Position numbers and translations under genes: made by a program. From positions 1 through 51,400 of the forward strand of contig BEHN01000021.1 of assembly GCA_002898535.1 (NCBI GenBank): 51,400 bases of DNA. The letters run 5' to 3'. Below, piece after piece: positions 1 through 51,400 of this stretch. Each line of letters starts with the position of its first letter. Positions within the stretch are counted from its first letter, which is position 1. Below the pieces are notes generated by a model, which saw only the letters and a list, made by a program, of their open reading frames with translations, made no database searches and was not told the DNA's origin. Source of the stretch: a bacterium HR11 (GTDB lineage Bacteria; Acidobacteriota; HRBIN11).

Positions 1-1
1 G

Positions 2-217
2 CTCCAGGCGAAAGCGGGCGCAAGCCCGCGGGCCGGGTCCGAGCCGTGCCCGGCGTCGGGGATAGGTCCGATGGCCGGGCGGCTTCTTCATGGGGAGAAG
101 GCCGTCCTGCGTCTGACCGAAAAAGGTTTGGTCGTGGAGGCCGACCCCGGGGGCGTGGTCGCCTCGCAAGGCCTCCCGACGAGGCCGAAATCCAAGCCTT
201 CCACGGTCCGGGAATAA
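2..217 (+). CDS. C-terminal fragment of an unrecognised protein (runs off the left edge)
   Basis: An open frame enters from the left edge and ends at TAA 215-217, giving 71 codons without a stop. The last 45 codons use the same codons as neighbouring genes (GTC, CTG, GAG, GCC) and encode a plausible hydrophilic tail ending in a basic, proline-rich stretch. No motif is recognised. An internal ATG at 71 could instead start a tiny ORF. I cannot exclude non-coding sequence that is open by chance in GC-rich DNA. Confidence 0.33.
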   Translation, partial: LQAKAGASPRAGSEPCPASGIGPMAGRLLHGEKAVLRLTEKGLVVEADPGGVVASQGLPTRPKSKPSTVRE

Positions 218-225
218 AAGACCAT

Positions 226-379
226 GGAAGGTGAAACGGCGTCAAACGGGATGCCTGCGCTCCCGCAGGCGGGGACACCTGCCTTCCCGCAGGCGGGACG
301 TCTGCGCTCCTATCGTCCATCTCCCGACCTGCCTATCTGCCGACTGCCCATCTGCCCTATCTCCCGCCTGCCCATCGAC
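226..379. repeat. Intergenic hairpin and short-word repeat array
   Basis: About 240-305 holds two direct copies of a unit with CCTGC...GCAGG arms (CCTGCGCTCCCGCAGGCGGG and CCTGCCTTCCCGCAGGCGGG), each able to form a small hairpin. About 326-376 is a degenerate array of the words CATCTGCC, CCTATCTGCC and GACCTGCC. These same words recur, in both orientations, in at least eight other gaps of this window. No gene is visible between the fragment at the left edge and frr. Confidence 0.7.
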
Positions 380-946
380 TCACGTTTCCAGGATCTCCTT
401 CTCCTTCGCCTTCGCCGCCTGCTCGATTTTCTCGATGTACTCGTCGGTCAGCTTCTGGACCTGGTCTCGGGCCCGACGGGCGTCGTCCTCGGAACACTTC
501 TTGTCCTTCTCCAGCGTCTTGATGTGCTCGTTGCCGTCCCGGCGGATCATGCGAATGGCCGTCTTGCCCTCCTCGGCGATCTTCCACACCTGCTTGGCAA
601 ATTCCCGCCGCCGTTCCTCGGTCAAGGGCGGGATGGGGACCCGGACGACCTTCCCGTCGTTGACGGGCGACAGTCCCAGGTCCGACGTCAGGATGGCCTT
701 CTCGATGACGGCCAACATGCGGGGCTCCCAGGGCTGGATGACGACGAGGTTGGGTTCGGGAATCCGAATCGTGGCGACCTGCGAGATGGGGGTCGGCGTC
801 CCGTAATAGTCGACCCGGATGTGGTCGAACAAATGGATCGAGGCCCGCCCCGTACGAATCGCCTTGAGCTCCTCCTGGACCTTACTGAGCGTCTTCTCCA
901 TGCGGGTCCGGAGGTCTTTCATCAAGGCCTGAAAGACGTCCTCCAT
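380..946 (-). CDS. frr: Ribosome recycling factor
   Basis: RRF, with EF-G, splits post-termination 70S ribosomes in the cytosol. The 188-residue product has the usual length (about 185) and the family hallmarks: an N-terminal helix MEDVFQALMKDLRTRMEKTL, the conserved KAIRTGRAS segment, the DYYGTPTPISQVA block, and the C-terminal NDGKVVRVPIPPLTEERR stretch followed by a long three-helix-bundle arm. The ATG at 946 is preceded by AGGGAGG at good spacing. The longer frame up to 1069 has no homology upstream and runs into the neighbour. In many bacteria frr sits next to pyrH/tsf; here it follows a small membrane protein 95 bp upstream on the same strand. Confidence 0.97.
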   Translation of the reverse strand: MEDVFQALMKDLRTRMEKTLSKVQEELKAIRTGRASIHLFDHIRVDYYGTPTPISQVATIRIPEPNLVVIQPWEPRMLAVIEKAILTSDLGLSPVNDGKVVRVPIPPLTEERRREFAKQVWKIAEEGKTAIRMIRRDGNEHIKTLEKDKKCSEDDARRARDQVQKLTDEYIEKIEQAAKAKEKEILET

Positions 947-1041
947 GGACTGCCTCCCTGGACCGGGTCTTGGGTGCCCGGTGCCGGCGTCTGGGACGTG
1001 AGTCCCAATCTCCGCCACCGGACACCTGGGACCATCCCGGC

Positions 1042-1404
1042 CTACTTGCGGCGACGCCGACGCCACCACCAGACCGGGGCCAACAGACTCAAGAAGGCCA
1101 TCCAGGAGCGACCCGTCAGTCGCCCCAGGGTTTCCAGGACTCCGGCCAGGTCCTCGACGCTTCGCCGGACCTTCCGAGTGACGACGCCTGTGTCATCTAA
1201 CTGTCGGTCCAGTTTGTACGTGATCGATTTCAAGTTTCGGACGACTTCGCCCGAGTGGTTCAAAAAGTCCTGGACCTGGACGAGGGTCTGGCGGAAGGTC
1301 CGCAGGGTCTGGACGACGTGAAAGGTCAAATAGACAGCTATGAGGAAGAGACCGACCCACAGGAAGAATCGCACGACGGGCCACGAGATGACGACTGCTT
1401 CCAC
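1042..1404 (-). CDS. Small single-pass membrane protein, DUF948-like
   Basis: The 120-residue product has one N-terminal transmembrane segment (about residues 8-30, rich in F, V, L, W) and then a heptad-like helical region with alternating hydrophobic residues. It ends in a tryptophan-rich stretch and a run of basic residues. This resembles short DUF948-type proteins, but the match is by architecture only. GTG at 1404 is the start, with a strong GGAGGT 7 nt upstream. It lies between an outer-membrane protein gene and frr on the same strand, probably in one transcript. A structural role at the inner membrane is a guess. Confidence 0.72.
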   Translation of the reverse strand: MEAVVISWPVVRFFLWVGLFLIAVYLTFHVVQTLRTFRQTLVQVQDFLNHSGEVVRNLKSITYKLDRQLDDTGVVTRKVRRSVEDLAGVLETLGRLTGRSWMAFLSLLAPVWWWRRRRRK

Positions 1405-1490
1405 CGCCGATACCTCCGGGCCAGCCCGGGGCCCGGGGCCGCCATCGCCCCGGACGGCGGCCCGCTCGACCCCTCAGACTTGCTCGATCC

Positions 1491-2834
1491 CTAAAAACGC
1501 AGGACGAAACTGCCGGAGAACTGCTTCACCGGCTTGCTCCACGAGTACGCCACGTCCACCTGGAGGCGGTTCCGGACGACGAAGCCCAAACCGCCGGAGA
1601 CACCGACCCGCGTTTTGTCCTCCAGACCATTATAGAGCCGGTCGAAGGTGTCTGCCCAGAAGGCATCCGCCGGGGACGAGAGGTTCGCAGGCTTCGTGTA
1701 GTGAATCCGCCGCTCCGGGAACACAAAGCCGCCGGCCCGGAGGGCGACGGTCGTCGAGCCGACGAAAAACACGTATTCGGCGCCCCCGCGGACCTCGACC
1801 CGGTCGCTGATGTGAAAGTTCTCGATGGCCAGGGCCCTGTCTCCACCCGGATAAAAGTATAACAACTCCGCGTTATCGTCTACGATACGGGAGTACTGGA
1901 GCCATACGACGTCGGCCGTCAGGACGAGCTGGTCCGTCGGTCGAAAGGCGAAGCCCCCGCCGAATCGATGGGGAATCCCCAGCCGAGGCTCGATCGATCC
2001 GATCGGGACCTGCGTCCCGCCCGGTAACTCTGCATACAGGGTGTCGTCTTCCCACTGGAACGTAGGATTGATTTCCCCGACCAGGCCGACCTGGAATCTC
2101 GATGACGGGCGCCACATGAGGCCGACCGTAAAGCCGAAGCCCGTGTCCGTATCGTTTAGGGACTCGACGTTGGCCACGAAAGGCGCCCCGCAGAGGTCAA
2201 ATTCGATGGGATCACAAAAATCCCGTCGGATCAAGCTTTCGGCCTTCATCCGGGCGAACTTGCCGGCGACCCCGATGTCGACCCGGCCCAGGCGCACGGC
2301 CAGGGCCAGACCGTATTGCTCACCGGTGAACTTCATGCTCCCCTCGACGGGGAAGAAGAGGAAGCCCGGCACGATGGTCCGAGCGTCAAACGTGAATTCG
2401 TCCTTCAGACGGATGAACTCATGCCGGAAGAGGGCGACCGTCCACCGCTTGTTCTTGCCCGGAAAGACGATACTGACGAAAGCGGGGGACCCGACGTTGG
2501 CCCCGAAAGTCGTCGATTCAAAGTCAAACAGGCTGTTCCGATTGGCCAGGCGCGGAATGTCGTAATTCAGGAACTTTCCCTCGGCCGCAATCTCCGGCCG
2601 GATCAGGACCAGCAGGCCCGCCGGATTCGTCTGGGCGGCCGTGGCGTCGTCGGCCAGGCCGATGAAGGCGCCGCCCATGGCCGTCGCCCGGGCGCCGGGC
2701 GGGATGAAGTTAAATTCCAACTGCTGGAAGCTTTCTTCATCGACCTGGGCGTAGGCCGGGACCAGGCATCCGCCGACCCATCCCAGGACGGCCAGTCCGA
2801 TGAATCGCCATGCATACCGTCGAAGGTGTCGCAT
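1491..2834 (-). CDS. OMPP1/FadL-like outer-membrane beta-barrel protein
   Basis: 447 residues with a signal peptide (about 1-30, cleavage near AYA-QVDEE). The next segment, with PPGARATAMGGAFIGLADDA and TNPAGL, is the typical N-terminus of the OMPP1/FadL/TodX and PorV-like families. The rest is alternating beta-strand sequence with aromatic girdle residues, and the chain ends in the phenylalanine expected for BAM recognition (SFVLRF). FadL proteins import hydrophobic compounds; PorV-like members act in secretion, so the substrate is not predicted. AGGAGGT precedes ATG 2834 at ideal spacing. It is transcribed divergently from the sigma-54 regulator and leads toward the small membrane protein gene and frr. 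Confidence 0.88.
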   Translation of the reverse strand: MRHLRRYAWRFIGLAVLGWVGGCLVPAYAQVDEESFQQLEFNFIPPGARATAMGGAFIGLADDATAAQTNPAGLLVLIRPEIAAEGKFLNYDIPRLANRNSLFDFESTTFGANVGSPAFVSIVFPGKNKRWTVALFRHEFIRLKDEFTFDARTIVPGFLFFPVEGSMKFTGEQYGLALAVRLGRVDIGVAGKFARMKAESLIRRDFCDPIEFDLCGAPFVANVESLNDTDTGFGFTVGLMWRPSSRFQVGLVGEINPTFQWEDDTLYAELPGGTQVPIGSIEPRLGIPHRFGGGFAFRPTDQLVLTADVVWLQYSRIVDDNAELLYFYPGGDRALAIENFHISDRVEVRGGAEYVFFVGSTTVALRAGGFVFPERRIHYTKPANLSSPADAFWADTFDRLYNGLEDKTRVGVSGGLGFVVRNRLQVDVAYSWSKPVKQFSGSFVLRF

Positions 2835-2905
2835 GGTAGCACCTCCTCGTCATTTTTCAGTTCGGGGATTTCGGGGCCGGGTCAGTTCCTGCCGACCCGT
2901 CCCCT

Positions 2906-2934
2906 ATTTTTTTCCATCGAGGCATTGCGTGCAA
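2906..2934 (-). promoter_or_regulatory. Candidate promoter of the outer-membrane protein gene
   Basis: On the minus strand TTGCAC (2929-2934) is followed after 17 nt by AAAAAT (2906-2911), about 70 nt before the ATG. The -10 is poor and the call rests on spacing and the local A/T patch only. Confidence 0.3.
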
Positions 2935-3072
2935 AATGGAAGGACCCACGGAGGCGTTCCTTCTAACCGCCCGCCCTGGCCGGCTACGGACCTTGGGTCC
3001 GCGCGGACGGGATTAATGGCCCCAACCCCTGAGACGGATTTTCGAGCAATCTCGGTGCACTCGGGGGTCCGA

Positions 3073-3143
3073 CTGCCCCTTGGGAGCAAAGCCATTCGCG
3101 ATTATCGTTCCTCTCCCGAGGAATGTTGCTCTCCCAGGGGCAG
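3073..3143. promoter_or_regulatory. Long two-stem inverted repeat upstream of the sigma-54 regulator
   Basis: CTGCCCCTTGGGAGCAA (3073-3089) pairs with TTGCTCTCCCAGGGGCAG (3126-3143) with small bulges. Inside lies a perfect TTCCTC-TCCC-GAGGAA hairpin (3108-3123). It ends 33 nt before the regulator ATG, in an otherwise featureless 342-bp divergent gap (2835-3176). It could be a leader RNA structure, a protein-binding dyad or a dispersed repeat. There is no U-run, so a classic terminator is unlikely. Confidence 0.6.
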
Positions 3144-3176
3144 ACCGACAAAATAATGCTCCTAAGACGGTGATCC

Positions 3177-4574
3177 ATGCCTGCCGTCCTCATCGTGGAC
3201 GACGAGCCCGAAATTCGCCACTTGATTCGCCGATGCCTCCAGGCGCTGGACGTCACCTGTCTGGAGGCGGCCTCGGGTCAGGAGGCCGTCGAGTCCGTCC
3301 GCCGACACGACCCGGCGGTCGTCCTTCTGGACGTCCGACTCCCGGACATGCACGGACTGGAAGTCCTGCGGGCGGTCCGCCAGGTCTCGCCCGGGACGTC
3401 CGTCCTCATGCTGACGGCCTTCGACGATTCCCGGATCGCCGTCCAGGCGATTCAGCAGGGGGCCGACGACTACATGACGAAGCCTCTGGACGTCGACCGC
3501 CTGGTCCGGCGAGTCCGGGAACTCCTGGAAGCGGGGCGGCTCCGGGCCGACCTGGAGGCCGTGGGCGAGCCGGCCGAGTCGGACGTGCATTTCTACGGTC
3601 TCGTCGGGCGCTCGGCCAGCATCCGCCGGGTCTTCCAGTGGATCCGGCGTATCGCCCCGACGGACATGCCCGTCTTGATCACGGGGGAGAGCGGGACGGG
3701 CAAGCGGCGGGTCGCCGAGGTCATCCACCGGCTGAGCCCCCGGGCCCAGGGCCCCTTCGTGACCGTCGACTGCGGGACGCTCCCGGCCCACCTGCTGGAA
3801 AGCGAGCTCTTCGGGTACGAACGGGGCGCCTTCACGGGGGCCGACCAGCGGAAAGTTGGCCGCATCGAGCTGGCCCAGGGCGGGACCGTCCTGCTCGACG
3901 AGATCGCCAACCTCCCGCCCGACGGTCAGGTCAAGCTCCTGCAGGCCCTCGACGAGAAGGTCGTCTTCCGCCTCGGGGGGACGACGCCCGTTCAGCTGGA
4001 CGTTCGGATCGTCGTCGCCTCGAATCAAGACCTCCGGGGCTTGGTCGAGCGGGGTCAATTCCGGGAGGACCTCTATTATCGGTTGAACGTCTTTGAGCTT
4101 CGTCTGCCGCCCCTGCGCGAGCGGCCGGAGGACATTCCCCTGCTCGTCGAGTACTTCCTGCGGCACTTTTCCGAACGCTACGGCAAGACCGTCCGGGGCT
4201 TTCACCCCGAGGCGATGGCCCTGCTCTTGCGGCATACCTGGCCGGGGAACGTCCGGGAGCTCCGTAACGTCGTCGAGCGGGGCATCGTCTTAGCCGACCG
4301 CTGGATCGGCGTCGAGCACCTGCCCCCGGAGATTCAGGCCCTGGCCGGGGAACGGCTCGACGTCCGGGAGGCCGAGTCCTTTGCTCAACGGGCCCACGCC
4401 CTCCTGGAGGAGACCGAAAAGTACATCCTCCGAGAAGCGCTCGACCGAGCCGGCGGGAATCGGCAAGTCGCGGCCCGCCTCTTAGGCATCAGCCTGCGGA
4501 CGCTGTATTACAAGATGGACCGGTACTTTCCGAAGGAGGGCCGCCGACGCCGGGAGACGGCGGGGGATGGATAG
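3177..4574 (+). CDS. Sigma-54-dependent response regulator (NtrC family)
   Basis: 465 residues in the order REC, AAA+, Fis-type HTH. The receiver has DDE at 8-10, phospho-acceptor D52 and K102. The AAA+ domain has Walker A GESGTGK (170-176), the sigma-54 contact loop GAFTGA (217-222), Walker B VLLDEI (238-243), and the REDLYYRLNVFELRLPPLRER segment at about 297-317 with the conserved arginines. The tail GGNRQVAARLLGISLRTLYY is a Fis HTH. Phosphorylation should drive oligomerisation and ATP-dependent opening of sigma-54 promoters. Residues after Walker A read RR rather than the usual EL. No cognate kinase adjoins it; the next gene, a cytochrome-barrel fusion, overlaps its end by 8 nt, so the two are probably cotranscribed. 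The ribosome-binding site is weak. Confidence 0.95.
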   Translation: MPAVLIVDDEPEIRHLIRRCLQALDVTCLEAASGQEAVESVRRHDPAVVLLDVRLPDMHGLEVLRAVRQVSPGTSVLMLTAFDDSRIAVQAIQQGADDYMTKPLDVDRLVRRVRELLEAGRLRADLEAVGEPAESDVHFYGLVGRSASIRRVFQWIRRIAPTDMPVLITGESGTGKRRVAEVIHRLSPRAQGPFVTVDCGTLPAHLLESELFGYERGAFTGADQRKVGRIELAQGGTVLLDEIANLPPDGQVKLLQALDEKVVFRLGGTTPVQLDVRIVVASNQDLRGLVERGQFREDLYYRLNVFELRLPPLRERPEDIPLLVEYFLRHFSERYGKTVRGFHPEAMALLLRHTWPGNVRELRNVVERGIVLADRWIGVEHLPPEIQALAGERLDVREAESFAQRAHALLEETEKYILREALDRAGGNRQVAARLLGISLRTLYYKMDRYFPKEGRRRRETAGDG

Positions 4575-5730
4575 ACAGTCCGGAGATCGGCCGATGCGCA
4601 AAACGGGGCTACTCAAGCCCGTCCGAGGGCATTCGCCGGTAACGTGGAAATTCGTAGCACTCCTCGTGATCCGATGGGGTTTCATCGGATCGGCCCTGGG
4701 CCAGACGGGACCCGTCGAGGACCTCAACGCCCTGCCGGTCCCGGAACTCTACCAGCGGGCCTGCGCGGCCTGTCACGGCCCCGACGGCCGGGGCTACCCC
4801 GGCGGCGAGTGGCGGGAACGGACCGGCCTGTTGACCCCGCCGCCGGATTTCACGGACCCGAAGTTCAACTCTCGGGAACCCCTCGAAGACTGGGTCGCCG
4901 TCATCCGAGACGGGGGCCCGGCCCGGGGGCTGTCGCCTCAGATGCCGTCTTTCGGCCTCGCCCTGACCGAGGCCAAGATCCGGGCGCTCGCCCGGTATCT
5001 CAAGGGCCTGGGCCATGACGCCCGCTACCCGCCCGGCGAGCTGAATTTCTACCGGGGCCATCGGACGACGAAGGCCTTCCCGGAAGACGAGTTCCTCCTG
5101 ATATCCAACTACGAGCGGCTTCGGTCCGGCGGGACCGTCTTTCAAGAGACCCTCTACTATGCGCATCGGATCGGTCCCCGGTATCAGTGGGAAATCAAGG
5201 GGACGCCGACTTTTGCGACCGGCGAAGACATTTCCGGGGAAGTCGAGTTGGGCCTCAAGTGGGCGGTCGCCTACGACCTGGCCCGGCGGTGGATCCTCAC
5301 GGTGGGCCTGGAACCGGCTTTCCCCGTCCGGTCCGACGAGAAGTGGAGCGCGACGTTGTACAGCACTTTCGGGAAGGCCCTGGGGGACCGGTGGACCCTC
5401 CAGTCGAGCCTTCATCTGAAGTGGTCTCCCCCGGAGGGCGCCGAGGGTTGGACCCTCCGGTGGTCCGGCGTCGTGCACGGCGTCTTCACGTCCGCCCGGC
5501 GGGGACTCTTCCCGGCCCTCGAGTGGACCGTCGAGCGGGGGCTCTCCGCCGGTGCTCGGACCCGGGTCTGGCTCCTCCCCCAGGTCTACGCCGCCCTGTC
5601 CCGGCGGGGTCACGTGGCCCTCAGCGTCGGGCCGGAGATTCCCCTCCGTCGGGACCCCGACGTGCGATTTCGAATTCGAGCTTTCTTACTGTGGGACTAT
5701 GCCGACGGCCCCTTCTGGACGGGCTGGTAA
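4567..5730 (+). CDS. Exported monoheme cytochrome c fused to a C-terminal beta-barrel-like domain
   Basis: 387 residues. A signal-peptide-like segment (about 24-46, ending SALG-QTG) is followed by a class I cytochrome c domain. It has the heme site CAACH (66-70), a distal Met in QMPSFG (M126) and a closing helix ARYLKGL. After a linker containing TTKAFPEDE (about 167-175), residues 176-387 alternate hydrophobic and polar residues like beta-strands and end in an aromatic (FWTGW), suggesting an outer-membrane barrel. The design recalls cytochrome-porins such as Cyc2, but the heme domain is larger and the barrel shorter. The first ATG overlaps the regulator gene; ATG 4594 (after CGGAG) is an equally good start. 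Electron transfer across or at the outer membrane is an inference. Confidence 0.8.
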   Translation: MDRQSGDRPMRKTGLLKPVRGHSPVTWKFVALLVIRWGFIGSALGQTGPVEDLNALPVPELYQRACAACHGPDGRGYPGGEWRERTGLLTPPPDFTDPKFNSREPLEDWVAVIRDGGPARGLSPQMPSFGLALTEAKIRALARYLKGLGHDARYPPGELNFYRGHRTTKAFPEDEFLLISNYERLRSGGTVFQETLYYAHRIGPRYQWEIKGTPTFATGEDISGEVELGLKWAVAYDLARRWILTVGLEPAFPVRSDEKWSATLYSTFGKALGDRWTLQSSLHLKWSPPEGAEGWTLRWSGVVHGVFTSARRGLFPALEWTVERGLSAGARTRVWLLPQVYAALSRRGHVALSVGPEIPLRRDPDVRFRIRAFLLWDYADGPFWTGW

Positions 5731-5796
5731 GGTGCGTCCACCGGCCGTTCGGTGTCAGGAAGTCTGGAACCGATTGCCCCTACGGCCCCACGGCCT

Positions 5797-6834
5797 TCAC
5801 GACCACCGGCGGACCCACTGGAGGATGCCCTCCCGGACGGACTTCCGGTGCGTCGTCCCGACGCGACGGTCGATTTCGGCCCGGTGGGCCCGGTACCACT
5901 CATAGCCCTTGATGAGGGCCCGGACGTTGCTGTCCCGGGGCTCCCATCCGAGGAGGTCCCGGGCCTTCCGGATGTCGAAGTAGAAGTCCTTGTCCGGCGT
6001 CCGGTAGTGCCAGTCCACCAGCGGCGAGAGGCCGAGGTGGTCCAGGAGCCAGAGGACCGTCTTAACGGGCACGGCCGGGAGGGGGCACAGGCGGGCGCCC
6101 GTCCCGGCGTGGTCGATCAGGCCCTGGAGGTCTTCCCGCAAGGTCCGGTACTCGGCGGCGCCGACGTTGAAGTCATCCCCGGGGACAGCCGCCCGGGCGG
6201 CCCGGACGCACGCCTCGACGAGGTCCTCGCTACTGATGAGCTGAAACCGATTCGTCCCCCGACCGATGAGGTACACGCGACGGCCCTCGGCGACATACCG
6301 AAACAGGAGCGTCAGGATGCCGCCCCGGCCGGGACCGATGACCGTCCGGGGCCGGAGGACCATGACGTCCAGGCCCCGGGCCCGGAATGCCCGACACACC
6401 TGCTCGGCCCGGGCCTTCGACCGACCGTAGGCGCCCAGGGGTCGAAAGGGCGTCTCTTCAGTGACGGGGCACCGCCGGGGAATCCCGTATACGGCACTGC
6501 TCGAAACGAACACGACCCGGCGGACCCGGTTCGCCTGACAGACCTCAAGGAGAAGACGGGTCCCGTGGACATTGACCTCGTCGTAGGCCCGACCCGCCTT
6601 GGCCACCGGCAGGACGGCCGCCAGGTGGAACACGACCTCCACGTCCCGGACGGCCTGGGCCACGACCGAGGGGTCCCGGATGTCACCCTCGACGAAGTCG
6701 GCCGGCCGGGCCAGCCAGGTCTCGTCGGGCGGCTCCCGGTCCAGGATGCGGACGGCCACGCCCTCATCCTGGAGGCGTCGCACGAGCTGTAAGCCCAGAA
6801 AGCCGGCTCCGCCGGTCACTAAGGCCGTCTCCAT
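5797..6834 (-). CDS. NAD-dependent epimerase/dehydratase (extended SDR)
   Basis: 345 residues of the extended short-chain dehydrogenase fold used for nucleotide-sugar or sterol-type substrates. It shows the Rossmann motif TGGAGFLG near the N-terminus, DI(R) after strand 3, HLAAV, the SSSAVYG strand and the catalytic YGRSK (YxxxK). LRPRTVIGPG and the C-terminal substrate-domain RKARDLLGWEPR motif are also typical. ATG 6834 has AGGAGGG upstream and directly precedes the Rossmann strand; the frame's earlier ATG (6861) adds nine unlikely residues. It is convergent with the cytochrome gene. The substrate cannot be read from the sequence; no sugar-biosynthesis cluster surrounds it. Confidence 0.88.
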   Translation of the reverse strand: METALVTGGAGFLGLQLVRRLQDEGVAVRILDREPPDETWLARPADFVEGDIRDPSVVAQAVRDVEVVFHLAAVLPVAKAGRAYDEVNVHGTRLLLEVCQANRVRRVVFVSSSAVYGIPRRCPVTEETPFRPLGAYGRSKARAEQVCRAFRARGLDVMVLRPRTVIGPGRGGILTLLFRYVAEGRRVYLIGRGTNRFQLISSEDLVEACVRAARAAVPGDDFNVGAAEYRTLREDLQGLIDHAGTGARLCPLPAVPVKTVLWLLDHLGLSPLVDWHYRTPDKDFYFDIRKARDLLGWEPRDSNVRALIKGYEWYRAHRAEIDRRVGTTHRKSVREGILQWVRRWS

Positions 6835-6885
6835 GGGGGGATCCCTCCTGCATCCATGCACGATGCATGGATATCTATCCTTTGA

Positions 6886-7095
6886 CGATAGACCATAGAC
6901 CGTGGACGATCGACCGGACCAGAGTCACGAGTCGTTCCAGGCCATCGGGATGGCCTCCTTTTGAGAGGAGATGAAGGGACTTACCGAGACCCTGCGGCCT
7001 CCGGGGTCCATCGTCTAAGGTCGGACCGCTCAAAAGGGATAAGGGGTCGGCTACATCTCGTCTTGCATCCTGTATCCCGCATCTCGCATCTTATA
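6886..7095. repeat. Gap 6835-7132: two short-word arrays between divergent genes
   Basis: About 6886-6915 carries the words GACCATAGACC and GACGATCGACC. About 7054-7095 carries GCATCTCGTCTTGCATCC-type words (family GATGCARGAT, complement orientation). Both families recur elsewhere in the window. The rest of the 298-bp gap shows nothing I can name. Confidence 0.6.
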
Positions 7096-7132
7096 CGGAG
7101 CCCCTTGCTGGGTCCACCTTGAGGTCACGCCG

Positions 7133-8497
7133 ATGTCGTGTTCCGAAAGCGGTCGGGTCATCGTCGTCGGCGGCGGGCTGGCCGGCTGTGAGGCGGCCTG
7201 GCAGGCCGCTCAGCTCGGCATCCCCGTCGTCCTCTACGAAATGCGACCCCAGGTCATGACGCCCGCCCACAAGACGGGCGACCTCGCCGAGCTCGTCTGC
7301 AGTAACAGCCTCCGGAGTGACCTCATCGATAAGCCCGCCGGCCTCCTGAAGGAGGAGATGCGCCGGCTGGACTCCCTCATCATCCGCTGTGCCGACCGGG
7401 CGGCCATTCCGGGCGGCGGCGCCCTGACCGTGGACCGGGAGAAATTCGCCCAGGCCGTCACCGAGGCCATCGAGGGCCATCCCCGGATCACCGTCGTACG
7501 GGCGGCCGTGACGGACATCCCCGACGACGGGCCGGCCGTCATCGCCACGGGCCCCCTGACCCATGAGGCCCTCGCCGAGGCCCTCCGCCGCCTCATCGGG
7601 TCTGACTTCCTGTACTTCTACGACGCCGTATCGCCTATCGTGGACGCCGAGACGATCGATTACGAGCGATGCTTCTGGGGGGCCCGCTACCGGGACGAGC
7701 CGGCGTATCTGAACTGCCCGATGTCCGAAGAAGACTACCGACGCTTCTGGGAGGCCCTGACGACGGCCGAGCGGCATGCGCCCCATGACTTCGAGCAGGT
7801 CCCGTTCTTTGAGGGGTGTCTCCCTATCGAGGAGATGGCCCGCCGGGGGTATCTCACCTTGGCCTATGGGCCCCTCCGACCGACGGGTCTCCGGGACCCC
7901 CGCACGGGCCGGCGGCCCTTCGCCGTCGTCCAGCTTCGGCCGGAGAATGCCGAACGCACGATGTTCAACCTCGTCGGCTTTCAGACGACGCTCCGGTGGG
8001 GCGAACAGCAGAGGGTCTTCCGCCTGATCCCGGGCCTCGAGCATGCCGAGTTCCTCCGCTTCGGGTACGTCCATCGGAACACTTACGTCAACGCCCCTGT
8101 CGCCCTGCGGCCGACGTATCAGTTCAAGGGCCGGGACGACCTGTTCCTGGCCGGTCAGTTGACGGGCGTCGAAGGCTACATCGAGTCGGCGGCCGCCGGT
8201 CTGATCGCCGGCGTGAATGCGGCTCGCCTCGTCCGGGGCGAGCCGCCCCTGGTGTGGCCCCGGGAGACGGCGATGGGCGCCCTGGCCCACTACATCACGA
8301 CGGCCGACCCCAAACACTTTGCCCCGATGAACATCAACTTCGGGCTCCTGCCGCCCCTGGACCCGCCCGTCCGCCCGAAGGACCGCCGGTATCGAGAGAT
8401 GGCCGTCCGGGCCCTGCGAGCCCTGGAGGCATTTATTCGCCGGCACGGCCTCCGCCGGGGCACGGGCAAGTACGAGGGCTGGGAGGATCGGTGTTAG
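7133..8497 (+). CDS. trmFO: Methylenetetrahydrofolate-tRNA (uracil-5-)-methyltransferase TrmFO
   Basis: TrmFO makes ribothymidine-54 in the T-loop of tRNA, using methylene-THF as carbon donor and FADH2 as reductant. The 454-residue product begins with the FAD-binding VVGGGLAGCEAA. It has the family block HKTGDLAELVCSNSLRSD with the proposed catalytic Cys (C56), the second conserved cysteine segment EGCLPIEEMARRG, and the C-terminal LTGVEGYIESAAAGLIAGVNAAR FAD clamp followed by MNINFGLLPPL. ATG 7133 has GAGG 8 nt upstream. The last two codons (RC) and the stop lie inside an inverted intergenic repeat, so the repeat has moved into the gene end. It is monocistronic as far as visible. Confidence 0.96.
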   Translation: MSCSESGRVIVVGGGLAGCEAAWQAAQLGIPVVLYEMRPQVMTPAHKTGDLAELVCSNSLRSDLIDKPAGLLKEEMRRLDSLIIRCADRAAIPGGGALTVDREKFAQAVTEAIEGHPRITVVRAAVTDIPDDGPAVIATGPLTHEALAEALRRLIGSDFLYFYDAVSPIVDAETIDYERCFWGARYRDEPAYLNCPMSEEDYRRFWEALTTAERHAPHDFEQVPFFEGCLPIEEMARRGYLTLAYGPLRPTGLRDPRTGRRPFAVVQLRPENAERTMFNLVGFQTTLRWGEQQRVFRLIPGLEHAEFLRFGYVHRNTYVNAPVALRPTYQFKGRDDLFLAGQLTGVEGYIESAAAGLIAGVNAARLVRGEPPLVWPRETAMGALAHYITTADPKHFAPMNINFGLLPPLDPPVRPKDRRYREMAVRALRALEAFIRRHGLRRGTGKYEGWEDRC

Positions 8498-8649
8498 GTG
8501 TTGGGTAAGAAAGACCACGGACCACGGACCATAGACCTGTTTCGGAGACCCGGTTCACTGCGTCTCGAGACGAGGTATCCCGATAACTCCATCAGGTCTG
8601 TGGTCTATGGTCTGGAGTCTTCTTTGGACCCAACACCCAACACCGAATC
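8486..8649. repeat. Large imperfect inverted repeat between convergent trmFO and tauE-like genes
   Basis: The arm 8486-8539 (words GGTGTTAGGTGTTGGGT, then GACCACGGACC and ACCATAGACC) is answered in inverted orientation by 8593-8649 (GGTCTATGG..., then ACCCAACACCCAACACCG). The arms are about 55 bp with some mismatches around a 53-bp core. It fills nearly the whole gap and supplies the last two codons and stop of trmFO. Either a bidirectional terminator or a MITE-like element would fit. Confidence 0.7.
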
Positions 8650-8660
8650 GCCCTTCTGCC

Positions 8661-9413
8661 TCACTGCCTCCCTATGAGGACCCGCAGGCTCAGGGCCATG
8701 ATGAGGCCCCCGACGAGGCCCATCAGGAGCCGCGTCGGGAGCCGCCGGGCCAGATAGGCCGCCACGGGGGCCGCCATCACGCCGCCGGCGATCAGGCCGA
8801 GGACGATGCGCCCGTGCGTGAGCCGCAGGACGGCAAAGAACGTCGCCGCCTGGGCGACGGTCACGAAAAACTCCGCCAGGTTGACGGACCCGACGGTGAG
8901 GCGGGGATGATTCCCGCGGGCGACCAACGTCGAGGTCACGATGGGCCCCCAACCGCCGCCCCCGACGGCGTCCAGGAATCCCCCGACGAAGCCCAAAAGG
9001 GGAACCCCGGCCCGGGCCCGGTCCGGCCTCGGATGGGGTCGTCGGAAGGTCCGCCATAGGATGACGGCGCCCATGACCGTCAGGTAGGCCGCCACAAAGG
9101 GCCGAATCCGGTGGGCCGGGACGGCCGTCAGGACGTAAGCCCCGAGGATGCCCCCGAGGACGCCCGGGACGACCAATCTGCGAAAGAGGCCCCGGTCCAC
9201 ATTGCCGAACCGCAGGTGGAACAGGCCCGAGACGCCGCTCGTGAAGACCTCGGCCGTGTGCACGCTGGCGCTGGCGACGGCCGGCGAGAGTCCCAAGCTC
9301 AAGAGGAAGGCCGTCGAGACGGTCCCGTAGGCCATCCCGAGCGTCCCGTCGATGATCTGGGCCAGAAAGCCCACGCCGACGGCCGCCAAGAACCCCGCCA
9401 CCGACTCGGTCAT
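8661..9413 (-). CDS. TauE/SafE-family membrane permease
   Basis: 250 residues with about eight hydrophobic helices and the TauE/SafE (DUF81) signatures: an N-terminal GFLAQIIDGTLGMAYG repeat echoed by GFVGGFLDAVGGGGWGPI in the second half. The family exports or imports small anions such as sulfite, sulfoacetate or taurine-derived ions; the substrate here is unknown. ATG 9413 overlaps the TGA of the upstream M24 peptidase gene (ATGA), indicating translational coupling. The longer frame to 9905 is a shadow of the peptidase gene. Confidence 0.9.
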   Translation of the reverse strand: MTESVAGFLAAVGVGFLAQIIDGTLGMAYGTVSTAFLLSLGLSPAVASASVHTAEVFTSGVSGLFHLRFGNVDRGLFRRLVVPGVLGGILGAYVLTAVPAHRIRPFVAAYLTVMGAVILWRTFRRPHPRPDRARAGVPLLGFVGGFLDAVGGGGWGPIVTSTLVARGNHPRLTVGSVNLAEFFVTVAQAATFFAVLRLTHGRIVLGLIAGGVMAAPVAAYLARRLPTRLLMGLVGGLIMALSLRVLIGRQ

Positions 9414-10663
9414 GGGCCCCCCGCCGGACGCCAGCTCAAGAGGGGGATGATGGCCGTCTGCCGGGGCACCGTCGTGACGACCGGCCCCTGCTCGGGGTCC
9501 AGGTACACGTCCATCTCGCTTCGGACGCCAAACTCGGGCAGGTAGATGCCGGGCTCGATGGAAAAGCCCGTCCCCGGCAGGAGTCGCCGGCCGTCCCGGG
9601 TCTCCAGGTTGTCCAAGTTCGCCCCGTTGCCGTGGACTTCCTGGCCGATGCTGTGGCCCGTGCGGTGAATGAAATAGTCCCCGTAGCCCTTCTGCCGGAT
9701 CACGCCCCGGGCGGCCTCGTCGGCCTCCCACCCGTAGACGGGCTGGCCGGCCCGAAAACGCTGGGCGATCAGGTCGTAGGCCGCCGACTGGGCCTCGTAG
9801 ACGATCTGGAAGATTTCGGCGTACTTCGGGGGGACTTCCTTCCCGGCATAGGCCATCCACGTCGTGTCCGCATAAACAGCCCCCGGCCGGTTCAGCTTGG
9901 CCCACAGGTCGATGAGGATGAGGTCGCCCATCCGGATGGGGGCATGCTCGGTCTTCGTCGGGGCGTAATGGGGATTGCTGGCGTTCTGGTTGACGGCCAC
10001 GATGGGCGGGTGGTCGGCGACGAGGCCTTCTTGCCGGTACAGGCGCCAGATGTACTGCTGGACGTCGTATTCCGTGATGGGCCGACCGCGGAGGAGGGCC
10101 TGCCGGATGTACAGGAAGGCCCGGTCCTTGATCCGAAGGAGCTTGCGGGCGGCCTCCATGTGCATGGCCCGCTGTTCGTCCGTCCAGACGGCCTCAAACT
10201 GCTGGACGAGGTCGGCCGAGCTGACGACCTCGACACCGAAGCCCCGGATGAGCTCGACGGTCCCCGCATCGACGAGGCTCACGTAGGGGATGTCGTTGTT
10301 CGGGGAATACTCCATGGCGACCCGCCGGGCCCCCTGGAGGGCCGCCCGGAGGGCCTCGTGGAGCTGACGCCAGCCGGCGTACAGCCGCAGGGTCCCCGGA
10401 TAGCCGTCCAGACACCGGGGCTCGATGGCGTGACAGATGCGGACAGGTTCACCCTGGGCCGGGATCCAGTAGAACCACCGGCGCGTGCCCATCTGTTCGG
10501 TCTCCCGCCGAAGGACCCGGATGGCCAAGACGTTCCGACCCCGGAAGTCGGCCAGAAGCCAGCCGTCGAGGCCCGCCGCCCGGAGGGCCGCCTGGATGGA
10601 AGCCACCCGTTCGGCTCGACCATCGGCCGACGGGTCTGCAGAGCCCATCGTCGGACGCGTCAT
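9410..10663 (-). CDS. M24-family metallopeptidase (Xaa-Pro dipeptidase-like)
   Basis: 417 residues: an N-terminal creatinase-like domain (about 1-180) and a pita-bread M24 domain. All five metal ligands are visible: D in LILIDLWA, D in VYADTTW, H in HRTGHSIGQEVHG, E in FSIEPGIY and E in RSEMDVYL. Such enzymes cleave X-Pro dipeptides with two divalent metals, in the cytosol. ATG 10663 follows GGAGACGGGG at 9 nt and begins before the first conserved helix; ATG 10648 is an alternative. The stop overlaps the TauE-like start. Why a peptidase is coupled to an anion permease is not obvious. Confidence 0.92.
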   Translation of the reverse strand: MTRPTMGSADPSADGRAERVASIQAALRAAGLDGWLLADFRGRNVLAIRVLRRETEQMGTRRWFYWIPAQGEPVRICHAIEPRCLDGYPGTLRLYAGWRQLHEALRAALQGARRVAMEYSPNNDIPYVSLVDAGTVELIRGFGVEVVSSADLVQQFEAVWTDEQRAMHMEAARKLLRIKDRAFLYIRQALLRGRPITEYDVQQYIWRLYRQEGLVADHPPIVAVNQNASNPHYAPTKTEHAPIRMGDLILIDLWAKLNRPGAVYADTTWMAYAGKEVPPKYAEIFQIVYEAQSAAYDLIAQRFRAGQPVYGWEADEAARGVIRQKGYGDYFIHRTGHSIGQEVHGNGANLDNLETRDGRRLLPGTGFSIEPGIYLPEFGVRSEMDVYLDPEQGPVVTTVPRQTAIIPLLSWRPAGGP

Positions 10664-10848
10664 CGGCCCCGTCTCCACCGCCAAAAGTGCAATGAACAGG
10701 ATGATGCTTCGGCTCCGAAGGGCGATCGGACAGATTTGACCCCCTGGGAATCGAGAATCGCACCTCATACCGCGCCTCCGGGACCCAATCCCGACTTGCG
10801 ATAGTCAGGGGTCCTGTAGGGTCCCAAGGGATCCCTCGGTGGGGGGTC

Positions 10849-10878
10849 ATTATAGTCCGGAGCCGCCCCGGTACCCAA
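10849..10878 (-). promoter_or_regulatory. Candidate sigma-70-type promoter for the M24-tauE-like operon
   Basis: Minus strand TTGGGT (10873-10878), an 18-nt spacer, then a perfect TATAAT (10849-10854), about 185 nt before the ATG. The flanks of the -10 (CCGGACTATAATGA) are repeated at the -10 upstream of the radical SAM gene near 46.03 kb. Confidence 0.5.
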
Positions 10879-10892
10879 AGTCGGCCGGTGAC

Positions 10893-10921
10893 TTGCCCTT
10901 TCCGGTCGATTCCGGCATAAT
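10893..10921 (+). promoter_or_regulatory. Candidate sigma-70-type promoter for the M23 peptidase gene
   Basis: TTGCCC (10893-10898), a 17-nt spacer and CATAAT (10916-10921), about 73 nt before the ATG. It is divergent from, and interleaved closely with, the promoter on the other strand. The remainder of the 331-bp gap 10664-10994 holds no gene. Confidence 0.5.
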
Positions 10922-10994
10922 AGGGGGCCTTGCTTCTCTTTTTAGAGTATATCCAGCCATCGCGACGAGATACCCTGCGGGGGAGGGCGAATGC

Positions 10995-11909
10995 ATGAAT
11001 CCGAAGGCTCGTCGTGAGGGGGGGTGGACGGTCTGCTTGATTCCCGACGATCCGGCCCAGGACACCGTCCGGTTTCACTTCCATCGGCGTCTTCTGTCGG
11101 TCCTCGTGGTCTTGAGCGCCAGCCTCTTCGGCTGGTCGGTCTTCGTGACGACCCACTACGTCTGGCTTCAACGCTCGTATCAACGCCTGGTCCGGATGGA
11201 GGACGAATACGAGCAGATGAAACAGGACTTTACGAAGGTCCGACAGTACTCTTACCGCCTCCAGTCGGACTTGGAGAGGATGGAACAGCAGGTCCGGCGT
11301 CTGCAGGTCATCGCCGGTGCGACGGCCGGTGGCAACATCCCTCAAATCGCGGGCATCGGCGGGGAGTCGGCCCCCACGCCCCAGACGGTCGGCCGGGCCC
11401 ATCTGTTAGAGCAACAGTGGTTCCTGGCCCAGAGTCAGCAGAAGGTGGAGGCCTTACAAGCGCAACTCAATCAGCTGTATGAGGTATTTCAGCAGAAGTC
11501 CGTCGCCCTGTCGGCGACGCCTTCGATCTTACCGGTCCGGGGCTATGTCATCAGCGGGTTTGGAGCCCGCATCGACCCCTTCACGGGGGCTCCCGATTTT
11601 CATACGGGCGTGGACGTCTTTGCCCCGTATGGGACGCCGGTCGTGGCGACGGCCGCCGGTCAGGTCGTCTTTGTAGGGCCGCAGGGGACCTATGGCCAGT
11701 TGATCATCATCGACCACGGCTTTGGGATCTTCACATACTACGGCCACCTTTCGAAGGTCCTGGTCCATAAGGGGGACATGGTCAAACGTTGGCAGGTCAT
11801 CGGTCTCGTCGGCTCGACGGGCCGCAGTACGGGGCCCCACGTTCACTACGAGGTCCGCTACCAGAATCAGCCCCTGAACCCCCTCCAATTCATCGTCGAG
11901 GCCTTTTGA
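10995..11909 (+). CDS. Inner-membrane-anchored M23 (LytM-type) peptidase with coiled coil
   Basis: 304 residues: a short cytosolic tail, one transmembrane helix (about 33-52), a periplasmic coiled coil (about 55-105 and 140-170) and a C-terminal LytM domain. The zinc ligands are all present: H203 and D207 in FHTGVDVFAP, H282 and H284 in HVHYEV, plus catalytic H251 in YYGHLS. It therefore looks like an active peptidoglycan DD-endopeptidase rather than a degenerate EnvC/NlpD activator. GGGAGGG precedes ATG 10995; the frame's upstream extension has no support. It is probably monocistronic. Confidence 0.93.
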   Translation: MNPKARREGGWTVCLIPDDPAQDTVRFHFHRRLLSVLVVLSASLFGWSVFVTTHYVWLQRSYQRLVRMEDEYEQMKQDFTKVRQYSYRLQSDLERMEQQVRRLQVIAGATAGGNIPQIAGIGGESAPTPQTVGRAHLLEQQWFLAQSQQKVEALQAQLNQLYEVFQQKSVALSATPSILPVRGYVISGFGARIDPFTGAPDFHTGVDVFAPYGTPVVATAAGQVVFVGPQGTYGQLIIIDHGFGIFTYYGHLSKVLVHKGDMVKRWQVIGLVGSTGRSTGPHVHYEVRYQNQPLNPLQFIVEAF

Positions 11910-11930
11910 ACGGAGGCCATAAGACGGTAA

Positions 11931-11990
11931 GGCAGATGGGCAGTTCGGCAGGTCGGTAGATGAGCCTGTGGGCTCATGGCTCTACGAGCA
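11931..11990. repeat. Word array and ATGAGCC hairpin after the M23 gene
   Basis: GGCAGATGGGCAGTTCGGCAGG-like words (11936-11960, family B) run into a perfect 7-bp hairpin ATGAGCC-TGTG-GGCTCAT (11960-11977). It lies between convergent genes and could end transcription on either strand, though it lacks a T-run. Confidence 0.55.
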
Positions 11991-12027
11991 ATGCACCATC
12001 CGCCATGAGTCGACCCTTATGGCGCTG

Positions 12028-12861
12028 TCAGGGGAGTCGCTCGATAAGGGGCGGGGTCGCCCCCCGGAGGTCCACGAGGGCCAGGAGGGGTCGATGCTCC
12101 TCGTCCGGTTCGACCCGCCAGAGAATGCCCCTGGGAGTCGCCACGAGGCTTCGGCCCTGGAAACGATGGCCAAATAAGAGGCCCGTACAGCAGGCCTTCA
12201 CGACGGGGGCTCCGACCCGTCGGGCTAAAGCCCGGAAGATCCGCTCGTCCCGCTCCCACTTGGCCTCTACGGGTTCGCCGGCTCGGTACGGAGAAGCCGT
12301 CGGGACGACGACGACCTGCAGGCCGGGGTCCCCAAAATCCTCCAACAGGCCCATCAGCCGGTCCTGGCAGAACACGTCCGCGCAGATGAGCGGGAGCCAT
12401 CGGGCCGAGTCCACTTCCCAGAGGGTCAGCGTCCGACCGGCCCGAATCCCGACTCGTCGCTCCCGGTCCGTGGGGTTCACCTTGACGTAAGAGCCCCGGA
12501 CCTCACCGCCATACAGCAGGTGGCTGACGCTCTCCAGGGCGCCGTCGGGCCGACGGCGGAGGAGCGTGCCGGCGACGACCCACGCCGGCCACGTCCGGGT
12601 GGCCGCCCGGACCTCGGCGAGGAGACCCGCGTAGCGGTCGGCGACCGACCCATGCCGGTCCGACGGGCCGTACCAGGCATACTCGGGAAAGACCACGAGG
12701 TCCGACCCCGTCCGCCGAAGCGTCTCTTCCAGCCGGGCCCACGGAATTTCGCCGGGCCGATTCTGGACGATCAGGACCCGCCGGACCTCGACCGGCGCCC
12801 CCTCGGAGACGGAGACCCGCTCGACTCGGACGGATTCGATGTCGGCCAGGCATGGACCCAT
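12028..12861 (-). CDS. Carbon-nitrogen hydrolase (nitrilase superfamily amidase)
   Basis: 277 residues with the nitrilase-superfamily triad in order: E60 in VVFPEYAW, K127 in YVKVNPTDRERR and C160 in PLICADVFC. These enzymes hydrolyse small amides or nitriles in the cytosol. The Cys motif is ICAD rather than the usual CWD/CYD, so substrate class cannot be assigned. ATG 12861, with GGAGGG 9 nt upstream, makes the gene start 91 nt inside the end of the BtpA-like gene. No good start exists nearer the first conserved strand. It is coupled to the BtpA-like gene in an operon. Confidence 0.85.
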   Translation of the reverse strand: MGPCLADIESVRVERVSVSEGAPVEVRRVLIVQNRPGEIPWARLEETLRRTGSDLVVFPEYAWYGPSDRHGSVADRYAGLLAEVRAATRTWPAWVVAGTLLRRRPDGALESVSHLLYGGEVRGSYVKVNPTDRERRVGIRAGRTLTLWEVDSARWLPLICADVFCQDRLMGLLEDFGDPGLQVVVVPTASPYRAGEPVEAKWERDERIFRALARRVGAPVVKACCTGLLFGHRFQGRSLVATPRGILWRVEPDEEHRPLLALVDLRGATPPLIERLP

Positions 12862-13607
12862 CGTTCGACCCTCCGCCGGTCTAAGGGCCGACCGGCCACG
12901 CCGCCCTCCCGGAGGTAGCTCCCGACGATGACGCCGTCGATGAAGGGCAGGAAGTCGGCCAGATTCTCGGGCGTCGCCCCGCTTCCGAGCCAGAGGACGG
13001 CTCCTGGGGCCGCCTGCCGGATCCGCCGGACCCATGCCGGGTCCGGCGGCTGTCCCGTCCGGGGGCCGCTGACGATGACGGCGTCGGCCAGGCCCCGCTC
13101 GAGCAGGTCGGCCAGTTCGTCTTCGACGGGGCGCTCGACCAGGGGATGCCCGTGCTTGACCCGGAAATCGGCCCAGACCTCGACCGCCGGGGCCGACCAG
13201 TACCGCCGGTAACGGAGCAGACGGGCCGCCGGGCCCGATACCAGGCCCTGGTCGGTCAGTACGACGCCTGTCAGGACGTTGACCCGGATGAAATGACCCC
13301 CGACGGCGGCCGCCACGGCCAGACCGGACAGGGCGTCGTTGCGAAGCATACTGATGCCGATACGACAGCCGACCTGAGCGACGACCCGGCTTGCCACGTG
13401 GGTCATGGCGGCGACGGTGATCGGCGGCACCCGTCGCCGGTAAAAGGGCCGGTCCCCGAAGTTTTCCAGGAGGACCGCCCAGGCGCCGGCCTCCGTGAGC
13501 CGTCGGGCTTCCTCGACGGCCCGGTCCACGATGGCCGAGAGAGGACCCTCGTAGAGGGGACTTCCCGGAAGCGGCGGCAGATGAACGACGGCGACCCACC
13601 GTTTCAT
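12771..13607 (-). CDS. BtpA/SgcQ-family TIM-barrel protein
   Basis: 278 residues beginning WVAVVHLPPLPGSP, the signature N-terminus of the BtpA family. AVLLENFGDRPF, GCRIGISMLRNDAL, FIRVNVLTG, DAVIVSGPRTG and WLGSGATPEN follow, tracing a phosphate-binding TIM barrel. Family members are linked to photosystem I stability in cyanobacteria and are otherwise uncharacterised; no photosynthesis genes occur here. No clear Shine-Dalgarno precedes ATG 13607, because the leader is intergenic repeat DNA. The last about 30 codons are low-complexity (S/R/P) and overlap the start of the nitrilase-fold gene. Confidence 0.85.
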   Translation of the reverse strand: MKRWVAVVHLPPLPGSPLYEGPLSAIVDRAVEEARRLTEAGAWAVLLENFGDRPFYRRRVPPITVAAMTHVASRVVAQVGCRIGISMLRNDALSGLAVAAAVGGHFIRVNVLTGVVLTDQGLVSGPAARLLRYRRYWSAPAVEVWADFRVKHGHPLVERPVEDELADLLERGLADAVIVSGPRTGQPPDPAWVRRIRQAAPGAVLWLGSGATPENLADFLPFIDGVIVGSYLREGGVAGRPLDRRRVERWVHAWPTSNPSESSGSPSPRGRRSRSGGS

Positions 13608-13612
13608 AGGGA

Positions 13613-13870
13613 TGAAAGATAGGAGATGCGAGATGCAGGATGCAAGATGCAGGATTGGGCAGATGGGCAGGTCGGCAGATAGGGAGGTAGGGAGATAGGG
13701 ATGGGGATCTATTCTACCTATCGCCGTTCGCTATTCGCTACTCGCCATTCGCCATTCGCCATGATCAGATGGGCCGTCGGCAGGTCGGCAGATAGGGTCA
13801 GGGGACGGGCAAAGCCGTCGTCGAGGCCTCTGGCCCTCCATATTCCGTATCTCGCATCTCCTATCTTTCA
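13613..13870. repeat. 258-bp mosaic repeat element bounded by a perfect 22-bp inverted repeat
   Basis: The segments 13613-13634 and 13849-13870 are exact inverted copies over 22 bp. Between them lie word arrays: GATGCAGGATGCAAGATGC (family A), GGCAGATGGGCAGGTCGGC (family B, twice), GGGAGATAGGGATGGGG, and CGCTATTCGCTACTCGCC/CATTCGCC. The right end contains the TGA stop (13868-13870) of the heptosyltransferase gene, and the left end is 5 nt from the BtpA-like ATG. No gene is visible inside. Confidence 0.82.
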
Positions 13871-14989
13871 GTCCCCGGCGCCCGGCGTCGATAGCAAGAC
13901 CCGCATTAAGGCGTCTTGAAGGCCCGATAGGCATGCCTTGTCCATCCGTTCGGGCCGGGTCCCGATCTCGACGGCGTGACTGACCGTACGCGTGAAAAAG
14001 GGCCCGTTTCGGTAAGCCGGCGCATGGGCCATGCCCATCACGACGGGGGTCCCGAGAAAGTCGGCCAGGTGGAGGACCCCCGTGTCAGGTCCGAGGATGA
14101 CGGCGGCCGCTCGCAACAACACGGTCAACTCGCCCCAGTCCCAAGGCGGCGCCATACGGGCGTCCGCCTGTCGGACGGTTTCCCAGAGGGCCCGAGTCCG
14201 TTCGACCTCCTGGGGCCCGCCGAGGATCACGACGGGCCGGCGGGTCCGCTCGTACACGTCCAGGACGATCTGACGGCAGGCCTCCATGGGCCATTGCTTG
14301 GCGGTCTGGGCGGCCCCGCTTTGGAAAACCCAAAAAGACCTCGGTCGAAGACCTTGCGCCCTTAGCCATGCTCGAGGTCGCTCGCCGACTTTCGGGGGGA
14401 CCGTCAGCAGACCGGCCCGTTCGGCCGGGTCGGCCAGATCCTGCAGGGCCTGCCGGATGGCTTCAGGCTCCAGGCCCATGCCCGTCAAGAGCAGGGCGTT
14501 TTTCTCGATTACATGGAGTCGTGCCTGTTCAAGGGAATGGATCGTCGGGCGCCGGTTGTAGAAAACCCCGGCGATGGATTCCCACAAATCCGACTTGTGG
14601 AATCCCAGGCGAAAGGCCGCCCGACTCCGCCAGGTCCAGACCGCGCTCTTGAGGAGACCCTGAAAGTCGATGGCCCACGTGTATCGTTCGGCCCGCAGAG
14701 ACCTTTGAAGCAAAGTATGTCGCCGCAGGACCCGGCCCGACAGGGTCCACACTCGATGGAGTCCTTCGATGATCGAGACCAGACGGTCATACCCGGCCTG
14801 GACAAGCCAGTCGATGACAGCCTCCGGAAAGTGGCGACGCAGGATGGCGACGGCCGGGATCGTGTGGACGATGTCTCCAAAGGAGCTCATGCGGACGACG
14901 AGAACCTTGATGGGGGCGAGGCGACGGACGGCGGCCTCCGGCGCCGGTTCAACGACGGGTGAAGCCGAGGGCATAGGGATACCCGTCAT
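13868..14989 (-). CDS. Glycosyltransferase family 9 (LPS heptosyltransferase)
   Basis: 373 residues with the GT9/heptosyltransferase layout. The N-terminal nucleotide-sugar fold carries VLVVRMSSFGDIVHTIPAV, the defining motif of WaaC/WaaF-type enzymes. Then come AIDFQGLLKSA and the C-terminal donor domain with RPVVILGGPQE and ILGPDTGVLHLADFLGTPVV. It should transfer heptose from ADP-heptose to inner-core LPS at the cytosolic face of the inner membrane. ATG 14989 has GGAG 5 nt upstream and overlaps the TGA of the heptose adenylyltransferase gene (ATGA), so precursor synthesis and transfer are translationally coupled. WaaC is likelier than WaaF but not proven. Confidence 0.92.
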   Translation of the reverse strand: MTGIPMPSASPVVEPAPEAAVRRLAPIKVLVVRMSSFGDIVHTIPAVAILRRHFPEAVIDWLVQAGYDRLVSIIEGLHRVWTLSGRVLRRHTLLQRSLRAERYTWAIDFQGLLKSAVWTWRSRAAFRLGFHKSDLWESIAGVFYNRRPTIHSLEQARLHVIEKNALLLTGMGLEPEAIRQALQDLADPAERAGLLTVPPKVGERPRAWLRAQGLRPRSFWVFQSGAAQTAKQWPMEACRQIVLDVYERTRRPVVILGGPQEVERTRALWETVRQADARMAPPWDWGELTVLLRAAAVILGPDTGVLHLADFLGTPVVMGMAHAPAYRNGPFFTRTVSHAVEIGTRPERMDKACLSGLQDALMRVLLSTPGAGD

Positions 14990-15501
14990 GTCCGCTCCGC
15001 CCTGAGGGGGTCCAACTCCCGAAGCCGACGCCACAGGGGGACCAGCCAGCGGGAAGACTGAATTTTGGGGCCCCCGACGATACGGCTCTCGATACCCAAC
15101 CGGACGGCGACGGGGTACTCCGGGATGGCCGATGGGGTCTCGTAGTCGCCTCCCTTGCAGTGAACATGAGGTCGCAGTTCGGCCAAGATTCGAGTGACAT
15201 CAGGGTCTTCGAAGGGGAAGACGGCCGCTACACCGGCGATGGCCGCCACCAGACGGAGGCGCTGTTCCAGGGGAAATACGGGTCGGCCGGGTCCCTTCAG
15301 CCGGCGGACGGAGGCGTCGTCGTTGACGGCTACGATCAGGCGGTCTCCCAGGGCGGCGGCCGCCCGCAGGTAACAGACATGACCCCCGTGGATGAGGTCG
15401 AAACAACCGTTGGCCATCACGACACGGAGACCCTCCGCCTGCCATCGGCGGACGAGCCGGACGGCCTCGGCCAAATCGGTACAAACGTGAGCCGTGTCCA
15501 T
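14986..15501 (-). CDS. rfaE2: D-glycero-beta-D-manno-heptose 1-phosphate adenylyltransferase (HldE C-terminal type)
   Basis: 171 residues of the cytidylyltransferase-like fold. The nucleotide-binding ANGCFDLIHGGHVCYL contains the HxGH motif (H38-H41), followed by VAVNDDASVRRLKGPGRPV and the CKGGDY segment. It makes ADP-heptose from heptose-1-phosphate. The kinase half found in fused HldE is absent, so a separate kinase must exist elsewhere. It is the first gene of a two-gene operon with the heptosyltransferase. Upstream is repeat DNA. Confidence 0.93.
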   Translation of the reverse strand: MDTAHVCTDLAEAVRLVRRWQAEGLRVVMANGCFDLIHGGHVCYLRAAAALGDRLIVAVNDDASVRRLKGPGRPVFPLEQRLRLVAAIAGVAAVFPFEDPDVTRILAELRPHVHCKGGDYETPSAIPEYPVAVRLGIESRIVGGPKIQSSRWLVPLWRRLRELDPLRAERT

Positions 15502-15517
15502 GGGACGATGGGCATCC

Positions 15518-15790
15518 TACGAGATGCAGGATACAGGACACGAGATGCAGGATGCAAGATACAAACCGTTTATCCGGGCCGTTCGGTTCGTGAAAACCCG
15601 TATGGATTCGGCCTTTCCGAACCTTCGGGGCGGACAGTTTTTGAAGGGACGGAGTGACAAGCAGTGGTCTTGGGCCGACGGGCCGGTCGGGGGTTCGGGA
15701 ATTCGGGAGTTCGGGGGTTTGGGAACTCGGGCATCAGGGGGCTGGCAGGGGGCGGGGATGAGGCCTTTCGGCCGGAGCCGGCGGTAATGG
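15518..15790. repeat. Family-A word array followed by a one-ended copy of the MITE-like element
   Basis: 15518-15563 is an array of GAGATGCAGGATACAGG-type words. At about 15576 begins GGGCCGTTCGGTTCGTGA, continuing into the same terminal sequence found at both ends of the elements at 26.8 and 32.4 kb. Next are the shared GGTCTTGGGCCGA segment (15668-) and a TTCGGGAATTCGGGAG array (15695-15733). A GC-rich stretch (about 15744-15787) also occurs inverted inside the 32.4-kb element. No inverted right terminus is present. This fills most of the 423-bp gap 15502-15924. Confidence 0.75.
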
Positions 15791-15924
15791 TCCTGGTCGG
15801 GCCCACTTCCCGTCGGAAGGTCGTCCGGGTTACGGGCGTCACGGCCGCTCAAGTCCAGGCCTTAGCGGTTGCTTCCGGGCCGGAAGGACGGTAGACTGAA
15901 AGCTGATCCGCAGGAGTGCAGAAG

Positions 15925-17055
15925 GTGGAGATTCGGGGGACTCTCAAAACGATGTCCCTGCCCGACCTGCTCCGTTGGCTTAGCGAGAGCCAACAAACGG
16001 GCGCCCTCGTCTTTCAAGTCGGCCCCGTCCGGAAAAAGCTGTTCTTCCAGAACGGTGCCCTCGTGGCGGCTTCTTCATCGGACCCCCGGGAGTTTTTGGG
16101 CCAATTCCTCCTCCGGAGGGGTTGGATCTCGGAAGCCCAGCTCATCAAGGCCGTCGAGGAGCAGATCCAGACGGGCCGGGTCCTGGGCCGTCTGCTTATC
16201 GAAAAGGGCTGGCTGACCGAGGAGCAACTCAAGAGTGCCCTGCGGGAGAAGGCCTGCGATACGGTCTACTCGCTGTTTTTAAGCCCCGAGGCGACCTTCG
16301 AGTTTCACGCCGGCGAGGCGCCGCCCTACGAGATCGTCCCCCTCGGCCTGCCCGTCGAGGCCATCATCATGGAGGGTGTCTACCGCAAGGACGAGTGGGA
16401 ACGCATCCGGCAGGTCCTGCCGGCCTTAGAGCGGACGATCCTTCAGAAAGCGTCGGACGCTGTCCTCCCGTCGGAGCTTCGGTCGGACCCCCGGGCCGAG
16501 CGGGTCCTCCGTCTCATCAACGGACGTCGGTCCCTGCGGGAGATCGCCCTCCTCCTGTACGAGACAGACTTCGAGGTCGTCCGCATCGCCGCTCAGCTCT
16601 ATGAGAAGCGGGTCGTGGCCATTACCAGTGAGGTACCTATCGAGCAGGATACGGAACGCCCCCAGATCCCCTTGGGGATGCTGGTCGAGGCCTGTCAGGT
16701 CAAAGTCCGGGAGGGCCGACTCGACGAGGCCCTCCGGATGGTCGAGTACATCGAAAGCCACTACACCGACCTCCCGCAGGAAGTCCACGCCCTGCAGGGC
16801 CTCGTCTACGGGAAGGTCATCCAGCAGTTTCGAGACCAGGTCCCGCCGACGGCCATTCCCGTCCTACGTATCAGCTTGGACGACCTCGTCCGGTACCGCC
16901 TGGACCCCATGCAAGGCTTCATGGTCACCCGCATCAACGGCCTCTACGACCTCAAGACCCTTCGGAACCTGGTCCCCGTCTCGGAGGAGCGCTTTTACAT
17001 CCTCCTGAAGAAGCTCGTCGACATGGGCATCGTCGGCTTCCAGCCGGGGAAGTGA
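15925..17055 (+). CDS. DUF4388 (PATAN-type) protein with tandem helical regions
   Basis: 376 residues. The N-terminal GTLKTMSLPDLLRWLSESQQ...GALVF and FFQNGALVAASSSDP segment is the DUF4388/PATAN signature, found in bacterial regulatory proteins often tied to two-component or GTPase systems. Residues about 70-110 resemble the GspE N-terminal-type repeat (FLLRRGWISEAQLIKAVEEQ, LLIEKGWLTEEQLKSAL). The C-terminal part has winged-helix-like segments (INGRRSLREIALLL, INGLYDLKTLRNLV). GTG 15925 is preferred: AGGAG lies 8 nt upstream, whereas GTG 15916 would overlap that site. It probably works as an intracellular adaptor. It is monocistronic as seen. Confidence 0.85.
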   Translation: MEIRGTLKTMSLPDLLRWLSESQQTGALVFQVGPVRKKLFFQNGALVAASSSDPREFLGQFLLRRGWISEAQLIKAVEEQIQTGRVLGRLLIEKGWLTEEQLKSALREKACDTVYSLFLSPEATFEFHAGEAPPYEIVPLGLPVEAIIMEGVYRKDEWERIRQVLPALERTILQKASDAVLPSELRSDPRAERVLRLINGRRSLREIALLLYETDFEVVRIAAQLYEKRVVAITSEVPIEQDTERPQIPLGMLVEACQVKVREGRLDEALRMVEYIESHYTDLPQEVHALQGLVYGKVIQQFRDQVPPTAIPVLRISLDDLVRYRLDPMQGFMVTRINGLYDLKTLRNLVPVSEERFYILLKKLVDMGIVGFQPGK

Positions 17056-17074
17056 CGATGTATGTGTTTTCAAA

Positions 17075-17112
17075 CGCCCGCATGACGGCGGGCGCTCCGG
17101 TGGTCCTTGGGA
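17075..17112. repeat. CGCCGGCATGAC-type hairpin repeat
   Basis: CGCCCGCATGACGGCGGGCG (17075-17094) and a degenerate half copy (GACGCCGGCGTC, about 17112-17123) belong to the hairpin family seen at 21.9, 34.3, 44.7 and 50.2 kb. The rest of the gap 17056-17246 has nothing recognised. Confidence 0.6.
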
Positions 17113-17246
17113 CGCCGGCGTCCAGACCATACGCTGGAACAGATGACCCGCCGCGGAATATGCCCATCGGATATGCTTTCTGACGCCGATGGTAAAGGCC
17201 GGGGGTTCCGCCTAAATTTGGATCGACAGTCCGGAGGGACCGACGC

Positions 17247-19640
17247 ATGGCGAAGGTTGCTCTAACGCTGGCCGACGTCCTGGATGCGGCGACGCGGCCG
17301 GGCGTACTGTACGAGCGCCTGGAAAACAATCGCGTCCGTTGCTACGCCTGCGGCCACCGGTGCGTCATCTTCGACGGCCAGCGGGGCGTCTGCAAGGTCC
17401 GCTTCAATCGGGGCGGCGTCCTCTACGTCCCCTGGGGTTACGTGGCCGCCCTTCAGGTCGACCCCATCGAGAAGAAGCCCTTTTTCCACGCCTGGCCCGG
17501 CGCCCGGGCCCTGAGCTTCGGCATGCTCGGCTGTGACCTTCATTGTTCCTATTGCTTCCCGGGCGATACGTACGTCGTCACTCAAAGGGGACCTGTCCGA
17601 TGGGAGGACCTCTTTCAGGGTACGTCTCGACGCGAACGGATGCCGGACGCAGAGATCGCTTATCCGGAAAGCCTGTCGGCTGTGACGTCTTCCGGCCATC
17701 TCCGGAAGGTTCGGGCGATCTTCCGACACCCCTACCGTGGCCCGATGGTCGTCCTGAAGCCCTATTATTTGCCGGAGCTCCGATGCACGCCGGACCACCG
17801 CATTTATGCGACCGATGACGTCCATGTTCCGCCTCGACCGGTCTATGCGAAGGATTTGACACCCCGCCATTACGTGGCGATTCCCCGGCGCTTTGCTTTT
17901 TCCTCTCCCCAGGTCATAGACGTCGCCCGAACTCTGGGGTCCTATCGGGCGGCGTACCGGATTCCTTGGAGGCTGACACCCGAGGAACGTCGGCTCATCT
18001 TAGAGTCCACAGGTCGTGGAGAGACATCTCGTCAGATAGGGGCACGTCTGAGTCGAAGTCCTTCATCCATCCGGCATGTGCGTAGCAGGATGACCCGCGG
18101 CCTTGGAGATGACGTCCGGTCCGGTGGACCTATCGTGGAGGGGAATACTTTACGGTTCCCCAAGGAACACCGCCCTGGGATTCCGCTTCACATCCCACTG
18201 GACGTGGAAATGGCTCGTTTACTGGGATACTACTGTGCGGGGGGCTCCGTCACGCGGGGGGCTCGACGCCCGAATAGCATGGTGCTCCACTTTAGCTTCG
18301 CGCCTCACGAAAGGCATCTGGCTGAGAAGGTCCGGGACGCCTTAGGTCGGTGTTTGGGATTGAAAGCCGCTGTGATACGGTGTCCGACGACCCTTCGAGT
18401 CTCTGTGGGGAAGGTTTCGGCGGCCCTTCTTTTTCAAGCCCTGGCCGGTGGCCGGGCTCGTGAGAAGCGGGTCCCCGAGATCCTTTTCGACGCACCCCGG
18501 CCGGTCGTAGAGGCCTTTCTCCAAGCCTTTATCGAGGGCGATGGCCATCGCGACCCGAATGGGAAGGTCAGCGTGACGACGGTCTCTCCCGCTTTGGCCT
18601 ATGGGATCGCATGGCTGGCCCTGAAGCTGGGGTACTTCCCATCCATTTACTCGACCCCTCGGCCTCCAGAGGGAAGGGTCCTCGGTCGTCCGGTCCGGCT
18701 CGCGAATCCCCAGTTCACAGTCGTTTGGTATGAAGACAGGAAGGTCCGTCGTAAAATTATCGAAACAAACGATTACTACTTAATCCCCCTGCGGGACGTG
18801 ACCCGGACGGAGTACGAAGGCTTCGTCTACAACATGGAAGTCGAAGAAGAGCATACCTATCTGGCGGGTTTCCTGGCCGTTTCCAATTGCCAGAACTGGG
18901 TGACGTCCCAGGCTCTCCGGGACCCCGTCGCCGGCGTCCCGCCCGAGGCGGTCACGCCCGAGGAGATGGTCCGTCTGGCCGAGCGCTACGATTGCCAGGT
19001 CGTCGTCAGTACGTACAACGAACCCCTCATCACCAGCGAGTGGGCCGTCGACATCTTCCGGGTCGCCAAACAGCGGGGCCTCCGGACGGGCTACGTCAGC
19101 AACGGCAATGCCACCCGCGAGGTCCTGGAGTTCCTCCGACCCTGGACCGACCTTTACAAGATCGACCTGAAGTCGTTCCGGGACCGGAACTACCGGAAGC
19201 TGGGCGGGCGCCTCGACTCGGTCCTCGAGACGATCCGGATGACCGTCGAGATGGGCTTCTGGGTCGAGGTCGTGACGCTCGTCGTGCCGGGCTTCAACGA
19301 CTCGGACGAGGAGCTTCGGGACATCGCCCGCTTCCTCGTGTCGGTCTCGCCGGACATCCCGTGGCACGTGACGGCCTTCCACAAGGACTACAAGATGACC
19401 GACCCGGACGACACGCCGCCCGAGACCCTCATCCGGGCGGCCCGGATCGGCTACGAGGAGGGCCTTCGCTACGTGTACGCCGGCAACCTGCCCGGCATGG
19501 TCGACGGTTACGAGGACACCTACTGCCCGACGTGCCGCCGGGCCGTCATCCGGCGCTACGGCTTCCGGGTCCTGGAATACCGGCTCGTCGAGGGCCGATG
19601 TCCTGACTGCCGGACCCCGATTCCGGGACGGTGGAATTGA
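17247..19640 (+). CDS. amrS: AmmeMemoRadiSam-system radical SAM enzyme, interrupted by an intein
   Basis: 797 residues, of which 103-547 are an intein; the spliced product would be 352 residues. The exteins match AmrS: a Cys-rich N-terminus (RCYACGHRCVIFDGQRGVC), DPIEKKPFFH, the SAM-cluster motif GCDLHCSY/CQNW (C96, C100 and, after splicing, intein+1 C548), then TYNEPLI, YVSNGN, LYKIDLKSF and VVPGFNDSDEEL. The tail carries a CPTC...CPDC zinc-ribbon-like pair. AmrS is a radical SAM protein that co-occurs with AMMECR1 and MEMO1 homologues; neither is in this window and the reaction is not settled. Without splicing the cluster site is split by 445 residues, so activity should depend on splicing. 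GGAGGG precedes ATG 17247. Confidence 0.93.
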   Translation: MAKVALTLADVLDAATRPGVLYERLENNRVRCYACGHRCVIFDGQRGVCKVRFNRGGVLYVPWGYVAALQVDPIEKKPFFHAWPGARALSFGMLGCDLHCSYCFPGDTYVVTQRGPVRWEDLFQGTSRRERMPDAEIAYPESLSAVTSSGHLRKVRAIFRHPYRGPMVVLKPYYLPELRCTPDHRIYATDDVHVPPRPVYAKDLTPRHYVAIPRRFAFSSPQVIDVARTLGSYRAAYRIPWRLTPEERRLILESTGRGETSRQIGARLSRSPSSIRHVRSRMTRGLGDDVRSGGPIVEGNTLRFPKEHRPGIPLHIPLDVEMARLLGYYCAGGSVTRGARRPNSMVLHFSFAPHERHLAEKVRDALGRCLGLKAAVIRCPTTLRVSVGKVSAALLFQALAGGRAREKRVPEILFDAPRPVVEAFLQAFIEGDGHRDPNGKVSVTTVSPALAYGIAWLALKLGYFPSIYSTPRPPEGRVLGRPVRLANPQFTVVWYEDRKVRRKIIETNDYYLIPLRDVTRTEYEGFVYNMEVEEEHTYLAGFLAVSNCQNWVTSQALRDPVAGVPPEAVTPEEMVRLAERYDCQVVVSTYNEPLITSEWAVDIFRVAKQRGLRTGYVSNGNATREVLEFLRPWTDLYKIDLKSFRDRNYRKLGGRLDSVLETIRMTVEMGFWVEVVTLVVPGFNDSDEELRDIARFLVSVSPDIPWHVTAFHKDYKMTDPDDTPPETLIRAARIGYEEGLRYVYAGNLPGMVDGYEDTYCPTCRRAVIRRYGFRVLEYRLVEGRCPDCRTPIPGRWN
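17553..18887 (+). mobile_element. Intein with degenerate LAGLIDADG endonuclease inside amrS
   Basis: 445 residues from C1 (CFPGDTYVV, block A) to N445, followed by extein C+1 (CQNW). Block B is T79-P-D-H82; block F is FVYNMEVEEEHTYLAGF; block G is LAVSN. The penultimate residue is Ser, not the usual His. A dodecapeptide-type endonuclease lies between: motif 1 LLGYYCAGGS (about 223-232) has Gly where a catalytic acid is expected, while motif 2 AFLQAFIEGDGH (about 321-332) keeps its Asp. A helix-turn-helix-like segment sits at about 141-180. Codons such as TCT, CGT and GGA are commoner than in the exteins, hinting at transfer from another genome. Splicing competence is inferred from intact C1, TxxH, Asn and Cys+1. 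Confidence 0.93.
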
Positions 19641-19806
19641 GTGGAATTGAACGGATATTGCGAATTGCGAATTGGGAATTGAGGGCCGATCTGACTGGAC
19701 GTGATATTCTTGGAATGCTGGCCGTCGTGGCGGTGTCTCCACCCGTCATCCACAATTCGCAATCCGCAATATCCAATGCGCAATTCCCAATCCATCTCGG
19801 GGGAAT
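19636..19806. repeat. Inverted AATTGCG/AATTGGG word arrays between amrS and rpmE
   Basis: 19636-19686 is an array of GGAATTGA, GGATATTGCG, AATTGCG and AATTGGG words. 19749-19796 carries the same vocabulary inverted (ACAATTCGCAATCCGCAATATCC, written in pieces as CAATTCGC, CAATCCGC, AATATCC, CAATTCCC). The two could fold on each other. The array begins at the amrS stop codon. Confidence 0.75.
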
Positions 19807-19812
19807 CGACCG

Positions 19813-20037
19813 ATGAAGAAGGATATTCATCCGCAGTATGTCATCGCCCGGGTCATCTGCGCCTGTGGGAACACGTTCGTGACCCGCTCGACCAAGCCGG
19901 AGATCCGGGTCGAGATCTGTTCGAAGTGTCATCCCTTCTTTACGGGCCAGCAGAAGTACGTCGACACGGAGGGCCGTATCGACCGCTTCAAGCGGAAGTA
20001 CGGCCAGTACATCCCGGCCTCCCGGCCTTCTGAGTGA
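19813..20037 (+). CDS. rpmE: 50S ribosomal protein L31
   Basis: 74 residues, the normal length. It starts [10 protein letters not shown] and has the zinc-type L31 cysteine pattern (CACGNTF and [13 protein letters not shown]17, C19, C37, C40), then the conserved [16 protein letters not shown]. Because the zinc cysteines are present it is the zinc-replete form. GGGGGA precedes ATG 19813. It lies just upstream of mfnF with 31 bp between, perhaps in one transcript. Confidence 0.97.
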
Positions 20038-20068
20038 GCCTCCACGGGGACCCGGCGTCCGGGGTCTG

Positions 20069-21127
20069 ATGATTTCCATGTCCATCGTCGGCTGGGACAT
20101 CGGCGGCGTGCACACAAAGGCGGCCCTCGTGCGGTATGAGGCCGATGCCGTCCCGGACGTCCGCGTCGTCACCCGACCCTTCGAAGTCTGGCGGGCCAAA
20201 GACCGCCTGCCGGACCTCCTGCGGGACGTCCTCGCCGAGCTGACGGACCGACCCCCGCAGGCGATGGCCCTGACGATGACGGCCGAGCTATCTGACGTGT
20301 TCCGGACGAAACGGGAGGGCGTCCGGTTCGTCTTAGACAGCGTAGGGATCGCCTTTCCGAAGACGCCCGTCTACGTGTTGAGCCTGACGGGCGAGTGGGT
20401 CCCCCGGGCCGAGGCCTACGACCGACCCCTCGACTTTGCGGCCAACAACTGGCTGGCGACGGCCCTCTACGTGGCGGAGGTTTATCGGAATGCCCTCGTC
20501 CTCGACGTCGGCAGTACGACGACCGACGTCGTCCCCGTCGTGGACGGCCGGGTGGCCGCCCTCGGTCGGACGGACCTGGACCGCCTCCTCCACGGGGAAC
20601 TCGTCTACACGGGGGTCCTCCGCACGCCCCTGGCGGCCGTCGTCCGGTCCGTGCCCCTCCGGGGCCGCTTCTGCCCCGTTTCGAGCGAATACTTTGCCGT
20701 CACGGGCGACGTTTACCTCGTCCTGGGACGCATCCGGCCGGAGGACTACACGTGCCCGACGCCGGACGGCCGGCCCCCGACGGTCGAGTTCGCCCGAGAG
20801 CGGCTGGCCCGCCTCGTGTGCGCCGATATCGAACAGTTGACGCCGGCCGAGATCGACGCCATAGCGGACTACATTTACGAGCGTCAGCTTCAGCAGGTCG
20901 AGACCGCCGTCCGAAAGGTCCGGTCCCGCCTGGGGGAGCCAGCGGACCTCCCCGTCCTGCCCCTGGGGACGGGCGCCTTTCTGGCCGTGGAGGTGGCTCG
21001 ACGAATGGGCCTGCGGCTCCTGGAACCCCCGATGGCCTGGGGCTCCGCCGGCGGCCGGGTCGCCCCCTGCGTGGCGGCGGCCTCCTTACTCACGAATTGG
21101 CTCATGGCTGATGGCCATGAGCCATGA
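20069..21127 (+). CDS. mfnF: Methanofuran-biosynthesis MfnF-like protein (hydantoinase/oxoprolinase-type ASKHA)
   Basis: 352 residues of the hydantoinase A-like ASKHA fold, matching the group annotated as H4MPT-linked C1-transfer proteins, whose archaeal member is MfnF (couples the furan and glutamyl-tyramine halves of methanofuran). Phosphate loops are visible: WDIGGVHTKAA at the N-terminus and LVLDVGSTTTDVVPV in the middle. MTAELSDVF, GRTDLDRLLHGELVYTGVLRTPL and CPVSSEYFAVTGDVYLVLG are typical of this subgroup rather than of true hydantoinases. Start ATG 20069 or 20078; neither has a strong ribosome-binding site. The last codons run into a CATGAGCCATGAC repeat. mfnE follows after 10 bp, supporting the assignment. 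Confidence 0.82.
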   Translation: MISMSIVGWDIGGVHTKAALVRYEADAVPDVRVVTRPFEVWRAKDRLPDLLRDVLAELTDRPPQAMALTMTAELSDVFRTKREGVRFVLDSVGIAFPKTPVYVLSLTGEWVPRAEAYDRPLDFAANNWLATALYVAEVYRNALVLDVGSTTTDVVPVVDGRVAALGRTDLDRLLHGELVYTGVLRTPLAAVVRSVPLRGRFCPVSSEYFAVTGDVYLVLGRIRPEDYTCPTPDGRPPTVEFARERLARLVCADIEQLTPAEIDAIADYIYERQLQQVETAVRKVRSRLGEPADLPVLPLGTGAFLAVEVARRMGLRLLEPPMAWGSAGGRVAPCVAAASLLTNWLMADGHEP

Positions 21128-21137
21128 CCTATGAGCC

Positions 21138-21866
21138 ATGACCCAACTCATCACGGTCTTGAAGGTCGGCGGCAGTCTGGGCGAGCGGGGCGGCCTCGAG
21201 CCCTTGTGTCCCGTCATCGGACGGCTGGCCCGTCGGTGGCCCTTCGTCGTCGTCCCCGGCGGCGGGGCTTTTGCCGAGACGGTCCGTCAGGCGGCGGCCC
21301 GCTTCCCCCTCCGGGAGGCGACGGCCCACTGGATGGCCATCCGGGCCGTCGACCAGTACGGCTACCTCCTGAGCGACCTCATCCCCGACGCCGCCCCCGT
21401 GTTCACCTTCCGGGACGCCCGACGGCTCGCCGGAACGGATCGGACGCCGGTCCTGCTTCCGGGCGACCTCCTGCGGCGTTTCGACCCCCTTCCTCATACA
21501 TGGGCCGTCACGTCGGACTCCATCGCCGCCTGGGCCGCCCTCCGGTTGAAGGCCCGACGGCTGGTCCTCCTTAAGGACGTGGACGGCCTCTTCGACGGCG
21601 ACCCGAGTCAGGACCCGACCGTCCCGCTGGTCGAAGAGATGACGGCGGCCGAGCTGGCCGAACGCCTTCGGACGGGTCGGCTCGGCGGCGTGGACGGCTA
21701 CCTGCCCCATCTCCTGGCCCGGGCCCGATTCGAGACCTGGGTCGTCAACGGCCGCCGTCCGGAGCGGCTGGCCGAGCTGTTCGAGACGGGCCGGACGCGG
21801 GGGACCCGCATCCGACCCGGCGCCGTCCGGACGGTTGCAGGGGTCGGACCGAAGAGGGTAAAATGA
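21138..21866 (+). CDS. mfnE: Methanofuran-biosynthesis MfnE-like kinase (amino-acid kinase fold)
   Basis: 242 residues of the amino-acid kinase fold: VLKVGGSL at the N-terminus, VVVPGGGAFAETVR, then TAHWMAIRAVDQYGYLLSDL, a segment characteristic of the aminomethyl-furan phosphate kinases found in methanogens and in methylotrophs with tetrahydromethanopterin pathways. WAVTSDSIAAWAAL and LVLLKDVDGLFDGDP complete the site. MfnE makes the diphosphate precursor used by MfnF. It lies directly after mfnF across a CATGAGCC repeat. The rest of the pathway (mfnA, B, C, D and formyltransferase/hydrolase genes) is not in the window. Confidence 0.82.
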   Translation: MTQLITVLKVGGSLGERGGLEPLCPVIGRLARRWPFVVVPGGGAFAETVRQAAARFPLREATAHWMAIRAVDQYGYLLSDLIPDAAPVFTFRDARRLAGTDRTPVLLPGDLLRRFDPLPHTWAVTSDSIAAWAALRLKARRLVLLKDVDGLFDGDPSQDPTVPLVEEMTAAELAERLRTGRLGGVDGYLPHLLARARFETWVVNGRRPERLAELFETGRTRGTRIRPGAVRTVAGVGPKRVK

Positions 21867-22044
21867 ATTTCGGGATTCGGTGTTAGGTGTTCGTAGAGGT
21901 GGGTTTCAAACCCGACCTTATCACGAATGCCGGCACGACGGCCAGCGTTCTGAGGCGTTACGTGTAGAAGCGGCTCCCCTCCCTTTCCCTCCAGGGGTGA
22001 AGGGGCCGGTCGCCCCTACCGAAGACGTGATCGAGAGTTGAGAC
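21867..22044. repeat. Repeat-rich gap with a terminator-like hairpin
   Basis: It starts with GGTGTTAGGTGTTCG words, followed by AGGTGGGTTT paired with AAACCCGACCT (21897-21918, one bulge), a plausible stop after mfnE without a T-run. Next come a CCGGCACGACGGCCAGCG hairpin copy (21927-21944) and a GGGGCCGGTCGCCCC dyad (about 22002-22016). Confidence 0.55.
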
Positions 22045-24021
22045 GTGCCCGTCGCTGAAGATCAGGGCGTCCTGTCATCCGAAGACGTACCCGTCCTGCT
22101 GGTCGATGACGAGCCGGCCAGTCTGCGGGTCCTGGCGTCAGCCCTCCGGGGCCTGGACGTCCGTCTCGTGAAGGCCCGCTCGGGGGCCGAGGCCCTTCGA
22201 CACGTCCAAACGGCCGACTTTGCTGTCATCGTCCTGGACGTCGAACTCCCCGACATCGACGGCTTCAAGGTCGCCGCCTGGGTCCGCCGACGGGAGCCGT
22301 CCTGCCGGACGCCCATCATCTTTTTGACGGCGACGCGTCCCAAGCGGAAGTCCCGGCTTCAAGGCTACGGGGCCGGGGCCGTCGACTACCTCGTGAAGCC
22401 CGTCATCCCGGCCGTCCTGCGGTCGAAGGTCGCCGTCTTCGTCGAGCTCTTTCGGGCCCGCCGGGAGCTGGAGCGGCTGAACGAGGCCCTCCGCCGGCGG
22501 TTGACCTGGCAGGAGGCCGTCCTGCACGAGCAGGAGGCGAGCTTCCGCCTGCTGTTTCACAACAGCCCCCTCCCGATGTGGGTCTTCGACCGGGAGACCC
22601 TGGCGTTCCTGGACGTCAACGAGGCGGCCGTCGCCCACTACGGTTACAGCCGGGATGAGTTTCTGCGAATGCGCATCACGGACATCCGGCCCCCGGAGGA
22701 CGTCCCCCGCCTGCTGGAGTATCTCGCCACGGAGCGGCCGGCCCTCCGGCAGGCCGGCGAGTGGCGGCACGTTCGAAAAGACGGCGCCCTTCTCTATGTC
22801 GAGGTCACGACCCACGAGTTGGAGTATCAGGGCCGTCCGGCGGCCCTCGTCGTCGTCCACGACGTCACCGACCGAAAGCGGGTCGAGATGGCCCTCCGGG
22901 AGTCGGAGGCCAAATTCCGGAGCCTTGCCGAGCAGGCCCTCGTCGGCGTTTACCTCATACAGGACGGCGTGTTTCGCTACGTGAATCCCCGGATGGCCGA
23001 GATCTTTGGGTACACCGTCGAGGAGCTGACCGACCGGCGGGGCCCCCAGGACCTGACCCATCCCGAGGACTGGCCCATCGTGCAGGAGAATCTCCGGAAG
23101 CGGCTGACCGGCGAGGTCCGGTCGATCCACTACGGATTCCGGGGCATCGCCAAGGACGGGCGGGTCCTCGACATCGAGGTCTACGGGACCCGGACCCTCT
23201 TCCAGGGCCGGCCGGCCGTCATCGGGACCCTCCTGGACGTCACGGAACGGAAGCGAATGGAAGAGGAGCTCCGGCGCCTCAACGAGGAGCTGGAACGGCG
23301 GGTCCGGGAGCGGACGGCCCAGTTGGAGGCCGCCAACCGGGAGCTCGAGGCCTTCTCCTACTCGGTCTCTCACGACCTGCGGGCGCCCCTGCGGGCCATC
23401 GACGGTTTTTCCCGCGTCCTCCTGGAAGACTACGCCGACCGGCTCGACGAGGAAGGCCGCCGGGTCCTGGGAATCATCCGGGAGAGCACCCGCCAGATGG
23501 GCCAGCTCATCGACGACCTGCTGGCCTTTGCCCGCCTGGCCCGGACGCCCATGGTCATGTCGGGAGTCGATATGGACGAGCTCGTACGGAGCGTATGGGC
23601 CGAGGTCGTCGCCGCCGAGCCGGGCCGGACGGTCGACCTGCGGGTCCAGCCCCTTCCCCCGGCCCGGGCCGACCGGGCGATGGTCCGGCAGGTCTGGGCG
23701 AATCTCCTGTCGAATGCCCTGAAGTTCACGCGTCCCCGGGCCGTGGCCGTCATCGAGGTCGGCGGTCGGGTCGAGGGCGACGAGGTCGTCTACTACGTGC
23801 GGGACAACGGGGTCGGCTTCGACATGCGGTACGCCGACAAGCTGTTCGGGGTCTTCCAGCGGCTTCATCGGGCCGATGAATTCGAGGGGACGGGCGTCGG
23901 CCTGGCCATCGTCCGGCGGGTCGTCCATCGGCACGGCGGGCGGGTCTGGGCCGAGGGTCAGGTCGGGGAAGGCGCTACGTTCTACTTCACGTTGCCGGGC
24001 GTGGGGGCGGCGGTCCGGTAG
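22045..24021 (+). CDS. Sensor kinase: REC-PAS-PAS-HisKA-HATPase
   Basis: 658 residues and no transmembrane segment, so a cytosolic sensor. A receiver domain comes first (D65 in [11 protein letters not shown]118). Two PAS domains follow (about 163-280 and 286-402), then a coiled coil (405-440). The HisKA phospho-His is H443 in [17 protein letters not shown], the bacteriophytochrome-like kinase type. HATPase boxes are N557 (NLLSNALKF), DNGVGFD and GTGVGLAIV. Start is GTG 22045 with a weak ribosome-binding site. It is followed by a free-standing Rcp1-like receiver and a hybrid kinase, an arrangement suggesting one phosphorelay. The input signal is unknown; no bilin-binding GAF/PHY is present. 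Confidence 0.93.
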
Positions 24022-24054
24022 GCGAGTGGAGCCAATGGGCCATTTTCATCCAGG

Positions 24055-24074
24055 CCCCGCTCGCCCGAGCGGGG
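24055..24074. repeat. CCCCGCTCG hairpin repeat
   Basis: A perfect 9-bp stem: CCCCGCTCG (24055-24063), CC, CGAGCGGGG (24066-24074). Its flanks (TCATCCAGG before, TCGCGAGATA after) match the copies at 28.1, 32.8 and 45.9 kb, so it is a dispersed element inside the kinase-regulator gap 24022-24185. Confidence 0.7.
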
Positions 24075-24185
24075 TCGCGAGATACAGGCTATGGACCCCG
24101 GCCCATTCGCCATTCTTGGACTCGCCGGATCGGCTCCGTCCCATCTTCACGGCGTCACGCCATTACGTCGCTTTGGAGGGAGGCT

Positions 24186-24632
24186 ATGACGGACATTCGG
24201 GACGTGGAGATCCTCCTGGTCGAAGACAATCCCCACGACGTCGAACTGACGCTCCGGGCGCTCCGGAAGCACAACCTAGCCAATAAGGTCTACGTCGTCC
24301 GGGACGGCGCCGAGGCCCTGGACTTCATCTTCGGGACCGGCGCTTATACCGAGCGGCAGGTCACCGACCGGCCGAGGGTGATTTTCCTGGACCTGAAGCT
24401 CCCCAAGGTCGATGGCCTGGAGGTCCTCCGGGCCATCCGGTCCGACGATCGGACGAAGACGATCCCGGTCGTCGTCGTGACGTCCTCCCGGGAGGAGCAG
24501 GACATCGTCGAGAGCTACCGTCTGGGCGTGAACAGCTATGTCGTCAAGCCCGTCGATTTCGAGAAGTTCGTCCAGGCCGTCGCCGAGCTGGGCTTCTACT
24601 GGCTGTTGCTGAACGAACCGCCCCGCCGGTAA
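24186..24632 (+). CDS. Single-domain response regulator (Rcp1-like)
   Basis: 148 residues, a receiver only. It has ED acid pair (13-14), phospho-acceptor D69 in [15 protein letters not shown] at 99-100 and K121 in VKPVDFEKF. The [33 protein letters not shown] tail (read in parts) is typical of CheY-like proteins partnered with phytochrome-type kinases. GGAGGGAGG lies just before ATG 24186. With no output domain it probably shuttles phosphate from the upstream kinase to the downstream hybrid kinase. Confidence 0.95.
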
Positions 24633-24733
24633 AGTGCGGGCGTCGGGTGTCGGGTCCGGGGCCCGGTCGGGCATGGCATGCCGTGTCCCTACGGCGCCTC
24701 GGGTGGCTCCGGGTGAGACGTGAGGAGAGTGGT

Positions 24734-26833
24734 ATGGACCGACCCCTGCGGATTCTCATCCTCGAAGACGTCCCGACGGACGCCGAGCTCGTCGAGTGGG
24801 AGCTCCGTCGGGCCGGCCTCGTATTCACGAGCCGGCGGGTCGACACGGAGGCCGACTTTCGGGCGGCCCTGGACGACTTCGAGCCGGACGTGATCCTGGC
24901 CGACTACAGCCTGCCCCAGTTCGATGCGATGGCGGCCCTCCGCATCCTCCGGGACCGGGCGTCCGACGTGCCCTTCATCCTCGTCACGGGCTCCCAGGGC
25001 GAAGAGGTCGCCGTCGAGTGCATCAAGGCGGGCGCCGCCGACTACATCCTGAAGACCAGCCTGACCCGTCTGCCGACGGCCGTCCAGAACGCTTTGGAGC
25101 GGCGGGAGCTCGAGCGGGCCCGGCGGCGGGCGGAGGAAGAACTCCGGTATCAGCTGACCCGCATGCACCTCCTGAACCGCATCGTCCGGGCCATCGCCGA
25201 ACGCCAGGACGTGCGGAGCATCCTGGAGGTCACGCTTCAGTACCTGGAAGAGCACATGCCCGTCGCTTATGCCGGCATCGGCCTCTACGACGAGGCGACG
25301 CAGACGGTCCGGGTCCTCCACGTGGGTCCCCGGAGCCGGGCCCTCGCCGAGGCCCCCGAAGTCGGGCCGGGCGCGGTCGTCTCCGTCGACCCGGCCGTCC
25401 TTCGGCGCGTCGTGGAGGACAAGGTCCTGTATATCCCGGACCTGCCGGTCGACTCGCCGCTTTATCAGAAGCTGGTCCGGGCAGGCATCCATTCGGTCGT
25501 GACCGTTCCCCTCTTGGTCGATGGTCGGCTCTTTGGTCTGCTGGCCGTCTTTCAGCCGACGGCCTACGCCTTCAGCCCGGCGGACCTGGGCTTCCTGCAG
25601 GCCCTGGGCGAGCACGTCGCCCTGGCCATTCAGCACGCCCGCATCCTGGAGGACCTGCAACGGGCTTACGAGGACCTGCGGCAGACCCAGCGGGCCGTCA
25701 TGCAACAGGAGCGCCTCCGGGCCCTGGGCCAGATGGCCAGCGGGATCGTCCACGACATCAACAACGCCCTGTCGCCCATCCTGGGCTACGTCGAGCTCCT
25801 GCTGGAGACGGAGCCGGATCTGAACGAGCGGGTCCGGCGCCAGCTCGAGATCGTCAAGACGGCCGCCGCCGACATCGCCCACATCGTGGCCCGCATCCGG
25901 GAGTTCTACCGATCCCGGGGGGCCGACGAGACGCTGTTCCCGGTCGACCTCAACCGGGTCGCCGAGCAGGCCGTCGACCTGACGCGGCCCCGCTGGCGGG
26001 ACATCCCGCAGGAGCGGGGGCTCGTCATCGAGGTCCGCATGGAGCTTGAGCCGGGCCTGCCGACGGTCCTGGGCCAGGAGGGCGAAATCCGGGAAGCCGT
26101 CGTGAATCTGATCCTGAACGCCGTCGATGCGATGCCCCGGGGCGGCGTCCTCACGATTCGCACGTTCCGGCGGGGCGATCGGGTCGCCCTGGAGGTGCAG
26201 GACACGGGCGTCGGTATGGACGAGGAGACCCGCCGGCGCTGTCTGGAACCCTTCTTCACGACTAAGGGGAAGGCCGGGACGGGCCTCGGCCTGGCGGTCG
26301 TCTACGGCGTCATGCAACGGCACGAGGGCGACATCCAGATCGAGAGCGAGCTCGGACGGGGGACGACCGTTCGGCTCGTCTTTCCCCTGCCGACGGGTGA
26401 AGCCGGACGGCCCCGGCCTCCGGCCGAAGAAGGGGGACCCCTGGAGCGGTCCCTGCGCGTCCTCGTCGTCGACGACGAGCCCCTCCTGCGGGAGCTCATG
26501 AAGGAAATACTCCAGGGCGACGGCCACGAGGTCGAGGTCGCCGACGGCGGCCAGGCCGGGCTGGACGCCTTCCATGCGGCCCTGGCCCGGGGGACGCCCT
26601 TCGACGTCGTCATCACCGACCTGGGGATGCCTTACGTCGACGGGCGGGCCGTCGCTACCGCCGTCAAGCAAGCCTCGCCGGCGACGCCTGTCATCCTGAT
26701 GACCGGCTGGGGGACCCGCCTGAAGGCCGAAGCCCCGATTCCGCCGGTCATCGATTACGTCTTGGAGAAGCCGCCCAAATTCCACGAAGTCCGCCGGGCC
26801 CTCCGCCAAGTCGTCCGTCTTAAGCACACCTAA
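24734..26833 (+). CDS. Hybrid sensor kinase: REC-GAF-HisKA-HATPase-REC
   Basis: 699 residues from ATG 24734 (AGGAG 8 nt upstream; the frame's earlier start lacks support). The N-terminal receiver has D57 in VILADYSLP. A GAF domain (about 150-305) follows. The HisKA-type phospho-His is H340 in MASGIVHDINNALSPILGY, and the HATPase has N462, DTGVGM and GTGLGLAVV. A C-terminal receiver carries D629 in VVITDLGMPYVDG. Soluble, no membrane segment. Two receivers flanking the kinase permit multi-step transfer with the preceding regulator. Its TAA stop coincides with the edge of an inverted-repeat element. Confidence 0.94.
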   Translation: MDRPLRILILEDVPTDAELVEWELRRAGLVFTSRRVDTEADFRAALDDFEPDVILADYSLPQFDAMAALRILRDRASDVPFILVTGSQGEEVAVECIKAGAADYILKTSLTRLPTAVQNALERRELERARRRAEEELRYQLTRMHLLNRIVRAIAERQDVRSILEVTLQYLEEHMPVAYAGIGLYDEATQTVRVLHVGPRSRALAEAPEVGPGAVVSVDPAVLRRVVEDKVLYIPDLPVDSPLYQKLVRAGIHSVVTVPLLVDGRLFGLLAVFQPTAYAFSPADLGFLQALGEHVALAIQHARILEDLQRAYEDLRQTQRAVMQQERLRALGQMASGIVHDINNALSPILGYVELLLETEPDLNERVRRQLEIVKTAAADIAHIVARIREFYRSRGADETLFPVDLNRVAEQAVDLTRPRWRDIPQERGLVIEVRMELEPGLPTVLGQEGEIREAVVNLILNAVDAMPRGGVLTIRTFRRGDRVALEVQDTGVGMDEETRRRCLEPFFTTKGKAGTGLGLAVVYGVMQRHEGDIQIESELGRGTTVRLVFPLPTGEAGRPRPPAEEGGPLERSLRVLVVDDEPLLRELMKEILQGDGHEVEVADGGQAGLDAFHAALARGTPFDVVITDLGMPYVDGRAVATAVKQASPATPVILMTGWGTRLKAEAPIPPVIDYVLEKPPKFHEVRRALRQVVRLKHT

Positions 26834-27091
26834 CAGAGCCGTTCGGTTCGTGAGAATGGCGTCGGCACAGCCTTTCCCAACGCCTGGGAAGCACGGTTTT
26901 TCAAGCATTCGGCAGATGGGCAGGTCGGCAGATAGGCAGATAGAAGCCGGGTGGGCAAGGATCAGCCCCAGGGCTTTTGGGACCATCTGCCCATCTGCCG
27001 AACTGCCTATCTGCCAAAGCTTGAAAACCGTCCTTCCCGAAGGGTCGGAAAAGCCGAATTCACGCGGGTTTTTACCAACCGAACGGCTCTG
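26834..27091. mobile_element. MITE-like element with about 72-bp terminal inverted repeats
   Basis: The 258-bp segment starts CAGAGCCGTTCGGTT and ends with the inverse AACCGAACGGCTCTG. The inverted similarity continues for about 72 bp into each end (through CGGTTTTTCAAGC / GCTTGAAAACCG) with mismatches. The core holds GGCAGATGGGCAGG-type words in both orientations. CTAA sits immediately outside each end (26830-26833, part of the kinase stop; 27092-27095), a possible 4-bp target duplication. There is no ORF. Related ends occur at 32.4-33.0 kb and 15.6 kb. Confidence 0.78.
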
Positions 27092-27095
27092 CTAA

Positions 27096-27137
27096 GCTTG
27101 CATCTTGCATCTTATGCCTGTATCCTGCTTTACCCTC
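27096..27137. repeat. Family-A word array (complement)
   Basis: TTGCATCTTGCATCTTATGCC and GTATCCTGC words lie directly outside the element's right end. Read on the minus strand this is the same order (array, then element terminus) as at 15518-15590. Confidence 0.65.
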
Positions 27138-27176
27138 AGCCCGTAACCCGCCTGAAGGCATGGGGAGGAGGCTCTC

Positions 27177-27968
27177 ATGAAGGTCGCCGTATGCGTCAAG
27201 CAGGTTCCGAACCGGGATTATACGTTGAGCCTCATGCCCGATGGACGGTGGGTCCGAGAAGAAGGCTTAGCCTGGGAGATTAACGAGTCGGACCTCTACG
27301 GTATCGAGGCGGCCCTCCAACTTCGGGAGCGGTGGGGCGGCGAGGTCCTGGCCGTCGCTGTCGGACCCGAGCGGATGACCGAGGCGCTCCGGAAGGCCCT
27401 GGCGATGGGCTGTGACCGGGCCGTCCTCGTTTCGGACCCTCGCATCCCACTGACGTCCCCCTACTGTGTGGGTCGGGTCCTGGCGGCCGTCCTGGCACCC
27501 GAACGCCCGGACTTAGTCATCACGGGGATCGCCTCGGAGGACCTGGGGTTTGCCCAGACGGCCGGCGTGATCGCCGAATGGCTGGGCTACGAATCCCTCC
27601 CCCTGGTCATCGGCCTGGAGGCCCCCCAGCCGGACCGTCTGCACATCCGGCAGGAGCTGGAAGGCGGCGTGTTCGACGAGGTTGAGGTCGAACCCCCGGC
27701 CGTCCTTATGATCCAGTCGGGCGCGAATCAGCCCCGGTATGCCTCCCTCAAGGGCATCATGGCGGCCAAGAAAAAGCCCCTGGATGTCCGACGGCTGGAG
27801 GACCTCGGCCTGACGCCGGATGACCTGCGGGGGACCCACAGCCGTCTGGAGTGGCTCGGCCTGGAAGTCCCCGTCCAGACCGTGCAGGTCGAGTTCCTCA
27901 CGGGGGCGCCCGACGAGATCGCCGAACGGCTCCTGGAGAAGCTGAAGAAGGAAGCGCGGGTATTGTGA
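27177..27968 (+). CDS. etfB: Electron transfer flavoprotein beta subunit
   Basis: 263 residues. It starts MKVAVCVKQVPNRDY and has WEINESDLYGIEAALQLRE, the AMGCDRAVLVSD strand, VITGIASEDLGFAQTAGVIAEWLG, and the late PPAVLMIQSGANQPRYASLKGIMAAKKKPL with the region that binds AMP. EtfAB accepts electrons from acyl-CoA and other dehydrogenases and passes them to ETF:quinone oxidoreductase. GGAGGAGG precedes ATG 27177. etfA follows but across a 245-bp repeat-filled gap, unusual for this normally tight pair. A FadN-type fusion in the same window fits a fatty-acid-oxidation role. Confidence 0.96.
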   Translation: MKVAVCVKQVPNRDYTLSLMPDGRWVREEGLAWEINESDLYGIEAALQLRERWGGEVLAVAVGPERMTEALRKALAMGCDRAVLVSDPRIPLTSPYCVGRVLAAVLAPERPDLVITGIASEDLGFAQTAGVIAEWLGYESLPLVIGLEAPQPDRLHIRQELEGGVFDEVEVEPPAVLMIQSGANQPRYASLKGIMAAKKKPLDVRRLEDLGLTPDDLRGTHSRLEWLGLEVPVQTVQVEFLTGAPDEIAERLLEKLKKEARVL

Positions 27969-28213
27969 ATCCGGCAGTTCGGGAGTCCGGTCCCAACCCC
28001 CCAATACCGAATCTCCCATCTGCCCACCGGTCGGACTGCCGAATTCCCGAACGGCCGGATCGTGCCCGACCCCGGTCTTGCGAGCGGGGCTGGGATGAAT
28101 CTTTGCGGGCGGGACCGGGATGAAATTTGTGAGCGGGGTCGGGATGAAAATGACCCACCGGCCCGACCTGCCCATCTGCCGAACTCCCGAACGGCCGCGC
28201 TGAGGAGTCGCCC
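27969..28213. repeat. Mosaic of repeats splitting the etfB-etfA pair
   Basis: Contains CATCTGCC words (28015-28050 and 28160-28185) and CGAATTCCCGAACGG words. A hairpin CCCCGGTC-TTGC-GAGCGGGG lies at 28073-28092. Three tandem degenerate copies of GAGCGGGGCTGGGATGAA follow (about 28083-28150, the later ones GGGCGGGACCGGGATGAA and GAGCGGGGTCGGGATGAA). No ORF. AGGAG lies 7 nt before etfA. Confidence 0.75.
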
Positions 28214-29209
28214 ATGGGCATCGTCTGGACGATCGCCGACCATCGGGGCGGTCGACTGAATCCGCAAACGGTCGAGCTGGTCGCCGCCGCCCAGGAGCTG
28301 GCCGAACGTCAGGGTCATCGGGTCTGGACCGTCCTGGCCGGGGCCGACCCGGCGCCCCTGGCGGAGGCGCTCCGAGTTTATCAGATAGAGAGAATCGTCT
28401 TATTGAAGCATCCCCAGTTGGCCTATCTATCGGCCTTTCCCTTCCTGCAGGCGTTGCGGTTTCTGGCCGACCGGACCGAACCGCCGGTCTGGGTCCTCTA
28501 TCCTCACACGTACCGCTACTATGACATCGGGGCCCGCCTGGGGGTGGCCTTCCGGTCCGAGACGGTCTCGGACGTTCAGCGCATCGTCTGGGACGGGGCC
28601 GAGCCGGTCCTGATCAAGCCGACCTTCATCAACAAGTTCATCGCCCGGATTCGTCTGACGGGGCCGGGGCCGCACGTCGTCGGTCTTCAGCCGGGCGCCG
28701 TCTCGGCCGATCTCGTGCGGACGGGTGGGTCTCCGGAAGTCCTGGAACTGACGCCGGACATCCGGCGGTCTGGCCAGCGGCACCTCATCCGGAGCATCGA
28801 GGCCGCCCGGGGGAAGGTCGACCTGGCCAACGCCCCTATCATCGTCGCCGTCGGCCGGGGCATCGGGAGTAAGGAGAACCTGGCTCTCGTGCAGGAACTC
28901 GCCGACGCCCTCGGGGCGGCCCTGGGGGCGTCCCGGCCCGTCGTAGACGCCGGGTGGCTTCCCTTCGAGCACCAGATCGGCAGTTCAGGCCAGACGGTCG
29001 CTCCCAAGCTGTACATCGCCGTCGGCATCTCGGGGGCCATGCAACACGTCGTCGGCATCAAGGGCTCGAAGGTCATCGTGGCCATCAACAAGGACCCCGA
29101 GGCCCCGATCTTCAAGATCGCTCACTACGGGATCGCGGAAGACCTCTTCAAGGTCGTTCCGGCGTTGACGAAGAAGGTCCGGGAGTGGAAAGAGAAGGGC
29201 CTCCTGTAG
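28214..29209 (+). CDS. etfA: Electron transfer flavoprotein alpha subunit
   Basis: 331 residues. The C-terminal FAD domain is diagnostic: [38 protein letters not shown] (read in parts), [20 protein letters not shown], and [21 protein letters not shown]. The N-terminal domain has the expected alternating strands and [16 protein letters not shown]. It binds the redox FAD and docks with EtfB. It is the last gene before the TnpB element and ends 11 bp before a possible gene remnant on the other strand. Confidence 0.96.
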
Positions 29210-29220
29210 CCGCCGCTCCG

Positions 29221-29346
29221 TCACCTCATCGTCTCAACATTCCCCACAGGCTGGGTCAGGTACAGGTAGGCGTTGACGTCTTGTGACCACGCCTGCAGGG
29301 TCCGGGCCTCCGCCGGCGACAGGCATGGTTGGACGGTAACGGCCAG
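29221..29346 (-). pseudogene. Possible C-terminal gene remnant next to the TnpB element
   Basis: On the minus strand a frame reads through about 41 codons, including LSPAEARTLQAWSQDVNAYL, to TGA at 29221-29223. It has no start of its own and its codons resemble genuine genes. Upstream it runs into the hairpin-bearing left flank of the tnpB unit, as if a gene had been cut by insertion. The family is not recognised. Confidence 0.35.
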
Positions 29347-29356
29347 ACGACGGAGG

Positions 29357-29379
29357 ACCTCCCCAGAAGAAGGGGAGGT
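29357..29379. repeat. Perfect hairpin at the left flank of the TnpB element
   Basis: ACCTCCCC (29357-29364), loop AGAAGAA, GGGGAGGT (29372-29379). Subterminal hairpins at IS200/IS605-type ends are the sites recognised by TnpA; this one is a candidate left end, about 110 bp before tnpB. More GC-rich dyads lie at 29420-29480. Confidence 0.45.
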
Positions 29380-29491
29380 GACGGACGACCTCTGGTGAGG
29401 GACGTTTGGGAGGTCCTCACTTCCGCCTGCGGGCGGCTCTACGGGCGCCGCTCGGCCCGGCGCCGGGCCCGGCGGGCCCTGGAGCGATGGG

Positions 29492-30808
29492 ATGCGGGTG
29501 AGGCAGGCTTTCCGGTTCGAGCTGGACCCGAACCGGGGCCAGCGGCAGGCGCTGGCCCGGCACGTGGGGGCGGCGCGGTGGGCCTACAACTGGGGCCTCG
29601 CCCTGTGCCTCAAGGCCTTGGAAGAGGGGAGGAAAATCCCCTCGGCCATGGAGCTTCACAAGGCGTGGAACCGGTGGAAGCGGGAGAACGCCCCTTGGTG
29701 GCAAGAGGTGTCCAAATGCGCCCCCCAGGAGGCGCTCCGGGACCTCGAGCGGGCGTTCCGGGGCTGGCGGGCGGGGCGGGCCGGGTTGCCCCGCTTCAAG
29801 CGCAAGAAGGCCGCGGCGGACAACAAGGCCCGGCTGACCGGGGTCATTCGGGTGGAGGACGAACGGCACGTGCGGTTGCCGCGTATCGGGCGGGTGCGGA
29901 CCAAAGAGCGGACGACGAAACTGCGGCGTCTTCTTGAGGAGGGTCGGGCCCGCGTGCTTTCGGCCACGGTCTCGCGGGAGGCGGACCGGTGGTACGTGAG
30001 CCTGACCTGCGAGGTCGAGCGGCCGGACCCGGCGCCCGTGGAGGGGGACGTCGTGGGCGTGGACGTGGGCCTGAAGGATTTCGCCGTGCTTTCGGACGGC
30101 GAGAGGATTCCGGCGCCCAGGCCGCTGGAGCGGGCGCTCCGGCTTCTTCGGCGGCGCGCCCGGCAGCTGGCCCGGAAGCGGAGGGAGACCCGGGTCGTGA
30201 AAGACGAAGCCGCCGGTCGGGAAAGGGTCATCACCGTGTGTTCCCGCAATTATGAGAAGGCGGCCCTGCGGCTGGCCCGGCTGTATCGTCGTATTCGCAA
30301 CATCCGCATGGACTTTCTGCACCAGGTGACCACGCGGCTGGCGAAAACCAAGTCGGTCGTGGTGGTCGAGGACCTGGCCGTGGGGGCGTTCATGCAAAAC
30401 GGGCGTGTGAGCCGGTCGGTGGCCGACGTCGGGTGGGGGACGTTTCGGCGGCTCCTGGGATACAAGACGCGGTGGTACGGGAGCCGTCTGGTGGAGGCGC
30501 CGCGCCGTTTTCCGTCCACGCGCATGTGTTCGCGGTGCGGGTGGGTGCGCAGGGAGCCGCTACCGCTCCATGAGCGGACGTTTCGGTGTGGGGCGTGTGG
30601 AATGACCGCGGACCGGGACCTGAACGCGGCGCTCAATCTGCAATCCTACGGGCTGGCCGTCCTGAACGGCCCTACCGGGAGTTCCCCGGGAAGTCACGCC
30701 TGTGGAGATCGGCTCTGCGGCGGAACGGGGCCGACCCCGGTCTACGAGCACCCGGTCGGTGAAGCAGGAAGTGGCCGGTCGTCTATGGAACCCGCCCGGG
30801 TGAAATAG
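29492..30808 (+). CDS. tnpB: TnpB-family RNA-guided nuclease of an IS200/IS605-type element (no tnpA)
   Basis: 438 residues. The N-terminal helix-turn-helix/WED-like part begins with LDPNRGQRQALARHVGAARWAYNWGL, a TnpB signature. The split RuvC site is intact: D191 in VGVDVGLKDFAV, E293 in VVVEDLAVG and D374 in TADRDLNAALNL. The zinc finger is C346/C349 and C366/C369. TnpB uses an RNA from the element's right end to cut DNA matching the guide and helps the element persist. No tnpA is found on either side, so mobility would need a transposase in trans. ATG 29492 has GGAG 8 nt upstream. The C-terminal tail reads VGEAGSGRSS, typical of the family. Confidence 0.93.
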   Translation: MRVRQAFRFELDPNRGQRQALARHVGAARWAYNWGLALCLKALEEGRKIPSAMELHKAWNRWKRENAPWWQEVSKCAPQEALRDLERAFRGWRAGRAGLPRFKRKKAAADNKARLTGVIRVEDERHVRLPRIGRVRTKERTTKLRRLLEEGRARVLSATVSREADRWYVSLTCEVERPDPAPVEGDVVGVDVGLKDFAVLSDGERIPAPRPLERALRLLRRRARQLARKRRETRVVKDEAAGRERVITVCSRNYEKAALRLARLYRRIRNIRMDFLHQVTTRLAKTKSVVVVEDLAVGAFMQNGRVSRSVADVGWGTFRRLLGYKTRWYGSRLVEAPRRFPSTRMCSRCGWVRREPLPLHERTFRCGACGMTADRDLNAALNLQSYGLAVLNGPTGSSPGSHACGDRLCGGTGPTPVYEHPVGEAGSGRSSMEPARVK

Positions 30809-30840
30809 ACGACGATGAGTCACGGAACGGCCATAAACCG
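30620..30840 (+). ncRNA. Probable omega-RNA (reRNA) region overlapping the tnpB 3' end
   Basis: In this family the guide RNA scaffold is transcribed from the 3' end of tnpB through the right end. The tail here has the usual mix of coding and stem-forming sequence, for example GGAACCCGCCCGGG and CACGG...CCGTG (about 30820-30840). The boundary and guide start cannot be fixed by eye. Confidence 0.4.
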
Positions 30841-30862
30841 TGGGCCATGCAGTATAATCCGA

Positions 30863-30884
30863 ACCCCGCACGCCAGTGCGGGGT
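30863..30884. terminator. Strong hairpin downstream of tnpB
   Basis: ACCCCGCAC-GCCA-GTGCGGGGT, a perfect 9-bp stem between convergent genes. No T-run follows, so factor-independent function is uncertain; its shape also matches the dispersed CCCCGCTC hairpin family. Confidence 0.5.
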
Positions 30885-30931
30885 CCTCCCTCATGGGGAC
30901 CCCGCAAACCGCCGCATCGTATCCTCCTATC

Positions 30932-30956
30932 CCGTAGGGACGGCCTGACCCTACGG
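30932..30956. repeat. CCGTAGGG hairpin
   Basis: CCGTAGGG (30932-30939) and CCCTACGG (30949-30956) form a perfect 8-bp stem with a 9-nt loop, 28 bp from the stop of the next gene on the minus strand. Confidence 0.5.
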
Positions 30957-30983
30957 AACGCGGCGATACCGAGACCTACCGCG

Positions 30984-31412
30984 TCACTCGACCCATATCC
31001 GGATTTTGGCGTCCTTGGCCTCGACGGTGACGATCTCCCCGTTGGGCAGGTCCTTCAGCCACTCGATCCACAGGCGGGGCTTGATTGGACGTAAAATCTC
31101 CAAGGACCGCTCCAAGGACTCTACCGGACGGTCGATCACTTCGCCGGTCTTCGGTCGGTCCGTCTGAGCCTGGGCACGGGCTCTCGTCCGCGCCAGTTCT
31201 TTTTCCTGTACGTCGACGGCCAGCTCCAAAAAGGCGACGACGGCTTCGACAGGCAGGTTGACCCGGACCTTGGCCCCTCTCTCGAGGTCATCGACGGTGA
31301 TGTGCAACCATCGGGGTGCCGGTCGCTCCGGCGGCGGATTCTTGAGGGCCTGCCGGATGGCTTGAAGGTCCCTTTTCAGGTCCTCGTCGGCCGACGGCCC
31401 ATGCCGCCTCAC
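30984..31412 (-). CDS. Unrecognised protein with a beta-rich repeat shared with its upstream neighbour
   Basis: 142 residues from GTG 31412, whose GTGA overlaps the stop of the upstream gene. An N-terminal charged helix (DEDLKRDLQAIRQAL) leads to WLHITVDDLERGAKVRVNLP, a second helical stretch rich in R/A/Q, and a C-terminal strand pair ending GEIVTVEAKDAKIRIWVE. The motif (D/V)xxxGAxVRVxLP and the closing strand are also found in the upstream protein, so the two are partial paralogues. No signal peptide, hence cytosolic unless exported otherwise. Function unknown; cotranslation suggests joint action. Confidence 0.72.
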   Translation of the reverse strand: MRRHGPSADEDLKRDLQAIRQALKNPPPERPAPRWLHITVDDLERGAKVRVNLPVEAVVAFLELAVDVQEKELARTRARAQAQTDRPKTGEVIDRPVESLERSLEILRPIKPRLWIEWLKDLPNGEIVTVEAKDAKIRIWVE

Positions 31413-32250
31413 GGCCGCGGCGTGACGATCTCGATCGACAGCCACTTCTTCGAGTCTCGGACCTCCAGGAGGACCTGTGAGTCGGGGGCCGAGGCCGGTC
31501 CCCCAAGGGACTGGATCAAGCGGTTCCGGGTCTCGGCGTCGATAGGCAAGGACGGGTCGTTCTGGAGCCACCAGACGGCCCACTGGAGGGGCAAGCGCAG
31601 GCGGACCATCGCCCCGTCCTCGACGTCGCGCATCTGAATCAGTACATAGCGCTGGAGGTTCTGGAATTTCTCGGGCCGGACTTCCGGGACGGACCGGGGC
31701 GCCACGCGAAGCCACGCCAGCTGGGCTCGGGCCAGTAGGTTCGGGTCCGCCTCCCGGGTCAGGATTTCCTGCAAGACCGGCAGAGCGAAGCGGCGCCGGG
31801 CGGGGTCCGGCCAGTACGAGAGCTGAAAGGCCGCATAGTATCGGACAAAGCGGTCCGGTGCCCGAAGGAACGATTGGTAGACCTCCCAGTAGCGGCCCTG
31901 ACCCGTCGTTTGATAAAGGCGGGCCGTGAGGTGAATGTACCGGACCCACAGGTCTTCAGCCGGCTCCGAGCGGTCCTGCCGCTCCAACCAGTCCTTCACA
32001 AAAGACCAAGCTTCAGCCGGCCGGCCCGGTCCAGACAGTCCGTCCAGGCCGACGCCAAGACGATAGAAGCCGTCGCCGGTGTCGGAGGCGACGCCTGCAA
32101 GGCCGGACAGATGAGGTCCCACCGATTCTGAAGGAGCCAGGCTTGGACCTTCTCTTCGACGGGCTTCTCCGAATGTCCGGCCCAGACCTCCGGGTCTCCC
32201 GAGCATGGGCCACGGCCCACGGCTAAGCCCACCGTCAGAACAGCAACCAT
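31409..32250 (-). CDS. Exported helical-repeat protein, apparently frameshifted
   Basis: An ORF from ATG 32250 (signal-like MVAVLTVGLAVG) encodes 84 residues and stops at 31996. The neighbouring frame continues the same sort of sequence (PAEAWSFVKDWLERQ..., 31409-about 32030) without a good start. Joining them by a -1 shift in the GGCCGGCCGG tract at about 32016-32028 gives a roughly 280-residue protein: helical repeats, then VEDGAMVRLRLPLQW and a closing DSKKWLSIEIVT strand like those of the downstream gene. Alternatives are a sequencing error, a true pseudogene, or two genes coupled by GTGA at 31996-31999. The family is not recognised. Confidence 0.6.
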
Positions 32251-32327
32251 GACCTCGACGGCCCTCCAAATCCGCGTGACCGACCCCTGGAGATCTAACG
32301 CCGGGACCGTCGAGGAGGTTAATCGGG

Positions 32328-32400
32328 GGTAGGGTGTTCGGGGCTGGGTGTTGGGCGTTCGGTATGCAGGACAGGGTCCCAGGTCCTGGGAGGACCCCCG
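32328..32400. repeat. GGGTGTTCGGGG word array and dyad
   Basis: GGGTAGGGTGTTCGGGGC and GGGTGTTGGGCGTTCGG words (32328-32362), then the dyad GGGTCCCAGG...CCTGGGAGGACCC (32375-32397). This and the next element fill the 761-bp gap 32251-33011, where I see no gene. Confidence 0.55.
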
Positions 32401-32419
32401 AGATACGATCCCAACCCCC

Positions 32420-32969
32420 CAGAGCCGTTCGGTTCGTGAGAATGGCCTCGGAACAACCTTTCCCATCCCCCGGAAAGTACGATTTTTCAAAGGGACGGAG
32501 GGACGAAGGGACAAGCAACGGTCTTGGGCCGATGGGTCGGTCGGGGGTTCGGGAATTCGGTCATTCGGGAAGGCCGTTCGACGGCCGACGTAGAAGGCAA
32601 GAGAGCATGGAGCGTTCCAAGTCCCCACGCCTCCCTGAAGCTTTCCTGACCCTTCGCCCTCTCTTGTCGCCGACCGCCGGCGCCGGCCTCCAGGCCTCAT
32701 CCCCGCCCCGGCTGACCTCCCCATGCCCGAGTTCCCGAACTCTCGAATTCCCGGATTCCCGGATTCCCGAATTCCCGAACGGTCGGATAGCTCCGGACCC
32801 CGCTCTAACGAGCGGGGCTGGGATGAAAATGGTCGGCCGGCCTTAACCTGCCGAACTCCCGAATTCCCGGACTCCCGGACTCCCGAATTGCCCTTGCTTG
32901 GAAAACCGTCCTCTCCGAAGGGTTGAAAAAGCCGAATCCATGCGGGTTTTCACGAACCGAACGGCTCTG
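32420..32969. mobile_element. Larger MITE-like composite element (550 bp)
   Basis: Starts CAGAGCCGTTCGGTTCGTGA and ends with the inverse TCACGAACCGAACGGCTCTG. Inverted similarity extends about 75 bp at each end. Internally it has GGTCTTGGGCCGA and TTCGGGAATTCGG words (about 32520-32577), the inverted counterpart of the 15.7-kb GC-rich stretch (32670-32705), and TTCCCGAACTC word arrays on both sides of a CCCCGCTC-TAAC-GAGCGGGG hairpin (32804-32823). No long ORF and no target duplication at its ends. It looks like two inverted modules joined head to head. Confidence 0.75.
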
Positions 32970-33011
32970 TAAAGATGGGGCCGGGGATGATAAGGCGAGG
33001 CACGGTGTCCA

Positions 33012-34232
33012 TCAAGTCCGGTAGCGGGCGTTCAAGCGGACGTAGCCCTCCGTCAGGTCCGAGGTCAGGACCGTCGTGCCGGCCGATCCCCGCCGCAGAC
33101 GGATGCGGACGTCGACGGTCGCCTGGCGGAAGAGCCGCTTGAGTCGTCCGTCCGGGTTCGACTGGAGCCGACCGTCGGCGTAGACCCGATAGGGGCCGAC
33201 CCAGACTTCGGCCTCGGTGGCCCGGAATCGAACGCCGGCTGAGCCGAGGGCCGCCAGGATCCGGCCCACGTTGGGGTCGCCCCCGGCGAGGGCCGTCTTG
33301 ACGAGGGGCGAGTGGGCCACGCGGTAGGCCAGCCGCCGGGCTTCCTCGAGAGACCGAGCGCCCTCGACGTGGACCCGCAGGACGCGGGACGCCCCTTCCC
33401 CGTCCCGGACGATGGCCTCGGCCAGATGCTGACAGACCCCCCGCAGAGCCTCCGCAAAGGCCGTCCATGCGGGCGTGTGCAGACGGATCTCCTCATGGCC
33501 GGCCGTCCCGTTGGCCAGGATGACGACCATGTCGTTGGTGCTCGTGTCGCCGTCGACTGTGATGGCGTTGAAGGACGTCTCGACGGCCTGCCGGAAGGCG
33601 ACGGCCAGGGCCTCCCGCCCGATGACGGCATCCGTCGTCAGGAAAGCCAGCATCGTCGCCATGTTCGGGCAGATCATGCCGGCCCCCTTGGCGATCCCCC
33701 CGATGCGGACCTCGGCCCCGGCGACCCACAGACGGGCGCCGGCGACCTTCGGGAAACGGTCGGTCGTCATGATGGCCCGGGCGGCGTCCATCCCGCCCCG
33801 GGGCGATAGGGCTTGGACGGCCTGGGCGATGCCCCGGCGGACCCGGGCCATCGGAAGGCGCGGCCCGATGACGCCCGTCGAGGCCACGACGACGGCCTCC
33901 CGCCGTTCCAGGCCGAGCGCCTGGCGGGTCCACTCGGCCATCGTCTGAGCATCCCGGAGGCCCTCCCGGCCCGTCCCGGCATTGGCGATGCCGCTGTTGG
34001 CGACGATGGCCTGCAGGAATGGGCTTCGGCGCACGTGCCGACGAGACACCTGGACGGGCGCCGCCGCAAAGACGTTTCGGGTAAAGACGGCGTCGGCGAC
34101 GGCCGGCCGGTCGCTGACGATGAGGGCCAGGTCCGGCTTGCCCATCGGCCGGATGCCGCAGGCGACACCAGCGGCCTGAAATCCGCGAGGATATGTGACG
34201 TGGCCGTCTTCGACGAATTCCCACGCTTTCAC
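33012..34232 (-). CDS. argJ: Bifunctional glutamate N-acetyltransferase/amino-acid acetyltransferase
   Basis: 406 residues. ArgJ recycles the acetyl group from N-acetylornithine to glutamate and often also makes N-acetylglutamate from acetyl-CoA. The self-cleavage site is intact: KGAGMICPNMATMLAF with nucleophile T193, as are GDTSTND, KTALAGGDPNVGRI and the closing ARYRT. GTG 34232 is the start: AGGAG lies 7 nt upstream and the protein then begins with the canonical short lead. It is last in the argCBGHJ run, separated from argH by 161 bp of hairpin repeats. No argA-like gene is present, consistent with a cyclic acetyl pathway. Confidence 0.96.
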   Translation of the reverse strand: MKAWEFVEDGHVTYPRGFQAAGVACGIRPMGKPDLALIVSDRPAVADAVFTRNVFAAAPVQVSRRHVRRSPFLQAIVANSGIANAGTGREGLRDAQTMAEWTRQALGLERREAVVVASTGVIGPRLPMARVRRGIAQAVQALSPRGGMDAARAIMTTDRFPKVAGARLWVAGAEVRIGGIAKGAGMICPNMATMLAFLTTDAVIGREALAVAFRQAVETSFNAITVDGDTSTNDMVVILANGTAGHEEIRLHTPAWTAFAEALRGVCQHLAEAIVRDGEGASRVLRVHVEGARSLEEARRLAYRVAHSPLVKTALAGGDPNVGRILAALGSAGVRFRATEAEVWVGPYRVYADGRLQSNPDGRLKRLFRQATVDVRIRLRRGSAGTTVLTSDLTEGYVRLNARYRT

Positions 34233-34266
34233 GATTTGTCTCCTGTGCTGGGATGATTCCCGACAT

Positions 34267-34361
34267 GGGGACGCCGGCATGATGGCCGGCGCGCTTTAAG
34301 GTTGACGCCAGCATGACTGCGGGCTCTTGAGGAGGACGCCGGGACAACTCCCGGCGTTCGG
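34267..34361. repeat. Three GACGCCGGC hairpin units between argH and argJ
   Basis: Units at 34267-34294 (ACGCCGGCATGATGGCCGGC), 34304-34328 (ACGCCAGCATGACTGCGGGC) and 34333-34361 (GACGCCGGGACAACTCCCGGCG) each form a short stem around ATGA(T/C) or ACAAC. The family recurs at four other gaps. It sits inside the operon, so it may affect argJ expression. Confidence 0.75.
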
Positions 34362-34393
34362 ATGGACCCGTCACCGGTTGAACGGAAGCCCCC

Positions 34394-35773
34394 TTACGAG
34401 CCCGGGGCCTCATCCCGTTCTTGCAGGATCTGCCAGGCCTTCCTAATCTGCTGACGCACGGCGTCCGGTGAAGTCCCCCCCGGGAGGCTCCGTCGCCGGA
34501 CGGCCGCCGCGGGGTCCCAGACTTGACGGACGCTTTCGTCTACGGCGGGGAGCCACTCGGCGAGCTCCGCCGGCGAGAAGCTCTCCGGCGGACGGCCGAC
34601 GGCCTCGGCGTGGGCCACCCAGCGGGCGACGGCCTGCTGGGCCGTCCGGAAGGGGACGCCCCGGGCCACGAGGAAGTCCACGAGTTCGACCGTCAGGGTC
34701 CACGGCTGGAGCCGCGCCCGGGCGACGTCGGCCCGGACCGTCGTGCCCTCGACGACCTGCCGCATGACCGCCAGGGCCTGACGGAGGTCGTCGACGGCTT
34801 CGACGAGGTACGTCTTGTCCCACTGGAGGTCCTTGCTGTAGCCCCAGGGGAGGCCCTTCAGCGTCGTGCCGAGGCCGACCAGGGCGCTCAGCCAACGGCC
34901 CGCCAGCCCGCGGACCAGCTCGAGGACGTCGGGATTCCGCTTGTGAGGAAGCAGGCTGGAAGACGTCGTCAGCGACTCGTCGAGGGCCAGCCATCCGAAC
35001 TCGTCGCCCGAAAACAGGACCCAGTCCTCGGCCATCCGGGAGAGGTGAATCCCCGTCGTCAGGCAGGCATACAGGAAGTCTAAGATGAAGTCCCGGTCGC
35101 TGACGGCGTCCAGGGCGTTGTCGGTCGGACCCGCAAAGCCGAGGCGTCGGGCCAGGGCCGTCCGGTCGATGGGGACGGTCGTCCCGGCCAGGGCGCCGGA
35201 CCCATAGGGGCAGGCGTCCATCCGGCGGAGGGCCGTCCGGAAGCGGTCCCGGTCCCGCTCGAAGGCAAAGAACCAGCTCATCAGGTAGAAGCCCCACGTC
35301 ACGGGCTGGGCCTGGCGGAGATGGGTGTATCCCGGGACGACCGTCTCGACGTGACGTTCGGCCTGCTCGACCAGGCTCGTCTGGAGGGACCGGATGCCCC
35401 CGAGGAGGTCCGACCCGGCCCGCCGGAGGAAGAGCCTCTCGACGGTCACGACGTCTTCGTTGCGGCTCCGGCCCGTGGCGACTTTGGCGGCGACGGGGCC
35501 GACGGCCTCGGCCAGGACGGCCTCGACGGCCGTATGGACGTCCTCGAAGTCGCCGGCCGGGGGTTCGGCCTGGGCGGCCATCCGGTCGAGGGCCTCGGCC
35601 AGGGCCTGAAATTCGGCATCGCTGAGGAGACCTGCCCCATGCAAAGCCCGGGCATAAGCCCGGGTCGCCTCGACCTCTTCCCGCCAGAGCCGGCGGTCGA
35701 CGGGATAGGAGGCCTGCCATGCGTCGAGGTCGCTCCGGGGCTTTTGGAAACGGGACGCCCACAGCCGTTTCAT
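34394..35773 (-). CDS. argH: Argininosuccinate lyase
   Basis: 459 residues. ArgH splits argininosuccinate to arginine and fumarate. Visible hallmarks are GRSRNED, PGYTHLRQAQPVTWGFYLMSW, SGALAGTT and the superfamily signature TSSSLLPHKRNPD. GGAGGAAGG precedes twin ATGs at 35776 and 35773; the second has better spacing. The TGA of argG lies across both, so the genes are coupled. The C-terminal part is somewhat diverged (RPPESFSPAELAEWLP) but complete. Confidence 0.96.
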   Translation of the reverse strand: MKRLWASRFQKPRSDLDAWQASYPVDRRLWREEVEATRAYARALHGAGLLSDAEFQALAEALDRMAAQAEPPAGDFEDVHTAVEAVLAEAVGPVAAKVATGRSRNEDVVTVERLFLRRAGSDLLGGIRSLQTSLVEQAERHVETVVPGYTHLRQAQPVTWGFYLMSWFFAFERDRDRFRTALRRMDACPYGSGALAGTTVPIDRTALARRLGFAGPTDNALDAVSDRDFILDFLYACLTTGIHLSRMAEDWVLFSGDEFGWLALDESLTTSSSLLPHKRNPDVLELVRGLAGRWLSALVGLGTTLKGLPWGYSKDLQWDKTYLVEAVDDLRQALAVMRQVVEGTTVRADVARARLQPWTLTVELVDFLVARGVPFRTAQQAVARWVAHAEAVGRPPESFSPAELAEWLPAVDESVRQVWDPAAAVRRRSLPGGTSPDAVRQQIRKAWQILQERDEAPGS

Positions 35774-36999
35774 CATCCTTCCTCCGAGACGCCGACCGGG
35801 AGGTCCACGGCCCGACGGCGGGCGGCGTAGTACTCCTGGGACTCCAGGCCCCACAGGCGGATGAAGCCCTCGGCCGCCCGGTGGTCGAAGGCGTCGTCGG
35901 CGTCATACGTCGCCAGCCGCTTTTGATACAGCGAATAGGGCGACTCCCGACCGACGACCTGGACGTGGCCCTTCCAGAGCCGCAGGTGGACCGTGCCCGT
36001 CACGACCTCTTGGGTCTTCTGCATGAAGGCGTCCAGGGCCTCCCGCAGGGGCGAGTACCACAGGCCGTAGTAGACGAGTTCGGCGTACTTCAGGTCCATC
36101 GCCTGCTTGAAGTGCAGGAGTTCCCGGGGGAGGACCATGGACTCCAGGGCCGCATGGGCCTGCAAGAGGACGGTCGCCGCCGGGGCCTCGTAGACCTCCC
36201 GGGACTTGATGCCGACGAGGCGGCTCTCGATGTGGTCGATGCGGCCCACGCCGTGGAGGCCGGCCCATTCGTTGAGGGTCTGGACGAGCGTCACGGGCGG
36301 CGTCGGCACGCCGTTCAGGGCCACGGGGACGCCCGCCTCGAAGGTCACGCTACACTCGAGGGGCTCATCCGGCGCCGTCGCCACCGAGCGCGTCCACTCG
36401 AAGGCGTCCTCCGGGGGCTCGGCCATCGGGTCTTCCAGGACGCCCGCCTCGATGGAACGACCCCAGAGGTTCTCGTCGATGGAATAGGGCTTGGACTGCG
36501 AGGCCTTGACGGGAATGCCCCTCTCCTCCGCATACCGGAGGAGCTCCGGCCGGGACATCCGCCACTCCCGCACGGGGGCGATGACCTTCAGCCGGGGATT
36601 CAGCGCCGCCACGCCCAGCTCGATGCGGACCTGGTCGTTGCCCTTGCCGGTACATCCGTGAGCTACGTACTCGGCCCCCTCCCGCTCGGCGACCGCCACG
36701 AGGTGGCGGGCGATCAGCGGTCGGGAGAGGGCGCTGATCAGGGGATAGACGCCTTCGTATCGGGCGTTGGCCCGGAGGGCCGGAAAGACGAAGTCCCGGA
36801 CGAACTCCTCTCGGGCGTTCACGACGTAAGCCCGCAAGGCCCCCAGCCGGCGGGCCTTCTCGGCGACGGCCGCCAGGTCCTCGGGCTGACCCACGTCGAC
36901 GGTCAGCGTGACGACCGACAGGCCGTACCGCTCCTGAAGCCACCGGATGCTACAGGACGTGTCCAGCCCGCCGGAATAAGCGAGGACGACTTTCGGCAT
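35773..36999 (-). CDS. argG: Argininosuccinate synthase
   Basis: 408 residues, the standard type 1 length. ArgG joins citrulline and aspartate with ATP. It has the PP-loop AYSGGLDTS, the HGCTGKGNDQVRIE motif, SIDENLWGRSIE, and the substrate segment around GVGRIDHIESRLVGIKSREVYE. ATG 36999 is 26 bp after argB and the stop overlaps the argH start. It follows argB directly; argF and argD are not in this cluster. Confidence 0.97.
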   Translation of the reverse strand: MPKVVLAYSGGLDTSCSIRWLQERYGLSVVTLTVDVGQPEDLAAVAEKARRLGALRAYVVNAREEFVRDFVFPALRANARYEGVYPLISALSRPLIARHLVAVAEREGAEYVAHGCTGKGNDQVRIELGVAALNPRLKVIAPVREWRMSRPELLRYAEERGIPVKASQSKPYSIDENLWGRSIEAGVLEDPMAEPPEDAFEWTRSVATAPDEPLECSVTFEAGVPVALNGVPTPPVTLVQTLNEWAGLHGVGRIDHIESRLVGIKSREVYEAPAATVLLQAHAALESMVLPRELLHFKQAMDLKYAELVYYGLWYSPLREALDAFMQKTQEVVTGTVHLRLWKGHVQVVGRESPYSLYQKRLATYDADDAFDHRAAEGFIRLWGLESQEYYAARRRAVDLPVGVSEEG

Positions 37000-37025
37000 G
37001 ATGGACCTCCCCGGAAATCTGGATT

Positions 37026-37814
37026 TTACTTCGTCACTCCATTACTCCGTTCCCCCACGACCCACGTCCCCCACTCGCTCCCCTCGATCTGACGGGTCAG
37101 GGCCACCGGGCCAAGACCCGTGATAAGGACCCGCCGGACTCCCCGGCCCAGGGCCTCGACGGCGGCGGCCGCCTTCGGGATCATACCGTCCCGGATGATG
37201 CCCGCCTGGACCAAGCGGTCGAAGGCCTTCGGCGTCAGCCACGGCAGACGCCGGCCAGCGGCGTCCAGCACGCCGGGCGTGTCCGTCAGCAGGAGCAGGC
37301 ATTCCGCCTCGAGGGCACCCGCCACGGCCGCCGCCACCTCGTCGGCGTTCACGTTCAGGGCCCGCCCGTGGCCGTCCGAACAGATGGGCGCCAGGACGAT
37401 GACCCAGCCGTTCCCGAGGAGCGCCTGAAACGCCTCCCGCCGGACTTCCACGGGCTCCCCGACCTCGCCCAGCTCGGGCCGCCGGCGAGCGACGACCAGG
37501 TCCAGGTCCCGACCCGAAAGGCCGAGGGCCGGGATGCCCTGCCGTTGAAGCCCCCCGACCAGCCGCCGGTTGATGACCCCCGAGAGGACCATCTCGGCGA
37601 CGGCCAGCGTCGCCGGGTCCGTGAATCGGCGCCCCTGGACGAACCGGGCCTCGAGGCCGAATCGGGCGCTCATCTCGGTAATCTCCGGGCCGCCGCCGTG
37701 GACGATGACGACCGCCCGCTCCCGGCGCCGCAGGTCGGCCACTTCGGCCACGACGGCGGACCAGGTCGCCTCGTCCAGGAGGCGACCCCCGACCTTCAGG
37801 ACGACCGTCTTCAT
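37026..37814 (-). CDS. argB: Acetylglutamate kinase
   Basis: 262 residues of the amino-acid kinase fold: VLKVGGRLL, VIVHGGGPEITEMSARFGL, FVQGRRFTDPATLAVAEMVLSG (read in parts), NRRLVGGLQRQG, ALNVNADEVAAAVAGAL, and GMIPKAAAAVEAL near the end. It phosphorylates N-acetylglutamate. The RFTD variant (instead of RVTD) and LysZ-like features make a dual arginine/lysine role conceivable, but the argC neighbour argues for arginine. GGAGG precedes ATG 37814, which overlaps the argC stop (ATGA). Confidence 0.93.
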   Translation of the reverse strand: MKTVVLKVGGRLLDEATWSAVVAEVADLRRRERAVVIVHGGGPEITEMSARFGLEARFVQGRRFTDPATLAVAEMVLSGVINRRLVGGLQRQGIPALGLSGRDLDLVVARRRPELGEVGEPVEVRREAFQALLGNGWVIVLAPICSDGHGRALNVNADEVAAAVAGALEAECLLLLTDTPGVLDAAGRRLPWLTPKAFDRLVQAGIIRDGMIPKAAAAVEALGRGVRRVLITGLGPVALTRQIEGSEWGTWVVGERSNGVTK

Positions 37815-38833
37815 CCGTCGCCTCCTTCGACCGGCAGGCCCAGCGTCTCGTCCCATCCCATCAAGAGGTTCATCGTCTGGATGGCCTGACCGCTGGCGCC
37901 CTTCAGGAGATTGTCGAGAGCCGCCACGAGGACGACCCATCCCGTCTCGTCGGCCTCGACGACCCCGACGTCGCACCGGTTCGTCCCGACGACGTCGTGA
38001 AGCGCCGGGACTTCGCCGAGGGGGCGGACCCGCACGAAGGGCCGACCGGCATAAGCCTCCGCCAAGCAGGACCAGACCGTCCGCGCCGTGGCCCCACTCC
38101 GTAAGGCCGCATAGGCCGTCACCATCAGGCCCCGTCGAACGGGTAAGAGGCCCGCCGTAAACAGGATGTGGCTCGGCGTCCCGGTCCAGGCCTCCAGGTA
38201 GTGCTCGATCTCGCCCACGTGCCGATGCCGCCGGCCGGCCGAGTAGACCGTGAAGTTCTCCTGCACGCCTACGAAGTGAGTCCGCTCCGTCGGCGTCCGG
38301 CCGGCGCCCGTCACGCCGGACTTCGCATCGACGACGATCGGGCGGGCCTCGATCAGGCCGGCCCGGACCACCGGCAGGACGGCCAGCCAGACGGCCGTCG
38401 GGTAGCACCCGGGATTGGCGATGATCCGCCGGTCCCGAGCCGCCTCGGCGTTCCATTCCGGCAGGACTAAGACGGCCTCGGCCAAACGCTCCGGACACGG
38501 ATGAGGCATCCCGTACCAGGCCGTATAGAGCTCGGGCGTCGGGAACCGAAAATCCCCGCTCAGGTCGATGACCCGGGCCCCCCGGTCGGCCCAGGCGGCC
38601 ACCCAGCGGGCCGACTCACCGTGGGGCAGACACGAAAAGACCCAATCGACGGAATCCGACAGGGCCTCCTCAGGGGTGCGCCACGGGCCGGGAAACTGCC
38701 GGGTCCCGACGGCGTCCGGCTGACGGGCCGTCGCAAAGACGACCCGGACCCTGGGGTGCCGTCGGAGGCGCCGGAGGAGTTCGAGGCCCGTGAATCCGGA
38801 CCCGCCGAGGACGCCGACCTGGAGGGTCTGCAT
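37811..38833 (-). CDS. argC: N-acetyl-gamma-glutamyl-phosphate reductase
   Basis: 340 residues. It reduces acetylglutamyl phosphate with NADPH. The N-terminal GVLGGSGFTGLELLRRL binds nucleotide, FSCLPHGES and DLSGDFRF are family blocks, and the catalytic Cys is C143 in IANPGCYPTAVWLA. KSGVTGAGR and the late GVVEADETG...LVAALDNLLKGASGQA complete it. First gene of the arginine operon; GGAG lies 10 nt before ATG 38833. An AT-rich patch with a dyad lies about 140 bp upstream. Confidence 0.96.
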   Translation of the reverse strand: MQTLQVGVLGGSGFTGLELLRRLRRHPRVRVVFATARQPDAVGTRQFPGPWRTPEEALSDSVDWVFSCLPHGESARWVAAWADRGARVIDLSGDFRFPTPELYTAWYGMPHPCPERLAEAVLVLPEWNAEAARDRRIIANPGCYPTAVWLAVLPVVRAGLIEARPIVVDAKSGVTGAGRTPTERTHFVGVQENFTVYSAGRRHRHVGEIEHYLEAWTGTPSHILFTAGLLPVRRGLMVTAYAALRSGATARTVWSCLAEAYAGRPFVRVRPLGEVPALHDVVGTNRCDVGVVEADETGWVVLVAALDNLLKGASGQAIQTMNLLMGWDETLGLPVEGGDG

Positions 38834-38964
38834 GGCGTTGCGTCTCCGCTTTCAAGTTCGGGACGGGCCATGGTAGGGCGCCGGCCCGTCCTGCGCCGAT
38901 TCCGGCCATCGGCCTGGACCCGCCGCCCCAAGGGCGTTTGCGGGGCCTCCCATCGGCGTGAACG

Positions 38965-39010
38965 CCATCAATTACAAATAGAAATTTGATTTATGCATTA
39001 GATTTGTGGA
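38965..39010. promoter_or_regulatory. AT-rich control region upstream of argC
   Basis: About 45 bp that are strikingly A/T-rich for this genome, containing the dyad CAAAT-AGAA-ATTTG (38975-38988) and the palindrome-like TTATGCATTA (38991-39000). It lies in the 444-bp gap 38834-39277 between argC and the PEGA gene (both leftward). A promoter/operator for the arg operon is the simplest reading; it does not match the ArgR box well. The rest of the gap holds GGTATTCGGCATTGG words and no ORF. Confidence 0.5.
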
Positions 39011-39277
39011 ATCCGAAGACGAGTCACGCCCGGCAAGGTCAGAGAACCGCCGGGACCTTGAGTCTCGGGGGAATTCCCATCGGCGGGGTCGTTTAGGCAG
39101 GCCTATGCCGGCGACGCAGGGTCGAGGTCACCGGGTCATGGGGGGCACACAACACAAGGTTCATCGGCGTATATCCGATTGAATTGGGGTCCTCGGTATT
39201 CGGCATTGGACATCGGGTTTCGATATGCGACTGAATCCCCGATACTGAAAGCCGAACACCGCATGTAGTTCTTAATC

Positions 39278-40495
39278 TTATTCCGGCCTCCCGTCCCTGT
39301 CAAGCCCTGGCGCCGGGGTGGCCGGCGGCGGAGGATTCTGCCAGAGCTGGCCCGACGTGAAGTCGTAGCCGACCCGCAGGGTCCCGCCCGGGGGGAGCTC
39401 GATCGGGACCCGGTAGCTCCGGCCGTCCGGTCGGCGGAACTCCAGCTCATGGGGTCCCGCCGGGAGTGTGACGACGGCCGGGGTCTCCCCGTAGCGGCGG
39501 CCGTCGATCCAGACCTCACTCCAGGGCCAGCTATTGACGTAAAGCCTGGCCGGTGTCGGCGGTGTCACCGGGAGGGTCACGGCCTGACCGGCGGCGACCT
39601 CGACCGTGAACTCTTGGGGTGCCGGGGGCGGCCCCTTGTCGGTCGAAAGCCACACGACACGGACCCGATGGGTGCCCGCCGGGACCTGGATCTCGGCGAC
39701 GGGTGCCGTGGCGGCCAGGGCATCGTCGACGTAAATCTGGGCCGGCTCTTGAATGTTCACGACCAGACGCCCCATCGCCGGCGGGGCCGGGACGGCGGGG
39801 GCGGGTGCCTCGGCCTTTGAGGGCGGCGCGACCGGTCGGTGGGCTGGGGTCGGCGGAGACGGCCTCTCGGGGCGGGACCATCGACGCACCAACCAGTATC
39901 CGGAGAAGCCGACGCCGAACACGACCCCAAAGACGAGGACGACCCAGCCGATACGAGCGGCCGTGGGGACGGCGGATGGGAGAGGAGTCCGGCCGGTGGA
40001 AAGGGGTGCTTCCGGCGTCGGGCTTCGTACCGGCTGGGGTAGCGGCTCAACAGGTTCAAGGGCTGGCGGAGCCGGCGTCTCCGCAGGACTGGGCGGCGCC
40101 CAGGCTTCTTCGGATGGGACCTCCAGACTGGGACGCTCGATGATGCGGGTCTCCTCCGTGTCCATCGTCTCGAAGCTCATCAGGCGGGGGTCGATATAGA
40201 CCGTCGGCTTTTCGTCGGGGGCCGTCTCCGGCGGCGTCGCGACGGGCGGTGCTGTCTCTTCTTGAGGCGTCCGGGCCGTCTCTCCCTCCAGGGGACGACG
40301 GCACCAGGGGCACCGGTCCAGGCCGACCAGGACTTTCTGGCCGCAGTGTGGGCAGGGTCGGTGAAATTCGGGGGGAATCCGCTGGGGGACGGTGATGATT
40401 TGGGTCTTGTCCTGGTCCCGCAGGGGCACGTCGCACAAGGGGCACGTGTCCCGTTCGTCGGGATAGGCGGAACCGCACGAGGGACAGACTCGCAT
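39278..40495 (-). CDS. Zinc-ribbon, single-pass membrane protein with PEGA-like domains
   Basis: 405 residues. Two zinc ribbons open the chain: CPSCG...CPLC (residues 4-7 and 18-21) and CPHCG...CPWC (about 48-65). A proline/glutamate-rich linker, one transmembrane helix (about 181-203) and a P/A-rich spacer follow. Two PEGA-like beta domains come next (LVVNIQEPAQIYVDD...VPAGTHRVRV and LYVNSWPWSEVWIDGRRYGETP...LPAGPHELEF). This looks like a cytosolic sensor or docking head joined to wall- or matrix-binding PEGA modules. GGAG lies 6 nt before ATG 40495. It follows kbl by 41 bp, perhaps only by chance. Confidence 0.87.
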   Translation of the reverse strand: MRVCPSCGSAYPDERDTCPLCDVPLRDQDKTQIITVPQRIPPEFHRPCPHCGQKVLVGLDRCPWCRRPLEGETARTPQEETAPPVATPPETAPDEKPTVYIDPRLMSFETMDTEETRIIERPSLEVPSEEAWAPPSPAETPAPPALEPVEPLPQPVRSPTPEAPLSTGRTPLPSAVPTAARIGWVVLVFGVVFGVGFSGYWLVRRWSRPERPSPPTPAHRPVAPPSKAEAPAPAVPAPPAMGRLVVNIQEPAQIYVDDALAATAPVAEIQVPAGTHRVRVVWLSTDKGPPPAPQEFTVEVAAGQAVTLPVTPPTPARLYVNSWPWSEVWIDGRRYGETPAVVTLPAGPHELEFRRPDGRSYRVPIELPPGGTLRVGYDFTSGQLWQNPPPPATPAPGLDRDGRPE

Positions 40496-40536
40496 CTACG
40501 TCTCCAGCCGCCGGACACCCGGGACCCGACACCCGT

Positions 40537-41718
40537 TCAACTCACGACGCCGAGCTCCCGGCCGACTCGACGGAAGACCTCGAGGGCGAAGTCGAGGTCC
40601 TCCTTGGCATGGACGGCCGAGATCATGACCCGGATCCGGGCCTGGCCCCGGGGCACGGTCGGGTAGCCGATGGCCTGGGCAAAGACGTTGTGTTCGAACA
40701 GGCGCTTCGAGAACTCGGTCGCCAGCCGGGCGTCGCCCAGCATGACGGGCGTGATGGGCGTCTGGCTCCGGCCCGTATCGAAGCCCAACTGGCGCATGCC
40801 CTCCTTGAAGTAGCGGGCGTTTTCCCAGAGGCGTTCGACGAGCTCGGTGCTCTCCGTCAGGATGTCTACGGCGGCGATGCAGGCCGCCACGTCGGGCGGC
40901 GTGACGGCGCTGGAGAACAGGAACGGCCGGGCCTTCTGACGGAGGTACTCGACGAGCCGGGCCGACCCGGCCACGTACCCCCCGACGACGCCGAAGGCCT
41001 TCGACAGGGTCCCGATCTCGATGTCGACCTGTCCGTGCAGGCCGAAGTGGTCGACGATGCCGCGGCCGCCGTGGCCGAGGACGCCCTCGCCGTGGGCGTC
41101 GTCGACCATCAGGATGCACTCGTACTGGCGCGCCAGTCGCACCAGCTCCGGGAGGGGGGCGATGTCGCCGTCCATGCTGAACACGCCGTCCGTCACGAGG
41201 AGTCGCCGCCGGTACTTAGAGGCCTCCCGGCGGAGGATGTCTTCGAGGGCCTGGACGTCGCAGTGGGGATAGCGGACGATCTGGGCCCGGCTGAGGCGGC
41301 ATCCGTCGATGATGCTGGCGTGGTTCAGTTCGTCGGAAAAGATGGCGTCTTCGGGCCCGACGAGGGCCGGGATCGTCGCCAGGTTGGCCGCAAAACCGGA
41401 CTGGAGGGACAGCGCGGCCTCGACGTGTTTGAACTCGGCGAGCTTCCGTTCGAGTTCCAGGTGGAGGCTCATCGTCCCGGCGATGGTCCGGACGGCGGCC
41501 GGGCCGACGCCGAACCGCTCGATGGCCTCCTGGGCCGCCTTCCGAAGGGCCGGGTGGTTGGCAAAGCCCAGATAGTTATTCGAACACAGGTTCAGGACCC
41601 GGCGGCCCTGGACGGTGATCCAGGCGCCCTGCGGGCTCTCGATGGTCCGGATGTAGATGTACAGGCCCTGGGCCTGGAGTTCCTGGAGTTCCGTGTCGAT
41701 GAAGTCCAACACGCCCAT
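40537..41718 (-). CDS. kbl: Glycine C-acetyltransferase (2-amino-3-ketobutyrate CoA ligase)
   Basis: 393 residues, PLP-dependent alpha-oxoamine synthase. It cleaves 2-amino-3-oxobutanoate with CoA to glycine and acetyl-CoA. Visible are the [10 protein letters not shown] start of the fold, [28 protein letters not shown], the PLP lysine K240 in [18 protein letters not shown], and [12 protein letters not shown]. Length and the FGVVGGY segment favour Kbl over BioF, and tdh lies just upstream. AGGAGG precedes ATG 41718, 15 bp after tdh. Confidence 0.95.
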
Positions 41719-41733
41719 CGTCGGCCTCCTGGC

Positions 41734-42816
41734 TCATGCGGAAGCCAGTCCGTGTAAAGGTCGGACCAGCTCCAGGTTGGGATACAGGGCGACCTTCGCA
41801 CAGTCCCCGGCCTCCATCTGGCGGAACGCCGCCTCGAAGGCCTCCAGGGGGTACTCGTGGGTGATCAAGCGCTCGAGGGGGACCTTGCCGTCCCGGAGGA
41901 AGGCCTGGACCTGGTACCAGGTCCGGAACATGTGACGGCCCGTGATGCCGTACATACGGGCCCCCTTGAAGATGAGGCCGTCCGTGAGGTCGGTCGACAC
42001 CGGCGTCGGCAGGAGGCCCAGGAGGGCGACCCGGCCGGCCATGGCCAGGGCCTTCAACCCCAGGTCCAGGGCCGCCGGATGACCGGACATCTCGAGGACG
42101 ACGTCGACGCCCTCGCCCTGCGTGGCCTCCATGATGAGGTCCAGGACGGGCTCCCGCGTGGGGTCCCACACCCGGTCGGCACCCATCTGGAGGGCCAAAG
42201 ACCGCCGGAAGGCGTTCGGGTCCGTCGCCCCGACCCAGTCGGCCCCGGCGGCCCGGGCGACGCCGATGGCCATCAGGCCGATGGGGCCACAGCCGGTCAC
42301 CAGGACGCGGGCCCCGGCGACCGGCTCACAGAGGACCGTATCGACGGCATTGCCGAAGGGTTCCTGGATGGACGCCACGGCCGGATGCCACCGGGGGTCG
42401 TTGCGGACCAGGTTCATCGCCGGCACGCAGACGTATTCGGCGTAACTGCCGGGTCGGTGGACTCCCAGGATTTGGAGCCGGTAGCACACGTGCATGTTCC
42501 CCGTCCGGCAGGCCCGACACCGGCCGCACACGATATGGGTCTCGACCGAGACGTAGTCCCCCTCCTTCCAGGCCTCGACGTGCCGACCGACGGCGACGAC
42601 CCGGCCGGCCACTTCGTGGCCGATGATCAAGGGGGGCCGGATGTTCCGCTGGGCCCAATCGTCCCACCGGTAGATGTGGACGTCCGAGCCGCAGATGGTC
42701 GTCGCCAGGACTTGGATCAGGACCTCGTCGGGTCCCGGCGTGGGGACGTCGACCTCGTCCAGGACCAGGCCCGGCTCCGACCGGGCCTTGATGAGGGCCT
42801 TCATCTTGCGGGTCAT
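41734..42816 (-). CDS. tdh: L-threonine 3-dehydrogenase
   Basis: 360 residues, zinc-dependent medium-chain dehydrogenase. It oxidises threonine to 2-amino-3-oxobutanoate, the Kbl substrate. It shows TTICGSDVHIYRWDDWAQ (active-site Cys and the threonine-specific HIY/WDxW pattern), GHEVAGRV, the structural zinc cysteines CGRCRACRTGNMHVC, and the NAD fold VTGCGPIGLMAIGVA. Starts at 42822, 42816 and 42804 are possible; none has a strong ribosome-binding site, and homology begins at MKALIKARSEPG (42804). The upstream gap is repeat DNA. With kbl it forms the threonine-to-glycine route. Confidence 0.93.
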   Translation of the reverse strand: MTRKMKALIKARSEPGLVLDEVDVPTPGPDEVLIQVLATTICGSDVHIYRWDDWAQRNIRPPLIIGHEVAGRVVAVGRHVEAWKEGDYVSVETHIVCGRCRACRTGNMHVCYRLQILGVHRPGSYAEYVCVPAMNLVRNDPRWHPAVASIQEPFGNAVDTVLCEPVAGARVLVTGCGPIGLMAIGVARAAGADWVGATDPNAFRRSLALQMGADRVWDPTREPVLDLIMEATQGEGVDVVLEMSGHPAALDLGLKALAMAGRVALLGLLPTPVSTDLTDGLIFKGARMYGITGRHMFRTWYQVQAFLRDGKVPLERLITHEYPLEAFEAAFRQMEAGDCAKVALYPNLELVRPLHGLASA

Positions 42817-42835
42817 AGGCATCCCGTCGGAATTC

Positions 42836-42998
42836 CGGTGTTGGATGTTCGGTGTTGGGAGAAAGGGATCACGGACTGCCAATCCCAAGCCTGGCCGGAT
42901 TCCCCGAATGCCGCGTCCCGAGGCGAAGCGCACCCAGCCGCAAAGGTCAAAAGTCCGCCCCCCCACACCCAGCACCGAATATCCCAACACCCCGCATC
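42836..42998. repeat. Inverted GGTGTTGGATGTTCGG arrays upstream of tdh
   Basis: 42836-42866 carries GGTGTTGGATGTTCGGTG and its continuation; 42962-42995 carries the inverse words (CACCCAGCACCGAAT, CCCAACACC). The right end touches the DUF1015 stop codon (42997-42999). The tdh promoter must lie within or beyond this structure. Confidence 0.65.
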
Positions 42999-44298
42999 AC
43001 GCCTCATTATACACCGGTCCCGCAACGACGTGCATCAAAAGGCCCGCCGGGACTTTTGGATAGAAGTACGTCGACTTGGGAGGGACCCGCAAGCCCCGCC
43101 CGGCTAAGCGGAAGAGCGTCGGCACCGGAATAGGGTCGACCAGGAAAGCCGCGTGACCCCGGCCGGTCTGGAGAGCTTGGACGACGGCCGGAATCCAGGG
43201 CATAGGCTGGACGGTGTAATCTTGCGCAGTCCATCCGAGATGGCCCTGCAAGACTTCTTCGAAGACGAACCGCTGGACGATAAAGACGTCCAACGTCTCG
43301 TAGGGGTCCGTCAGGACCTCATAGAGTTCCGGTTTCATGCGCCAGAGATAGACCCGGAGGGGTGGGCCGGCCAACATCAGGATGCGAGGCCCGGCCCCGC
43401 CTCGTCCGACCCACCGTTGGATGTCCGAAGGGTCGTCCAGTCGGCCCTCGGCCTCCAGGTCCAAGAACCGACCGAGGGCCGTCCGGAGGGCCGCCTCGTC
43501 CACCGACCGATGGAAGGTCACGACCCGGTGGTAGCCCATCTGGAGGAGGCCCGCCTGCTCGGCCGAGGCCAGATAACCGAGGACATAGCCCCAGGCCGGT
43601 TCGTCGGGCCGGAGGGCCGCCAGCCGTCGGAGGGCCTCATACCGATGGTGACCGTCGGCGATCAGGAGGGGGACCTCTGCGAAGCAAGCCCGGATGCGGG
43701 CGACTTCGTCCGGGTCTTCGATGGACCAGACCTCATGGACCTCGCCGTCGGCCGTCTCGACCCGTATCAGGGCGGGGTGCGTCCGGGCCCAAGCCCGGAT
43801 ATCAGCCTCCAGGGCCGCCGTCTCCTCGGTCGGTCGGTATAGAAAGAAGACCGGCGAGGCCTGCAGGCCCGTCGCCATCAGATGTTGCATGCGGTCGTAA
43901 ACCGGCTCTTCGTAAGTCATCTCGTGGGGCAGGACGGCCGGCGACCCCTGGGGCTCCGAGCGCACGAGGGCGACCAGGCCGTGGCGCTGGAAGACCCCGC
44001 CGTCGGGCGTCCGAAAAGTATGCACGTACCAGTAAAAACCCGCCGCCGGGGCCCGTCGGAGGACGCCCGTTTGAATCCACTGCCGGAGATGGTCCGCCGC
44101 CGCCCGATAGGGCTCCGCCGAACCGGCGTCCCGCCGACCATAGGGCAGGTCGGCCCGGACGACGTTCCAGGGGCACTGCGCGACCAGGCGGTGATAAGCC
44201 CCGGGGTCGACCTGGTCATACGGAGGTGCCAGACAGGCCGCCGGGTCCACGACGCCGGCGTCATAGTACCAGGCGGCAAAGGGTTGTAGATAGGGCAT
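42997..44298 (-). CDS. DUF1015 family protein
   Basis: 433 residues, normal for DUF1015. Family blocks: LAPPYDQVDPGAYHRLV near the start, NVVRADLPYG, the central LLIADGHHRYEALRRL, and the C-terminal VDPIPVPTLFRLAGRGLRVPPKSTYFYPKVPAGLLM (read in parts). The family is widespread, cytosolic and without an assigned reaction; the conserved DGHHRYE suggests a metal- or phosphate-binding site. It starts 3 bp after the small gene upstream, so they are cotranslated. The stop overlaps the intergenic word array. Confidence 0.92.
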   Translation of the reverse strand: MPYLQPFAAWYYDAGVVDPAACLAPPYDQVDPGAYHRLVAQCPWNVVRADLPYGRRDAGSAEPYRAAADHLRQWIQTGVLRRAPAAGFYWYVHTFRTPDGGVFQRHGLVALVRSEPQGSPAVLPHEMTYEEPVYDRMQHLMATGLQASPVFFLYRPTEETAALEADIRAWARTHPALIRVETADGEVHEVWSIEDPDEVARIRACFAEVPLLIADGHHRYEALRRLAALRPDEPAWGYVLGYLASAEQAGLLQMGYHRVVTFHRSVDEAALRTALGRFLDLEAEGRLDDPSDIQRWVGRGGAGPRILMLAGPPLRVYLWRMKPELYEVLTDPYETLDVFIVQRFVFEEVLQGHLGWTAQDYTVQPMPWIPAVVQALQTGRGHAAFLVDPIPVPTLFRLAGRGLRVPPKSTYFYPKVPAGLLMHVVAGPVYNEA

Positions 44299-44301
44299 CC
44301 G

Positions 44302-44652
44302 TCAACCCCACTCCAAGTACGACTCGATGGTCTCCCAGTCGACCCACTCGAAGAGGTCCTTGCCGACCCGCCGCCGAAATTGCTCGGCCAGCGACAGCGC
44401 CGCCCCCGCCGACTCGTCGATGACGATCCGCTCGACCCGATGCATCGGGAAGAACATCGTGCTCATCCCGATGGGGCTCTCCTCCTGGCGGGCGACCTCC
44501 CGGGACCACTCGTCAAAGGAGTTCAGCTCAATCCCGTGGACCCAGACGCCCTCGGGCGTGACGGCCAGCAAGACCCCCCAGATCTTTTCCTTGGGGTTCT
44601 GGAGGGTCACGATGATGGCCCGACGACGGATGCGGATGATCTTGCCGGTCAT
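44302..44652 (-). CDS. Small conserved protein of unknown function
   Basis: 116 residues from ATG 44652 (weak AAGG just upstream; the longer frame is repeat DNA). It starts MTGKIIRIRRRAIIVTLQNP, continues EKIWGVLLAVTPEGVWVHGIELNSF, and then FFPMHRVERIVIDESAG. This is a beta-rich N-terminal half and a helical tail (SLAEQFRRRVG...). It looks like a small cytosolic barrel with one acidic helix. I do not recognise a named family. Its tight linkage to DUF1015 (3 bp) is the best clue to its role. Confidence 0.75.
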   Translation of the reverse strand: MTGKIIRIRRRAIIVTLQNPKEKIWGVLLAVTPEGVWVHGIELNSFDEWSREVARQEESPIGMSTMFFPMHRVERIVIDESAGAALSLAEQFRRRVGKDLFEWVDWETIESYLEWG

Positions 44653-44665
44653 AGCCTTCTGGCTA

Positions 44666-44845
44666 ATGGGTCGGTCGGCAGATGGGCAGGTCACAGGAAG
44701 ACGCCCGCATGACTGCTGGCGTTCTGGGTTCGGGACGCCGCCGTTACCGGTAGCGCCAGGACAGGGCGACGCCCCCATGACTGGCGGTGTTCCGACCCTC
44801 CATTGCTTTGCCTGCCCATCGGCCTATCTGCCGACGGCCCTACTG
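44666..44845. repeat. Word arrays and three ACGCC hairpin units
   Basis: GGTCGGCAGATGGGCAGG (44670-44690), then units ACGCCCGCATGACTGCTGGCG (written here as ACGCCCGCATGAC / TGCTGGCG, 44700-44722), a GACGCCGCCGTTACCGG unit (44734-44757) and GACGCCCCCATGACTGGCGG (44768-44787). CTGCCCATCGGCCTATCTGCC words follow near 44811-44832. It occupies the 187-bp gap between two leftward genes. Confidence 0.65.
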
Positions 44846-45847
44846 GCCCGAATAGCCCAGGACCGTCTCCTTCAGGAATACTTTCAGATACGGCGTCGGC
44901 ACGCCCAGGACGGCCTTCCGCCGGATCATGTCGCAGTCCCGGCACGGGACGACCTTCGAGCAGTCCCGCAGGCGCATCGCCCGCCGGAGCCTCTGCATGG
45001 GTTCCCCGTTCCAGATGGCCCGGAGCGTCTGCTCCCGGACGTGGCCGACCTGGAGGTCGCAGTAAAAGTCCTGGGGACAGGGAGCGACCCGCCCGTCCCA
45101 GTGGATGACCAGGGCGTACCAGGGAAACGTGCAGGGCGTAAAGACGTGTCCGACGGCGTAGCCGGACCGGTCGTAACTGCCGGCCCAGTTGTGAGGCTCC
45201 TTAATGATGAACTCGTCGAGGGGCAGGCCCTCGAACTGACGTTCGAACTCATACCGCTGAGGCGAGGTCGGCGACAGCTTCTCGTTGAGGTGGATGACTT
45301 CCAGGATCGTATACGGCTTCTTCGAGCCCCGGGCCTTCTTGATCTCGAGGAACCGGATGATGTTGGCCAGCGTCTTCTCGAAGCGGGCGTTGACCCGAAT
45401 CGACTCGTACGTCTCCTTATCGAAGCCGTCGAAAGAGAAGGACAGCAGGTCCAGGCCGGCGTCGATGAGGGCATGGGCCAGGTCTTCCCGGAGGAGGGTC
45501 CCGTTGGAGTGAAGCCGGGTGTAAATGCCGGCCTGGCGGGCATACGCAATCATGTCCGGCAGACGCTTGTGCAGGGTCGACTCCCCCGTGTGGTGGAGGT
45601 TGATGTCGTAGACGAACTCGGCCGCCTCGTCGATGACCTTGCGGAAGAGGTCCCAGTCCATATACCCCTTGGGATGTTCTCGGGGGAAACTCTGGGGGCA
45701 CATGACACACCGCAGGTTGCAGTAGCTTGTCGGCTCGACCCACAGACGGATCGGCAGGTAGGGCAGGACCTCATGGCCCCGCAGGTAGTGCCAGGCGGCC
45801 TGCAGGAGCGTCTTGCGGACACGCCAGGGAAATCGAGCTAAACCCAT
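44840..45847 (-). CDS. Radical SAM/SPASM-domain protein
   Basis: 335 residues. The radical SAM cluster motif is C43-NLR-C47-VM-C50, then a GE strand (HHTGESTLHKRL) and SFDG. The C-terminal half has the SPASM pattern of auxiliary-cluster cysteines: CTFPWYALVIHWDGRVAPCPQDFYC (in parts) and later CSKVVPCRDC. Such proteins modify peptides or small molecules, or act in cofactor and lipid-head maturation; no peptide precursor lies next to it, so the substrate is open. GGAG lies 7 nt before ATG 45847. A long hairpin-rich leader precedes it. Confidence 0.9.
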   Translation of the reverse strand: MGLARFPWRVRKTLLQAAWHYLRGHEVLPYLPIRLWVEPTSYCNLRCVMCPQSFPREHPKGYMDWDLFRKVIDEAAEFVYDINLHHTGESTLHKRLPDMIAYARQAGIYTRLHSNGTLLREDLAHALIDAGLDLLSFSFDGFDKETYESIRVNARFEKTLANIIRFLEIKKARGSKKPYTILEVIHLNEKLSPTSPQRYEFERQFEGLPLDEFIIKEPHNWAGSYDRSGYAVGHVFTPCTFPWYALVIHWDGRVAPCPQDFYCDLQVGHVREQTLRAIWNGEPMQRLRRAMRLRDCSKVVPCRDCDMIRRKAVLGVPTPYLKVFLKETVLGYSGQ

Positions 45848-45907
45848 TTTTCAACTCCGCGCCGTCGGGACGACCCATCAGCGAACAGCCGGGGGCGGTG
45901 GTCTATC

Positions 45908-46020
45908 TCGTGACCCCGCTCTCGGGCGAGCGGGGCTGGGACCAAGGGCCCAGCGCCCAGAGCATAGGGAACGGCGCCCTTGGCCCTTCGTCCCGGCCCC
46001 GCGACCCGGGACCTCACGAC
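45908..46020 (-). repeat. Hairpin-rich leader of the SPASM gene
   Basis: Contains the dispersed dyad CCCCGCTC-TCGGGC-GAGCGGGG (45914-45935) next to an inverted pair CCAAGGGCCC (45942-45951) and GCCCTTGG (45976-45983). Both would lie in the roughly 175-nt untranslated leader if the promoter at 46.03 kb is used. It could be a leader RNA structure or merely a repeat insertion. No known riboswitch was recognised. Confidence 0.5.
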
Positions 46021-46029
46021 GTCGCCCTC

Positions 46030-46058
46030 ATTATAGTCCGGACGGCTTCGATGGGAAA
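46030..46058 (-). promoter_or_regulatory. Candidate promoter for the SPASM gene
   Basis: Minus-strand -10 TATAAT (46030-46035) preceded, 17 nt away, by TTTCCC (46053-46058), a weak -35. The context CCGGACTATAATGA is identical to that at 10.85 kb. The rest of the gap 45848-46145 has no gene. Confidence 0.45.
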
Positions 46059-46145
46059 AAGGTCCCGAGGCCGCCGGGCCCTTTCCCGTCGGGTCGACCT
46101 GAACGACCTGCCCATCGGGAATGCCGCGACCCAACACCCGATCCC

Positions 46146-47021
46146 CTACCCGGCCATTTCCCGGACGGCGACCCACCGGTGCACCAGCTCGATGTGGAGC
46201 CGATGGCCGCCCCGGTAGACCTGGATGCGAGCCTGGGGCCAGCCGCCCCCCAGGAGGGCCAGGTCGCCCAGGAGGTCCAGGACTTTGTGCCGGACGAATT
46301 CGTCGGGAAACCGCAGGGGCGGGTTCACGACGGTCGTCTCGTCCAGCAGGACGGTATTCTCGGGCGAGGCCCCTCGGGCGAGGCCCCGGGCCCGAAGTTC
46401 ATCAGCCTGCCGAAGGAAGCCAAAGGTCCGGGCCGGGGCCAGGTCCCGCCCAAAATCGACGTCCGGCCAGCCGCCCCTCCAGGTCTGCCGCCCGATGACC
46501 GGATGGTCGAACTCGACGGTGTATTCGATCGTCAGCCGCTCGGCCGGCTCGGCCCGGACCCACGCCGACTCGGAGGTCACTTCGATGGGTTCCGGCAGGC
46601 CGACCGACGGCCACGGCTCGGCCGTCTCGGTCAGGTTCTCCTGGAGGGCCTCGACGAAGGGACGGGCGCTCCCGTCCAGGATGGGTAGCTCCGGGCCGTC
46701 GACCTCGAGGACGACGCCCCCGACCCGCAGGCCCATCAGGGCCGCCAGGACGTGCTCGACGGTGGCGACGTGGACCCGGCTCTCCCCGATGGACGTCGCA
46801 TGGGCCGTCCGGACGACGAACCGGACCGAGACGGGCCATTCGTAGGACCGACGCGACGTCCGACGACGCAGGAGCCAGAGCGACCCGGCTTCTCGGTAAA
46901 GGATTGCCCGCTGGTCGGGCGACAGGGGCCGAAGCGTCAGCGTCGCCGGCTGGCCTGTATGAACGCCGACCCCCTGCCAGCTCAGGGGGTGGGTTAAGAT
47001 TCGCAAGGGCACGTCACTCAT
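46146..47021 (-). CDS. lpxC: UDP-3-O-acyl-N-acetylglucosamine deacetylase
   Basis: 291 residues. LpxC performs the committed zinc-dependent step of lipid A synthesis. Zinc ligands are H90 in ATVEHVLAAL, and H245 and D249 in RHKVLDLLGDLAL; catalytic E89 and H273 (GGHRLH) are present. The start SWQGVGVHTGQPATLTLRP is characteristic. ATG 47021 follows GGGGAAG at 5 nt; the frame's longer start (47207) covers repeat sequence. No lpxA/fabZ neighbours. This gene is the clearest evidence for an LPS-type outer membrane. Confidence 0.96.
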   Translation of the reverse strand: MSDVPLRILTHPLSWQGVGVHTGQPATLTLRPLSPDQRAILYREAGSLWLLRRRTSRRSYEWPVSVRFVVRTAHATSIGESRVHVATVEHVLAALMGLRVGGVVLEVDGPELPILDGSARPFVEALQENLTETAEPWPSVGLPEPIEVTSESAWVRAEPAERLTIEYTVEFDHPVIGRQTWRGGWPDVDFGRDLAPARTFGFLRQADELRARGLARGASPENTVLLDETTVVNPPLRFPDEFVRHKVLDLLGDLALLGGGWPQARIQVYRGGHRLHIELVHRWVAVREMAG

Positions 47022-47219
47022 GACTTCCCCAAAGGCAAGTCCCGGCCTACATAGCGCATGGCGCCATGCGCTTTGACCCTTCTGCCGAGGGTCCCAGACC
47101 CCAGGCCCCGGACCTCCCTCGGCCGTCAGGCTGTCTTCGCCGGGAGACGAGGACGGCCGGATCCCTCGACCAGGTCCAGACTCCACGGTCCATGGTCTAT
47201 GGTCCATGGTCCATGGTCT
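47022..47219. repeat. Gap with CCATGGTCTATGG word array
   Basis: 47187-47219 is a tandem of CCATGGTC/TATGGTC words (four copies) ending just at the fadN-like stop. The family also occurs inverted at 6.89, 8.51 and 8.60 kb. A TAGCGCATGGCGCCATGCGC dyad lies at about 47052-47071. No ORF. Confidence 0.6.
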
Positions 47220-49583
47220 TTAATTACGAAGCGGCCGCCCGGACGCCAGGACGTGCGCGAGTCGCTCGTACGTTTTCGGCTGTTTGCACAGCGACAGGAA
47301 CGTCTCCCGTTCCAGGTCCAGGATGTAATCGACGGAGACCTGCGCCGGATGGGGCAGGTCCCCGCCGGCCAGGACGTAGGCCAGGCGCTCGCCCAAGTAC
47401 CGCTCATAGTCCGTGATGTAACCGCCCCGATGGAACAGGTGGACGGCCATCTGGAGATAGGCCAGGCCGTCGGCGCCGAGGACCCACAGGGGCGTTTCCT
47501 CCGGCGGCGTATACACCGGCGCCAGGTCCCGGACGATCTGCCTGGCGACCGCCAGCCGGGCGTCGGCGTCCCAGACGATGATGTCGCCGTCCCGGAGATA
47601 CCCCCACTGGCGGGCTTCCTGAGCGCTCCGGCTGACCTTCGCCTGGGCGATGAGCTGGAAGAACCCCCGCAGGCGGTCCAGGTAGTGGACCCACGGGAAC
47701 GTCCGGTCCTGCCAGTCGAGGCCCGCCTGGGCCCGACGGATGACCTCACAACAGCCGCCGCCGGCCGGGATGAGGCCCGCCCCCAGCTCGACGAGGCCGA
47801 TATACGACTCGGCGGCCGCCACGACCCGGTCGGCGTATAGCATGAACTCACAGCCGCCGCCCAGGGTCATCCCGTGCGGACATACGACGACCGGGAAGGG
47901 CGCCTGCCGGATCGAGCGGGTCATGTGCTGAAACGTCCGGACCATCCAGTCGACCTGGGCGACGTCCCGGTTCTGGAGGGCCATGAGCAGGAGGGCCAGG
48001 TTGGCCCCGTAGGAGAAGTGCTCCCCGGCGCTCAGGACGACGAGGCCGAGGCCGTGCCGCTCGACATATTCAAGCGACCGCTGGACCATCTCGAGGACGT
48101 CGCCCCCGATGGCGTTGCGGGTCGGGTGCCACACGAGGGCGAAGACGCCGTCGCCGACGTCGTGGAGGCTCGCCCCGGCGTTGCCCAGGACGCGAGGCGT
48201 CGTCCGCCGGACCCACGGGGCGACGGGCTCGTAGTCTTCCGGCGCCATCTTCTGATAGCGTCCGCCGGCCCAATCCAGGTAGAAGACGTCCCGGTCATGA
48301 ATTACGTAAAACCGGGGCTCGCCGAGCTTTTGCCGGAGCTCTAAGACCGGTACGGGGGCCGGCGGTAGCTCCGAGACGTACTTCAGGATGAGGTCGTCCC
48401 CCAGGTCGTCCCACGTCTGGAAGGGGCCCCGCTGGTGCTGAAAGCCCCACCGGACGGCGCCGTCGACGTCCACGATAGAATCGGCGACCTCGGGGACGCG
48501 GCGGGCCGCATAGATACAGCCGTAGGCGACGAGCCGTTCGACGAACTCGGCCAGGGGCGGGGCCAGGCGCCGAAGGAGCGCCAGACGGTCCCGCAGTTCG
48601 GGCTCCGCCTGGACCCGCTCGAGCCAGGGCCAGGCCGGGGCCTTTTCGGATCGGTAGTCGCCCAACCGGGGGTCCCAGACGAGGCGCTCCGAATCCCGCC
48701 GCCAGTAAATGCCCTTCCGGGTCTTTCGGCCCAGGGCGCCGGCCTCGATGAGCGTCTGGACCCAGGCCGGGACTCGAAACCAGTCGTAAAACTCGTCCCG
48801 GACGGCCCGCTCCTGCAGGGTCCGGACGACGGCGGCCCACACGTCGAGGCCGACGAGGTCCAGCGTCCGGAACGTCGCCGTCCGGGGGCGTCCCAGGAGG
48901 GGTCCCGTCAGGGCGTCCACCTCCTCGACGGACAGGCCGTAGGACTCCATCAGCCGGAGGGTCGCCAGGACCTGGAAGACGCCGAGGCGGTTGGCGATGA
49001 AGTTCGGCGTGTCCTTGGCCCGGACGATGCGCTTGCCCAACCGCTGACGAAGCCACCGAGCGAGCTCCTCCATGCGGTCGGCCTCGACGCCGGCCTGGGG
49101 GACCAGCTCGACGAGGGGCAGGTACCGGGGCGGGTTGAAGAAGTGCGTCCCGAAGAAGCGGGCCTGGAATGAGGCACTCCGACCCTCGACCATGGCGTGG
49201 ACCGACAGGCCCGACGTGTTCGTCGTGACCCACCGGGCCCGGAGGCGAGAGTCATCCAGACGCTCGAAAAGGGCCCGCTTGACGTCCAGCCGCTCGACGA
49301 CGGCCTCGAGGACCCAGTCGGCTTCCCAGAGGCGGTCCCAGTCGTCCTCGACGTTGCCCGGGCGGATGCGCTCGAGGACGTCGTCGGTCACGATGGGCGG
49401 GGGTTCCATCTTGGGAAGCTGGCGGAGGGCCTCCTCGGCCAGGACCGAACGGCGGTTCGGCGGGGCATCCGGCGGGACGACGTCCAGCAGGTCGACCGAC
49501 ACGCCGGCGTTGGCCAGGAGGGCCGCCAGTTGGCGACCCATGACGCCGGCACCCAGGACGACGACGCGATGAACGGGCCTCAT
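47220..49583 (-). CDS. fadN: 3-hydroxyacyl-CoA dehydrogenase/enoyl-CoA hydratase fusion (FadN type)
   Basis: 787 residues in FadN order: dehydrogenase first, hydratase last, close to the 789 of Bacillus FadN. The N-terminal NAD fold is VVVLGAGVMGRQLAALLANAG (in parts); FFGTHFFNPPRYLPLVELV supplies catalytic His and Glu. The crotonase part (about 440-700) has SAGEHFSYGANL, the oxyanion segment CPHGMTLGGGCEF, and the VELGAGLIPAGGGC loop with a catalytic Glu. It performs the hydration and oxidation steps of beta-oxidation; electrons from the acyl-CoA step could use the EtfAB encoded here. GGAG lies 7 nt before ATG 49583, which overlaps the ndk stop (ATGA). fadA and an acyl-CoA dehydrogenase gene are not adjacent. 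Confidence 0.93.
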   Translation of the reverse strand: MRPVHRVVVLGAGVMGRQLAALLANAGVSVDLLDVVPPDAPPNRRSVLAEEALRQLPKMEPPPIVTDDVLERIRPGNVEDDWDRLWEADWVLEAVVERLDVKRALFERLDDSRLRARWVTTNTSGLSVHAMVEGRSASFQARFFGTHFFNPPRYLPLVELVPQAGVEADRMEELARWLRQRLGKRIVRAKDTPNFIANRLGVFQVLATLRLMESYGLSVEEVDALTGPLLGRPRTATFRTLDLVGLDVWAAVVRTLQERAVRDEFYDWFRVPAWVQTLIEAGALGRKTRKGIYWRRDSERLVWDPRLGDYRSEKAPAWPWLERVQAEPELRDRLALLRRLAPPLAEFVERLVAYGCIYAARRVPEVADSIVDVDGAVRWGFQHQRGPFQTWDDLGDDLILKYVSELPPAPVPVLELRQKLGEPRFYVIHDRDVFYLDWAGGRYQKMAPEDYEPVAPWVRRTTPRVLGNAGASLHDVGDGVFALVWHPTRNAIGGDVLEMVQRSLEYVERHGLGLVVLSAGEHFSYGANLALLLMALQNRDVAQVDWMVRTFQHMTRSIRQAPFPVVVCPHGMTLGGGCEFMLYADRVVAAAESYIGLVELGAGLIPAGGGCCEVIRRAQAGLDWQDRTFPWVHYLDRLRGFFQLIAQAKVSRSAQEARQWGYLRDGDIIVWDADARLAVARQIVRDLAPVYTPPEETPLWVLGADGLAYLQMAVHLFHRGGYITDYERYLGERLAYVLAGGDLPHPAQVSVDYILDLERETFLSLCKQPKTYERLAHVLASGRPLRN

Positions 49584-50026
49584 AAAGACGCTCCGGACGA
49601 TTGAAAGATTTCCCACCGGGAGAAGAAGAAGGGAATCTCGAAGGCCGCCGACTCCGGCGAGTCGGACCCGTGGATGGCGTTCCGCTCGATGTTCATCCCG
49701 TAGAGCCGCCGGATCGTGTTCGGCGCCGCCTTCGCCGGGTCCGTCGCCCCCATGACCTGACGGAGGTGGTCGATGGCGTCGTCCCGCTCGAGGACCATGA
49801 CGACGACCGGCCCCGAGCTCATGTAGGTCGTCAGGCTGTCGTAGAAGGGCCGCTCCCGGTGGACGACGTAGAAGGCCTCGGCCTGGGCCTTCGTCAGGTG
49901 GACCATCTTGAGGGCCCGGATCCGGAAGCCCTCCTCTTCCAGACGCTGAAGGATGGCCCCGACGAGGCCCCGCTGGACGGCGTCGGGCTTGATGATGGCC
50001 AACGTTTGCTGACGCATCGCTTCCAT
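49580..50026 (-). CDS. ndk: Nucleoside diphosphate kinase
   Basis: 148 residues, the usual length. NTP-dependent phosphorylation of NDPs goes through phospho-H119 in ERNAIHGSDSPESA. K13 in IIKPDAVQRG, the RPFY segment and the GATDPAKAAPNTIR loop are conserved. ATG 50026 or 50017 (MRQQTLA) may be used. The stop overlaps fadN-like ATG, giving translational coupling to a beta-oxidation gene, an uncommon pairing. A good promoter lies just upstream. Confidence 0.96.
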   Translation of the reverse strand: MEAMRQQTLAIIKPDAVQRGLVGAILQRLEEEGFRIRALKMVHLTKAQAEAFYVVHRERPFYDSLTTYMSSGPVVVMVLERDDAIDHLRQVMGATDPAKAAPNTIRRLYGMNIERNAIHGSDSPESAAFEIPFFFSRWEIFQSSGASL

Positions 50027-50061
50027 GCCCCCATCGGAGATACTCGCAAGCGGGATGGCCT

Positions 50062-50090
50062 ATTATCCCACAGTCGGGGACCCACGCCAA
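50062..50090 (-). promoter_or_regulatory. Candidate promoter of the ndk-fadN operon
   Basis: Minus-strand TTGGCG (50085-50090), exactly 17 nt, then GATAAT (50062-50067), 35 nt before the ATG. Confidence 0.55.
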
Positions 50091-50190
50091 GGCGCGCCCT
50101 CGACCCGCGGTGGCAAGACCGAAGCTTGGGCAGGGGATACCGAAGGCTGTGGATGCCCTCGTAACCGAGGGGTGTACGGTGGCCGGACAA

Positions 50191-50263
50191 GGGGACGCCG
50201 GCATGACGGCCGGCGTTCGGAAGAGGGGTAGCAATCTGCCTATCTCCCGACCTGCCCACCTGT
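50191..50263. repeat. ACGCCGGC hairpin copy and CTGCC word array
   Basis: GACGCCGGCATGACGGCCGG plus CGTTC (50194-50218), a near-perfect copy of the dispersed hairpin, followed by CAATCTGCCTATCTCCCGACC words (50232-50260, family B) up to the stop of the first Uma2 gene. Confidence 0.7.
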
Positions 50264-50832
50264 CAGTCAACGAATAGCTCCCCCACGTCCACGACCAAAT
50301 CGGGGACGGCCCGGCTCCGGACCGTCCCCGCCCCCCGGGCCCGCCCGTACAGCCGAAAGGCCCCGCCCTCCAAGACGTACACCTCCACCCCCGCCGTCTC
50401 GGGGTCCACGACCCAGTACTCCCCGACCCCCGCCCGCTCGTAGTCCGACCGCTTGCCCCCCCGGTCCGCCTCGGCCGTCGACGGCGACAGGACCTCGACG
50501 ACTACGTCCGGCGCCCCCTCGATGTGGGTCTCCCGAATCCGGTCCCCGTGCTCCCTCAGCACGACGACCAGGTCCGGTTGATACACCGTGTCCTCCGACA
50601 GCTTCACGTCCGTCGGAGATACGAAAACTTCACCGCCCCGAGTCTGGTCGAATACCTCAGCCCACTTTCGGGCTAAGCGCAATACAATGCGTTGATGCCG
50701 TATATTGGGTGCCGGACTCGGCATGGGAACCCCCCGGACGAGTTGCCAGTACCCCGGCTGGCCTTCCGCCCACCGGCGAAAGTCCTCATAACGCTCGAAA
50801 CGAATCCCCGGCTCGACGACCGCCTTCCCCAT
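50263..50832 (-). CDS. Uma2-family (DUF820) putative endonuclease, copy 1
   Basis: 189 residues. The family fold resembles PD-(D/E)XK nucleases: the start of the core SPTDVKLSEDTVYQPDLVVV supplies the catalytic-type Asp, and PDVVVEVLSPSTAEADRGGK supplies the ExxxxxxxxxxK-like part with YERAGVGEYWVVDPE after it. Function of Uma2 proteins is unresolved. ATG 50832 follows GGAG at 7 nt. Nearly all the gene is identical in DNA to the next copy, except a 74-bp internal block (50617-50690). Confidence 0.9.
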   Translation of the reverse strand: MGKAVVEPGIRFERYEDFRRWAEGQPGYWQLVRGVPMPSPAPNIRHQRIVLRLARKWAEVFDQTRGGEVFVSPTDVKLSEDTVYQPDLVVVLREHGDRIRETHIEGAPDVVVEVLSPSTAEADRGGKRSDYERAGVGEYWVVDPETAGVEVYVLEGGAFRLYGRARGAGTVRSRAVPDLVVDVGELFVD

Positions 50833-50846
50833 GTCGGGTCTCCATC

Positions 50847-50869
50847 GGCCCGGGACCAAGACCCGGGCC
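50847..50869 (-). terminator. Hairpin between the two Uma2 genes
   Basis: GGCCCGGG (50847-50854), loop ACCAAGA, CCCGGGCC (50862-50869): a perfect 8-bp stem just after the stop of the upstream copy. No T-run. Confidence 0.45.
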
Positions 50870-50874
50870 TGCCG

Positions 50875-51400
50875 TCAGTCGGCGAATAGCTCCCCCACGT
50901 CCACGACCAAATCGGGGACGGCCCGGCTCCGGACCGTCCCCGCCCCCCGGGCCCGCCCGTACAGCCGAAAGGCCCCGCCCTCCAAGACGTACACCTCCAC
51001 CCCCGCCGTCTCGGGGTCCACGACCCAGTACTCCCCGACCCCCGCCCGCTCGTAGTCCGACCGCTTGCCCCCCCGGTCCGCCTCGGCCGTCGACGGCGAC
51101 AGGACCTCGACGACTACGTCCGGCGCCCCCTCGATGTGGGTCTCCCGAATCCGGTCCCCGTGCTCCCTCAGCACGACGACCAGGTCCGGTTGATACACCG
51201 TGTCCTCCGACAGCTTCACGTCCGTCGGGGCGAAGAACACATCCCCCAGCTTCTTGCCTATAACGAATTTTCGAAATAGGACGTACAACTCACCCAGAAC
51301 ACGTTGATGCCGTATATTGGGTGCCGGACTCGGCATGGGAACCCCCCGGACGAGTTGCCAGTACCCCGGCTGGCCTTCCGCCCACCGGCGAAAGTCCTCA
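50875..51400 (-). CDS. Uma2-family putative endonuclease, copy 2 (5' end outside the window)
   Basis: The frame continues to the window edge; the visible 174 codons include EDFRRWAEGQPGYWQLVRG, the same N-terminal sequence as copy 1, so the true start lies beyond 51400. The core motifs (QPDLVVV, VEVLSPSTAEADRGGK) are identical to copy 1. The only large difference is the segment reading RVLGELYVLFRKFVIGKKLG, where copy 1 has RIVLRLARKWAEVFDQTRGG. It is a tandem duplicate in the same orientation, offset by exactly 612 bp. Confidence 0.9.
   Translation of the reverse strand, partial: EDFRRWAEGQPGYWQLVRGVPMPSPAPNIRHQRVLGELYVLFRKFVIGKKLGDVFFAPTDVKLSEDTVYQPDLVVVLREHGDRIRETHIEGAPDVVVEVLSPSTAEADRGGKRSDYERAGVGEYWVVDPETAGVEVYVLEGGAFRLYGRARGAGTVRSRAVPDLVVDVGELFAD

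Follow-up and report, generated by a model that had tools for sequence, protein, structure and literature searches.

What is the 258-bp stretch at positions 26834–27091 of the window, the 51,400 nucleotides of HR11 DNA analysed here, which lies directly behind a hybrid kinase gene and whose two ends are inverted copies of each other? A preliminary description regarded it as a non-autonomous transposable element and not as a simple terminator, and this reading is borne out by many copies, a 4-bp target-site duplication (TSD) and absences in sister species. Very probably, the stretch is a member of a large and modular family of miniature inverted-repeat transposable elements (MITEs), which are non-autonomous DNA transposons and here are foldback-like. 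The family has moved, it duplicates 4 bp at NTAN, its tips are conserved, and its ends have a left and a right polarity. The genome that contains the window (G000; 2.99 Mb in 49 contigs, 95% complete) has been compared with those of two sister species, G001 and G002, and these three are the genus genomes referred to below.

The tips of the window element, 26834–26848 and 27077–27091, are perfect 15-bp inverted copies of CAGAGCCGTTCGGTT. The left-type end module A (26834–26910, plus strand), for which a profile was built from 83 seed copies, consists of the outer tip CAGAGCCGTTCGGTT and the inner box AAGCACGRTTTTTCAAGC. The right-type end module B (27016–27091, minus strand) has the tip of A, another linker and the inner box GGACGGTTTTCAAGC. 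The left inner arm (26908–26941, plus strand) is made of tandem 8-bp units, GGCAGATG, GGCAGGTC and GGCAGATA, and the right inner arm (26985–27018, minus strand) is the same octamer array (GGCAGATN) in inverted orientation, the two being 88% complementary over 34 nt. The outer arms are 79% complementary over 33 nt, and arm pairing and fold delimit a central loop region (26942–26984, plus strand). As single-stranded DNA, the 258-bp element folds back over its full length with −87.5 kcal/mol (z = −11.0), a value equalled by none of 200 shuffles. The ends of 26834–27091 are two different modules with the tip in common, folded over a tandem-repeat hairpin. Of the 72-bp terminal inverted repeats (TIRs) described previously, the inverted ends and perfect 15-bp tips are there, but the repeat is not a single simple one, because the inner arms are tandem 8-bp units and the ends are modules A and B with a common outer box and an inner T-rich box. 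Only two mechanical ORFs, of 81 and 110 aa, overlap the element, in agreement with the earlier statement that it contains no ORF. CTAA stands directly outside both ends (26830–26833 and 27092–27095), also as described; the hybrid kinase ORF (24647–26833) has the TAA of the left one as its stop codon.

The window element (plus strand, A-B type) is far from being single-copy. Of 588 candidate places in a BLAST search with the element, the 40 that were scored are all near-full-length, with 92–97% identity except for the query itself, so that there are at least 40 such copies in the genome. The 14-bp tip AGNGCCGTTCGGTT has 209 exact occurrences in G000 and its reversed control has none, indicating that the tip is not a product of chance. 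There are 228 A ends genome-wide (20-mer, up to 3 mismatches; reversed control, 0), and 85 and 77 genomic matches to the 36-bp B core and to the C core, respectively, with up to 3 mismatches (controls, 0). The family comprises well over a hundred short copies in G000, and it is multicopy and dispersed as MITEs are. A search of 40 genomes, namely G000 and 39 relatives, gives matches in the three genus members only; the 37 relatives outside the genus have no match to the element, nor have the plasmid records, phage records and viral contigs searched. The best G001 copy is 85% identical to the window copy, and G002 has weak partial matches to it only. With the end profiles, 200 kb of G001 yield 33 ends and 133 kb of G002 yield 7, while 860 kb of unrelated bacterial loci, used as a control, yield 1 weak hit.

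The family was surveyed in about 620 kb from 140 regions, located around ends and including some contig ends and small contigs, and the counts obtained there are not genome densities. Profiles from the fetched stretches distinguish four end modules, A, B, C and D, of about 75–80 bp each, which share the outer tip CAGAGCCGTTCGG and an inner box around GATTTTTCAAGC and differ by type in the linker between them. The 147 convergent end pairs are 81 A-B, 40 C-D, 12 A-C and 14 others. A left-type end (A or D) faces a right-type end (B or C) in 135 of these 147; 73.6 are expected, and none of 5000 shuffles gave more than 95. The TIRs of a MITE are thus present both as the perfect 15-bp tips and as profile-defined ends in 147 convergent pairs. 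Another 92 ends are unpaired, so that many copies are truncated or one-ended; a solo B-like end at 15574–15646 of the window (plus strand) is a copy of this sort.

The interiors of the subfamilies are wholly different, consisting of 8-bp tandem arrays (e.g., GGCAGATN, ATTCCCGN and GTGACGGA), small hairpins (e.g., GACACCGCCATGACGGGCGGTGTTC) and larger tandem-inverted blocks. A-B elements are mostly 257–262 bp long and C-D elements 277–532 bp, and the elements are short and without coding capacity, as in MITEs. A second A-B element in the window (32420–32969, plus strand, 550 bp) has the ends of the 258-bp element around an unrelated interior of GGGACGAA and ATTCCCGG arrays and GC-rich hairpins. 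In the 258-bp class, the lag-8 self-match is 0.51 (49 copies) compared with 0.27 after shuffling, and the mean pairwise identity of 39 copies is 94%. Paired positions of this class vary about five times more in the ends than in the inner hairpin arms, and compensatory change is practically nil (1 cell versus 131 broken). This pattern could be accounted for by recent amplification together with subfamilies exchanging their ends, and it is not evidence of a selected RNA fold. C-D elements such as those at loci L241 and L242 contain a variable number of REP-like hairpins of about 33 bp, similar to GATGACACCGCCATGACGGGCGGTGTTCAGAGGG. The spacer between the ETF-beta and ETF-alpha genes (27990–28190) has octamer arrays and GACCCCGCTCTTGCGAGCGGGGCTGGGATGAAA-like hairpins and no element ends, indicating that such modules also occur alone.

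The suggestion that CTAA at the two ends is a target duplication, with the call to examine the 4-bp flanks of other copies, has been followed across the family. Among 128 elements of the main pair types with both ends, 56 have identical 4-bp flanks, whereas 10.6 are expected and at most 22 were obtained in 3000 shuffles, in which right flanks were reshuffled. C-D elements alone give 26 matches in 40 (5.2 expected), and matches of 3, 5 or 6 bp are at or near chance, so the TSD has the fixed length, 4 bp, that characterizes MITEs. Both sides carry TA in 83 elements, and both outer bases agree in 53 of them, compared with 12.0 expected. Since the outer bases match this often, the duplication is 4 bp and not merely TA, and a TA-only duplication of the IS630/mariner type is ruled out. 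The target is NTAN, chiefly TTAA, ATAA, CTAA, TTAT and CTAT; CGAA, TCAG and TCAA are off-consensus duplications. When a genome is GC-rich, NTAN sites probably cluster at stop codons and in intergenic DNA, which by itself may account for the copies being intergenic. The TSD is established by these family-wide statistics and not by the window copy, where it is not clean: the element lies at an inversion breakpoint, and CTAA is found at both ancestral junctions in G001.

Comparisons between the sister species have shown that the elements are present in one and absent from another at orthologous sites, as expected for MITEs. Contig C3 of G000 bears several elements in a 20-kb stretch with which contig C281 of G001 and contigs C63 and C536 of G002 are colinear. 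Of these elements, E2, E3 with E4, E5, E6 and E7 are absent from the G001 spacers and also from the G002 spacers where these are covered. At E4, TTAG is read straight through in both relatives. The 550-bp element of the window is absent in G002, in which a 36-bp spacer replaces 685 bp around the element. Conversely, G001 has an A-B-like element (C308:10257–10522) between matches to window positions 46129 and 45870, and G000 has none there. The empty sites looked for in relatives thus exist as orthologous spacers lacking elements, but these spacers are diverged and replaced and are not letter-perfect empty sites with a single TSD. Nor does synteny speak against mobility, the element position not being conserved and matches being confined to the genus. 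The region 29205–33012 of the window is itself variable, because about 72 bp stand there in G001 for the whole stretch; a TnpB-like protein with OrfB_IS605, HTH_OrfB_IS605 and Cas12f1-like TNB domains is encoded at 29492–30808.

IS5-group insertion sequences use a YTAR target and duplicate 4 bp. This raises a narrower form of the MITE explanation, in which the ends derive from a lost insertion sequence of that group. The flank composition of the family, T/C/A-T-A-A/T/G, together with the 4-bp duplication, resembles YTAR, a target for which the literature also includes IS711, and BrickBuilt, a MITE with tandem repeats, has IS5-type tips (PMC4596501). Against this, neither PF01609 (DDE_Tnp_1) nor PF05598 (DUF772) has a match in G000, G001 or G002, so that the DDE transposase with matching TIRs typical of the IS5 family was not detected in them, and no insertion sequence with these tips was found for comparison. 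We do not assign the family to IS5, since the transposase that defines that group was searched for without success; an IS5-like origin of the ends is conceivable but doubtful. The transposases of the IS701 and IS1380 families, represented by PF13546 (DDE_5) and PF13701 (DDE_Tnp_1_4), likewise gave no match in the three genus genomes. For 80 ORFs next to unpaired ends, the Pfam families listed, at most the top 25 per batch, are those of host genes and include no transposase. A full transposase with the same ends, which had been suggested as a further check, was therefore not found with four Pfam families in three genomes or among the families listed for these 80 ORFs. Convergent pairs longer than 700 bp, as candidates for an autonomous element, are those of C8 (721 bp), C18 (920 bp), C13 (1174 bp) and C5 (2839 bp). 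The C18 and C13 pairs were rejected, since they enclose ordinary genes, which we take to encode a ComEA-like and a phosphoribosyltransferase-like protein, and are probably formed by independent ends. The first base of contigs C4, C14, C38 and C41 lies 164 or 194 bp into an element end. Several contigs start or stop within an element, so the assembly seems to be interrupted by the repeats, and collapsed copies or a multi-copy autonomous element may be missing from such a fragmented assembly.

A very different explanation is that the stretch is a fixed intergenic regulatory hairpin, such as a terminator, an mRNA stabiliser or a structured RNA, which has been selected and vertically inherited. 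The very stable fold of 26834–27091 would suit such a role, as would the finding that 84 of 93 copies tested lie less than 150 bp from a gene. However, the genes on the two sides occur in every orientation and convergent pairs are not enriched, the window has no Rfam match, and the near-total lack of compensatory change reported above does not suggest a conserved fold. Moreover, orthologous spacers of the sister species lack the elements, and the 37 relatives outside the genus have no match. A fixed hairpin as the origin of the copies is refuted by these data, and the explanation as a whole is highly improbable; individual copies may still have a secondary role in regulation. Slightly less probable again are palindromic repeats of the REP/BIME or ERIC type, possibly moved by a REP-associated tyrosine transposase, which would account for a high-copy, intergenic, palindromic sequence and for the 33-bp REP-like modules inside C-D elements, small hairpins on which a Y1 transposase may act, but not for tips of a defined 15 bp, for the left and right polarity of the ends or for the 4-bp target duplication. 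So clear a duplication argues against the whole element being of the REP or REPIN type, which consists of short tagged palindromes without a TSD, and it would not be expected from REPs mobilised by tyrosine enzymes.

By its structure, the element is a bacterial MITE. Type II bacterial MITEs include the size-variable Chunjie of Geobacter uraniireducens, the Correia elements of Neisseria and the QMITEs of Coxiella (PMC10969869). The present elements are like these in having 180–550 bp, TIRs, direct repeats, no gene, a high copy number, mostly intergenic positions and many partial copies, and in that homology to insertion sequences is limited to the TIR or lacking. They are unlike them in having four interchangeable ends in two polarity classes and interiors unrelated between subfamilies, with no parent insertion sequence recognised here. 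BrickBuilt (MITEPgRS) of Porphyromonas gingivalis has a MITE "leader" and "tail" around a variable number of tandem direct repeats, with one 23-nt repeat, 19 copies, IS5-matching tips and irregular TSDs (PMC4596501). It resembles the present family in that MITE ends enclose tandem repeats, in its intergenic location and in its restricted host range, whereas here 8-bp arrays lie in inverted arms, copies are far more numerous, the 4-bp TSD is regular and no matching insertion sequence was found. Likewise, the YTAR-like target duplication of 4 bp is shared with the IS5 group, but no IS5-type transposase domain was found in the genome or in the genus (three genomes). In foldback (FB)-type elements, a variable middle is enclosed by long inverted arms that consist of short tandem repeats. 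The likeness to these eukaryotic elements, e.g., Tetris (PMC4079207) and Tm1 (PMC3169594), is one of anatomy only: the window element folds back on inverted arms that are built of short tandem repeats and are 88% complementary, but it is bacterial, much smaller and has a 4-bp NTAN target, and no relationship is claimed. The nearest designs are thus BrickBuilt, Chunjie and, by anatomy only, eukaryotic foldback elements, and what is unusual about the family is how many copies there are, that the interiors are unrelated and that four interchangeable ends fall into two polarity classes.

For a MITE family of this kind, we infer that a DDE-type transposase acting in trans would recognise a bipartite end of about 75 bp, formed by an outer cleavage tip and an inner T-rich box, and would excise or copy any DNA between one left-type and one right-type end. 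The element would then enter the target at a staggered cut of 4 bp at NTAN. As nothing but the ends would matter, the interior could freely be replaced through slippage of the 8-bp arrays, nesting of hairpins and recombination between copies, and subfamilies with unrelated interiors would result, such as A-B elements of 258 bp, C-D elements of 277–532 bp and A-C hybrids. The transposase may have been lost, may be missing from the assembled genomes or may belong to a family other than those searched. In its most ambitious form, this leads to a bacterial foldback-like platform, in which one transposase outside the searched families mobilises any DNA between left-type and right-type bipartite ends of about 75 bp, subfamilies swap ends and build interiors from 8-bp arrays and hairpins, and copies help to drive inversions; this form is speculative and on balance unlikely. 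Sister species that differ copy by copy make the origin of MITE subfamilies by end exchange directly testable. The growth of short tandem repeats inside transposons and the seeding of inversions by hairpins can also be tested in a 3-Mb genome with hundreds of ends, and the fixed tip with the left/right end rule is a bait for the missing transposase.

Relative to G001, a 23-kb segment (27092–50080) is inverted, and the window copy coincides exactly with its left breakpoint; only hairpin and octamer debris lies at the right breakpoint, about 50077–50285. In G001, which has no element there, CTAA comes after the kinase gene, and after CTAA a gene that we take to be ndk, which in G000 lies at window position 50077 on the other strand; the match runs back to window position 45371. 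A second G001 contig matches the window from 27092 onward, with CTAA immediately before the match and before the ETF gene, and in G002 the gene of window 50285–51400 adjoins the ETF gene. Taken together, these junctions indicate that the segment between 27092 and about 50080 lies the other way round in G000. One ancestral junction is kept in G001 and one in G002, so the inversion appears to be derived in G000 and specific to its species. The presence of CTAA at both ancestral junctions in G001 suggests that the CTAA pair at the window copy may predate the element, which may have been involved in inverting the segment or may have inserted later at its junction. Among named organisms, the ETF-beta protein encoded next to the element has its closest relatives in Acidobacteriota MAGs, with at most 48% identity, which would make the genome Acidobacteriota-like. 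At the far end of the window, which is a contig end, 50285–50802 and 50897–51400 are two direct copies of one gene, presumably Uma2-like, whose G002 relative is the one adjoining the ETF gene.

Follow-up and report, generated by a model that had tools for sequence, protein, structure and literature searches.

Uma2 nucleases have expanded greatly, yet little is understood of what they do; a selfish or toxin-like role was proposed between 2005 and 2009, and the family is now listed among candidate genes for phage defence. In HsdS target-recognition domains and in MHC genes, a specificity segment lies between conserved flanks that recombine. Passages of Feder and Bujnicki (2005; PMC551604) describe the massive expansion of Uma2/DUF820/COG4636, including tandem duplicates (four in a row in Crocosphaera), and assign putative catalytic roles to a His, a PD motif, a Glu and a migrated Lys; a passage of Makarova and colleagues (PMC2701414) lists Uma2 as a likely solo toxin. 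The recombination-promoting nucleases of the Rpn group are PD-(D/E)XK enzymes that occur in tandem arrays and carry a variable helix, which is the dimer interface that sets interaction specificity (PMC10327210).

The window, that is, the whole 51,400-nucleotide stretch of contig C21 analysed here, ends in two tandem Uma2 genes, copies A and B, whose parts are as follows.

50263-50832, minus strand: Uma2 copy A, 189 amino acids (PF05685 match of 124.9 bits, curated cut-off 27; AlphaFold model with pLDDT 93, closest among solved structures to 6okh at Z 27.9)
50875-51400, minus strand: Uma2 copy B, 174 amino acids visible, 5' end lost at the contig end (PF05685 match of 121.2 bits)
50617-50690, minus strand: copy A's variable block, coding for residues 48-72 in helix A and the next strand (mismatch positions; model helix 44-64, strand 67-71)
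51229-51302, minus strand: variable block of copy B (24 of 74 bases shared with block A; single occurrence in the genome)
50271-50616, minus strand: 346-bp downstream flank of copy A, homogenised and identical to 50883-51228, encoding D87, E113 and K127 (sequence comparison; invariant residues)
50883-51228, minus strand: homogenised downstream flank of copy B (sequence comparison)
50691-50788, minus strand: 98-bp upstream flank of copy A, homogenised and identical to 51303-51400, encoding H46-Q47 (sequence comparison)
51303-51400, minus strand: homogenised upstream flank of copy B, up to the contig end (sequence comparison; 99-base shared end)

Comparison of the two copies at an offset of 612 bp bears out the sharply bounded 74-bp block described in an earlier note on this DNA: within 50271-50788 every mismatch falls inside 50617-50689, and the copies are identical over 346 bp on one side of the block and over 98 bp on the other, where the window ends. 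The two blocks differ at 50 positions (32% identity), contain no indel and keep the reading frame. The lengths of the identical runs exclude chance as the source of this pattern.

By profile match and predicted structure, A and B are Uma2 nucleases of the PD-(D/E)XK type with an intact putative active site: the copy A model has the PD-(D/E)XK fold; among solved structures the Uma2-type protein 6okh is its nearest match, followed by 9y1l (Z 22.8), 3ot2 (Z 20.4) and 1wdj (Z 20.0); and H46, P86-D87, E113 and K127 are invariant in an alignment of 46 sequences. The PADLOC profile PDC-S03, a candidate defence protein, was also matched (E 1.9e-37). Modelled helix A starts at the conserved H46-Q47, and the block lies within this helix and the strand that follows (the earlier note had read it as about 25 residues of a helix next to the putative catalytic strand); D87, E113 and K127 are encoded outside it.

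The composition of the block is distinctive as well: its GC content is 0.53 in A and 0.47 in B, with a GC3 of 0.55, and that of the flanks is 0.69, with a GC3 of 0.88-0.90. A smaller drop occurs at the block of other converted Uma2 genes (p = 4e-5); such a drop is expected from GC-biased conversion of the flanks, the rival explanation being amino-acid composition. Beside copy A, a short intergenic sequence at 50165-50265 matches about 40 further sites in the genome (runs of the GGGCAGATGGGCAGGT type), and a similar run sits upstream of a third Uma2 copy on contig C9. Farther off, at 47126-47207, short repeated ATGGACC-type units lie close to the end of an open frame (translation HGPWSMVHGPWSL).

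A profile search gave 16 Uma2 matches in the genome. The earlier note had proposed looking for copies past 51400; the contig stops there (51400 of 51400), and a third copy, C, was found at 98777-99070 of contig C9, where that contig ends; in it a third, unrelated block stands between flanks that match those of A and B save for a few third-position differences just upstream. Alignment of the genome's Uma2 paralogues over the block, also proposed in that note, shows that copy C, a pair on contig C1 (185694 and 186294) and a set on contigs C6 and C32 all diverge at the same place. One further Uma2 gene (L023, L025; G000 C2:199494-199990) is split over two frames, probably through a frameshift in a pseudogene or through misassembly. 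Contig C21 stops exactly 99 bases into sequence shared with another copy, and C9, C32 and C6 end likewise at Uma2 copies, the signature of graph assembly from short reads at a k of about 99; the assembly therefore broke at these repeats. The window is probably part of a longer array, the order of which across the gap would be C9 - copy C - ... - B - A - C21. The linkage of A and B depends on repeat resolution; the existence of distinct blocks within shared flanks is independent of it, because ordinary reads can span the 74-bp block together with its edges.

We compared 223 Uma2 genes by profile-aligned codons. The least-identical window coincided with the block in 30 of the 35 within-genome pairs whose flanks are at least 75% identical (86%), and in 21% of distant family pairs. 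The same island occurs at the same place in Uma2 paralogues of Acidobacteriota, Chloroflexota, Planctomycetota and Bacillota. Identities of N flank, block and C flank are 1.00/0.30/0.99 for A and B, 1.00/0.45/0.97 in the complete Dehalococcoidia chromosome OY282385.1, 0.81/0.39/0.79 in the isolate Desulfocucumis palustris and 0.81/0.50/0.74 in the isolate Desulfofundulus thermosubterraneus; a four-copy array of period 611 on the 914-kb contig CATQHF010000001.1 has block identities of 0.44-0.67 and flank identities of 0.93-0.96. Other Desulfofundulus duplicates are alike over their full length. Some paralogue pairs elsewhere have similar blocks (L166, 0.88; L088/L045, 0.94), which very recent copies would show, but weaker selection would too. 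A search of plasmids for Uma2 returned 41 records, all below 60% identity, with no close relatives. In a Chloroflexi bin, a natural fusion joins two complete Uma2 domains in one frame (L134, 4340-5492), and its two helix A segments differ more than its strand-rich middle parts.

That the window pattern stems from faulty assembly, whether through chimerism or through mixing of strains, could be suspected from a contig end that falls inside a repeat of what looks like a short-read assembly. However, the same site recurs in the third copy and in other arrays of this genome and, beyond it, in isolates, in the 914-kb contig and in the complete chromosome, and we regard an artefact as extremely improbable.

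The histories of flanks and block were compared in triplets of a focal gene, a paralogue and an orthologue, by counting informative sites and applying a Fisher test. For the C1 genes of G000 with G002, sites supporting the paralogue and the orthologue number 33:1 in the C flank and 6:18 in the block (p = 5e-9); for G067 with G066, 36:10 in the flank and 2:25 in the block (p = 3e-9); for G001 with G000, 13:2 and 5:19 (p = 8e-5); and for copy b of G066, 38:41 and 1:35 (p = 4e-7). G001 and G002 are congeners, both Acidobacteriota bins, and in the C1 and G066/G067 sets the DNA adjoining the genes matches between genomes. Two other triplet sets tested gave no conflict between flank and block. In the first three sets, flank sites group by genome and block sites by orthologue, so that the flanks were homogenised after speciation and the blocks kept. 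Gene conversion of the flanks around a diverged block, as the earlier note had proposed, is therefore borne out in three sets and a fourth gene, and we think it very probable that concerted evolution sparing the block has acted in at least three species comparisons. As read from these alignments, homogenisation of the flanks is recurrent, and the block has been retained at one and the same location. No orthologue of the blocks of A, B or the C9 copy was detected, and what happened in the window array is therefore read from its sister arrays; a candidate orthologue on contig C5 of G002 is 87% identical to A and B in the flanks and 36-42% in the block, with no synteny seen.

Pooled over 30 paralogue pairs, the block has a pS of 0.60 and a pN of 0.39, and the flanks have a pS of 0.29 and a pN of 0.08; between A and B, pS is 0.84 in the block and 0.01 in the flanks. 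In the block, synonymous sites are thus close to saturation next to flanks that hardly differ, and point-mutational selection on fresh duplicates cannot account for such values. It might be supposed that fresh duplicates simply change where the protein tolerates it, with no recombination, since helix A is variable throughout the family; but relaxed constraint of this kind is at odds both with near-saturated synonymous sites beside nearly unchanged ones and with the conflicting genealogies of flank and block. Synonymous divergence and these genealogies refute it for recent pairs, and overall we hold it to be hardly credible.

Between genomes the block appears constrained. Pairs with similar blocks have a pS of 0.27 and a pN of 0.085 in the block and 0.24 and 0.046 in the flanks, a class that was picked by block similarity and is to that extent circular, so the contrast was redone by synteny: the median flank-minus-block gap is 0.06 in 26 syntenic pairs (cross-array pairs included) vs. 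0.28 in paralogues (Mann-Whitney p = 1e-4, p-values being guides only, as pairs from one genome or one array are non-independent). The closeness of block and flank values between genomes indicates, at the level of codon comparison, that purifying selection acts on the block in orthologues. Turnover of the block between species also occurs, as the syntenic orthologues L287 (G001 C344) and L288 (G000 C12) illustrate, with N flank, block and C flank identities of 0.90, 0.58 and 0.86.

Sharp, fixed boundaries and equal length would also be features of a block rewritten by a dedicated diversification system, by means of a retroelement or silent-cassette switching. The 95%-complete genome, however, has no match to the reverse transcriptase profile PF00078, no second copy of block A or B and no template repeat, so both the reverse transcriptase and the template repeat of a diversity-generating retroelement are missing here. 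A search for block donors by block similarity among the 223 genes found none; similar blocks with dissimilar flanks are practically absent among 22,301 gene pairs; and the block is mostly kept between orthologues. On these comparisons a mutational retroelement and cassette exchange are both disfavoured, and we consider a dedicated system very unlikely. The earlier note spoke of a cassette; with no sign of the block moving between subfamilies, "spared island" is the better description.

Variation within the block is itself patterned. Over 11 arrays, residue variability is 0.55 in the block and 0.07 outside it; L53, G67 and V69 hardly vary, and roughly half of the family has hydrophobic residues at several of the variable positions. 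The helical moments of variability and of family hydrophobicity point about 170 degrees apart, which suggests that the variable residues lie on the face of helix A opposite its conserved hydrophobic face and, judged by hydrophobicity, are exposed; such a face would look like a protein-protein or protein-DNA contact surface. The earlier note had called the block perhaps selected, and this variability, together with the recurrence of the site in many genomes and the constraint between orthologues, lends that suggestion indirect support; selection on the block is in our judgement likely.

A neutral account has to be weighed against selection: helix A may have diverged first, after which conversion would be blocked by missing homology and the island would persist unselected. 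The block is indeed short, is flanked by highly conserved stretches and belongs to the least conserved segments of the family (identity 0.24). Yet 30-40 columns at the C-terminus vary as much or more across the family (0.20) and are nonetheless homogenised in paralogues, where the C-terminal region reaches 0.92 and the block 0.63; the same site is spared across many genomes and phyla; recent copies begin identical, so that a difference must first arise; and variation is greatest on the face opposite the conserved hydrophobic one. We therefore rate such a heterology barrier as unlikely.

The explanation that we favour, and consider probable, is that tandem Uma2 paralogues evolve in concert while selection spares the helix A segment as a specificity surface. 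Gene conversion would keep the catalytic framework near-identical among tandem copies, probably helped by unequal crossing-over in the array; selection would remove conversion tracts that overwrite the helix A segment, leaving each copy its own version; and the exposed face of helix A would serve as the specificity surface, for self-assembly or for binding of a target or partner. We infer both the selective cause of the sparing and the role of the exposed face. Among candidate functions, self-assembly specificity, by which each copy would pair only with itself, is rated the most likely, at a little under an even chance; recognition of a target or regulator comes second and is possible, if rather less probable. 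Tentatively, the exposed face may be a private recognition code of Uma2 proteins across phyla, selected to be distinct for self-assembly or for each copy's own target. A single exposed helix that is private to each copy, in proteins that share the rest, would locate the function that separates the copies, and the identity of the remainder makes the role of the helix testable by a 25-residue swap.

With the described Uma2/DUF820/COG4636 proteins (PMC551604; PDB 6okh, 9y1l, 3ot2 and 1wdj), the window copies share the family, the fold and the active site (H46, D87, E113 and K127). The passages of PMC551604 reached through conversion and paralogue terms hold nothing on gene conversion or a spared helix, and the covered part of the literature on Uma2/DUF820/COG4636/PF05685 has no description of the spared-helix pattern. 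Like the Rpn proteins, Uma2 proteins are PD-(D/E)XK nucleases in tandem arrays with a variable helix, and partner specificity, tested in Rpn, would hold for Uma2 by analogy; Rpn is, however, another family, which varies the number of a four-residue repeat in its C-terminal domain, whereas the spared island of Uma2 sits inside the nuclease core. With HsdS and MHC genes, Uma2 shares homogenised flanks around a variable segment; it differs from them in that the segment, about 25 residues long, amounts to a single helix in the catalytic domain and is apparently not exchanged between subfamilies.
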